Shown here: in pieces, positions 1 through 36,651 of the stretch
Layout of the letters: every line of letters begins with the position of its first letter
Numbering within the stretch: position 1 is the stretch's first letter
NCBI GenBank assembly: GCA_030625575.1
Contig: DAOUQP010000007.1
Span: 1 to 36,651, forward strand
DNA from: Eubacteriales bacterium
GTDB taxonomy: Bacteria > Bacillota > Clostridia > Peptostreptococcales > Acidaminobacteraceae
Reading direction: 5' to 3'
Length of the DNA: 36,651 nt
The notes under the pieces: model-generated
What the model saw: the letters and a program-made list of their open reading frames with translations, nothing else
The model's database searches: none
What the model was told of the DNA's origin: nothing
Position numbers and translations under genes: made by a program

Positions 1-2
1 CA

Positions 3-119
3 GGTAATCCTGTAATGCTTAAAGTGCAAAAGGTAGCTATGTTAACTCTTGCAGTCACTGGAACAATATTGTTTTTACAGATATATCAGAGAAAGTACTT
101 TGGTAAAAAGAAGAAGTAA
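3..119 (+). CDS. C-terminal end of a membrane protein (partial)
   Basis: An open frame enters from the left edge and stops at TAA 117-119. The 38 visible residues contain one hydrophobic segment (core VAMLTLAVTGTILFLQ) followed by a strongly basic tail ending in four lysines, the usual look of a last transmembrane helix with a cytoplasmic end. It is followed at once by a rho-independent terminator, which supports it being a real gene end. Too little is present to name the family; a transporter permease is possible but not shown. Confidence 0.6.
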   Translation, partial: GNPVMLKVQKVAMLTLAVTGTILFLQIYQRKYFGKKKK

Positions 120-125
120 CAATGA

Positions 126-158
126 AATGAGTAGCTAAAGCTGCTCATTATTTTTTTT
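126..158 (+). terminator. Rho-independent terminator after the partial membrane gene
   Basis: Ten-base arms AATGAGTAGC (126-135) and GCTGCTCATT (140-149), with one G-T pair and a TAAA loop, are followed by a run of eight T. It starts 7 bp after the preceding stop codon. Confidence 0.9.
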
Positions 159-159
159 A

Positions 160-493
160 TAGTGTACCCGATGACTAAGAATTCTAAAGTCATGAATTAT
201 GTTCTTGTCTAACTCAAATCTTTATGACTTAACAGGAATCTCTGATTCCGTTGTCGAGACTGTAGAAAGAAATCTTAGATTTCGTCTTCGAAACTGAGAA
301 TTCCGTTATAAGTCAAATGCAACGAGATAGAAATTTCAATTTCGTTATCGAAACTGATTGATTTGGTAGTAGGTCAGACACGACTTTGACAGAAATTTTC
401 CTATTGGATATAAGAATTTAGTTGTCAAAACCGTGTGTCTTACTTTGAATTCCCTCTGAGTCAAGAAATTCATTTATAAATAGTAGATACACG
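160..493. other. Gene-free spacer rich in inverted and degenerate direct repeats
   Basis: No credible coding sequence is seen. The stretch holds imperfect direct repeats (see the repeat entry), a GGAATC-TCT-GATTCC hairpin near 235-249, the complementary pair AAGTCAT/ATGACTT near 187-230, and a long imperfect hairpin whose arms begin AGACAC...TTGACA near 376 and end TGTCAA...GTGTCT near 440. It lies between a terminator and the fic promoter, so it may be transcribed little or not at all. Confidence 0.6.
244..358. repeat. Degenerate repeat: TTTCG-N2-3-TCGAAACTG units
   Basis: The related strings ATTCCGTTGTCGAGACTG, ATTTCGTCTTCGAAACTG and ATTTCGTTATCGAAACTG occur in the same orientation, with a partial fourth copy ATTCCGTTATAAGTC between the last two. 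Two copies are preceded by small palindromes of the type GAAATCT-T-AGATTTC. The spacing is irregular, so this is not a CRISPR. A dispersed repeat family or a decayed small element is possible. Confidence 0.55.
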
Positions 494-522
494 TTGAATA
501 AATAGTTTTAAAATAGTATAAT
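494..522 (+). promoter_or_regulatory. Sigma-A promoter for fic
   Basis: TTGAAT (494-499) and TATAAT (517-522) are separated by exactly 17 bp, about 35 bp upstream of the ATG. The region down to the ATG is unusually rich in repeated ATAGTA. Confidence 0.75.
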
Positions 523-556
523 AATAGTATATAAATAGTATGAAAGTGGTGGTAAT

Positions 557-1771
557 ATGATTGATAAATTAATAGAAAAATACTGCTTTGAAGAATACAA
601 AACAAAAGAAGAAATTAAATATCGTATTGAAAGAAATATTGATATTGATGAATTTTGGGAAAAATTGATTTTAGCGAGAAGAAATAAAGGGATAGAAACA
701 AATCTATTTGATAAAAGCAATAATAATTATTGGTTTGTTGTAACTGATAATATGAGAAAGAATATAAAATACATCGATAGCAAAGGGAAAATTCCTTTAA
801 ATGAGATGGTGCTATTTGATAAAGAAGATGTTCTTATTGAAGAAAGTTTGAGTTCGTCTGCAATTGAAGGCATCTTCTCAACTCGAAGTAGATTTCGCTC
901 GATTGTTGAAGATGAATCTAAAATTAAAACAAAAGAGGATAGAATGCTTCTAAATAATTATGAGGCACTTCAGTATATAATGAGCAACAATAAGAATAAG
1001 TTATCTCATGATTTTATAATTGATGTTTGGAAAATTATAATGAAAAATACATTGGACGATGTTAATTTTTCTGAAGGATATAGAAGAGATAAAGTATATA
1101 TAGGAAATGCCAGCGAGATAGTTTTTGAAGGAGTTGATGCAGATAAAATTAGTTTGAAAATGGATGATTTAATCAGTCTTTTCAATGATGAAACAAATGA
1201 TATACCATCAGTTATCAAGGCAAGCGTTTTCCATTATTACTTTGTTTATATTCACCCTTTTTATGATGGAAACGGCAGAACGGCAAGAGCTTTAACGTCG
1301 ATGTATCTTTTAAAATCAAATTATAATTTTTTTGAGTTTATATCAATATCGCAGATGTTGAAAAATGAAAAGGGAAAATATTATAAGGCTATTAAGAATT
1401 CTGAAAATCAGGAAGAGGATTTAACGTATTTTGTTGAGTATTATCTAGATCTTTTAAAAAGAACGATAGAATATACGGTAAGTGAATTTGCTGAAAAATA
1501 TTTTATTAAATATCTAGAGAGAGGATTGATTGCAAGAAATATTCATCTGAATAAAAGACAGATTAAAATTCTTGATAAAATGATGAATAATACTAATCTA
1601 ACTATGACGGTAAAAGAATATATGAAGATATTTAGTGTTGTTCAGGAGACTGCTAGAAAAGATTTGAAATTTCTACAGGATATAGGTGTGATGAATTCCT
1701 ATCTTTCAGGGAAAACCTATTATTATAGAATTAATAATATTGAGGATATCATTAAAAATAATAAAGAGTAG
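557..1771 (+). CDS. fic: Fic family protein (AMPylase-type, self-inhibited, winged-helix C-terminus)
   Basis: 404 residues. The Fic active site HPFYDGNGRTAR is at 233-244 and fits HPFxDGNGRxxR exactly, so the catalytic His and nucleotide-binding residues are intact; such proteins transfer AMP (or other phosphate-containing groups) onto hydroxyl side chains of target proteins. An N-terminal S-x-x-x-E-G motif (100-105) matches the inhibitory helix of class II Fic proteins, whose Glu blocks productive ATP binding, so no separate antitoxin is needed. Residues about 330-395 look like a winged helix, suggesting DNA-linked targeting or autoregulation. RBS GTGGTGG lies just upstream of ATG 557. The gene is monocistronic and convergent with busR. 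The target is unknown. Confidence 0.9.
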   Translation: MIDKLIEKYCFEEYKTKEEIKYRIERNIDIDEFWEKLILARRNKGIETNLFDKSNNNYWFVVTDNMRKNIKYIDSKGKIPLNEMVLFDKEDVLIEESLSSSAIEGIFSTRSRFRSIVEDESKIKTKEDRMLLNNYEALQYIMSNNKNKLSHDFIIDVWKIIMKNTLDDVNFSEGYRRDKVYIGNASEIVFEGVDADKISLKMDDLISLFNDETNDIPSVIKASVFHYYFVYIHPFYDGNGRTARALTSMYLLKSNYNFFEFISISQMLKNEKGKYYKAIKNSENQEEDLTYFVEYYLDLLKRTIEYTVSEFAEKYFIKYLERGLIARNIHLNKRQIKILDKMMNNTNLTMTVKEYMKIFSVVQETARKDLKFLQDIGVMNSYLSGKTYYYRINNIEDIIKNNKE

Positions 1772-1787
1772 ATTATTTCTACTCTTT
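1763..1787. terminator. Bidirectional terminator containing both stop codons
   Basis: Perfect 9-bp stem AAAGAGTAG (1763-1771) / CTACTCTTT (1779-1787) with a 7-nt loop. Each arm encodes Lys-Glu-stop (partly from the preceding base) for the gene that reads into it, so fic and the regulator both end inside the hairpin. T-rich sequence follows on the minus side; the plus side has only a short T run. Confidence 0.75.
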
Positions 1788-2396
1788 GCTTATAATAAAG
1801 TTTTTAGTTAGTTCATAATGTTCAGCTTTGCATACGAACACGATTGTATCGTTATTTTTAAATTTAGCATTTGGTCCTGGTGAGAGAATAATTTTATCAT
1901 CTCTTTTTAACATGACTATAGTTGAACCCGTGTGAAACCAAAATGAGCTTTTACCTATTGTCTTGCCGACAAGATGCGAATCTTCAGGTGTTTGAAGTTC
2001 GTAAGGATAAAAACTTGCAATATGTTTTGGTCGAGAACTTAATTCGAAAACATGGTCAATTTTGTCTTTTATCCGATTATCAATAGATGCTTTTTCATCA
2101 AGTAATTCCTTAATGTCTTTTCTCAAATCATTTGATTTGTTGCTTGTTTGCATATTGCTTATAAATAATGAAGCGTTTTCTATGCTGAGAATGGTAATGC
2201 CGTTTTTTGGAATTGAAGAAACAACCTCACAATCCTTTAGTAAGGCAACAGCTTTTCTTATAGTTTCAGGTGATACACCATATTTGCTTGCTAGTGTCGA
2301 TCTTCCGCTTATTTTAGTACTCGCCAATAACTCTTTGTTGACTATAGATTCAGCAATATCTATAGCAATTCTAATGTAACGTGGTTGAGGTTTCAT
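1779..2396 (-). CDS. busR: BusR-type transcriptional regulator (GntR winged helix + RCK_C)
   Basis: 205 residues. Residues 1-70 form a GntR-like winged helix (GRSTLASKYGVSPETIRKAV at 31-50). About 85-118 is a helical linker of coiled-coil type. About 130-205 is a TrkA-C/RCK_C domain, including a hydrophobic strand then KRDDKIILSPGPNAKFKNND. This is the layout of BusR, the c-di-AMP-responsive repressor of the busAB/opuA betaine transporter in Streptococcus and Lactococcus. Position supports the call: it is divergent from a betaine-type ABC transporter, 139 bp away. RBS GAGGG precedes the ATG. Whether this protein binds c-di-AMP is inferred from the family; GntR/RCK_C proteins elsewhere can control potassium or other solute transport. 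Confidence 0.85.
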   Translation of the reverse strand: MKPQPRYIRIAIDIAESIVNKELLASTKISGRSTLASKYGVSPETIRKAVALLKDCEVVSSIPKNGITILSIENASLFISNMQTSNKSNDLRKDIKELLDEKASIDNRIKDKIDHVFELSSRPKHIASFYPYELQTPEDSHLVGKTIGKSSFWFHTGSTIVMLKRDDKIILSPGPNAKFKNNDTIVFVCKAEHYELTKNFIISKE

Positions 2397-2438
2397 TAGT
2401 GTAATCCCTCTTTCTTTCCTTTTTATTTACATCTTATT

Positions 2439-2467
2439 ATTATAATACAAAATGGTTGTTATGTCTC
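2439..2467 (-). promoter_or_regulatory. Promoter for busR
   Basis: On the minus strand, GAGACA (2467-2462) and TATAAT (2444-2439) are 17 bp apart, about 45 bp upstream of the start. The left operator arm (2454-2460) falls in the spacer. Confidence 0.55.
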
Positions 2468-2489
2468 TATAATTTGACTAAAAACAACC
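2454..2489. promoter_or_regulatory. Candidate bipartite BusR operator
   Basis: GGTTGTT (2454-2460) and its exact reverse complement AACAACC (2483-2489) are separated by 22 bp. The left arm lies between the -35 and -10 boxes of the busR promoter and the right arm between those of the transporter promoter. A third related half-site, AGTTGTTAT, is at 2505-2513. BusR family members are known to read paired sites at a fixed spacing; assignment here is by inference. Confidence 0.55.
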
Positions 2490-2502
2490 CATATGTTAAA
2501 AT
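2474..2502 (+). promoter_or_regulatory. Sigma-A promoter of the betaine transporter operon
   Basis: TTGACT (2474-2479) and TAAAAT (2497-2502) with a 17-bp spacer. The RBS GAGGAGG (2521-2527) precedes the ATG at 2536. Confidence 0.8.
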
Positions 2503-2535
2503 TGAGTTGTTATTAAAAACGAGGAGGTACGAATT

Positions 2536-3555
2536 ATGAAAAATTCTAGTAGGAGAATTTTTTTATTTTTTATTTTAATTAGTATTTTGTTAATCGCTAC
2601 AGCGTGTAGTGGTGGTACTGACGAGGTAATAAAGGATAAAGATGTAGTAATATTTGCAGATGCAGGCTGGGATAGTTTAAGACTTCATAACGCTATTGCC
2701 GCATTTATTCTAGAAAATGGATATGACTATGAAACAGATGTGATTCCAGGTTCTTCAGCTAATCTTCTTGAAGGAATGGTAGTAGGCGATGTAAGTGTTG
2801 AAATGGAAATGTGGCAGGATAATATGCCTATTTACGCTGAATACAGAGAAGATGGTAAAGTAATTGAACTTGGAACGAATTTCGATGACAATGATCAAGG
2901 ACTATATGTTCCTAGATACTTGATTGAAGGGGATGCTGAAAGAGGTATTGAAGCTTTAGCGCCTGATTTAAAAACTATTGAAGATTTGAAAAAATATTCT
3001 GATTTATTCCCAGATTTAGAAGATCCGGGTAGAGCAATTATAATTAATGGACCACCATCATGGGAAGTAACAACTATTATTGGAATTAAAGCTGCTTATT
3101 ATGGATTAGAGGATCAGTACAATATAGTTGGTTCAGGTACATCTGCAGCGTTGGCAGCATCTTTGTCAGCAGCTTATGAAAAAGGTGAACCTTGGGTAGG
3201 ATACTATTGGGAACCAACGTGGATATCTGGTAAGTATGATTTAGTACTTTTAGAAGAAGCTCCTTTTGATGAAGCGTTATGGACTGAAGAAGCTCATTAT
3301 GCTTGTGCGTTTAAACCAGTAGATGTAACAATCATTGCTAATCCTGAGTTTGTTCAGAATAATCCTGAAGTTGTTGAATTCTTGAAAAATTATCATACTT
3401 CATCTGCTTTAACTGCGAAGGCTCTTGCTTACATGCAGGAAAATGAGGCTGAGATTGAAGAAGCTGCAGAATGGTTCTTAAAAGAAGAAGAAGAACTTTG
3501 GAAAACATGGGTACCTGAAGATGCATATAATAAGGTAATGGATGCATTGAAATAA
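2536..3555 (+). CDS. opuAC: Glycine betaine/proline-type ABC transporter substrate-binding lipoprotein
   Basis: 339 residues. Basic N-terminus, hydrophobic helix and lipobox ATAC with Cys24 mark a membrane-anchored lipoprotein on the outside of the cell. The mature part is an OpuAC/ProX-type binding protein: FADAGWDSLRLHNAI near the start, and an aromatic-rich GYYWEPTW segment typical of the cation-pi cage that holds quaternary ammonium compounds. It is first in a three-gene operon and is followed by a hairpin that may favour its expression over the membrane subunits. Ligand choice (glycine betaine, proline betaine, carnitine, choline) cannot be read from sequence alone. Confidence 0.88.
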   Translation: MKNSSRRIFLFFILISILLIATACSGGTDEVIKDKDVVIFADAGWDSLRLHNAIAAFILENGYDYETDVIPGSSANLLEGMVVGDVSVEMEMWQDNMPIYAEYREDGKVIELGTNFDDNDQGLYVPRYLIEGDAERGIEALAPDLKTIEDLKKYSDLFPDLEDPGRAIIINGPPSWEVTTIIGIKAAYYGLEDQYNIVGSGTSAALAASLSAAYEKGEPWVGYYWEPTWISGKYDLVLLEEAPFDEALWTEEAHYACAFKPVDVTIIANPEFVQNNPEVVEFLKNYHTSSALTAKALAYMQENEAEIEEAAEWFLKEEEELWKTWVPEDAYNKVMDALK

Positions 3556-3562
3556 GAATTGA

Positions 3563-3593
3563 TTTAGCAGACCTTTTGGTCTGCTAAAATTTT
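3563..3593 (+). terminator. Intra-operon hairpin, partial terminator or mRNA-stabilising stem
   Basis: Perfect 11-bp stem TTTAGCAGACC (3563-3573) / GGTCTGCTAAA (3578-3588) with a TTTT loop and then only four T. It lies between the binding-protein gene and the permease gene. The weak T run suggests partial read-through or 3'-end protection, giving more binding protein than permease. Confidence 0.65.
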
Positions 3594-3605
3594 GGGAGTG
3601 ATATT

Positions 3606-4457
3606 ATGAGTGAATTTCCTCAGTTGATCGATATGAAAATTGGAGATGTTGTAGAGGATTTTGTTAAATGGTTAACTGTTAATCATTCGGGAGTATTTCA
3701 AAGTATAAAAGCTGGAATTTTGTCTGTGCTGTTAAAAATGCAGGACTTTTTAAATTGGGTTCCTTGGTTTGTAATTATTTTAATTATTTTTTTTGTAGGA
3801 TGGAAAGTAAAAGATCTGAAATCGGGTTTAATATTTACAGCGATGCTTATTGCAGTAGGGATGATGGGTTATTGGGATGAAACAATATTGACGATTTCTG
3901 TTGTAATAACAGCAGTAATTATTTCTTTAGTACTCGGAATACCTTTAGGCATTATATCTGCTTATAAAAAGAGAGTAGATTCCATTGTTAGACCAATATT
4001 GGATGCCATGCAGACCATGCCGAGTTTTGTCTATCTTATTCCGGCAATCATGTTATTTGGTTTAGGTACAGTTCCTGCGGTATTTGCAACGACGATTTAT
4101 TCTTTACCACCAGTTATAAGACTTACAAATTTGGCCATTAAAAGTGTTTCAAAAGAAATTAAAGAAGCTGCTTATTCTTTTGGTCCTACAACTTGGCAAA
4201 TTTTAACGAAGGTAGAAATTCCTCAGGCCATGCCAACTATTATGGCTGGTGTCAATCAGACGACAATGATGGCTATGGCAATGGTTGTGGTTTCTTCGAT
4301 GATTGGCGCAAAGGGTCTTGGTTATAGCGTTTTAATAGCAATAAACAGAACTGATATAGCTATGGGATTCGAGGCGGGAATAAGTATTGTTTTTGTAGCG
4401 ATAATTATTGATAGATTAACCCAATCGATTGGGGAAAAATTCAAATACGATAAATAG
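3606..4457 (+). CDS. opuAB: Betaine-type ABC transporter permease
   Basis: 283 residues with several transmembrane segments (about 50-66, 74-90, 94-118, 140-165, 212-235 and 245-270). The cytoplasmic coupling loop begins EAAYSFGPTTWQIL at 187 and includes the EAA-type EIPQAMP, the contact with the ATPase. The family is OpuAB/ProW, integral membrane subunits that carry solute using ATP from the next gene. The N-terminal 50 residues are amphipathic and precede the first membrane segment, as in ProW. ATG with RBS GGGAG just upstream; the 12-bp gap to the ATPase gene indicates cotranscription. Confidence 0.9.
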   Translation: MSEFPQLIDMKIGDVVEDFVKWLTVNHSGVFQSIKAGILSVLLKMQDFLNWVPWFVIILIIFFVGWKVKDLKSGLIFTAMLIAVGMMGYWDETILTISVVITAVIISLVLGIPLGIISAYKKRVDSIVRPILDAMQTMPSFVYLIPAIMLFGLGTVPAVFATTIYSLPPVIRLTNLAIKSVSKEIKEAAYSFGPTTWQILTKVEIPQAMPTIMAGVNQTTMMAMAMVVVSSMIGAKGLGYSVLIAINRTDIAMGFEAGISIVFVAIIIDRLTQSIGEKFKYDK

Positions 4458-4469
4458 GAGGATGCTTCA

Positions 4470-5642
4470 ATGGAAAAAATAAGAGTAGAAAATTTGACAA
4501 AGATATTTGGAAAGCATCCACACAAAGCTCTGCAACACCTTAAAAATGGTATGAATAGAGAAGAAATTTCTAAAATGACAAATCATACTGTCGGTGTTGG
4601 CAATGCGAGTTTTTCTGTCAACGAAGGTGAAACATTTGTAATTATGGGGCTTTCGGGAAGTGGAAAGTCAACTTTGATAAGGTGTATGAACTTATTGAAT
4701 AAACCGACAGATGGAAAGATTTTTGTCGATGATGAAAATATTTTAGAGTACAACATCAAAGAGTTAAGAGAGTATAGACAAAATAAAGTAGCTATGGTTT
4801 TTCAGCATTTTGGACTTTTCAGTCACAAAAATGTTGTTGAAAATGTAGAATTTGGACTTGAGATAAAAGGCGTAAAAAAAGAAGAACGATATAAAAAGAG
4901 TAAGGAAATGCTAAAAGTAGTAGGGCTGGAAGGTTGGGAAAATCATAACATTTCACAACTTAGCGGTGGTATGAAGCAGAGAGTTGGACTTGCAAGAGCT
5001 CTTGCCAACGACCCCGAAATAATGTTGATGGATGAACCTTTTAGTGCTCTTGATCCACTGATTAGAAGAGATATGCATGATGAATTACTGGATATCCAAT
5101 CGAAGTTTAAAAAGACTATAATTTTCATCACTCATGATGTAAATGAAGCGTTTAAGCTCGGTGATAGAATTGCGGTGCTAAAAGACGGTGAAATCATTCA
5201 GATCGGTACACCTGAAGAAATTCTCGATAATCCAGAGAATGAGTATATAAGCAATTTTATTCAGGATATCGATCGTAGTAGAATTTTGAAAGCTGAAAAC
5301 ATCATGAGAAAATCTGTAATGAAATTGGGAAGATTAACAAAACCAAAAATTGCTTTAGGAATAATCGACGAATCTGATTTTGAATACGGCTTTATTATAG
5401 ATAGGGAAACTGGAAAAGTTCAAGGTGTTATTGATGCTGATGACGTTCTAAGAGCGGGTAAAGAAAAAATAAACATTGAAGATGTAATGCATACGAATTT
5501 TAAGGCAGTTAATAAAAATGCTTATGTAAAAGAAATCATAGAACTTGCTCTTGAAACAAAATATCCAATTGCAGTTATTGATGACGATGAAAGATTTGTA
5601 GGAAGAATTCATCGTGGAACCTTACTGAAATCTTTAGTTTAA
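4470..5642 (+). CDS. opuAA: Betaine-type ABC transporter ATP-binding protein with CBS domains
   Basis: 390 residues, the usual OpuAA/ProV length. Walker A GLSGSGKST at 60-68, Q-loop Q112, signature LSGGMKQ at 164-170, Walker B with D188 and E189, and H-loop H222 are all intact. After about residue 277 come tandem CBS-type repeats (FIIDRETGKVQGVIDADDVL; AVIDDDERFVGRIHR). In OpuA-type transporters the CBS pair senses ionic strength or binds c-di-AMP, which would add activity control to the transcriptional control by BusR. RBS GGAGG precedes ATG 4470. No terminator follows; the his promoter begins 7 bp after the stop codon. Confidence 0.92.
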   Translation: MEKIRVENLTKIFGKHPHKALQHLKNGMNREEISKMTNHTVGVGNASFSVNEGETFVIMGLSGSGKSTLIRCMNLLNKPTDGKIFVDDENILEYNIKELREYRQNKVAMVFQHFGLFSHKNVVENVEFGLEIKGVKKEERYKKSKEMLKVVGLEGWENHNISQLSGGMKQRVGLARALANDPEIMLMDEPFSALDPLIRRDMHDELLDIQSKFKKTIIFITHDVNEAFKLGDRIAVLKDGEIIQIGTPEEILDNPENEYISNFIQDIDRSRILKAENIMRKSVMKLGRLTKPKIALGIIDESDFEYGFIIDRETGKVQGVIDADDVLRAGKEKINIEDVMHTNFKAVNKNAYVKEIIELALETKYPIAVIDDDERFVGRIHRGTLLKSLV

Positions 5643-5648
5643 AAACAC

Positions 5649-5677
5649 TTGCATAATTATTAACTCGATGATATACT
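5649..5677 (+). promoter_or_regulatory. Sigma-A promoter of the his operon
   Basis: TTGCAT (5649-5654) and TATACT (5672-5677) with a 17-bp spacer. Expected start near 5684, about 28 nt before the leader peptide and 240 nt before hisZ. Confidence 0.8.
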
Positions 5678-5711
5678 TATTCAAATTAAGAATTTAACAG
5701 GAGTAGATGAA

Positions 5712-5774
5712 ATGTTATCTAAAATATCATATTTAGTACAATTACATCATCATCATAGATTAAAGGGTTTGTAA
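5712..5774 (+). CDS. hisL: his operon leader peptide (HHHH)
   Basis: A 20-codon frame: ATG 5712, stop TAA 5772-5774. It contains four consecutive His codons, CAT x4 at 5745-5756 (local peptide VQLHHHHRLKG). A good RBS AGGAG (5699-5703) lies 8 nt upstream. It sits between the his promoter and a strong terminator immediately upstream of hisZ. That is the arrangement of ribosome-mediated transcription attenuation as in the enterobacterial hisL: shortage of charged tRNA-His stalls the ribosome at these codons and changes the folding downstream. It is not homologous in sequence to the enterobacterial peptide. Confidence 0.88.
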   Translation: MLSKISYLVQLHHHHRLKGL

Positions 5775-5898
5775 GAATGGACTGAAAAAGAGTTCATAGA
5801 TGCAAGCTCTAGTTGCTTTGTTTAAAGAGGGCTTGAATCTATGATGGAAAAGTAATAAATATACTTACCATATGGGTTTAATGCCCATATGGTTTTTT
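5775..5898 (+). promoter_or_regulatory. his attenuator: competing hairpins and terminator
   Basis: The terminator has 10-bp arms ACCATATGGG (5867-5876) / CCCATATGGT (5884-5893) and six T. Upstream, arm 5794-5810 pairs with 5826-5844 (TCATAGAT and CAAGC with their complements, plus TCT/AGA). A smaller hairpin ATGGACT (5777-5783) / AGTTCAT (5791-5797) overlaps its left arm. The right arm can also pair with 5751-5761 over the His codons (11 bp), and 5829-5847 can pair imperfectly with 5868-5886, breaking the terminator. No T-box core sequence is present. Confidence 0.75.
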
Positions 5899-5922
5899 AA
5901 TTTTTTGGATGGAGGAAATAGT

Positions 5923-6873
5923 ATGCAATTTAAAAGTGTTTTAGAAGAACTAGAGGTAACTAAATTCAGAAAAAATGTGGAGAGAGAGTTAGAGGATTAT
6001 TTTGAAGATGGTGGCTATTGGATGATTGAACCGAAAATCTTTCAAAGTTACGATGAGTTTGTCTGTTCAAACCTCAGAACGAATAGTAAGAAAACGGTTA
6101 AGGTGCTTTCGGGTAATTCGGAAGTATATATATTAAGACCTGATATTACAATGAATATCTTGAGAAAGATTTTTAGTAAATGGGAAAACGACAAACCTTT
6201 AAAGGTCTATTATAATTCTAAAATTTATCTAAATAATGAGAATTATAATATCAAGGAACAAAGACAAATGGGAATTGAATATTTAGGAGAAGATTCTTTA
6301 TTGGCAGATCAAGAGATGATAACCATGGCTGTCAACCTGATGAAAAAAGTCGATCAACCATTTATTTTAGAACTAGGCTCAAGTAAATATTTGGATAGTT
6401 ATTTTGAAGAAATCAATATTGATATTGAACTTGAAAATAAAATAAAAAATTATATTGCCAAGAAGAATAAACATGGGCTAATAAGTTTATTGAAAAAAAA
6501 TGATGTAAAAAGCATGTTGTTGGAAAACATCTTATCTATGCAAGGAGATATGGAAGCAGTTATTGATCAGGCGAGAAAATATCCTATGAATATAGAGATG
6601 CAAAATGCTTTAAAGGAATTGGAAGATTTAAAGGATATCTTTGCTAGTAATAAAATGATTCCATACATTCATTTCGATCTATCTATGATTGCCGATTTAG
6701 ATTATTACGATGGAATCATATTTAAAGGATATTATTTTGAATCGAATAAGAAAATATTAAGCGGTGGAAGATATGATCGTTTAACTGAAAAGTTTGGCAA
6801 AAAAGCTTCAGCTATAGGATTTTCAGTAGATATGGATGAATTTGTAGGGTTGATGCTAAAGGAGGCGAAATGA
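5923..6873 (+). CDS. hisZ: ATP phosphoribosyltransferase regulatory subunit
   Basis: 316 residues from ATG 5923. An in-frame upstream ATG at 5872 lies inside the attenuator stem and has no RBS, whereas GGAGG at 5911-5915 is well spaced for 5923. The protein is a catalytically inactive histidyl-tRNA-synthetase homologue: it retains the class II features VYILRPDITMNIL and GGRYDRL but lacks the anticodon-binding domain. HisZ pairs with the short HisG to form the active, histidine-feedback-regulated first enzyme of the pathway. It is shorter than a full synthetase (over 400), as expected. Its stop codon overlaps the start of hisG. Confidence 0.9.
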   Translation: MQFKSVLEELEVTKFRKNVERELEDYFEDGGYWMIEPKIFQSYDEFVCSNLRTNSKKTVKVLSGNSEVYILRPDITMNILRKIFSKWENDKPLKVYYNSKIYLNNENYNIKEQRQMGIEYLGEDSLLADQEMITMAVNLMKKVDQPFILELGSSKYLDSYFEEINIDIELENKIKNYIAKKNKHGLISLLKKNDVKSMLLENILSMQGDMEAVIDQARKYPMNIEMQNALKELEDLKDIFASNKMIPYIHFDLSMIADLDYYDGIIFKGYYFESNKKILSGGRYDRLTEKFGKKASAIGFSVDMDEFVGLMLKEAK

Positions 6874-7493
6874 TGGATAAATTGACGATAGCCCTTGCAA
6901 AGGGCAGATTGGCAGAAGAAGGATTGAAGTTATTTGAGAAAAATAATTTAGTTCCAAGTATAGATAAAGAATCAAGAAAACTCAAGTTTACCAACGATGA
7001 AAAAAATATAACTTTTATTCTTGTAAAACCATCTGATGTAGTCACATATGTAGAAAAAGGTGTTGCCGATATAGGAATAGTTGGGAAAGATGTGCTCTTG
7101 GAATCTGAAAGCGATGTTTATGAAATTATGGATTTGGGTTTTGGAAAATGCAAATTTTCAATAGCGGGATTTAAAGATCAATCGATATTCAAGAAAAATG
7201 AAGTGCTGAGGATTGCTTCGAAGTATCCCAATTATGTTTATAAAATTTTTAAAGAAAGAGATCAAAAAATTGAAGTCATTAAATTGAATGGTTCGGTTGA
7301 ACTTGCTCCGATTATGGGACTTGCAGATGTTATAGTCGATATTGTCCAAACCGGAAGCACTTTGAAAGCTAACGATTTGGTAGTGCTGGAAGAATTAGAA
7401 GATATAAGTGCAAGACTTATTGCAAATAAAGTCAGTTATAGATTCAAGTTCGGGTTTATAGAGCAAATAGAAGAAATTTTAGGAGGGAAATAA
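6873..7493 (+). CDS. hisG: ATP phosphoribosyltransferase, short-form catalytic subunit
   Basis: 206 residues: the short form that lacks the C-terminal regulatory domain and needs HisZ. It condenses ATP with PRPP to give phosphoribosyl-ATP, the committed step. Visible motifs are the N-terminal LTIALAKGRLAEEG and the PRPP-binding region ADVIVDIVQTGSTLKAN. Two ATGs are in frame at 6870 and 6873. The RBS AGGAGG (6860-6865) is 4 nt from the first and 7 nt from the second, so 6873 is preferred. It is translationally coupled to hisZ. Confidence 0.93.
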   Translation: MDKLTIALAKGRLAEEGLKLFEKNNLVPSIDKESRKLKFTNDEKNITFILVKPSDVVTYVEKGVADIGIVGKDVLLESESDVYEIMDLGFGKCKFSIAGFKDQSIFKKNEVLRIASKYPNYVYKIFKERDQKIEVIKLNGSVELAPIMGLADVIVDIVQTGSTLKANDLVVLEELEDISARLIANKVSYRFKFGFIEQIEEILGGK

Positions 7494-7494
7494 A

Positions 7495-8781
7495 ATGATT
7501 AAATACTTTAACGCACAAAATGATATGGATAAGATTGAGAGACTTATCGCGAGAACTCAGATGGAATCGGAAGACATCATAATTAAAGTCAACGAGATTA
7601 TCAAAGATGTTAGAGAAAATGGAGATAAAAGCATTGGTAAATATACTTTAAAATTTGATGAAGTAGATTTAGAAAATATGAAGGTAACAGATGAAGAATT
7701 TAAAGAGGCAAAAGAGAATATAGATCCGAAGTTGAAAAGTTCATTAGAAAAAGCTATTAAAAATATTACTGAATTTCATAAAAAGCAGATAAAAAAGAGT
7801 TTTACATTTAAAAAAGGTAGCGATATTATCTTAGGACAATTAATCAATCCCATTGAAAAAGTCGGTATTTATGTTCCTGGAGGAACGGCATCTTACCCTT
7901 CGACTGTTATGATGAATGTTATTCCTGCCAAGCTTGCCGGAGTAAAAGATATTGTAATTACAACACCGGCTAATAAAACAGGAAAAATTAAGGATTCTGT
8001 TCTAGTGGCAGCTGATTTGCTCGGAGTGAAGAGCGTGTATAAAATTGGTGGAGCTCAAGCTGTAGCAGCTTTATCGTTTGGAACAGAAACGATACAAAAA
8101 GTAGATAAAATCGTCGGGCCTGGTAATATATATGTTGCAATGGCTAAAAGAAGTGTTTCTGGAATCGTTGGAATCGACATGATTGCAGGTCCTAGTGAAG
8201 TATTGATACTAGCTGATGAATCGGCAAACCCTAAATATATTGCAGCTGATATGATTGCTCAAGCTGAACATGACGAAAGAGCGGCGTCTATTGTCGTAAC
8301 TGAATGTGAGCGATTAGGCGAAAAAATTAAAGAAGAATTGAAAACTCAATTGAGTAAACTAGACAGGCGAGAAATAGCTGAAAAGGCACTTACTGATTAT
8401 GGAGCAATAATTTTAACTAGTTGCAAAAAAGAAACTTTTGAGATTGCGAATAGATTGGCGCCGGAGCATTTAGAAATTTTAACTAAAGATCCTTTTGCAG
8501 ATTATAAGAAGATTAAAAATGCCGGGGCGATATTCTTAGGAGAATACACACCAGAACCTGTTGGAGATTATTTTGCAGGACCAAATCATACCCTACCGAC
8601 TAGTAGAACTTCTAGATTTTCTTCAGCGCTTTCGGTGGATGATTTTTATAAAAAAACATCTTTGTTATATTACAGTGAAAAAGCGCTTAAGGGTGCAGGG
8701 GAGGATATCATTAGACTTGCAGATGACGAATCTTTAACAGGGCATGCAAATTCTATAAAAGTTAGAATGGAAGGATTTTGA
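7495..8781 (+). CDS. hisD: Histidinol dehydrogenase
   Basis: 428 residues, the normal length. It catalyses the last two oxidations, histidinol to histidine with two NAD. Seen: the conserved GPSEVLILAD, the zinc-ligand region MIAQAEHDERA (Gln and His), the catalytic Glu-His of LAPEHLEIL, the Asp/His region VGDYFAGPNHTLPTS, and the C-terminal TGHANSIKVR with the last zinc His. RBS GGAGGG just upstream; it starts one base after the hisG stop. No anomalies. Confidence 0.96.
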   Translation: MIKYFNAQNDMDKIERLIARTQMESEDIIIKVNEIIKDVRENGDKSIGKYTLKFDEVDLENMKVTDEEFKEAKENIDPKLKSSLEKAIKNITEFHKKQIKKSFTFKKGSDIILGQLINPIEKVGIYVPGGTASYPSTVMMNVIPAKLAGVKDIVITTPANKTGKIKDSVLVAADLLGVKSVYKIGGAQAVAALSFGTETIQKVDKIVGPGNIYVAMAKRSVSGIVGIDMIAGPSEVLILADESANPKYIAADMIAQAEHDERAASIVVTECERLGEKIKEELKTQLSKLDRREIAEKALTDYGAIILTSCKKETFEIANRLAPEHLEILTKDPFADYKKIKNAGAIFLGEYTPEPVGDYFAGPNHTLPTSRTSRFSSALSVDDFYKKTSLLYYSEKALKGAGEDIIRLADDESLTGHANSIKVRMEGF

Positions 8782-8783
8782 TT

Positions 8784-9797
8784 ATGAAAAAATATGTTAG
8801 GAAAGCTGTTTTAGATTTAAAAGCCTATGAAGTGAATGATGCAGGCTATTCGATTAAATTGGACGCCAATGAGGGAATAGATTGGTATGATGGATTAAAT
8901 AGATATCCGGATAATCAAGCTGTCAAGCTGGTAAAAGCTTTAAGTGATGTGACGGAAAAAAAAGAAAGCGAATTGATAGTGGGAAATGGTTCTAGTGAAT
9001 TGATTGAACTTATCCTAAAGACTTTCCTTGAGCCACAAGAATATGTTGTAAGCATTGATCCGACTTTCAGTATGTATAAAATTTTTACCACTATCTATAA
9101 TGGAAAATACGAAGGGTATAAATTAGTCGATAATCAATATTGCGACATAGAAGATTTTATTGAATTTATTAGTAAAATGAAGGCTAAAATCGTTATACTC
9201 AGCAATCCGAATAATCCGACTGGAAGTTTTATTGAAAAAGAGTCCATTGAAAAAATTCTCAAAGGATCTGATGCGATAGTTGTAATAGATGAAGCGTATA
9301 TCGAGTTTTCCTCTGGTAGTGTTATTGACTTGATCAACGAGTATGAAAATTTGATTGTACTTAGAACGTTTTCAAAAGCTTACGCAGTGGCTGGTATAAG
9401 GCTTGGTTATTTAGCGGCGAATGAGTCGATAGTTAAATATATAAAGAGGGTGAAATCTCCTTATAATTTAAATGCTATTTCCCAGGAGATAGGTTTAAAA
9501 GCCCTTGATAGTATCGATGTTGTGAATAAAAACATCGAATTGATTAAAGAAGAAAGAGAGAAAGTTTGGAAATCGCTTTATAAGCTTGGATTAAATCCAA
9601 TCCCATCATATGCAAATTTTATCCTTTTTCAAGGCGACGATAAATTGAATGATTATCTTAAATCTTTTGGCATTTTAGTAAGAGAATTTGGCGGTGATTT
9701 AAAGGGATATATTCGCGTGACTATTGGAACTCGAGAGGAGAACGATAAGGTTATAGAAAAAATCGGGAGGTATTACAATGAGAAGTGCCCAAATTGA
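8784..9797 (+). CDS. hisC: Histidinol-phosphate aminotransferase
   Basis: 337 residues from ATG 8784. A TTG at 8778 overlaps the hisD stop but is worse placed relative to the RBS GGAAGGA (8769-8775). PLP aminotransferase class I/II fold: SNPNNPTGSF, VVIDEAYIEFS, the PLP-lysine motif RTFSKAYAVAGIRLGY, and the C-terminal Arg region YIRVTIGT. It transfers the amino group from glutamate to imidazole-acetol phosphate. Its last 20 bases overlap hisB. Slightly short relative to many HisC proteins but with all motifs. Confidence 0.93.
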   Translation: MKKYVRKAVLDLKAYEVNDAGYSIKLDANEGIDWYDGLNRYPDNQAVKLVKALSDVTEKKESELIVGNGSSELIELILKTFLEPQEYVVSIDPTFSMYKIFTTIYNGKYEGYKLVDNQYCDIEDFIEFISKMKAKIVILSNPNNPTGSFIEKESIEKILKGSDAIVVIDEAYIEFSSGSVIDLINEYENLIVLRTFSKAYAVAGIRLGYLAANESIVKYIKRVKSPYNLNAISQEIGLKALDSIDVVNKNIELIKEEREKVWKSLYKLGLNPIPSYANFILFQGDDKLNDYLKSFGILVREFGGDLKGYIRVTIGTREENDKVIEKIGRYYNEKCPN

Positions 9798-10356
9798 GAG
9801 AAAAACCAAAGAGACTGATATTAATCTGATTTTAAATTTAGATGGGACAGGCAAAGGCGAAATTGATACGGGAATAGGATTCCTGGATCACATGTTGGTA
9901 AGTCTAAGTTTTTATAGCGGGTTTGATATTTTTCTTAAGTGTGAAGGTGACCTACAGGTAGATGATCATCACACTGTTGAGGATATAGGAATAGTATTAG
10001 GGCAAGGTTTGTTAAAGGCTATTGGTGATAGGCGGGGAATTAAAAGATTCTCTAGTATGACAACACCTATGGATGAGAGTTTAGCTGCAGTATCATTGGA
10101 TATAGGCAATAGACCATATCTTGTTTATAATTTGGAATTCAGCAGAGAAAAAATCGGACAGATGGATACACAAAATTTCAAAGAATTCTTCAGAGCGTTT
10201 GCGTTTGAATCGAGGATGAACTTGCATGTAAACCTTCTATACGGTGAAAATGAACATCATAAGATAGAAGCTGTTTTCAAAAGTCTGGGAAGGGCACTAA
10301 AAGATGCCGTAAAGGTTATGGATGATCAAATTACATCGACAAAAGGGGTTTTGTAA
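9778..10356 (+). CDS. hisB: Imidazoleglycerol-phosphate dehydratase
   Basis: 192 residues, monofunctional (no histidinol-phosphatase domain as in enterobacteria). The metal-binding motifs are present: GFLDHMLVSL, DDHHTVEDIGI and ENEHHKIEAVFK. It dehydrates imidazole-glycerol phosphate to imidazole-acetol phosphate. RBS GGGAGG overlaps the end of hisC, and the two genes overlap by 20 bp in different frames, so translation is probably coupled. Because the phosphatase domain is missing, another gene must supply histidinol-phosphate phosphatase. Confidence 0.95.
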   Translation: MRSAQIERKTKETDINLILNLDGTGKGEIDTGIGFLDHMLVSLSFYSGFDIFLKCEGDLQVDDHHTVEDIGIVLGQGLLKAIGDRRGIKRFSSMTTPMDESLAAVSLDIGNRPYLVYNLEFSREKIGQMDTQNFKEFFRAFAFESRMNLHVNLLYGENEHHKIEAVFKSLGRALKDAVKVMDDQITSTKGVL

Positions 10357-10976
10357 TGAATGTTATAGTTGATTATGGTTTAGGGAATATAAACTCTGTT
10401 CAAACTGCACTAAAAAAAGCAGGGATAGATACAGTGATTACAGATGATAAAAAGAAAATAGAAAATGCAGAGTTTGTTTTATTGCCAGGAGTAGGAGCAT
10501 TTAGGGATGCAATTGGACTTTTGAAGGAAAAAGGACTGGATATTGCGATAAAGAAATTTGCGGATACCGGAAAACCGTTGGTCGGAATATGCCTTGGTAT
10601 GCAGCTTCTATATGAAAAAAGTTATGAATACGGTGAATATGACGGACTCGGTCTTATACCTGGTGAGATAGTTAAATTAGAAAAAGAAAAAAAGATTCCC
10701 CATATGGGTTGGAATAATCTAAAAATCAAAAAAGATGATGAACTACTCAAGTATTTAAAACAAGATATGTATGTATATTTTGTACATTCATACTATGCAA
10801 AGTCTTCAAATGATGAAATGCTGGCCTACACTGAATATGGCGAAATTATTCCTGCGATAGTTAGAAAAGGAAATGTGATAGGTTTTCAATTTCATCCAGA
10901 AAAAAGTGGACAGGTTGGAGCAAATTTATTAAAAGCCTTAGGAGAGATGATAAATGATTATATTTCCAGCAATTGA
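10356..10976 (+). CDS. hisH: Imidazole glycerol phosphate synthase, glutaminase subunit
   Basis: 206 residues, class I glutamine amidotransferase. Triad seen: nucleophile Cys79 in GICLGMQLL, and His180 and Glu182 in FQFHPEKSG. It supplies ammonia from glutamine to HisF. The start overlaps the hisB stop by one base (TAATG). Its end overlaps hisA by 23 bp. Confidence 0.95.
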   Translation: MNVIVDYGLGNINSVQTALKKAGIDTVITDDKKKIENAEFVLLPGVGAFRDAIGLLKEKGLDIAIKKFADTGKPLVGICLGMQLLYEKSYEYGEYDGLGLIPGEIVKLEKEKKIPHMGWNNLKIKKDDELLKYLKQDMYVYFVHSYYAKSSNDEMLAYTEYGEIIPAIVRKGNVIGFQFHPEKSGQVGANLLKALGEMINDYISSN

Positions 10977-11661
10977 TATAAGAAATGAAAAATGTGTGAG
11001 ATTAACGCAAGGCGATTATTCCAAGATGACTGTGTATGGAGTTGACCCAGTTGAAGTTGCACTTAAATGGCAATCGAAGGGCGCTGAGTATTTGCATATA
11101 GTAGATTTAGATGGAGCTAAAGATGGAAAAAGAGTCAATGGGGACGTTATTGAAAAAATTGTGAAAAGTACTGAGATTCCAATTCAAGTTGGCGGTGGCA
11201 TCAGAGATACAAAGGCAGTTGAAGAGTTGCTGAGTAATGGTGTTAGTAGAGTGATAATAGGTACAGGAGCGATAAAAGACCTAAAGTGGCTTAGTGAACT
11301 TGTTAGAGTTTATGGAGAAAAAATTTGTGTTTCTATTGATGCTAAAAATGGATTCGTCGCTACTGATGGGTGGGAACAAATTAGTGAAATCAATGCAGTG
11401 GATTTTGCTGTGAATTTAGAAAATATAGGTGTTAGGACGATTGTTTATACAGATATTCAAAAAGATGGAATGTTGAAAGGGCCTAACTTCAAAATGTATG
11501 AAGAATTGATGAAAAAAGTGAATTTAGATATTATTGCATCTGGAGGCATAACAACAATAGAAGATGTTGAAACTCTAAAACGCATGGGTGTATATGGTGC
11601 GATTATTGGGAAAGCCTTATATGATGAGAAAATAAAGTTGGAGGAGGCGATTTCGTGTTGA
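10954..11661 (+). CDS. hisA: ProFAR isomerase (phosphoribosylformimino-AICAR-P isomerase)
   Basis: 235 residues, TIM barrel. It carries out the Amadori rearrangement of ProFAR to PRFAR. Catalytic Asp8 (IFPAIDIRN) and the second Asp in CVSIDAKNG are present, along with phosphate-binding glycines IQVGGGIRD and IIASGGI, giving the half-barrel symmetry shared with HisF. A GGAGAG RBS lies within hisH. It overlaps hisH by 23 bp and hisF by 7 bp. Confidence 0.95.
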
Positions 11662-12413
11662 CTAAGAGAATAATTCCATGTCTTGATGTAAGAAATGGAA
11701 GAGTTGTAAAAGGAAAAAAATTCGATGATATCATAGACGTAGAAGACCCTGAAATTCTTGGTAAATATTATAGTGATATGGGTGCTGATGAATTAGTGTT
11801 TTACGATATCACTGCTTCTAACGAGAAAAGAGGAATATCCTTAGAATTTGTTGAAAAGGTTGCAAAGAAAATAAACATTCCGTTTTGTGTTGGTGGAGGA
11901 GTTAAGACTATAGATGATTTTGTTGAGATACTTAGAAAAGGAGCAGATAAGGTTTCTGTAAATTCTGCTGCTGTCAAAAATCCTGATCTTATAAAAGAGG
12001 CATCTGAAAAATTTGGCAATCAATGTGTTGTACTATCTATTGATGCGAAGAAAGTTGATGATAACAAATGGCATGTCTTTGTAAATGGAGGAAGAACCGA
12101 TACAGGTCTCGATGTAATTGAATGGGCAAATAAAGGAACTGCTTTAGGAGCGGGGGAAATTGTCGTTAACAGCATAGATGAAGACGGTATGAAAAAAGGT
12201 TATGATATAGAGCTTTTGAAGCAAATTACCGATATTGTAAATGTGCCAGTTATTGCATCGGGTGGGGCTGGCGAGATGAAACATTTCTATGATGCTTTAA
12301 AATCGGCTGATGTAGATGGGGTGTTAGCCGCATCGGTATTTCATTACAAAGAAATATCAATAAAGGAATTAAAAGATTATCTAAAAAAGAAAGGTATCGA
12401 GGTGAGGATCTAA
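11655..12413 (+). CDS. hisF: Imidazole glycerol phosphate synthase, cyclase subunit
   Basis: 252 residues, TIM barrel, starting at GTG 11655 with RBS GAGGAGG upstream. Catalytic Asp11 ([11 protein letters not shown]) and Asp130 (VVLSIDAKK) and the phosphate-binding segments VGGGVKT and IASGGAG are intact. With HisH it makes imidazole-glycerol phosphate and AICAR, linking the pathway to purine synthesis. The stop overlaps the start of the next gene by one base. Confidence 0.96.
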
Positions 12414-13009
12414 TGGATATCAAATACGATGAAAAAGGACTCGTTCCGGCAATTGTTCAAGATGACGCTTCGGGCAAAGTGTTGATGCTTGCCTACATGA
12501 ATGAAGAAGCGGTGAATCTGACAATCGAAAAAAAACTTGCTTGTTATTTTAGTCGCTCAAGACAAAAGCTTTGGCTTAAGGGAGAAACATCCGGTCATTA
12601 CCAACATGTGAAATCTTTTTACTATGATTGTGATAATGATACAATACTGCTAAAGGTGAAACAGATAGGCGTAGCTTGCCATACTGGAAGTTTCAGTTGC
12701 TTTTTTAATAAAGTTTTTGATGAATCATCTGAAGGGAATACTTTAGATAATCTTTATGAAATAATAATGGATAGAAAAATCAATCCAAAAGATGGATCAT
12801 ATACTGCTTATCTATTTAAAGAAGGAATTGATAAAATTCTAAAGAAGATAGGTGAAGAAAGTAGCGAAGTCATTATCGGTGCGAAAAACTCAAAAGAAGA
12901 GCTTATTTATGAAAGTAGTGATTTGATTTATCACTTGATGGTTCTTTTAGTTAATGAGGACATAACACTAAGTGATATTTATGGGGAATTGAAAAAAAGA
13001 ATGAAATAA
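12413..13009 (+). CDS. hisIE: Bifunctional phosphoribosyl-AMP cyclohydrolase / phosphoribosyl-ATP diphosphatase
   Basis: 198 residues. Residues 1 to about 110 are HisI, with metal ligands Cys73 (YYDCDNDT), Cys89 and Cys96 in the [12 protein letters not shown] stretch. About 115-198 is HisE, with the MazG-like helical motif [15 protein letters not shown] and a C-terminal [10 protein letters not shown] helix. The protein does steps 2 and 3 of the pathway. It is the last gene of the operon. The next terminator-like hairpin is about 240 bp downstream. Confidence 0.95.
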
Positions 13010-13341
13010 ATTAAAATTTGTGTTTTAAACAAAGAGTGGAGGGTAAATATAACCTAGGAAGATTCCTTTCCTGGTAGAGTCGGTAGTTGATTGGTTGTTA
13101 GTTTAATGATTCAAGAAATACCGAGTAATATGAAAAATTTTTTAGGTTAGTGTTTGTAAAGTAACAAGTTTTAAGATAGGTTTCACTTTTATAGAGAGTT
13201 TGTTTTAAAGTAAGTTAGGTTACAAACTACCTGATTCTATCGATAATAAAAGCACACCGATTCTTGGTGTGCTTTTTACATTGTATTATATACTGTAAAT
13301 CCAAATTGAAATATTAGAAAAACAAGTTATGGAATTCTAAG
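13010..13341. other. Gene-free stretch after hisIE with several hairpins
   Basis: No credible protein gene. Seen: a small stem CTAGGAA/TTCCTGG near 13051-13071; complementary segments GTTTGT and ACAAAC in the 13199-13226 area; then the terminator at 13249. It could be a long 3' untranslated region of the his operon or encode an unidentified small RNA; no promoter of good quality was found inside it. Confidence 0.5.
13249..13277 (+). terminator. Rho-independent terminator, probably ending the his transcript
   Basis: Ten-base arms AAAGCACACC (13249-13258) / GGTGTGCTTT (13266-13275), 7-nt loop, T run to 13277. Its core AGCACACC/GGTGTGCT recurs in the hairpin at 17479. Confidence 0.85.
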
Positions 13342-13351
13342 TTTACAGTAT
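13290..13351. promoter_or_regulatory. Inverted repeat ATACTGTAAA / TTTACAGTAT over the leader promoter
   Basis: Ten-base arms at 13290-13299 and 13342-13351, 42 bp apart, with an inner pair TTAGAA/TTCTAA. The right arm contains the -35 box of the promoter at 13342-13370, so this may be an operator pair for an unknown regulator. Because seven T follow, a terminator-like role is also possible. Confidence 0.45.
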
Positions 13352-13370
13352 TATTTTTTTATGATATAAT
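13342..13370 (+). promoter_or_regulatory. Sigma-A promoter upstream of the ligase/dehydrogenase/mutase cassette
   Basis: TTTACA (13342-13347) and TATAAT (13365-13370) with a 17-bp spacer. It would give a leader of about 285 nt before the first gene. A weaker alternative closer in is TTGCTG (13606-13611) with TATAAA (13630-13635), 18 bp apart. Confidence 0.6.
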
Positions 13371-13660
13371 GGATTTGGGATATTATAGGAAAAAATAATA
13401 AGGTTTTTCGGAATGTAAAATGCTTATTAAAAATCAGAAAAATCACTTTTGCAAATCTTTTCTTTATGATATGTCTTCCAAAGGCATATTTTTTCTTGCT
13501 TATTATTCAGTTGAAAGAAATTTTTAGTTAAAAAAGGCGACATTTAAATTTCGACAAAATATAAGTGTATTATCGCTACGATGAAATGGCGATATATAAC
13601 ATAATTTGCTGAATATACAATATATAAACTATAAAAATTTTTATAAATGGAGGGGTTATT
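13371..13660 (+). other. Long structured leader of the cassette
   Basis: No gene. Small stem TATTAT/ATAATA soon after the promoter; hairpin ATATGTC (13469-13475) / GGCATAT (13483-13489) followed by a T run, a possible attenuating terminator; and inverted repeat TATCGC (13571-13576) / GCGATA (13589-13594), a possible operator for the nearer promoter. I recognise no known riboswitch; in particular no cobalamin-riboswitch B12 box is seen, although a B12 protein is encoded downstream. Confidence 0.45.
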
Positions 13661-14647
13661 TTGAGCTACAAAATCGGTTTAATTTATGATAGGCCACACG
13701 TGGAATATAAAGAAACTGAGGAGGCCAAACACGTTGATCATCAAAAGGAAGTTACAAAAGATGAAATATATAAAATATTGAATACAAAATATAATGTAGA
13801 AAAAATTTTAGTAGATGAAAAAACAATTGAACGATTACTAAAAAGTGAAATTGATTTGGCATTTCTTTTAACCACGGGAATCAGGGGAGAAAGCAGGCAA
13901 TCGCAAATTCCAGCTGTTTTAGAGATGTTGGGAATTCCTTATATAGGTTCAGGAGTTTTGGCACATGCGTTGGCCTTGAATAAGGCTGTTGCGAAAAAGG
14001 TCTTTGATTATCATGATGTTACTACACCTAGTTTTCAAATTTTTTATGGAGTAGAGGAGAAATTGGATTCTGTGATGAAGTTTCCTTTGATTGCAAAACC
14101 CGCTTGTGAAGGTTCTGGATTTGGAATCCATAAGGACAGTGTAGTACATAATGAAATGGAACTAAAAAAGAAAGTAGAGAGTTTACTAAAGGAATATGAA
14201 CCGCCTGTTTTAGTAGAAGAATTTATTGAGGGAAGAGAATTTACAGTAGGCATTATTGGAAATGGAAAGAATAAGATGATACTACCAATTATGGAACTTA
14301 ATTTTGATGATGTCCCAGAAAAATATGGCAGATTTAATACTTTTGAAGTGAAAACAAAATGTGGTGATGAGACTAAGGTGTTTTGTCCAGCACCCATTAC
14401 TAGCGAATTAGAAAAAACGATGAAAGAAAATGTATTAAAGGCATTTGATGCTCTAGGTTGTCGTGATATATCGAGAGTGGATATTCGTGTAAAGGATGAT
14501 AAGCCTTATGTAATAGAGATAAATAGTCTTCCTGGACTTGAACCGCTTTATAGTGATTTACCAAAGATGGCTGAAAAAGCAGGAATTGCTTATGATCAAT
14601 TGATTTTTAAGATTGTAGATACAGCAATAGAAAGAATAAAAGGTTAA
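13661..14647 (+). CDS. D-alanine--D-alanine ligase-like ATP-grasp enzyme
   Basis: 328 residues from TTG 13661, RBS GGAGGGG. The ATP-grasp core matches the Ddl family: IPYIGSGVLAHALALNK (92-108), PLIAKPACEGSGFGI (142-156), VEEFIEGREFTVGI, and the Mg-binding end RVDIRV plus YVIEINSLPGL (283-293). However, the N-terminal EHxVS-type motif of real Ddl proteins is absent, and the substrate loop (usually a YDYxxKY type) reads RFNTFEVKTK. So it probably joins a carboxylate to an amine other than D-Ala. It is first in a three-gene cassette, so a role in a specialised amino-acid-derived compound is more likely than peptidoglycan synthesis. The substrate is unknown. Confidence 0.75.
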   Translation: MSYKIGLIYDRPHVEYKETEEAKHVDHQKEVTKDEIYKILNTKYNVEKILVDEKTIERLLKSEIDLAFLLTTGIRGESRQSQIPAVLEMLGIPYIGSGVLAHALALNKAVAKKVFDYHDVTTPSFQIFYGVEEKLDSVMKFPLIAKPACEGSGFGIHKDSVVHNEMELKKKVESLLKEYEPPVLVEEFIEGREFTVGIIGNGKNKMILPIMELNFDDVPEKYGRFNTFEVKTKCGDETKVFCPAPITSELEKTMKENVLKAFDALGCRDISRVDIRVKDDKPYVIEINSLPGLEPLYSDLPKMAEKAGIAYDQLIFKIVDTAIERIKG

Positions 14648-14681
14648 TTGAGAATGTGAATAATAGATAGGGGGAGATTTA

Positions 14682-15815
14682 GTGAATGAGTATCTATCTA
14701 ATAAAAAGCTGAAGTTTGCTGTTATTGGTGCAGGAAATGGAGGTCAAGCGTTTGCTGGTTATTTAGCGAACAAAGGATATAAGGTTAATTTATATAACCG
14801 AACGATAAAAAAAATAAATGAAATAAAGCAAAGAGGATATATTGATTTAGAAGGCAGTATCACTGGACGGGGAAAATTAGATTTGGTTACAAATAACATG
14901 GAACAAGCGATAAAAAATGTTGATGTTATTATGGTTGTAGTGCCTGCTAGTGCGCATAAATTTATTGCCAACGAGATTGCCCCTTTTGTAACAGAAAAGC
15001 AATATGTTGTATTAAACCCTGGAAGAACAGGCGGAGCATTAGAATTTAAAAATATTATCGAAAGACAAAATTTGTTAAAAAATGTGTGTATTATCGAAGC
15101 GCAAACTTTATTGTTTACATGTAGAGCAGTAGAACAAGGTGAGGTACAGATCTTCAGTAAGAAAAAAGAAGTAAAAGTAGCTGCATTGCCAGCTGTTAAA
15201 AATAATGAATTTATCCATATGATTGGCGATGCTTTTCCGGAATTCACTCTTGTTGAAAGTGTGTTGGAAACAAGTTTCAACAATATAGGAGCTGTATTAC
15301 ATCCAATTGTAACTATATTGAATTGTGGAAGAATTGAAGCTACAAAAGGAGATTTTCAGTTTTATATAGATGGTGTTACCTCATCTGTAGCAAAGATTAT
15401 TGAAGCGGTTGATTATGAACGAATGTCGGTGGCGAAGGCATTAAACGTGGATACTTTCTCATTGAAAGATTGGCTGGAATATACTTATAATGCTTATGGA
15501 GATACACTATGTGAAGCGCTCAATAATACAAAAGCTTACAGAGGAATCAAGGCGCCGAAAAATATAGATACCAGGTATATTTTTGAAGATGTACCTCAAA
15601 GTCTTGTACCGATTTGTGATATGGCAAATCATCTAATGATACGAACTCCAACTATTGATTCCATGATTCATCTAGCGTCTGTTCTTCATAACACAGATTA
15701 TTGGCGAAGTGGAAGAAAGTTAACTGACATGGGGATAGAAGAGTTGTCCCTAGAAGAAATAAAAGAGTTTGTAAAAAATGGTGATATATCAGATTCGAGA
15801 GGAGTGGTGGCATAA
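14682..15815 (+). CDS. Octopine/nopaline dehydrogenase family (opine dehydrogenase-like)
   Basis: 377 residues from GTG 14682, RBS AGGGGGAG 5 nt upstream. An N-terminal Rossmann fold with GAGNGG (16-21) binds NAD(P). A helical C-terminal domain of the octopine dehydrogenase family contains GAVLHP (203-208), whose His207 matches the position of the catalytic His in this family. Known members reductively join the amino group of one amino acid to a 2-oxo acid, making secondary-amine dicarboxylates (opines, or metallophore parts). The 34-bp gap behind the ligase and 1-bp overlap with the B12 gene indicate one operon. The substrates are unknown; no staphylopine-type transporter or nicotianamine synthase homologue is next to it. 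Confidence 0.8.
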   Translation: MNEYLSNKKLKFAVIGAGNGGQAFAGYLANKGYKVNLYNRTIKKINEIKQRGYIDLEGSITGRGKLDLVTNNMEQAIKNVDVIMVVVPASAHKFIANEIAPFVTEKQYVVLNPGRTGGALEFKNIIERQNLLKNVCIIEAQTLLFTCRAVEQGEVQIFSKKKEVKVAALPAVKNNEFIHMIGDAFPEFTLVESVLETSFNNIGAVLHPIVTILNCGRIEATKGDFQFYIDGVTSSVAKIIEAVDYERMSVAKALNVDTFSLKDWLEYTYNAYGDTLCEALNNTKAYRGIKAPKNIDTRYIFEDVPQSLVPICDMANHLMIRTPTIDSMIHLASVLHNTDYWRSGRKLTDMGIEELSLEEIKEFVKNGDISDSRGVVA

Positions 15816-17467
15816 TGAAAAGATATGTAGGAGCAGCAATTGGAAATTGTGTTCATATAGGCGGTGCTGTGAATTTTTTAAGACTTGCAGAAGAAGAAGG
15901 ACACTCTACAGAATTTTTGGGAGCGGCTGTAAGTATAAAAAACCTAATCGATTATGTACTTAAAAAAAAGCCTGATGTGGTAGGTGTTGGATTTAGATTG
16001 ACACCTGATTCGGTAAAACCTCTGTTGAATGAACTTGAAAAAAATATTTATGAGTGCAAATTGGAGAACATCGAGTGGATCTTTGGAGGAACAAAAGCGG
16101 TTGCTGAAATTGCAAAAGAGTATAAATTTTTTTCTAAGATATTTGATGGTACAGAAGATTCATATGAAGTTATTGGATATTTAAGAGGAAGAAATTTAAA
16201 AAAAGTCATAGGCAATGAATCACAAAGTATTATTGAAAGAATAACATCCAAATATCCTCATCCTGTTCTAAGGCATCATTTTGGATTACCTTCTCTTGAA
16301 GAAACTTATGAAGGAATTAAAAAGATTGCAGAGGCAAAAGTTTTAGATGTAATTTCAATAGGACCTGATCAAAATGCTCAAGAAAATTTTTTCGCACCAG
16401 AGAAAATGAATCGTGAATTAGATGGTGCGGGAGGTGTCCCTTTAAGAAAAGTAGAGGATTTTGAAAAGTTATATACAAGTGCTCAAAGTGGGAATCATCC
16501 ACTTTTGAGATGTTATAGTGGAACGTCGGATGTTTTTAAATTTGCCGAGCTTCTTAAAAGCAAAATTAATAATGCGTGGTGTGCTGTACCTCTGAGTTGG
16601 TATAATGTGTTGGATGGAAGAGGTAAAAGAGAAGTTTTCACTTCTATCAGTGAAGGTCAAAGATTGATGAAATGGCATGCAGAAAGAGACATTCCAGTCG
16701 AAGTCAATGAAGCGCATCAGTGGAGTCTTAGAGATGCTCATGATACGATTGGTGTAACCATGGCTTATTTAGCGGCTTATAATGCAAAAAAAATGGGGGT
16801 GAAAACCTACATTGCTCAATACATGTTCAACGTGCCAGCTGGTATGCATCCTAAAATGGATTTAGCAAAGATGCTTGCGAAGGTTGAATTGATTGAAACG
16901 TTAGAGAATAAGAATTTTAAAGTTTTTAGGGAAGCAAGAGCAGGACTGGCAAGTTTGAGTACAGATTTAGATGTGGCAAAGGGTCAGTTGGCAGCTTCTA
17001 CATATTTGGCGATGGCTTTAAAACCTCATATCGTACATGTTGTAGGTTTTTGCGAAGCGGACCATGCGGCAAAACCTGAAGATGTGATCGAGAGTTGTAA
17101 AATTGTAAATGGAGTTATAAAATCAACCTTGCATGGAATGGTAGATATGAAACAAGATAAAGATGTACAGAGGAGAAAAAACGAATTAATAAAGGAAGCG
17201 AAATTTTTGCTGAATACTATAAAATCATTATACGTTGAAAGTAAAGATCCGTGGAGTGATCCTGTTGTGATTGCAGATGCAATTAAAAAGGGAATTATAG
17301 ATGCTCCTCATTTAAGAGGGAACAGAAGCGCTAAGGGAATGGTAGAAACAAGAATTATAGATGGGAAATGCATGGCGTATTCTAGTAATCTAGAGAGAGC
17401 GATATCAGAAGAAGAAAGATTGCTGGAATTATTGAATCCTAAAAAAGATGAGAGTCATACTGCATAA
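15815..17467 (+). CDS. Cobalamin-dependent protein, B12-binding domain fused to glutamate-mutase-E-like barrel
   Basis: 550 residues. Residues 1-125 look like a B12-binding Rossmann domain: CVHIGG at 12-17 stands where DxHxxG is expected, keeping His14 (the lower cobalt ligand) but with Cys for Asp; FGGTK follows at 90-94. About 145-445 resembles the TIM barrel of glutamate mutase subunit E: HPLLRCYSGTSD, the VPLSWYNVLDGRG segment, and a conserved-looking helix TMAYLAAYNAKKMGVK. This predicts an adenosylcobalamin radical mutase acting on an amino acid, with both subunits fused S-E. It starts on the stop codon of the dehydrogenase gene (TAATG), so all three proteins likely act in one pathway. 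The reaction is unassigned. Confidence 0.75.
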   Translation: MKRYVGAAIGNCVHIGGAVNFLRLAEEEGHSTEFLGAAVSIKNLIDYVLKKKPDVVGVGFRLTPDSVKPLLNELEKNIYECKLENIEWIFGGTKAVAEIAKEYKFFSKIFDGTEDSYEVIGYLRGRNLKKVIGNESQSIIERITSKYPHPVLRHHFGLPSLEETYEGIKKIAEAKVLDVISIGPDQNAQENFFAPEKMNRELDGAGGVPLRKVEDFEKLYTSAQSGNHPLLRCYSGTSDVFKFAELLKSKINNAWCAVPLSWYNVLDGRGKREVFTSISEGQRLMKWHAERDIPVEVNEAHQWSLRDAHDTIGVTMAYLAAYNAKKMGVKTYIAQYMFNVPAGMHPKMDLAKMLAKVELIETLENKNFKVFREARAGLASLSTDLDVAKGQLAASTYLAMALKPHIVHVVGFCEADHAAKPEDVIESCKIVNGVIKSTLHGMVDMKQDKDVQRRKNELIKEAKFLLNTIKSLYVESKDPWSDPVVIADAIKKGIIDAPHLRGNRSAKGMVETRIIDGKCMAYSSNLERAISEEERLLELLNPKKDESHTA

Positions 17468-17478
17468 AGTGTCACATG

Positions 17479-17510
17479 ATAGAAGCACACCAATTTTGGT
17501 GTGCTTCTAT
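17479..17510. terminator. Bidirectional hairpin between convergent genes
   Basis: Perfect 15-bp inverted repeat, ATAGAAGCACACCAA (17479-17493) and its complement (17496-17510). There is no T run on either side, so termination would rest on stem strength. It shares the core GCACACC/GGTGTGC with the terminator at 13249. Confidence 0.65.
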
Positions 17511-17520
17511 ATGCATGGAT

Positions 17521-18432
17521 TTATTTTTCTTCATTCGTAAATTCAATGGTTCTAATCATTTTATATAAAATATTGTTAACTGGTGTATCTACACCGTATT
17601 TTTTACCAAACTCAATTACTTGTCCGCTGAGCATCTCTACTTCGGTTTTCCTTTTTGCTCTAACATCTTGTAGCATAGATGTGATACCTTCGGGAGCAAG
17701 ATTATTAAGAACTGAAATATATTGATCAATTGCAGATTCGTCTAGATTTATATTCATAGCCTTCGATAATTCGATAACTTCTTTCATTGCGAGCTTGGTT
17801 AATTCGAGAGCGTCGTTACTTCGAGTAAAAACTCCATAAGAGGCATTCAAAATAGAAGAAACCTGATTGAGGCCAACATTCACCATGAATTTCCACCATA
17901 ATTTTTTTGAAATTTCATCGCTGATTTTATATGTAATTCCAGTTTTATTAAAAAGATGTTTAATAAAATCGGTTTTAGTATCTTCTATCCCATTACTGTT
18001 TCCGAAGACAATTTGACCGTTATCTTCAAAATTGATTATATTTTTTTCTCTAACAGCATCAATAGCAATAACATAGGCGTGAACGATGTGATTCATTCCA
18101 TAATGCTTACCAATAATCATTTCACTATCAATTCCGTTCATCAAAGAGACGATAATAGTATCTGCATCTATAAAGTTCTTCATTTGTTCAACGGATTCTT
18201 TCAAATGATGATGTTTTACAGCTAAAAAGATGATATCTGCAGTATAATGAGTATCGCTTGGGAGAATATATTCAAAATCATAGTGCTTGTTGTTTACAAT
18301 AAAACCATCTTTTGAGTAGCGTGATTTTCTTTTTTCATCACATAATACGACTGGTGTAACACCGCCGTCTTTAAGCTGAGCAGCAAAAGACGCTCCTATG
18401 GCACCCATTCCTAGAAACATAACTTTTTCCAT
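17521..18432 (-). CDS. panE: Ketopantoate reductase family (ApbA/PanE) dehydrogenase
   Basis: 303 residues, the family length. N-terminal NADP-binding GMGAIGAS (8-15), ILPSD-type strand, VSLMNGIDSE, catalytic Lys region KKLWWKFMVNVGLNQ, and the C-terminal substrate motif TSMLQDVRAKRKTEVEML. Canonical PanE reduces 2-dehydropantoate to pantoate for CoA synthesis. Many members reduce other 2-oxo acids, so function may instead relate to the convergent opine-type cassette or to 2-hydroxy acids. RBS GGGGGA precedes ATG (18432). It lies downstream of the 87-residue gene on the same strand, separated by a terminator. Confidence 0.78.
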   Translation of the reverse strand: MEKVMFLGMGAIGASFAAQLKDGGVTPVVLCDEKRKSRYSKDGFIVNNKHYDFEYILPSDTHYTADIIFLAVKHHHLKESVEQMKNFIDADTIIVSLMNGIDSEMIIGKHYGMNHIVHAYVIAIDAVREKNIINFEDNGQIVFGNSNGIEDTKTDFIKHLFNKTGITYKISDEISKKLWWKFMVNVGLNQVSSILNASYGVFTRSNDALELTKLAMKEVIELSKAMNINLDESAIDQYISVLNNLAPEGITSMLQDVRAKRKTEVEMLSGQVIEFGKKYGVDTPVNNILYKMIRTIEFTNEEK

Positions 18433-18515
18433 ATCGTAAATCCCCCTATAAATTCTAGTGTTATATATTTAAATTCTATGGGATTAAACGAGAGATAGCA
18501 AGAAATAACTTTTGA

Positions 18516-18547
18516 AATAAAAATCCCACTGATGTTTTTCAGTGGGA
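18516..18547 (-). terminator. Terminator after the 87-residue gene (minus strand)
   Basis: Arms TCCCACTGA / TCAGTGGGA (18539-18547 and 18524-18532) with a 6-nt loop. On the minus strand it is followed by TTTTTATTT. It separates the small gene from the ketopantoate-reductase-family gene. Confidence 0.8.
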
Positions 18548-18559
18548 GAAATTTCATTG

Positions 18560-18823
18560 TTAACAATAGGTTGTTTTTAAATCATAAAGGTGATAGTCGA
18601 CTGGTAAAGAGTCTACAACAATTTTTCCTAACATTGAAGCTACGGTTTTTAGGTTAAGTGGAATACAATCTGAATCATCACAAAGCTCGAAGACAAGATT
18701 ATTAAGTTTTATTTTTTTTGAACTAAGATCACTTGCTGTAATCTTTGTTAAAGTATTCTTATAGTCTCCAGTAATAATGCCGGGTAATACTGTACCGTTT
18801 TCTAATAATAAATAACCTTTCAT
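18560..18823 (-). CDS. Small protein of unknown function (87 aa)
   Basis: 87 residues with a very good RBS (GGAGG), a near-consensus promoter and its own terminator, so it is a real and probably well expressed single gene. The first residues, MKGYLLLENGTVLPG, resemble the N-terminal strand pair of the carbamoyl-phosphate synthase small subunit (which typically starts MKGYLVLEDGTVFEG), but the rest does not follow that protein and there is no glutaminase domain. No signal peptide or membrane segment. Two acidic Cys-containing stretches (ELCDDSDC) and a C-terminal Cys could bind metal, but this is speculative. Function not recognised. Confidence 0.7.
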   Translation of the reverse strand: MKGYLLLENGTVLPGIITGDYKNTLTKITASDLSSKKIKLNNLVFELCDDSDCIPLNLKTVASMLGKIVVDSLPVDYHLYDLKTTYC

Positions 18824-18877
18824 TGTTTTTCCTCCTTTAATATATGTGTAGAAATTATCTTTTGTGTATTTTTATAC

Positions 18878-18906
18878 AGTATAATGCAATGTTATGCATT
18901 TGTCAA
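18878..18906 (-). promoter_or_regulatory. Near-consensus sigma-A promoter for the 87-residue gene
   Basis: On the minus strand, TTGACA (18906-18901), a 17-bp spacer and TATACT (18883-18878), about 55 bp upstream of the start codon. The strongest promoter match in the window. Confidence 0.8.
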
Positions 18907-19048
18907 TAATTTATATTGTTTAATATCGAAAATATTTAATTTTGTAAACAATCAACAAAAGGATTTGGTTATAAGTAAAATCATGTGGGTATTTACGATT
19001 AAGAAGTAATCATACTGTTAGATAATAATGAAAATATTATAAAAAAAG

Positions 19049-19078
19049 TTAACATATAATTACAAATAGGTGTAATAT
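19049..19078 (+). promoter_or_regulatory. Possible promoter for the dehydratase activase
   Basis: TTAACA (19049-19054) and TAATAT (19073-19078) with an 18-bp spacer, 27 bp upstream of the ATG. Moderate match in a very AT-rich region. Confidence 0.45.
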
Positions 19079-19105
19079 ATTCATATAGACAAAAGAGGTG
19101 TTAAA

Positions 19106-22100
19106 ATGAAAAAAATATTTAATGTTGGGTTAGACGTAGGCTCGACAACTATCAAGGTAGTTATATTAGAAGAATGTGAAATCATATATAAATCTTACAT
19201 CAGGCATTATTCTGATGTGAAGAATACAGTTATTGATACTTTTAAAAATATCCATCCAATTATTAAAGATGGCAAGATAAGGATTAACATCACTGGATCT
19301 GGTGGGTTTGATATTGCGAATGTGCTAGGAGTTGATTTTGTTCAGGAAGTTATTGCAAGTGCAGAAGCTGTAGAAAAAATCATTCCAGATACTGATGTTG
19401 CTATAGAACTTGGTGGCGAAGATGCTAAGATAACGTATTTTGGTGAATCTGTTGAGCAAAGGATGAACGGAACCTGTGCTGGAGGAACTGGTGCATTTAT
19501 CGATCAAATGGCTAGTTTGCTAAAAACGGATGCGGCTGGACTTAACGAGATGGCAAAGGGATATAAGCAAATTTATCCTATTGCATCAAGATGTGGTGTT
19601 TTTGCAAAATCTGATATACAACCTCTGATGAACGAAGGAGCAGCCAAGGAGGATATTGCTGTATCGGTTTTACAGTCAATTGTAAATCAGACAATTGGAG
19701 GATTGGCACAAGGGAGACCGATAAGAGGAACAATTGCATTTCTAGGAGGACCATTAACTTTTTTATCTGAACTAAGAAAGCGTTTTATAGAAACGCTTAA
19801 TCTAGATGACGATCATATTCGTTTTCCAGAGAATGCTCAGTATTTTGTTGCGGTTGGAGCGGCGTATAAAGCAAAAGAGACTGAGTTGTTTGAAGTGAGC
19901 GAGATATATATAAAAGTAACCAATATTGGAAAAGTTGTAAATGACGGTTCAGATGTTATGGAGCCTCTATTTGCAAGTGATGATGAATATAGAGAATTTT
20001 TAGCTAGACATGAAAAAGATAAAGTGAAGAGAAATGATTTAGCACATTATCAAGGAAAAGCATTTTTAGGTATAGATTCTGGTTCAACTACTACAAAACT
20101 TGTTTTGATAGATGATAAAGGTCAATTATTGTTTTCATATTATGGAAGTAATTTAGGAAGACCGCTGCATTCTACAATCAATGTGTTAAAAGATATATAT
20201 AGTAAAATTGATGAAAAAGTTGAAATTGTAAATTCTACTGTTACAGGATATGGTGAGCAATTAATCAAAGCTGCTTTAAAGGTGGATATTGGAGAGATAG
20301 AGACCATTACGCATTATAAAGCGGCAGAATTTTTCAGACCTGGTGTTGAGTTCGTTCTTGATATTGGTGGACAGGATATGAAGAGTCTACATATTGATAA
20401 TGGAGCTATTCATTCCATTATGCTTAATGAGGCTTGTTCGTCAGGATGTGGTTCGTTTATAGAGACTTTTGCTGAATCTCTAGATTTGGATATTTTCCAA
20501 TTTACCAATAAAGCTGTAAAATCAAAAAAACCTGTAGATTTAGGTACTAGATGTACAGTGTTTATGAATTCCAAGGTTAAGCAGGCTCAAAAAGAAGGAG
20601 TTGAAGTTGAGGATATCGCTGCAGGCATTTCAATGTCTGTGATTAAGAATGCTCTTTTTAAAGTGATAAGGATGAAAAATGCTGATGATTTAGGAGACGA
20701 GATAGTTGTTCAAGGAGGAACCTTCTACAATGATGCTGTTTTAAGATCTTTTGAAAAATTAGTAGGAAAAGAAGTTATTCGTCCTGACATTGCTGGGATT
20801 ATGGGTGCTTTTGGAGCAGCGCTGATAGCTAAAGAGAGTTATGTGGATGGATATGAATCTACTATATTGGATTCTGAAAACATTGAAAAATTCAGTGTAA
20901 AGCAAGAGTTTAAGCGATGCGGACTTTGCGCTAACAATTGTCCGTTGACTGTAAATAAGTTTTCTGATGGTAGAGAATACATTACTGGAAACCGCTGTGA
21001 GCGTGGAGCGGGAATCATTAATAAGAATAAAGAATTGCCTAATCTATATAAATATAAATATCAAAGAATTTTTGATTATAAACCTCTTGGTAAAGATGAA
21101 GCTTATAGGGGAGAAATAGGATTACCTAGAGTCTTGAATATTTATGAAGATTACCCGTTTTGGCATACTCTGTTTACAAATTTAGGATACCGAGTTGTTT
21201 TGTCTGGTAGGTCATCAAAAAAAATATTTGAAATGGGGATGGAGAGTATTCCGTCGGAATCGATTTGCTATCCGGCAAAACTTGTTCATGGACATATTCA
21301 ACAATTAATTAAGCGTGGAGTAAATAAAATTTTCTATCCTGCAATCGTCTATAATTTCAAGGAAGATTTAAATGCCAGCAATCATTTTAATTGCCCGATT
21401 GTAACTTCCTATTCTGAAACTATCAAGGCGAATGTTGAGGAATTGAAATCTGAATCTATCATTTATTATAATCCTTTTTTACCTATTGATGATAAGAAGA
21501 GATTTGTTCAAAGATTTTATGAAGAGATGGGAAAAGAAGGTTTAAGCAAAAATGAGATAAAAGAGGCTGCAAATAAGGCATATAAGGAACTTTTTAAGTA
21601 TAAAAAAGATGTTAGAAGTGAAGGGGAAAAGGCGCTTGAATATATCGAAGAGCATAATTTAAAAGGTATTGTTTTAGCTGGGAGACCTTATCATATTGAC
21701 CCTGAGATTAATCATGGGATACCAGAGCTTATAGAATCTTTAGGCTTTGCCGTGCTTTCGGAGGATGCCATAAGTCACCTGGAGGTAGTTGAAAGACCTC
21801 TAAGAGTTATAGATCAATGGGTTTATCATTCTAGGCTTTATGCAGCTGCTACCTTTACTGCAAAGCAAGAACGACTTGAAATTGTACAATTGAATTCTTT
21901 TGGTTGTGGTCTAGATGCAGTAACTATAGATCAAGTTAAAGAAATTATGGAAAGATATAATAGACTTCATACTGTACTTAAAATCGATGAGATCAATAAC
22001 CTGGGTGCAGCTAGGATTAGACTGCGTTCTTTAGCGGCTTCTATTAATGAAAGAGAAAAAAATGGAATTAAAGTATATAGAAAATCAGAGCCGGATAAAA

Positions 22101-23389
22101 GAGTGGTTTTTACAAAAGAAATGAAAAAAAACCATACAATTATTGCGCCTCAGATGGCCCCGATTCATTTTGAGTTATTGGAGAAGGCGTTTGAAAAAGA
22201 AGGATATAATTTTGAAATTTTAAAAAGAGTGGATAAAAAAGCTATAGATACCGGTCTCAAATATGTTCATAATGATGTTTGTTATCCAGCGGTTATTACA
22301 GTAGGTCAAATAATGGCGGCAATTGAATCAGGTGAATATGATTTAGATAATACATCGATAATTATCTCGCAGACAGGTGGAGGATGTAGAGCAACAAATT
22401 ATATCGCTTTTATTAGAAAAGCTCTTAAAGATGCAGGATTAAGTAATATACCGGTGATATCTCTAAGTAGTCAGTCTATAGAGAAAAATCCAGGATTTAA
22501 AATCAGCTTAAACCTTTTTAACTCTGCCTTAAAAGCTCTTGTATATGGAGATCTTCTTATGAGAGTTCTGTATAGGGTGAGACCTTATGAAAAAATTGAA
22601 AATTCTGCAAATCAACTTTATAGGAAATGGATAAGTATTTTAAAAGATTCTATTTTATATGATGATAATAAACAGTTTAGAAAAAATATCTCTATGATTG
22701 TAGAGGAATTTGATAAATTTGAAATAATCGAAAATATAATTAAACCAAAGGTTGGAGTTGTCGGTGAGATTTTAGTAAAATACCATCCTGATGCAAATAA
22801 TAATATTGTAGATGTTATTGAAAAAGAAGGTGCGGAAGTCGTTGTTCCGGATTTGATTGATTTTTTCTTATACACTGCATATAATCCGAATTTTAAGCAT
22901 GAGAAACTTTCTGGCACATGGAAAGCTAAGACAATAGGTAATTTTTCTATTGCATATATTGAATCGTACCGAAAAGATATGAAAAAAGCATTGGATAACA
23001 GTAAAAGATTTCATGCACCTAAGAGTATTCAAGAACTGTCTGATAATGCTAAAGAATATATTTCTTTGGGAAATCAAACGGGTGAAGGCTGGTTTTTAAC
23101 AGCAGAGATGATAGAGTTGATTAACGATGGGGTACCTAATATTTTTTGTATTCAGCCTTTTGGATGTTTACCAAATCATGTGGTAGGAAAGGGAATGATT
23201 AAAAAACTTAGAGATGGATTTCCTGAATCGAATATTGTTGCTATTGATTATGACAGTGGTGCAAGTGAAGTAAATCAACTTAATCGTATTAAACTTATGC
23301 TGTCGATGGCATTTAAGAATCTTGAAAAAGATAAGAATAATTTAGACTTTTCATCAAGTCAGATTGTTGAAGAAATAAAAGCATTATAG
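19106..23389 (+). CDS. Giant 2-hydroxyacyl-CoA dehydratase activase (double ASKHA ATPase, DUF2229)
   Basis: 1427 residues. Two BadF/HgdC-type ATPase domains in tandem: [12 protein letters not shown] at 8-19 and [15 protein letters not shown] at 322-336. Each has the Cys pair that in HgdC dimers holds the bridging [4Fe-4S] cluster: C124 and C163, then C444 and C483. A further cluster-like C605-x2-C608-x3-C612 with C631 follows, then a DUF2229-type region (about 655-870: [27 protein letters not shown]) and a long C-terminal dehydratase-component-like part with more Cys. Such proteins use ATP to drive low-potential electron transfer into 2-hydroxyacyl-CoA dehydratases or benzoyl-CoA-reductase relatives. 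No dehydratase subunits are adjacent, so its partner lies elsewhere or within the C-terminal half. RBS AGAGGTG. Confidence 0.85.
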
Positions 23390-23419
23390 AAATGGGAGAA
23401 GACGCTCTCGTTTCTTTTT
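23388..23419 (+). terminator. Terminator overlapping the activase stop codon
   Basis: Stem AGAAA...GAGA (23388-23399) / TCTC...TTTCT (23406-23415) with a small internal loop and an AGACGC-type loop, followed by TTTTT. It begins at the stop codon TAG (23387-23389). Confidence 0.65.
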
Positions 23420-23487
23420 GCAAAAAAGAGAAATAAATAAATAATATGTTATAATTAGTTAAAATATTTTATTTGTCGGGTGAGAAT

Positions 23488-26400
23488 ATGCAGAGATTAT
23501 TGAAGAAAATTTATTTGATATTATTGTTGTTGATAATATCTATTGCAATTGTTTTGTTTATTCAATATGGGGAATCAAGAGATTTAATAGAAAATAGAAT
23601 TCAAGTAGTAACTGAAGTGTCGATGAAGACAACGGTCTATGAGATTAATGAGTGGATAAATGATCAATCGAAGGTAATCGATGAAGCTGTTTATTTCATG
23701 ACTTTCGATGAATGGAATGAGAGTGTCGTTTTGGATTACTTCATTGATGAATTACATAGAAACAAGAATTTTAAGTCGATTTATTTTGCAACTCCTGGTA
23801 ATAAAATGATAAATGGAAGTGGTTGGATTCCGCCTGAAGGATTCGATTTAAGAACGAGGATATGGTATCAAAGAGCAATTGAATCAGATGAAACTGTCAT
23901 AACGGACGCTTTTTTAACTGCATCAGGTGATGCTGATATTATTACAATCGCGAAATCTGTTGTGAACCAATCCGGAGAGTTGCTTGGAGTTGTTGGTGGA
24001 GATATTTTGCTGTCTCGAATACAAGAGATAATTGAAGAAAATCATGATGATACATATGGTGTTACATTTTTAATAAACAGCGATGGTCAAATTTTAAATA
24101 CTGATAAGATAAATGTAAGCGAAGATCAGTTCGACGAAATTATTGATGAGTCTAAAAGAAATATTTTTTCTGACCACCCTATAAATCGCTTCACTATTGT
24201 GATGAGTGATATACAAGACGAGATAGGATATTTAGCATTTATGCCTATTGAAAATTCTAATTGGTTTTTAGTAAACTATGCATCTGCAAAGATGATTATT
24301 TTAAATAATAATAGTGTTGTAAAAGAATTCTTGATTGTATTTATCATGTTTCTTATTTCGTTTGCGCTTGTTGTGATTGAAATTAAAAATAATATTACAA
24401 GTCCTTTTTTGGCAATTGAAAATGAAATGAAAAAAATAGATTTTGAAAAAGATCCAACCTATAGAATTTCATGGAATGAAAACTTAGGATTTGAAAAACT
24501 AATTGATAGTGTTAATTACTTGCTCGAAAACATTGAAAATTATATTGAAGTAATTAAGAATGATCAGAAAAAAAAGCAGAATTTAAATGAAGAATTAAAA
24601 AAAATGTTAAAACAAACCAAAACTGCTGAAAAAATATTGGCGAGGCAAAAAATTGATCTTGAGGTTCTCTTTAATAATCCTAACGATGCTGTTGTGCGAA
24701 TAGATAAAAATGATTGTATTATTGATATTAATGAAACTTTTATAAAACTATTTGGTCACACTTTAAGTGAAATATATGGAGAAAAATTAGATGAAATAGT
24801 ATGTAATAAAGATACATTGGAGGATGCTCGTAATATTACTGATATGGTTTCTAGAGGCGAAGCTGTTATACGTGAAGGTTTACGTTATGATAAGAATAAT
24901 AAACCAATTTACGCTTTAATCAGTGGTATTCCTATAATATTTGAAAATAAAGTTGTTGGAGGCTACACAACATATAAAGATATTTCGGATAGAACACGAG
25001 CGGAAAAAGAAGTAACTACTCAGAAAATGATTTTTGAAGCTTTATTTAAAAATTCTACGGATTCTATTTTACGTTTTGATAATAACAACAATATTATTGA
25101 TATTAATGAAAGTTTCACTAAACTCTTTGGTTATGAATTAGATGAAGTTAAAGGGAAAGATGTTGATGAAGTTGTAGCAATGGGTTCAATTATTGATGAA
25201 GCAAGAATTAATTCTGAATATGTCAAGGGAGGGAATTCCTTACATAAAGAGGGATTGAGATTGAATAAAATGGGTGACTTAATTCCGGTTATAATAAAAG
25301 GAGTTCCAATTTTTATTGATGGGAAAGTGAGTGGTGGATATGGGATTTATACAGATATATCTCTACGAAAAAAAGCGGAAAAGGAAGTAATAAAGCAAAG
25401 AATGATTTTAGAGGCGCTTTTTAAGAACTCTTCAGATGCCATAGTAATGTTTGATAAGAGGCATTATATTCTGGATGTTAATGAGAATTTCGAAAAATTA
25501 TTCGGATATTCTTTGAATGAAATCAAGAAAAAGCCTCTTGATAGTGTGTTTTCAACAACTGATAATATTCATGAGACGACACATTTAACAGAGTCCTTAT
25601 TGATGGGAAATAAAATATTTCTAGAAGGAACTCGTTATGCAAAAGGAAATATTGAAAGGGATGTGATGATTCACGGAGTGCCGATTGTTTTAAATGATGA
25701 GGTAATAGGCGGATATGGAATATATACGGATATTTCAGAAAGAAAAAAAGCTGAAAATGAAATAATTCATATGAGTTATCACGATCAATTGACAGGGTTA
25801 TATAATCGTAGATATTTTGAAGAAGAATTCAAAAGACTTGACCATGAAAGAAATTTACCTCTTGCATTGATTATGGCTGATGTAAATGGTTTAAAACTTA
25901 TTAATGATGCTTTTGGACATGCTAATGGAGATGAACTTCTTAAGATTACAGCAGATATCATAATAGATACATGCAGACAGAATGAAATTGTTGCGAGACT
26001 TGGCGGAGATGAATTTGTTATTCTATTGCCGAACACCACATACAAGGATGCAGAAGAGATTGTAAATAGAATAAAAAATAGTTGTAAGAATCAAGAAATT
26101 GAATCTATAGAAATTTCAATATCCTTTGGACTAGATATAAAAAAAGATATGGAAGATACTATAGAGAACTTGTTTAAGCGTGTAGAAGATTTCATGTATA
26201 GTCAAAAGCTTGTTGAAAGTCCAAGTGTTCGTGGAAGGATGTTTGAAACAATAATAAGAACTTTGCATGAAAAAAACAAACGTGAAGAAAGACACTCTTC
26301 ACGAGTTAGTGAGTTGTCCGAAAAAATTGGTAAAGATTATGGACTTAGTGATAGAGAGGTATTTGAACTTAAATCCGCTGGATGGCTTCACGATATTGGA

Positions 26401-26790
26401 AAGATCGCCATTAATGAAAATATTCTTAATAAGAAAGGCAAATTGACTCATGAAGAAATGGTGGAGATAAAAAGACATCCTGAAATTGGGTATAGAATAT
26501 TAAATGCTGTTAATGAGATGTCGGAGATTTCAGAGTATGTTTTAGCTCACCACGAAAGATGGGATGGAAAAGGTTATCCAAAAGGCCTTAGTGGAAATCA
26601 AATCCCACTACAGGCTAGAATTATTGCGGTTGCAGATTCTTTTGATGCAATGACTAGGGAGAGAACTTACAGAGCAGTGCTTTCTGAAGAAGAAGCGATA
26701 GAGGAAATAAGGAGAAATTCTGGCACACAATTCGATCCAAATATCGTTGAAGTGTTTATAAATAAGGTTATGAAAAAAGCGTTAGATTAA
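23488..26790 (+). CDS. Membrane sensor: Cache, three PAS, GGDEF, HD-GYP (c-di-GMP turnover)
   Basis: 1100 residues from ATG 23488 (an in-frame TTG at 23473 lacks an RBS; GGGTGA sits before 23488). Order: TM helix 7-26; extracellular dCache-type sensor about 30-270 (RIWYQRAIESDETVITDAFL is typical); TM 279-298; coiled linker; three PAS domains at about 390-500, 515-625 and 640-750; GGDEF domain with GGDEF intact at 839-843; HD-GYP with HDIGK 968-972, HH 1021-1022 and GYP 1029-1031. It could both make and degrade c-di-GMP. The inhibitory site, normally RxxD five residues before GGDEF, reads RQNE (830-833), a conservative change. Monocistronic and convergent with the regulatory operon. Confidence 0.92.
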   Translation: MQRLLKKIYLILLLLIISIAIVLFIQYGESRDLIENRIQVVTEVSMKTTVYEINEWINDQSKVIDEAVYFMTFDEWNESVVLDYFIDELHRNKNFKSIYFATPGNKMINGSGWIPPEGFDLRTRIWYQRAIESDETVITDAFLTASGDADIITIAKSVVNQSGELLGVVGGDILLSRIQEIIEENHDDTYGVTFLINSDGQILNTDKINVSEDQFDEIIDESKRNIFSDHPINRFTIVMSDIQDEIGYLAFMPIENSNWFLVNYASAKMIILNNNSVVKEFLIVFIMFLISFALVVIEIKNNITSPFLAIENEMKKIDFEKDPTYRISWNENLGFEKLIDSVNYLLENIENYIEVIKNDQKKKQNLNEELKKMLKQTKTAEKILARQKIDLEVLFNNPNDAVVRIDKNDCIIDINETFIKLFGHTLSEIYGEKLDEIVCNKDTLEDARNITDMVSRGEAVIREGLRYDKNNKPIYALISGIPIIFENKVVGGYTTYKDISDRTRAEKEVTTQKMIFEALFKNSTDSILRFDNNNNIIDINESFTKLFGYELDEVKGKDVDEVVAMGSIIDEARINSEYVKGGNSLHKEGLRLNKMGDLIPVIIKGVPIFIDGKVSGGYGIYTDISLRKKAEKEVIKQRMILEALFKNSSDAIVMFDKRHYILDVNENFEKLFGYSLNEIKKKPLDSVFSTTDNIHETTHLTESLLMGNKIFLEGTRYAKGNIERDVMIHGVPIVLNDEVIGGYGIYTDISERKKAENEIIHMSYHDQLTGLYNRRYFEEEFKRLDHERNLPLALIMADVNGLKLINDAFGHANGDELLKITADIIIDTCRQNEIVARLGGDEFVILLPNTTYKDAEEIVNRIKNSCKNQEIESIEISISFGLDIKKDMEDTIENLFKRVEDFMYSQKLVESPSVRGRMFETIIRTLHEKNKREERHSSRVSELSEKIGKDYGLSDREVFELKSAGWLHDIGKIAINENILNKKGKLTHEEMVEIKRHPEIGYRILNAVNEMSEISEYVLAHHERWDGKGYPKGLSGNQIPLQARIIAVADSFDAMTRERTYRAVLSEEEAIEEIRRNSGTQFDPNIVEVFINKVMKKALD

Positions 26791-26807
26791 AAATCTACGC
26801 TTTTTTT
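26773..26807. terminator. Bidirectional terminator containing both stop codons
   Basis: Arms AAAAAAGCGTTAGATT (26773-26788) and AATCTACGCTTTTTTT (26792-26807) pair with a one-base bulge. T runs follow on both strands (the A run is the T run of the other strand). The plus gene stops at 26788-26790 and the minus gene at 26795-26797, both inside the hairpin. Confidence 0.85.
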
Positions 26808-27343
26808 AATGATTCGATATTTTCGTTGATATATGATTCGATCCAGTTTATTATCGACCAATCTTTTATATCCACGTCATTTCCTAGAATTTCTTGGATT
26901 TCATTTGTTGAAAAACTAAATGATAAGTCATTATATTGATAAGTAAAACTAAGGTTGAATTCTTCTTCGGAGAGAATGAGGCATGTAATTGTTGCTGCGA
27001 TATTACCAAGTGGTGGTCTGTCGATATTTGAGAGTACTAATACTGCATTTGCTGAAGTTCCCACATTAGGAGTGGAAAAAATCTCTAGATTACCACCGGC
27101 GATAATACAATTTGCTTTTAATAAAGAAAGTCCAAGTCCTACATTTCTTGTTTTCCTTGTAGTAAAAAAAGGATCAAGAACTTTATCGAGAGTCATTTGA
27201 TCCATTCCAATACCATTATCTTGAATAGTCATGGTAAGCAAGTCGATATTGTAATCTTCGTTTATTATAATATTAATATCAGTTGAATTTGCTGTAATAG
27301 AATTTCTTGCGATATCAAGTAGATGCAAAGACAAATCTCTCAT
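26795..27343 (-). CDS. HATPase-domain protein (histidine-kinase-type ATPase without phosphoacceptor)
   Basis: 182 residues. GHKL ATPase fold: N box LHLLDIARNSI near the start, G1 box DNGIGMD, F box DPFFTTRKTRNVG and G2 box GLGLSLLK. No DHp/His phosphoacceptor, transmembrane or sensor region, and an unassigned 70-residue C-terminal extension. Last gene of a six-gene operon, one base after the PHP gene, with RBS GAGGGGA. Homologues occur beside [FeFe] hydrogenase genes in anaerobes and are thought to be signalling parts; the partner could be the H-cluster-like protein. Confidence 0.8.
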   Translation of the reverse strand: MRDLSLHLLDIARNSITANSTDINIIINEDYNIDLLTMTIQDNGIGMDQMTLDKVLDPFFTTRKTRNVGLGLSLLKANCIIAGGNLEIFSTPNVGTSANAVLVLSNIDRPPLGNIAATITCLILSEEEFNLSFTYQYNDLSFSFSTNEIQEILGNDVDIKDWSIINWIESYINENIESLKKA

Positions 27344-27344
27344 T

Positions 27345-28040
27345 TTATTTTCCCCTCAGTGCTTGAAAAACTGACTGTATGGTTCGCTTTTCAACATTTA
27401 TTGAATTGATTCTTTCGTTGATTTCTTCAAGTCTATGTGCGTCTGAATTAACTAAAATCCTATATTTTTCTGAATACTTTTTTACGTTTTCCAGATGTTT
27501 TATTTCTAAAGCATCATAGTTGATATCATCTGGAATAAATCCAAGTTGAGAAATTATGCTATAACTTGATTTGTCTACATGTGCTGGTATAAATAGACCA
27601 TTATATTCAATAACTTTTTTAAAAAGGTCAGAAAGAGAGATGTTCATAGAAAATAATAATGAGTTATTATAGCTGCTTATAATTTCATCTCTTTCATTTA
27701 TAATGAGTTGATTGCCAAATTTTTTCTCGTTGTGAGGAAATTTAGAATAGAATTCTTTTAGGTCATTATAAAACGATTTTATTGAATCTAGGTTTTCAAA
27801 TAGACAGATGATATGAATATCGTCAATTGTCTGAATTTCAATTCCTGGAATAAATAAAATGTTTTTCTCTTTAGCCACATAATCAAAAGCGTCTAAATTT
27901 AAAATGTTATTATGATCGGTAATTGCAATGACATCTAAACCTTTTAGCTGCGCCATGTCTATTATATTATTAGGAGTCATATCATCATCTGCACAAGGAG
28001 AAAGTGCTGAATGAATATGAAAATCATAAAACAAGTCCAT
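27345..28040 (-). CDS. PHP-domain metal-dependent phosphoesterase
   Basis: 231 residues. PHP motifs: FHIHS (His8, His10), a Cys-Ala-Asp-Asp stretch, ITDHNN (Asp42, His43), a C-terminal NSDAHRLEEI and a central GLFIPAHVDKS. The family hydrolyses phosphoesters (histidinol phosphate, nucleotides, polymerase-associated PHP). It follows the DRTGG gene by 2 bp with no well placed RBS, so translation is likely coupled. In hydrogenase-linked clusters it is a common companion. It could in principle supply the missing histidinol-phosphatase, but the operon context argues against that. Confidence 0.82.
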   Translation of the reverse strand: MDLFYDFHIHSALSPCADDDMTPNNIIDMAQLKGLDVIAITDHNNILNLDAFDYVAKEKNILFIPGIEIQTIDDIHIICLFENLDSIKSFYNDLKEFYSKFPHNEKKFGNQLIINERDEIISSYNNSLLFSMNISLSDLFKKVIEYNGLFIPAHVDKSSYSIISQLGFIPDDINYDALEIKHLENVKKYSEKYRILVNSDAHRLEEINERINSINVEKRTIQSVFQALRGK

Positions 28041-28042
28041 GA

Positions 28043-28366
28043 TTAAAAGGAGAATTCCTTCATTGTTTTATAAACGTCGAATGGCGTTGAAATAATTGGA
28101 ATATCGTTTTCGGTTGCTTTAATCAATGTGGTTTCTTCTGGTTTTATAGATTCGGGTAGAATAATACAGCTCATTTCTAATAAAGAGGCTACTGCGACAA
28201 TATTAGAATGAGTTTGAACAGTTATCCAAGCATCTCCTTTTTCTCCTTTAGCCATAACTAAACTAAGTAAATCGCAAGAACGGATATATGTTATTTCTTC
28301 ATCTAAGTAAGGAACATCATTTAATAGTTTGAAATTTTTATTTTCTAATAATTGATTAATTTTCAT
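28043..28366 (-). CDS. DRTGG-domain protein
   Basis: 107 residues from ATG 28366; a TTG at 28381 in frame is less likely because the RBS AGGTGA lies between the two. The fold resembles the DRTGG domain: a segment of alternating strands with LLSLVMAKGEKGDAWITVQ and a C-terminal IPIISTPFDVYKTMKE. DRTGG domains accompany CBS domains and phosphotransacetylases and are thought to bind small ligands or mediate contacts. It overlaps the H-cluster-like gene by 11 bp and is similar in design to the first gene of the operon, so the two may form a pair. Confidence 0.7.
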   Translation of the reverse strand: MKINQLLENKNFKLLNDVPYLDEEITYIRSCDLLSLVMAKGEKGDAWITVQTHSNIVAVASLLEMSCIILPESIKPEETTLIKATENDIPIISTPFDVYKTMKEFSF

Positions 28367-29615
28367 TTTCTTCACCTTCAAATTTTTTAAATATACAATC
28401 TGTAAATTTCGCTCGATTTTGGACTACATCTTCAGCTAAAGCACGGCAAGATGGAGAACCACATGCCCCACAGTCAATACCGGGTAGTTTTTTCAAAAGA
28501 GCATTGATTGCCTCCATTTTTTTAAGGGCTATTGATATATCGTTATCTAATTCCATAATTTTTGAAGGAAGGATTTCTTTATTCCAACAAAGATTTTCAA
28601 ATTTAAAATTCGAGCGTATTTCATTATTTGAAACTGGATAAGAACTATTGCTGCGATTATCAATGCGATATTTTGCGATAAATGGATTCTCTACATTAAG
28701 AGGACCACCAACACATCCGCCGACACATGAATAAGCTTCGATAAAATCGATATTATCTAATTTTCCCAGTTCAATCATATCCAATATTTTTGAGACTTCT
28801 TCAATTCCATCAACTACGATGGATTTATCAATTTTTGACACTTTACTTTGTCCGCCAACTCTTCCCCAAAGTTCTCCGTGAAAATTTTGTAAATCGTTTA
28901 TTTCTTCATTTCTTTGAGTTAATAATATTTTTAGAATTTTAGGAAATAGTTCTTTAATGGACAAAGCTCCATCTAAAGACGATTTATCAATACCGATAGG
29001 GTTTTTAATGCTGGTAATTTTTGCTGGACATGGTGACAATAAAAAAATGCCGATGTCATTTTCAGAAATGTTTTTTTCTTCTATTATTTTATTTCTGACA
29101 TGCCTTGCAGCAACTTCCATAGGTGATTCAAGTCTTGAAATATTTTTGATTAATTCAGGATTTTTTATTTGAATCAACCTTGTAACGGCTGGACAATATG
29201 TCGAAATAATTGGTTTCACGGTAGAATTGCAAAGCGATAAGTCTTTTAAATAGACAGATAGAACTTCAGCATAATAAGAAGCATCTATAATTTGTTCAAA
29301 TCCCAAAGATTTAAGCGCAAGATTTATTGAGTTTTTTGAATATTTTTGTGAAAATTGGGCATAAAAAGATAATGAGGGTAATGCAATATTATACTTATAT
29401 TGTTGTAATTCTATTAAAGAATCGGTTATGGCAGTTTTTGCATTGTAAGGGCAAACTTTAAGACACATGCAACAATCAATACATTTTTCGCTGATGATTT
29501 TTGCTTTTCCATCGATAATTCGTATGGCTTGAGTTGGACAATTTTGCATGCAGACTGTACATCCAGTACAGAGGTCCGGTCTTAATATTACAGAGTGAAA
29601 GTATTCTTTATTCAT
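28356..29615 (-). CDS. H-cluster-like iron-sulfur protein, putative sensory [FeFe] hydrogenase
   Basis: 419 residues. N-terminal double [4Fe-4S] ferredoxin (C16, C19, C22, C26; C45, C48, C51, C55). Middle: a degenerate [FeFe] hydrogenase core where the four cysteines that bind the H-cluster are kept (C141 in STYCPAV, C196 in SPCPAK, C297 and C301 in the SCVGGCVGG stretch), but the proton-relay Cys of TSCCP is Tyr140. C-terminal extra cluster motif GIDCGACGSPSC (C382, C385, C390, with C407). This fits the regulatory groups of [FeFe] hydrogenases rather than a turnover enzyme. RBS AGGAGAG. Neighbours are ATPase and DRTGG genes. Confidence 0.8.
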   Translation of the reverse strand: MNKEYFHSVILRPDLCTGCTVCMQNCPTQAIRIIDGKAKIISEKCIDCCMCLKVCPYNAKTAITDSLIELQQYKYNIALPSLSFYAQFSQKYSKNSINLALKSLGFEQIIDASYYAEVLSVYLKDLSLCNSTVKPIISTYCPAVTRLIQIKNPELIKNISRLESPMEVAARHVRNKIIEEKNISENDIGIFLLSPCPAKITSIKNPIGIDKSSLDGALSIKELFPKILKILLTQRNEEINDLQNFHGELWGRVGGQSKVSKIDKSIVVDGIEEVSKILDMIELGKLDNIDFIEAYSCVGGCVGGPLNVENPFIAKYRIDNRSNSSYPVSNNEIRSNFKFENLCWNKEILPSKIMELDNDISIALKKMEAINALLKKLPGIDCGACGSPSCRALAEDVVQNRAKFTDCIFKKFEGEENEN

Positions 29616-29626
29616 GACTATCTCTC

Positions 29627-30037
29627 CTATATAAAAATTGTTATTTCGAGTTTAGTGTATTTACCAAATTCTGAAGTAATAGAGAATTCGTTCGAGCATT
29701 TTTTTATATTTGGAAGACCCATTCCCGCACCAAAACCCATCTCTCTTATTTCATGAGTTGCGGTTGAATATCCTTCCTTCATTGCAAGTTCAATGTTTTC
29801 TATACCTGGACCTTTATCGATTGCGGTGATTTTGATAGAGTCTTCTTCAATATATAGAATTATTTTTCCTCCATGGGAGTGAATTGCAATGTTGATTTCT
29901 GCTTCATATGTTGCTATTGCGGCTCTTCTAATGATTTTAGAATCAATGCCTAAGAGTTTAAGAACTTTTTTAATATTGCTTGAAGCTTCACCGGCTGTTG
30001 AAAAATTAAGATTTGAAATAGTGTATTCAAATTTCAT
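29627..30037 (-). CDS. RsbT/RsbW-like ATP-binding regulatory protein
   Basis: 136 residues. A compact GHKL ATPase: AIATYEAEINIAIHSHGG as N box, IDKGPGIENIE as G1, and GFGAGMGLPNIKK as G2. This is the layout of anti-sigma factor/serine kinase RsbW and RsbT. It starts on the stop codon of the DRTGG gene (TAATG overlap) and lies 11 bp before the H-cluster-like gene. It probably passes a signal by protein phosphorylation or nucleotide-dependent binding; no cognate sigma factor or antagonist is visible here. Confidence 0.82.
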   Translation of the reverse strand: MKFEYTISNLNFSTAGEASSNIKKVLKLLGIDSKIIRRAAIATYEAEINIAIHSHGGKIILYIEEDSIKITAIDKGPGIENIELAMKEGYSTATHEIREMGFGAGMGLPNIKKCSNEFSITSEFGKYTKLEITIFI

Positions 30038-30387
30038 TATACTCTAATTCCTCTCATTCCTTTTTGATATAGAATACCTGTTGCATCAAACATTGATATA
30101 TTTGTAGATAGTAATATTATATCGTTTTCATCAGCCATTTCAATAATATCTTCTGTTGGTTTTTTACCCCTAACGAAGATAATTAATTTTAAATCAATCA
30201 TTTCAGCTGTTCTAATTACTTGCTGATTGCAAAGACCAGTAATAAGTAAAGTGTGATCATCTTTAATGAAGGCAAGGACATCACTCATTAAATCACTACT
30301 GCATGCTCTTGTGAAATTGTTAATATTTTGGATTTCTCCTGTAATTATATTACAGTTGATTTCTTTAATAATCTGATTGAGATTCAT
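30037..30387 (-). CDS. DRTGG-domain protein, first gene of the regulatory operon
   Basis: 116 residues. DRTGG-like pattern with CSSDLMSDVLAFIKDDHTLL, a Cys-containing TGLCNQQVIRTAEM helix and LIIFVRGKKPTEDIIEMA, ending GMRGIRV. RBS GGAGGG precedes ATG. It opens the minus-strand operon from the divergent promoter region shared with the hydrogenase genes. Ligand unknown. Confidence 0.75.
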   Translation of the reverse strand: MNLNQIIKEINCNIITGEIQNINNFTRACSSDLMSDVLAFIKDDHTLLITGLCNQQVIRTAEMIDLKLIIFVRGKKPTEDIIEMADENDIILLSTNISMFDATGILYQKGMRGIRV

Positions 30388-30399
30388 ATACCCTCCGAA

Positions 30400-30417
30400 T
30401 AGTTAAATATTTAACAC
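30400..30417. promoter_or_regulatory. Candidate Rex operator at the regulatory operon
   Basis: TAGTTAAATATTTAACAC contains a perfect 14-bp palindrome (30402-30415). It matches the Rex consensus TTGTTAA-N4-TTAACAA at 12 of 14 defined positions. It overlaps the likely transcription start of the minus operon, just downstream of its -10 box TATACT (30424-30419). Rex represses fermentation and hydrogenase genes when the NADH/NAD ratio is low. Confidence 0.6.
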
Positions 30418-30491
30418 AAGTATAACATAATTGTTTGGGTAAATAACACTACTAAATGAAAAAAAACAAAATAAAATAAGTGGTTTTAGCG

Positions 30492-30530
30492 ATAGATTAA
30501 TAAAAATTTAACAAATTATCGTTAATCTAT
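30492..30530. promoter_or_regulatory. Inverted repeat and second Rex-like site upstream of hydC
   Basis: ATAGATTAA (30492-30500) and its exact complement TTAATCTAT (30522-30530) enclose TTAATAA-N4-TTAACAA (30497-30514), a 12/14 match to the Rex consensus. The block ends at the -35 box of the hydrogenase promoter, a natural place for a regulator. Confidence 0.5.
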
Positions 30531-30558
30531 TCACAAAATAAATAAAGTGTACTATACT
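30530..30558 (+). promoter_or_regulatory. Sigma-A promoter of the hydrogenase operon
   Basis: TTCACA (30530-30535), 17-bp spacer, TATACT (30553-30558). RBS AAGGGAGG (30585-30592) follows, 7 nt before the TTG start. Confidence 0.8.
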
Positions 30559-30599
30559 GTACTAGGTAATAATTCGGTAAACCGAAGGGAGGAAAAAGT

Positions 30600-31115
30600 T
30601 TGAAAAATACAAAGGGTAAATTCGTAGATTTGGACACGAAAAAACTAGATATTGAAAAACTTAAAGAGTTAGATGCTTATATTGAATCTTTAGAAGATAA
30701 AGAAGGTAATCTAATTCATGTGCTTCACAAAGGGCAAAGTTTGTTTGGCTATTTACCAGAAAATTTACAGCTTTATATCGCTAGAAAGATTGGTCTTCCA
30801 GCGTCTAAAGTTAATGGTGTTGTAAGTTTTTATTCGTTTTTCACGCAAAAACCAAGAGGAAAGCATACTATCAGTATGTGTATGGGAACAGCGTGTTATG
30901 TTAAAGGTGCCGACAAAATTTTCGATGCTTTTAAAGCTGAGTTAAATGTTGGAAACAATGAAATGACTGAAGACAAAATGTTTACATTAAAAGACATAAG
31001 ATGCGTAGGTGCATGTGGTCTTGCACCGGTAGTATTAGTTGATGATAAAGTATACGGACATGTGACTGTAGAACAGGTTAAAGAGATAATCGATAAATAC
31101 AGGAAGGAGGATTAA
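30600..31115 (+). CDS. hydC: NAD-linked [FeFe] hydrogenase, NuoE-like [2Fe-2S] subunit
   Basis: 171 residues from TTG 30600 with a strong RBS. NuoE/HndA fold with four cysteines of a thioredoxin-like [2Fe-2S] site: C94 and C99 (MCMGTACYVKG), C135 and C139 (RCVGACGLAP). It carries electrons near the flavin subunit HydB. First gene of the four-gene hydrogenase operon, one base before the next gene. Annotation as HydC of the electron-bifurcating HydABC type rests on the whole operon (NuoE, ferredoxin, NuoF, HydA) rather than on this subunit alone. Confidence 0.92.
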   Translation: MKNTKGKFVDLDTKKLDIEKLKELDAYIESLEDKEGNLIHVLHKGQSLFGYLPENLQLYIARKIGLPASKVNGVVSFYSFFTQKPRGKHTISMCMGTACYVKGADKIFDAFKAELNVGNNEMTEDKMFTLKDIRCVGACGLAPVVLVDDKVYGHVTVEQVKEIIDKYRKED

Positions 31116-31116
31116 A

Positions 31117-31509
31117 ATGGCTATTAAGTCTTTAGACGAACTAAAAAAAATCAGAGATGCTTCGAAAAAAAAGGTTGATTTAAGAGAAAAAGGCGAAAGC
31201 ACAGATAATATGATTGAGTTATTGGTTGGAATGGCTACTTGTGGTATTGCAGCAGGTGCTAGAGAAACTATGAAGGCATTAAATGATGCGATTGAAGAAG
31301 CTGGACTAGATAATGTTAAAGTTATACAAGTTGGATGTATGGGATATTGCCATTCTGAGCCTACCGTTCAAGCAAGTATACCGGGGAAAGAACCAATACT
31401 TTTTGGAAATGTTGATGTTGATACAGCAAAAAATATTATTGATAAGTATATTATCAGTGGTGAACTGCTAGACGATCATGTCTTAAATAGAACTTTTAGG
31501 AAGGCATAA
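31117..31509 (+). CDS. hndB: Ferredoxin-like subunit (HndB type) of the hydrogenase
   Basis: 130 residues. Thioredoxin-like [2Fe-2S] family found as the second gene in hnd/hyd operons. Visible cysteines: C42 (MATCGIAAGARE), C74 and C78 (VGCMGYCHSEP); a fourth is not obvious. It begins MAIKSLDELKKIRD, typical for the family. RBS AGGAGG. It probably extends the electron path or helps assembly; the role is less certain than for the other subunits. Confidence 0.85.
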   Translation: MAIKSLDELKKIRDASKKKVDLREKGESTDNMIELLVGMATCGIAAGARETMKALNDAIEEAGLDNVKVIQVGCMGYCHSEPTVQASIPGKEPILFGNVDVDTAKNIIDKYIISGELLDDHVLNRTFRKA

Positions 31510-31523
31510 GGAGGGGAGAAAAT

Positions 31524-33293
31524 TTGTCAAATTATAGAATGCACGTTATGGTATGTGCCGGTACAGGTTGTGAAGCAGCAGAAAGCAAAATCATAATCGA
31601 GAATTTTAAAGAAGAACTTAAATTAAAAGGTTACGATCAAGAAATTCAAGTTGTAAAAACTGGCTGCTTTGGTTTTTGTGGACAAGGACCTATAGTTAAA
31701 ATTCAACCCGATAATGTATTTTACGTTAAAGTGACTCCTGCTGATGTAAAAGAAATAATTGAAGAACACATTATAAAAGGTAGAAGAGTAGAAAGATTAC
31801 TATTTGAAGATCCAAAAGAAAAAGTTAAATTAGAAAAACATGACAATATGGATTTTTATAAAAAACAATATAGAATCGCTCTTAGAAATTGTGGATTTAT
31901 CAATCCTGAAGATATCGAAGAGTATATTGCATTTGAGGGATACGAAGCATTAGGTAAAGTTTTAACTGAAATGCAACCTGAAGATGTTATTGAAATTGTT
32001 AAAGCGAGTGGATTAAGAGGCCGTGGTGGCGGTGGATTCCCAGCAGGAGTCAAGTGGGGATTTACTAAAAACTCTCCAGGAGATGAAAAATACGTTATTT
32101 GTAATGCTGATGAGGGTGATCCAGGTGCTTTCATGGACCGTTCAATACTTGAAGGGGATCCGCATTCAATTTTAGAAGCTATGGCAATTGCGGGTTATGC
32201 AACAGGTGCAAATAGTGGGATTGTTTACATTAGAGCAGAGTATCCATTAGCGATAAAAAGACTGGAAATTGCAATAGATCAAGCAAGAGAAATGGGACTA
32301 TTAGGCGAAAATATTTTCGAAAGTGGTTTTGATTTTGATATTATTTTAAAACTTGGAGCTGGAGCTTTTGTTTGTGGTGAAGAAACAGCACTTATCCATT
32401 CTATGGAAGGTTGTCGTGGTGAACCAACTAAAAAGCCACCATTTCCAGCAGAATCAGGATATAGAGGAAAACCGACTACTGTAAATAATGTTGAAACATT
32501 AGCAAATGTTTGTCCGATTATTCTAAAAGGTTCTGAGTGGTTCAGTAGCATAGGAACTGAAACTTCTAAAGGAACAAAAGTGTTTGCTTTAGCGGGAAAA
32601 GTCAATAATGTCGGGCTAGTTGAAGTACCTATGGGTACAACATTGAGAGAAATTATTTTTGAAATCGGTGGCGGAATTTGTGATGGCAAAAAATTCAAAG
32701 CTGTACAAACAGGTGGTCCATCTGGTGGAGTAATCACTGAGAAAGATCTTGATACACCAATTGACTATGAAAGTATAAAAGAAATTGGTTCTATGATGGG
32801 TTCTGGTGGAATGATTGTAATGGATGAAGATAATGATATGGTTGAAATTGCAAAATTCTATCTGGATTTTACTCAAGATGAATCTTGTGGTAAATGTACA
32901 CCATGTAGAATTGGTACAAAGAGAATGTATGAAATATTGGAGAGATTGACAAATCTTGAAGGTGACATGGAAGACTTAGAAAAACTTGTAGATTTAGGAA
33001 ATATGATTAAAGACACTGCTCTTTGTGGATTGGGACAAACGGCTCCAAATCCAGTTCTAAGCACAATGAGATATTTTCCTGAAGAATATGAAGCTTATGC
33101 AAAAAGAGAAAAAACAAAGTCTTATAGAATAGATCCAGAAAAATGTATCGGATGTACATTGTGTGCAAAGGCATGTCCTGTAAATTGTATTACCGGCAAA
33201 GTTAAGGAAGCTCATGTAATTGATGAGAGTGCTTGTATTGCTTGTGGTGCTTGTTTTACAGTATGTAAGTTCGATGCAGTTATAAAACCATAA
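31524..33293 (+). CDS. hydB: NAD-linked [FeFe] hydrogenase, flavin/NAD(H)-binding NuoF-like subunit
   Basis: 589 residues. N-terminal thioredoxin-like [2Fe-2S] site (C11, C16, C48, C52); NuoF core with the nucleotide/FMN glycines GRGGGGFPAGVKW (166-178) and CNADEGDPGAF; a [4Fe-4S] site C455, C458, C461 and C501; then a C-terminal two-cluster ferredoxin (C541, C544, C547, C551 and C571, C574, C577, C581). This is the HydB layout. It exchanges electrons with NAD(H) and ferredoxin, the proposed bifurcation site. RBS GGAGGGG; TTG start. Confidence 0.95.
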   Translation: MSNYRMHVMVCAGTGCEAAESKIIIENFKEELKLKGYDQEIQVVKTGCFGFCGQGPIVKIQPDNVFYVKVTPADVKEIIEEHIIKGRRVERLLFEDPKEKVKLEKHDNMDFYKKQYRIALRNCGFINPEDIEEYIAFEGYEALGKVLTEMQPEDVIEIVKASGLRGRGGGGFPAGVKWGFTKNSPGDEKYVICNADEGDPGAFMDRSILEGDPHSILEAMAIAGYATGANSGIVYIRAEYPLAIKRLEIAIDQAREMGLLGENIFESGFDFDIILKLGAGAFVCGEETALIHSMEGCRGEPTKKPPFPAESGYRGKPTTVNNVETLANVCPIILKGSEWFSSIGTETSKGTKVFALAGKVNNVGLVEVPMGTTLREIIFEIGGGICDGKKFKAVQTGGPSGGVITEKDLDTPIDYESIKEIGSMMGSGGMIVMDEDNDMVEIAKFYLDFTQDESCGKCTPCRIGTKRMYEILERLTNLEGDMEDLEKLVDLGNMIKDTALCGLGQTAPNPVLSTMRYFPEEYEAYAKREKTKSYRIDPEKCIGCTLCAKACPVNCITGKVKEAHVIDESACIACGACFTVCKFDAVIKP

Positions 33294-33307
33294 GGAGGTG
33301 GAATAAG

Positions 33308-35050
33308 ATGGCTATAGTTAAAGCGACTATCAATGGTATGGAGGTAGAAGTACAGAGCGGTACTACAATTCTTGAAGCTGCAAAGAAGATTGGAGTGCGT
33401 ATTCCTACTTTATGTCATTTAAATTTGGAAGGCACAGGTATTGTCAATCGAGTGGCATCTTGTCGTGTGTGTGTGGTTGAAGTTGAGGGAAGACCGGCTC
33501 TTGCTCCATCTTGTGCAGAGAAGATTACAAATGGTATGGTTATTAATACGAATTCTACTAGAGCGATTACTGGTCGCCGTATGGCGGTGGAATTGCTTTT
33601 ATCAAATCATCCACAAGATTGTTTGACTTGTGCAAAAAATTTAGATTGTGAATTACAATCTTTAGCTCAAGAGTTGGGTATTAGAGAGATTAAATGGCAA
33701 GGCGAAAAAATGGATTACCCTATAGATAAATCTTCGTTTTCTTTGATAAAAGATCCAAATAAATGTATTATGTGTAGAAGATGTGAAACTGTGTGTAATG
33801 AAGTGCAAACAGTAGGCGTTTTATCGGGAATAAATAGAGGGTTCAATGCATTCGTAGGACCTGCATTCAACTTGGATGTGGCAAACACAGCTTGTACTTA
33901 TTGTGGACAATGTGTTGCAGTTTGTCCAACTGGTGCATTGACTGAAGTAAATGATGTAGGAAGAGTTTGGAGAGTATTAAACAATCCTGATAAACACGTC
34001 GTTGTACAGGTTGCTCCAGCAATTCGTGTTGCTATTGGTGAAATGTTCGGTATGGAGTCAGGTTCAGTTACTACTGGACAATTAGCGGCATCTCTAAGAA
34101 AGTTAGGATTTGATGGCATCTTTGATACAGATTTTGCTGCAGACCTTACAATCATGGAAGAAGCATCAGAACTTGTTCATAGAATTAAACATGGTGGTAG
34201 ATTACCAATGTTGACATCTTGTTGCCCGGCTTGGGTTAAATTCTTTGAGCATCAATTTCCAGATTTACTTGATATCCCGTCTTCATGCAAATCACCACAA
34301 ATTATGATGGGTAGTATTGTCAAGACGTATTATGCTGAGAAAAAAGGACTAGATCCTAAGGATATTGTTGTTGTATCTGTAATGCCTTGTTTAGCTAAAA
34401 AGGCTGAAGCAACAAGACCTGAATTAACAAAAGATTATAATAATGATGTCGACCTAGTTTTATCAACTAGAGAATATGGTGCAATGCTGAAAGAAGCTGG
34501 TGTGCAATTTGATCAACTTCCCGAAGAAGATTTTGATCATATGCTAGGGGAAAGTACAGGAGCTAGTGTCATCTTCGGTACAACTGGTGGTGTTATCGAG
34601 GCGGCTGTACGTACTGCCTATGAATGGATTACTGGTGAAGAACTAGACGATGTTGAATTCCATGCTTTGAGAGGTCTGGAAGGTATTCGTTCAGCAACTA
34701 TCAAGGTTGGCGATATGGATCTTAATATTGGTATTGCCCATGGTTTAGGAAATGCAAGAAAGTTGCTTGAAGATATCAGAGATGGTAAGAGTCAGTATCA
34801 CGCTATTGAGATAATGGCTTGCCCTGGTGGATGTATAGGCGGGGGTGGACAACCTTATCATAAAGGTGATATGGAAGTTATCAAGAAGCGTCAAGAAGCT
34901 ATTTACAAAGAAGATAGAAGTAAAGTTAGAAGAAAGTCTCATGAAAATACTGAGATTATCAAGCTTTATGAAGAATTTCTTGGAGAACCTTATGGACATA
35001 AGGCTCATGAATTATTACACACTTATTATATTCCAAGAGAAACTATATAA
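33308..35050 (+). CDS. hydA: [FeFe] hydrogenase catalytic subunit (group A3, bifurcating type)
   Basis: 580 residues. In order: plant-type [2Fe-2S] (C36, C52, C55, C69); His-Cys3 cluster (H101, C105, C108, C114); two [4Fe-4S] (C153, C156, C159, C163; C196, C199, C202, C206); H-cluster domain with TSCCPAW (303-309, proton-relay C305 and ligand C306), VMPCLAKK (C361) and EIMACPGGCIGGGGQP (C505, C509). All active-site residues are intact. It makes or oxidises H2 with electrons from NADH and reduced ferredoxin. RBS AGGAGGTGG. Followed by a strong terminator. The maturases HydE/F/G are not in the window. Confidence 0.97.
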   Translation: MAIVKATINGMEVEVQSGTTILEAAKKIGVRIPTLCHLNLEGTGIVNRVASCRVCVVEVEGRPALAPSCAEKITNGMVINTNSTRAITGRRMAVELLLSNHPQDCLTCAKNLDCELQSLAQELGIREIKWQGEKMDYPIDKSSFSLIKDPNKCIMCRRCETVCNEVQTVGVLSGINRGFNAFVGPAFNLDVANTACTYCGQCVAVCPTGALTEVNDVGRVWRVLNNPDKHVVVQVAPAIRVAIGEMFGMESGSVTTGQLAASLRKLGFDGIFDTDFAADLTIMEEASELVHRIKHGGRLPMLTSCCPAWVKFFEHQFPDLLDIPSSCKSPQIMMGSIVKTYYAEKKGLDPKDIVVVSVMPCLAKKAEATRPELTKDYNNDVDLVLSTREYGAMLKEAGVQFDQLPEEDFDHMLGESTGASVIFGTTGGVIEAAVRTAYEWITGEELDDVEFHALRGLEGIRSATIKVGDMDLNIGIAHGLGNARKLLEDIRDGKSQYHAIEIMACPGGCIGGGGQPYHKGDMEVIKKRQEAIYKEDRSKVRRKSHENTEIIKLYEEFLGEPYGHKAHELLHTYYIPRETI

Positions 35051-35073
35051 TAATTACGATATTATCAATACTG

Positions 35074-35109
35074 ATGGAAGTGCATATGCACTTCCATTTC
35101 TATTTTTTT
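35074..35109 (+). terminator. Terminator of the hydrogenase operon
   Basis: A perfect 24-bp palindrome: ATGGAAGTGCAT (35074-35085) followed by its complement (35086-35097), then TTCTATTTTTTT. Confidence 0.85.
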
Positions 35110-35156
35110 CGATAATGCTTTATAATGTATATATTAAAGAAGAAAAGGAGCATAAA

Positions 35157-35786
35157 ATGATTAAAGGTATTATTTTTGATATGGATGGTACATTAATTGA
35201 TACAAATGATTTGGTAATAGATTGTATTAAGAAAACGGTTAATAAATATTTAGGTTATATTCCAGAGAAAGATTCTTTTAATGAAATTCTTGGAAAACCT
35301 TTGGATGTTCAGATGAGTTTTTTTAGTGAAGAGCATACAACTGAAATGGTAGATTACTATAGAAAGATATATTTAGAAAGGCGAGATGAAGATACCAAGA
35401 TATTTCCAGGCATTATGGAGTTGTTAAAAGCATTGAATGAGAGCAAAATGAAGATGGCTATTGTTTCTAATAAAGGTAGAAGAGGAATCAATCACGGACT
35501 CGAAATGTTTAATATGAAAGATTTCTTTGAAATAACTTTATCTGTAGTAGATGTAGAAAATAAGAAACCTCATCCTGAAGCGATTAATAAAGTTCTGCAA
35601 ATCTGGAATATGAGAAAAGAAGAGGTTTTATTTGTAGGGGATAGTCATAATGATATCCTTGCAGCGAATAATGCAGGAGTTAAATCAGTCTTGGTTGGAT
35701 GGTCTATTTTACCGAAAGAACAATTCGAAAATTTGAAAATTGATTATATTATCGATAAACCTATGGAAATCATAACGGTTATTTAA
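35157..35786 (+). CDS. HAD-family phosphatase (phosphoglycolate phosphatase/beta-PGM-like)
   Basis: 209 residues from ATG 35157 with RBS AAAGGAG. The same frame runs further upstream, but that part is inside hydA and before the terminator, so it is not used. HAD motifs: D8-x-D10-G-T, S104-N105-K106, K137 and GDSHND (D162, D166), with a helical cap between about 17 and 85 (subfamily IA). Likely hydrolyses a small phosphorylated metabolite such as phosphoglycolate or a pyrophosphate; the substrate cannot be assigned. TATAAT at 35121-35126 may be its -10 box. Could act as the missing histidinol phosphatase in theory, but nothing specific supports that. Confidence 0.85.
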   Translation: MIKGIIFDMDGTLIDTNDLVIDCIKKTVNKYLGYIPEKDSFNEILGKPLDVQMSFFSEEHTTEMVDYYRKIYLERRDEDTKIFPGIMELLKALNESKMKMAIVSNKGRRGINHGLEMFNMKDFFEITLSVVDVENKKPHPEAINKVLQIWNMRKEEVLFVGDSHNDILAANNAGVKSVLVGWSILPKEQFENLKIDYIIDKPMEIITVI

Positions 35787-35869
35787 TAATTTTATATGAA
35801 ATTCCGTCGAAAAAAGTCGTAAATTGTAGTTGAGAGAATATTCTTATCAAAGGATTTACTGTATTGAAT

Positions 35870-35898
35870 TTGACTAAATATGTCATAAGGAATATTAT
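35870..35898 (+). promoter_or_regulatory. Sigma-A promoter for the TAXI binding protein
   Basis: TTGACT (35870-35875), 17-bp spacer, TATTAT (35893-35898). The leader of about 75 nt contains a hairpin ATGTTT-TTAT-AAACAT before the RBS GAGGGGGAA. Confidence 0.7.
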
Positions 35899-35980
35899 AA
35901 CGGTATATAAATGTTTCAATTGGTTAATTAAATGTTTTTATAAACATTAATTATAAAAAAAAATTGAGGGGGAAACATTA

Positions 35981-36651
35981 ATGAAAAAAACATTATCACT
36001 TTTGTTAGTATTAGTATTAATGATGACTGCTTTAGCAGGATGCTCAACTACTGAGCCGGCAGCTGAGGGAGATGCACCGGTTGTTGTTAGAGAATTATCA
36101 TTTGCAACAGGCGGAACTTCAGGAACTTACTATCCACTTGGTGGAGCAATTGCAGCAGTATGGAATGAAAACATTGCTGATCTTAATGTAACTATTCAAC
36201 CAGCTGGAGCATCTGTTGAAAACATCAATAGATTATCTAGTGGTGAAGTAGATTTAGGACTTGCTATGAATAATGTTGCTGACAGTGCATATAATGGCGT
36301 TGGAGACAGTTTTCCAGAAGCACTTACAAGCTTTTATGCTATCGGCGTAGTTTACCCAGAGGTTATGCATGTAGTTACTACTCAAAAGAGTGGAATTACA
36401 TCAATTGCTGACTTACAAGGTAAAAGAGTAAACCCAGGCCCTCCAGGATCTGGAACATATGTTACTGCTATGGAAATATTAGATGCATTTGGCGTTACTG
36501 AGTATGATTCAAACCCAGGTAGCTTTACTGATGCTGTTGCTGGAATGAAAGACGGTACTTTAGATGCAGCATTTGCTGTAATCGCTTTCCCTGGTTCTGC
36601 AGTAGTTGAAATGGGAATGTCAAGAGACGTTAAGATTCTTGAAATTGATGG
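35981..36651 (+). CDS. TAXI-family TRAP transporter solute-binding lipoprotein (3' end outside window)
   Basis: Starts ATG 35981 behind GAGGGGGA and runs open to the edge (223 codons seen). Signal peptide with lipobox LAGC (Cys21), then a short acidic linker and the TAXI signature FATGGTSGTYYPLGGAIA, followed by NVTIQPAGASVENINRL. TAXI proteins capture small acids (for example glutamate or 2-oxoglutarate) for a fused TRAP membrane subunit, which would be expected downstream. Lipid anchoring matches a Gram-positive cell. Ligand unknown. Confidence 0.93.
   Translation, partial: MKKTLSLLLVLVLMMTALAGCSTTEPAAEGDAPVVVRELSFATGGTSGTYYPLGGAIAAVWNENIADLNVTIQPAGASVENINRLSSGEVDLGLAMNNVADSAYNGVGDSFPEALTSFYAIGVVYPEVMHVVTTQKSGITSIADLQGKRVNPGPPGSGTYVTAMEILDAFGVTEYDSNPGSFTDAVAGMKDGTLDAAFAVIAFPGSAVVEMGMSRDVKILEID

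Follow-up and report, generated by a model that had tools for sequence, protein, structure and literature searches.

Histidine leaders and the trpB motif

The hisL leader of Escherichia coli and Salmonella (RF00514) carries tandem His codons, and its arms pair either as B:C and D:E or as C:D and E:F, a logic that recurs at the locus described here. T-boxes (RF00230) also read tRNA charging and control an intrinsic terminator, as the present element would, but they bind the tRNA directly and have no leader peptide. In Firmicutes, His leaders were reported in 2010 before hisZ and hisS* of bacilli (Naville and Gautheret, PMC2965389) and in 2022 before the his operons of Clostridioides, Lutispora and others, Peptostreptococcales included (Ashniev et al., PMC9413887). 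The candidate attenuators of these two papers share with the present locus a short leader with 3–5 His codons, a terminator and an antiterminator, the his operon as target (in 2010 also hisS*), occurrence in Peptostreptococcales, and the lack of a T-box. RF04312, the "trpB motif", was described by Narunsky et al. (2024, PMC11109978) as a strong candidate for a riboswitch of unknown ligand; these authors noted an antiterminator in the right shoulder of the P1 hairpin and left a classic attenuator possible.

The DNA analysed here (36.6 kb in all, referred to as the window) contains a his operon for which the original prediction proposed a true hisL-type leader peptide, as an independent or rarely described solution in a Clostridia-like genome. 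The leader peptide itself holds up, with a His run in the orthologous leaders and no T-box. Of its supposed singularity, the position outside RF00514 stands, but the element has precedent, as His leaders are known in Firmicutes, the same order included, and it belongs to an RNA family shared within that order. Compared with the Firmicute His attenuators of PMC9413887 and PMC2965389, the window represents a different family of the order, its leader is tied to RF04312, covariation was used to define and test its arms, and the genes preceded by such leaders in the window's order now include hisS and that of an NhaC-type transporter. The kinship of the His leader with RF04312 appears to be new. 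The leader peptides, arm B and codon-gene match of RF04312 also appear to be unreported, as judged from an incomplete literature search, without supplements, in which PMC11109978 was the only paper found to name the trpB motif.

The leader and the his operon

The following features precede and make up the operon:
5649–5677, + strand: promoter-like sequence TTGCAT-17-TATACT
5699–5703, + strand: Shine-Dalgarno sequence AGGAG of the leader
5712–5774, + strand: predicted leader peptide, 20 codons from ATG at 5712 to TAA ending at 5774, product MLSKISYLVQLHHHHRLKGL
5745–5756, + strand: putative sensor, four CAT (His) codons, kept in relatives while the flanks drift
5763–5900, + strand: attenuator RNA matched by covariance model R1 (51.2 bits, E 5e-7; see below)
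5923–6873, + strand: hisZ, the first gene behind the attenuator (gene annotation)
6870–13009, + strand: hisG, D, C, B, H, A, F and IE (gene annotation)

The predicted short frame with its own ribosome-binding site and four His codons was recovered at these positions, as was the strong terminator expected before hisZ (5867–5898), which consists of an 11-pair stem (5867–5893) and a T-run. The sigma-A promoter that had been proposed at 5649–5677 is plausible: both boxes are present and the -10 box is conserved in relatives, but the -35 box is weak, with 3 of 6 positions as in the consensus, and a strict promoter scan made no call there. Four consecutive CAY codons occur once in the window against 0.12 expected, and the chance of four His in a row in so short a frame is about 2e-7 (His frequency 1.0% in the operon). 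The hisZ start at 5872 given by the ORF lister was rejected, since this position falls within the terminator, and the start was set at 5923.

Two other regions of the window are worth recording. A Fic-family protein is encoded at 557–1768, upstream of a glycine-betaine transporter set (2536–5642). Directly 3' of the his operon, a cluster at 13661–17464 encodes D-Ala-D-Ala-ligase-like and octopine/opine-dehydrogenase-like proteins together with a third protein that has a weak match to a B12-binding domain.

His leaders in related genomes

Leaders with a His run were found before the his operons of 12 genomes of the family (G000, G001, G003, G006, G007, G011, G013, G017, G019, G024, G029 and G034), i.e. 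in 11 besides the window's own genome, G000. In G011, the leader lies on a different contig from hisD and the gene downstream is cut off. Such leaders are also present in Clostridioides-like genomes, one Tissierellia MAG and another MAG; in the NCBI taxonomy, Maledivibacter and Clostridioides both belong to Peptostreptococcales. Among 15 aligned leaders, the run comprises 4 or 5 His in 14 and 3 in the remaining one, and since the scan demanded three His, the apparent conservation of the first three results partly from selection. The flanks drift, although Gln-Leu often precedes the run and Arg often follows it. The run is thus kept while most other codons differ, the pattern that the original prediction had named as a check. 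No His-run leader was found before hisD in G005, G012 and G033 of the family or in ten further members of the order (L180–L189), and the Rfam search gave no match in the his regions of these leaderless genomes.

His-run leaders also precede hisS genes (L046, L051, L053, L081 and L085) and a gene for an NhaC-type transporter (L058), which suggests that His-tRNA synthetase is under leader-peptide control and that the NhaC-type protein is a His permease. One of the genomes carrying a leader, the public MAG "delta proteobacterium ML8_F1" (L090, the same as G029), belongs within the clostridial family of the window, and its name is probably wrong.

Relationship to RF04312

Among RNA families, RF04312 comes closest to the element. 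It matches the window over its full length at 5793–5904 (47.1 bits, E 1.3e-5), below the gathering cut-off of 59; no Rfam family scored above cut-off anywhere in the window. The published architecture is present, namely P1, a terminator and an antiterminator in the 3' (right) shoulder of P1. RF04312 as published differs in having neither a leader peptide nor an arm B, and the sensor of the window is His rather than Trp. Model R1, a covariance model made from Trp, Tyr, Phe and Leu leaders only, with no His leader, finds 19 other His leaders in addition to that of the window and nothing in five his loci that have no leader.

RF04312, which is also said to occur in Fusobacteria, was surveyed in two orders. 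In the window's order, a Shine-Dalgarno-led frame lies just 5' of P1 in 47 of 50 matches (1–6 in controls on the wrong strand or at shifted positions), and the frame contains an amino-acid run in 42 of 50 (0–1 in controls). In the second order, which belongs to the same phylum and was assigned to Lactobacillales by its small genomes and their gene content, 78 of 148 genomes have matches; 86 of these 87 matches have a leader frame (5–13 in controls), and Trp is present in 82 of the 87 frames (0–5 in controls). The class of the leader follows the gene behind it, in counts that are not independent events since several genomes are closely related:
TrpX: Trp in 75/75; TrpB: Trp in 4/4
HisZ: His in 12/12; HisS: His in 6/6
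SNF-family transporters: Tyr, Leu or Phe/Tyr
BrnQ: Phe/Tyr in 4/4
TrpY-like ABC permease: Tyr or Phe/Tyr in 14/14
AroE: Phe/Tyr
NhaC-type transporters: Tyr or His

Since leader frames have codons matched to the gene and R1 matches the window, RF04312 is best understood as a single attenuator chassis whose sensor codons can be exchanged. On these sequence comparisons, the family (>900 members) is very likely a modular leader-peptide attenuator of Clostridia and Lactobacillales, with Trp, His, Tyr, Phe or Leu codons matching the gene, and not a riboswitch. The reverse reading, in which RF04312 and the window leader are riboswitches whose P1 binds a small molecule (e.g. an amino acid) while the short frame has no role, follows the published candidacy (PMC11109978) and would account for the conservation of P1 and terminator. 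It is very unlikely, however, as 1) leader frames accompany nearly all matches in both orders (86/87 and 47/50) and few controls, 2) the leader codon changes with the downstream gene, 3) the loop of P1 varies in both length and sequence, 4) arm B, meaningful only if a ribosome occupies the stop codon of the leader, covaries with arm C (see below), and 5) the authors of PMC11109978 were themselves unable to exclude a classic attenuator. As a leader-peptide attenuator, this orphan "riboswitch" family would gain a mechanism for which the exchange of a few codons is a sufficient test.

P1 and the terminator come close to being self-complementary, so that many RF04312 matches fell on the reverse strand; their strand was corrected by means of the T-run, and RF04312 annotations therefore need to be checked for strand. 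Weak matches elsewhere in the window's genome showed no leader and were attributed to chance, and L061, L065, L084, L088, L089 and L255 were discarded as false positives. The HHHPPRV leaders of Bacillus/Gottfriedia (L093 and L094) have B:C arms that look alike by eye but score only 18.5 bits with R1, and no kinship is claimed for them.

Alternative helices of the proposed attenuator

The arms of the attenuator are as follows:
5764–5783, + strand: arm B (5764–5773 and 5777–5783), pairs with C (folding, B:C covariation)
5791–5810, + strand: arm C, partner of B in the ON state and of D in the OFF state (folding, covariation)
5828–5847, + strand: arm D, partner of C in the OFF state and of E in the ON state (folding, covariation)
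5867–5878, + strand: arm E, 5' arm of the terminator and partner of D in the antiterminator (folding, covariation)
5883–5898, + strand: arm F (5883–5893) and T-run, 3' part of the terminator (terminator scan)

Arm B overlaps the leader stop codon (5772–5774), and the segments pairing in D:E are 5836–5847 and 5868–5878. In a duplex test on 65 distinct leaders, each arm was paired with its own partner or with the partner swapped from another leader. The own partner was favoured for B:C (z -13.9), C:D (-16.5), D:E (-6.3) and E:F (-22.3), whereas five control arm pairs showed no significant own-partner advantage. In an alignment of 35 non-His leaders, B:C is 87% paired with nine pairs changed on both sides, and D:E is 85% paired with six. 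A sister species differs from the window by parallel G-to-A changes at 5766 (B) and 5830 (D), both opposite U5808. Covariation over the 65 relatives supports four helices, which include both mutually exclusive sets.

RNA folding agreed with these sets. With a ribosome at the fourth His codon, the free RNA (5767–5881) folds exactly as B:C plus D:E. Once the ribosome is placed at the stop codon, the RNA left free (5785–5881) folds as C:D, the full antiterminator being absent. The fold model was used to calculate, for each ribosome position, the probability that E is held in the antiterminator before F is made. For the window, this probability is 0.90 and 0.87 at the first and last His codon, 0.33 at the stop codon and 0.54 without a ribosome. 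In a set of 114 leaders, the corresponding values are 0.76 and 0.66 at the first and last sensor codon against 0.39 at the stop for His leaders, and 0.74 and 0.72 against 0.43 for Trp leaders, with a stall at the first Trp codon exceeding the stop in 68 of 76 Trp leaders. Since a stall at the sensor codons also gives a higher probability than ribosome-free RNA across the 114 leaders, the effect is more than that of extra free RNA. In Tyr-run leaders, the ribosome states barely differ in the model.

Proposed mechanism

The locus has an RBS-led short frame, a cognate codon run and an intrinsic terminator, the hallmarks of a leader-peptide attenuator, and an exclusive antiterminator under ribosome control is found computationally. 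By sequence comparison, the leader, its sensor codons, the terminator, four covarying helices and the match between codon and gene have been demonstrated. We consider it highly probable that the leader uses the RF04312 chassis to attenuate transcription through the ribosome, with charged tRNA-His as the signal sensed. Under histidine shortage, the ribosome would stall on the CAT run (5745–5756) and leave B free to pair with C; D would then be free to form the D:E antiterminator, the terminator would be blocked and hisZGDCBHAFIE would be transcribed. With ample histidine, it would reach the stop codon and cover B, so that C:D and the E:F terminator form and transcription ends. In this scheme, we infer where the ribosome stands, which way the operon responds and that transcription terminates in vivo. 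Fitted with other codons, the same chassis would control genes of Trp, Tyr, Phe and Leu as well as further His genes.

In the fold model, the complete RNA at equilibrium favours the terminator in all ribosome states; the switch would therefore depend on co-transcriptional folding and on a ribosome that matches the pace of the polymerase. Such pacing has been doubted in some Firmicutes (Johnson 2020, as cited in PMC7858274), and many Firmicutes would rely on it at loci of this kind, a debated point.

It is very improbable that the element attenuates or terminates constitutively, with the operon controlled by HisR or an undetected T-box and the His run a relic or due to chance. Firmicute his genes are most commonly regulated by HisR (PMC9413887), but HisR/YerC was not found in the window's MAG, which at 73.6% completeness is no proof of absence, and HisR was not found in 38 of 41 genomes of the family (G012 has it). 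The T-box covariance model (RF00230) gave no match at the operon, although 12 T-boxes score above cut-off elsewhere in the genome; the leader-peptide reading was thus not refuted by this search, which the original prediction had called for. Moreover, the His run is kept in distant leaders and the antiterminator covaries. The arrangement used in PMC9413887 to recognize such systems is also present, with 3–5 His codons directly before the his-operon attenuator and HisR not found, the latter limited by the 74% completeness.

That a hisL-type leader was invented independently in this genome alone agrees with the lack of any RF00514 match (E up to 10), but is already contradicted by homologous leaders throughout the family and order and by the end-to-end match of R1, a model without His leaders, so that its probability is next to nil. 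In leader, arms and sequence, the element differs from hisL. As compared by sequence, the attenuator of the window is, within the order, an inherited or shared RNA family and no one-off.

Leader codons and transporter substrates

Since the sensor codons match the gene, leader codons would predict the substrates of uncharacterised transporters and could serve as a read-out of their specificity. For example, a Clostridioides-like sequence (L220:2400–9122) contains two tandem ABC transporters with different leaders, FFSSQF and YYYYYSHYF. The binding protein behind the Tyr-run leader, YYYYYSHYF, is almost identical to PDB 6hni, i.e. CD0873, which was shown to bind tyrosine (PMC6816091). The transporter behind FFSSQF corresponds to the CD0876 type, for which tyrosine has only been proposed as ligand (PMC6816091); its leader suggests that the CD0876-type system of Clostridioides handles Phe rather than Tyr.

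In Lactobacillales-like genomes, the chassis was also seen with leaders rich in Phe/Tyr, before a frame for AroE, shikimate dehydrogenase (L273), and before two unassigned binding proteins (L259 and L278). In many transporter leaders (L042, L068, L037, L055 and L067), the first terminator is followed by a second hairpin that resembles it, CACATAG...CTATGTGG, which looks as if it had arisen by duplication of the terminator.
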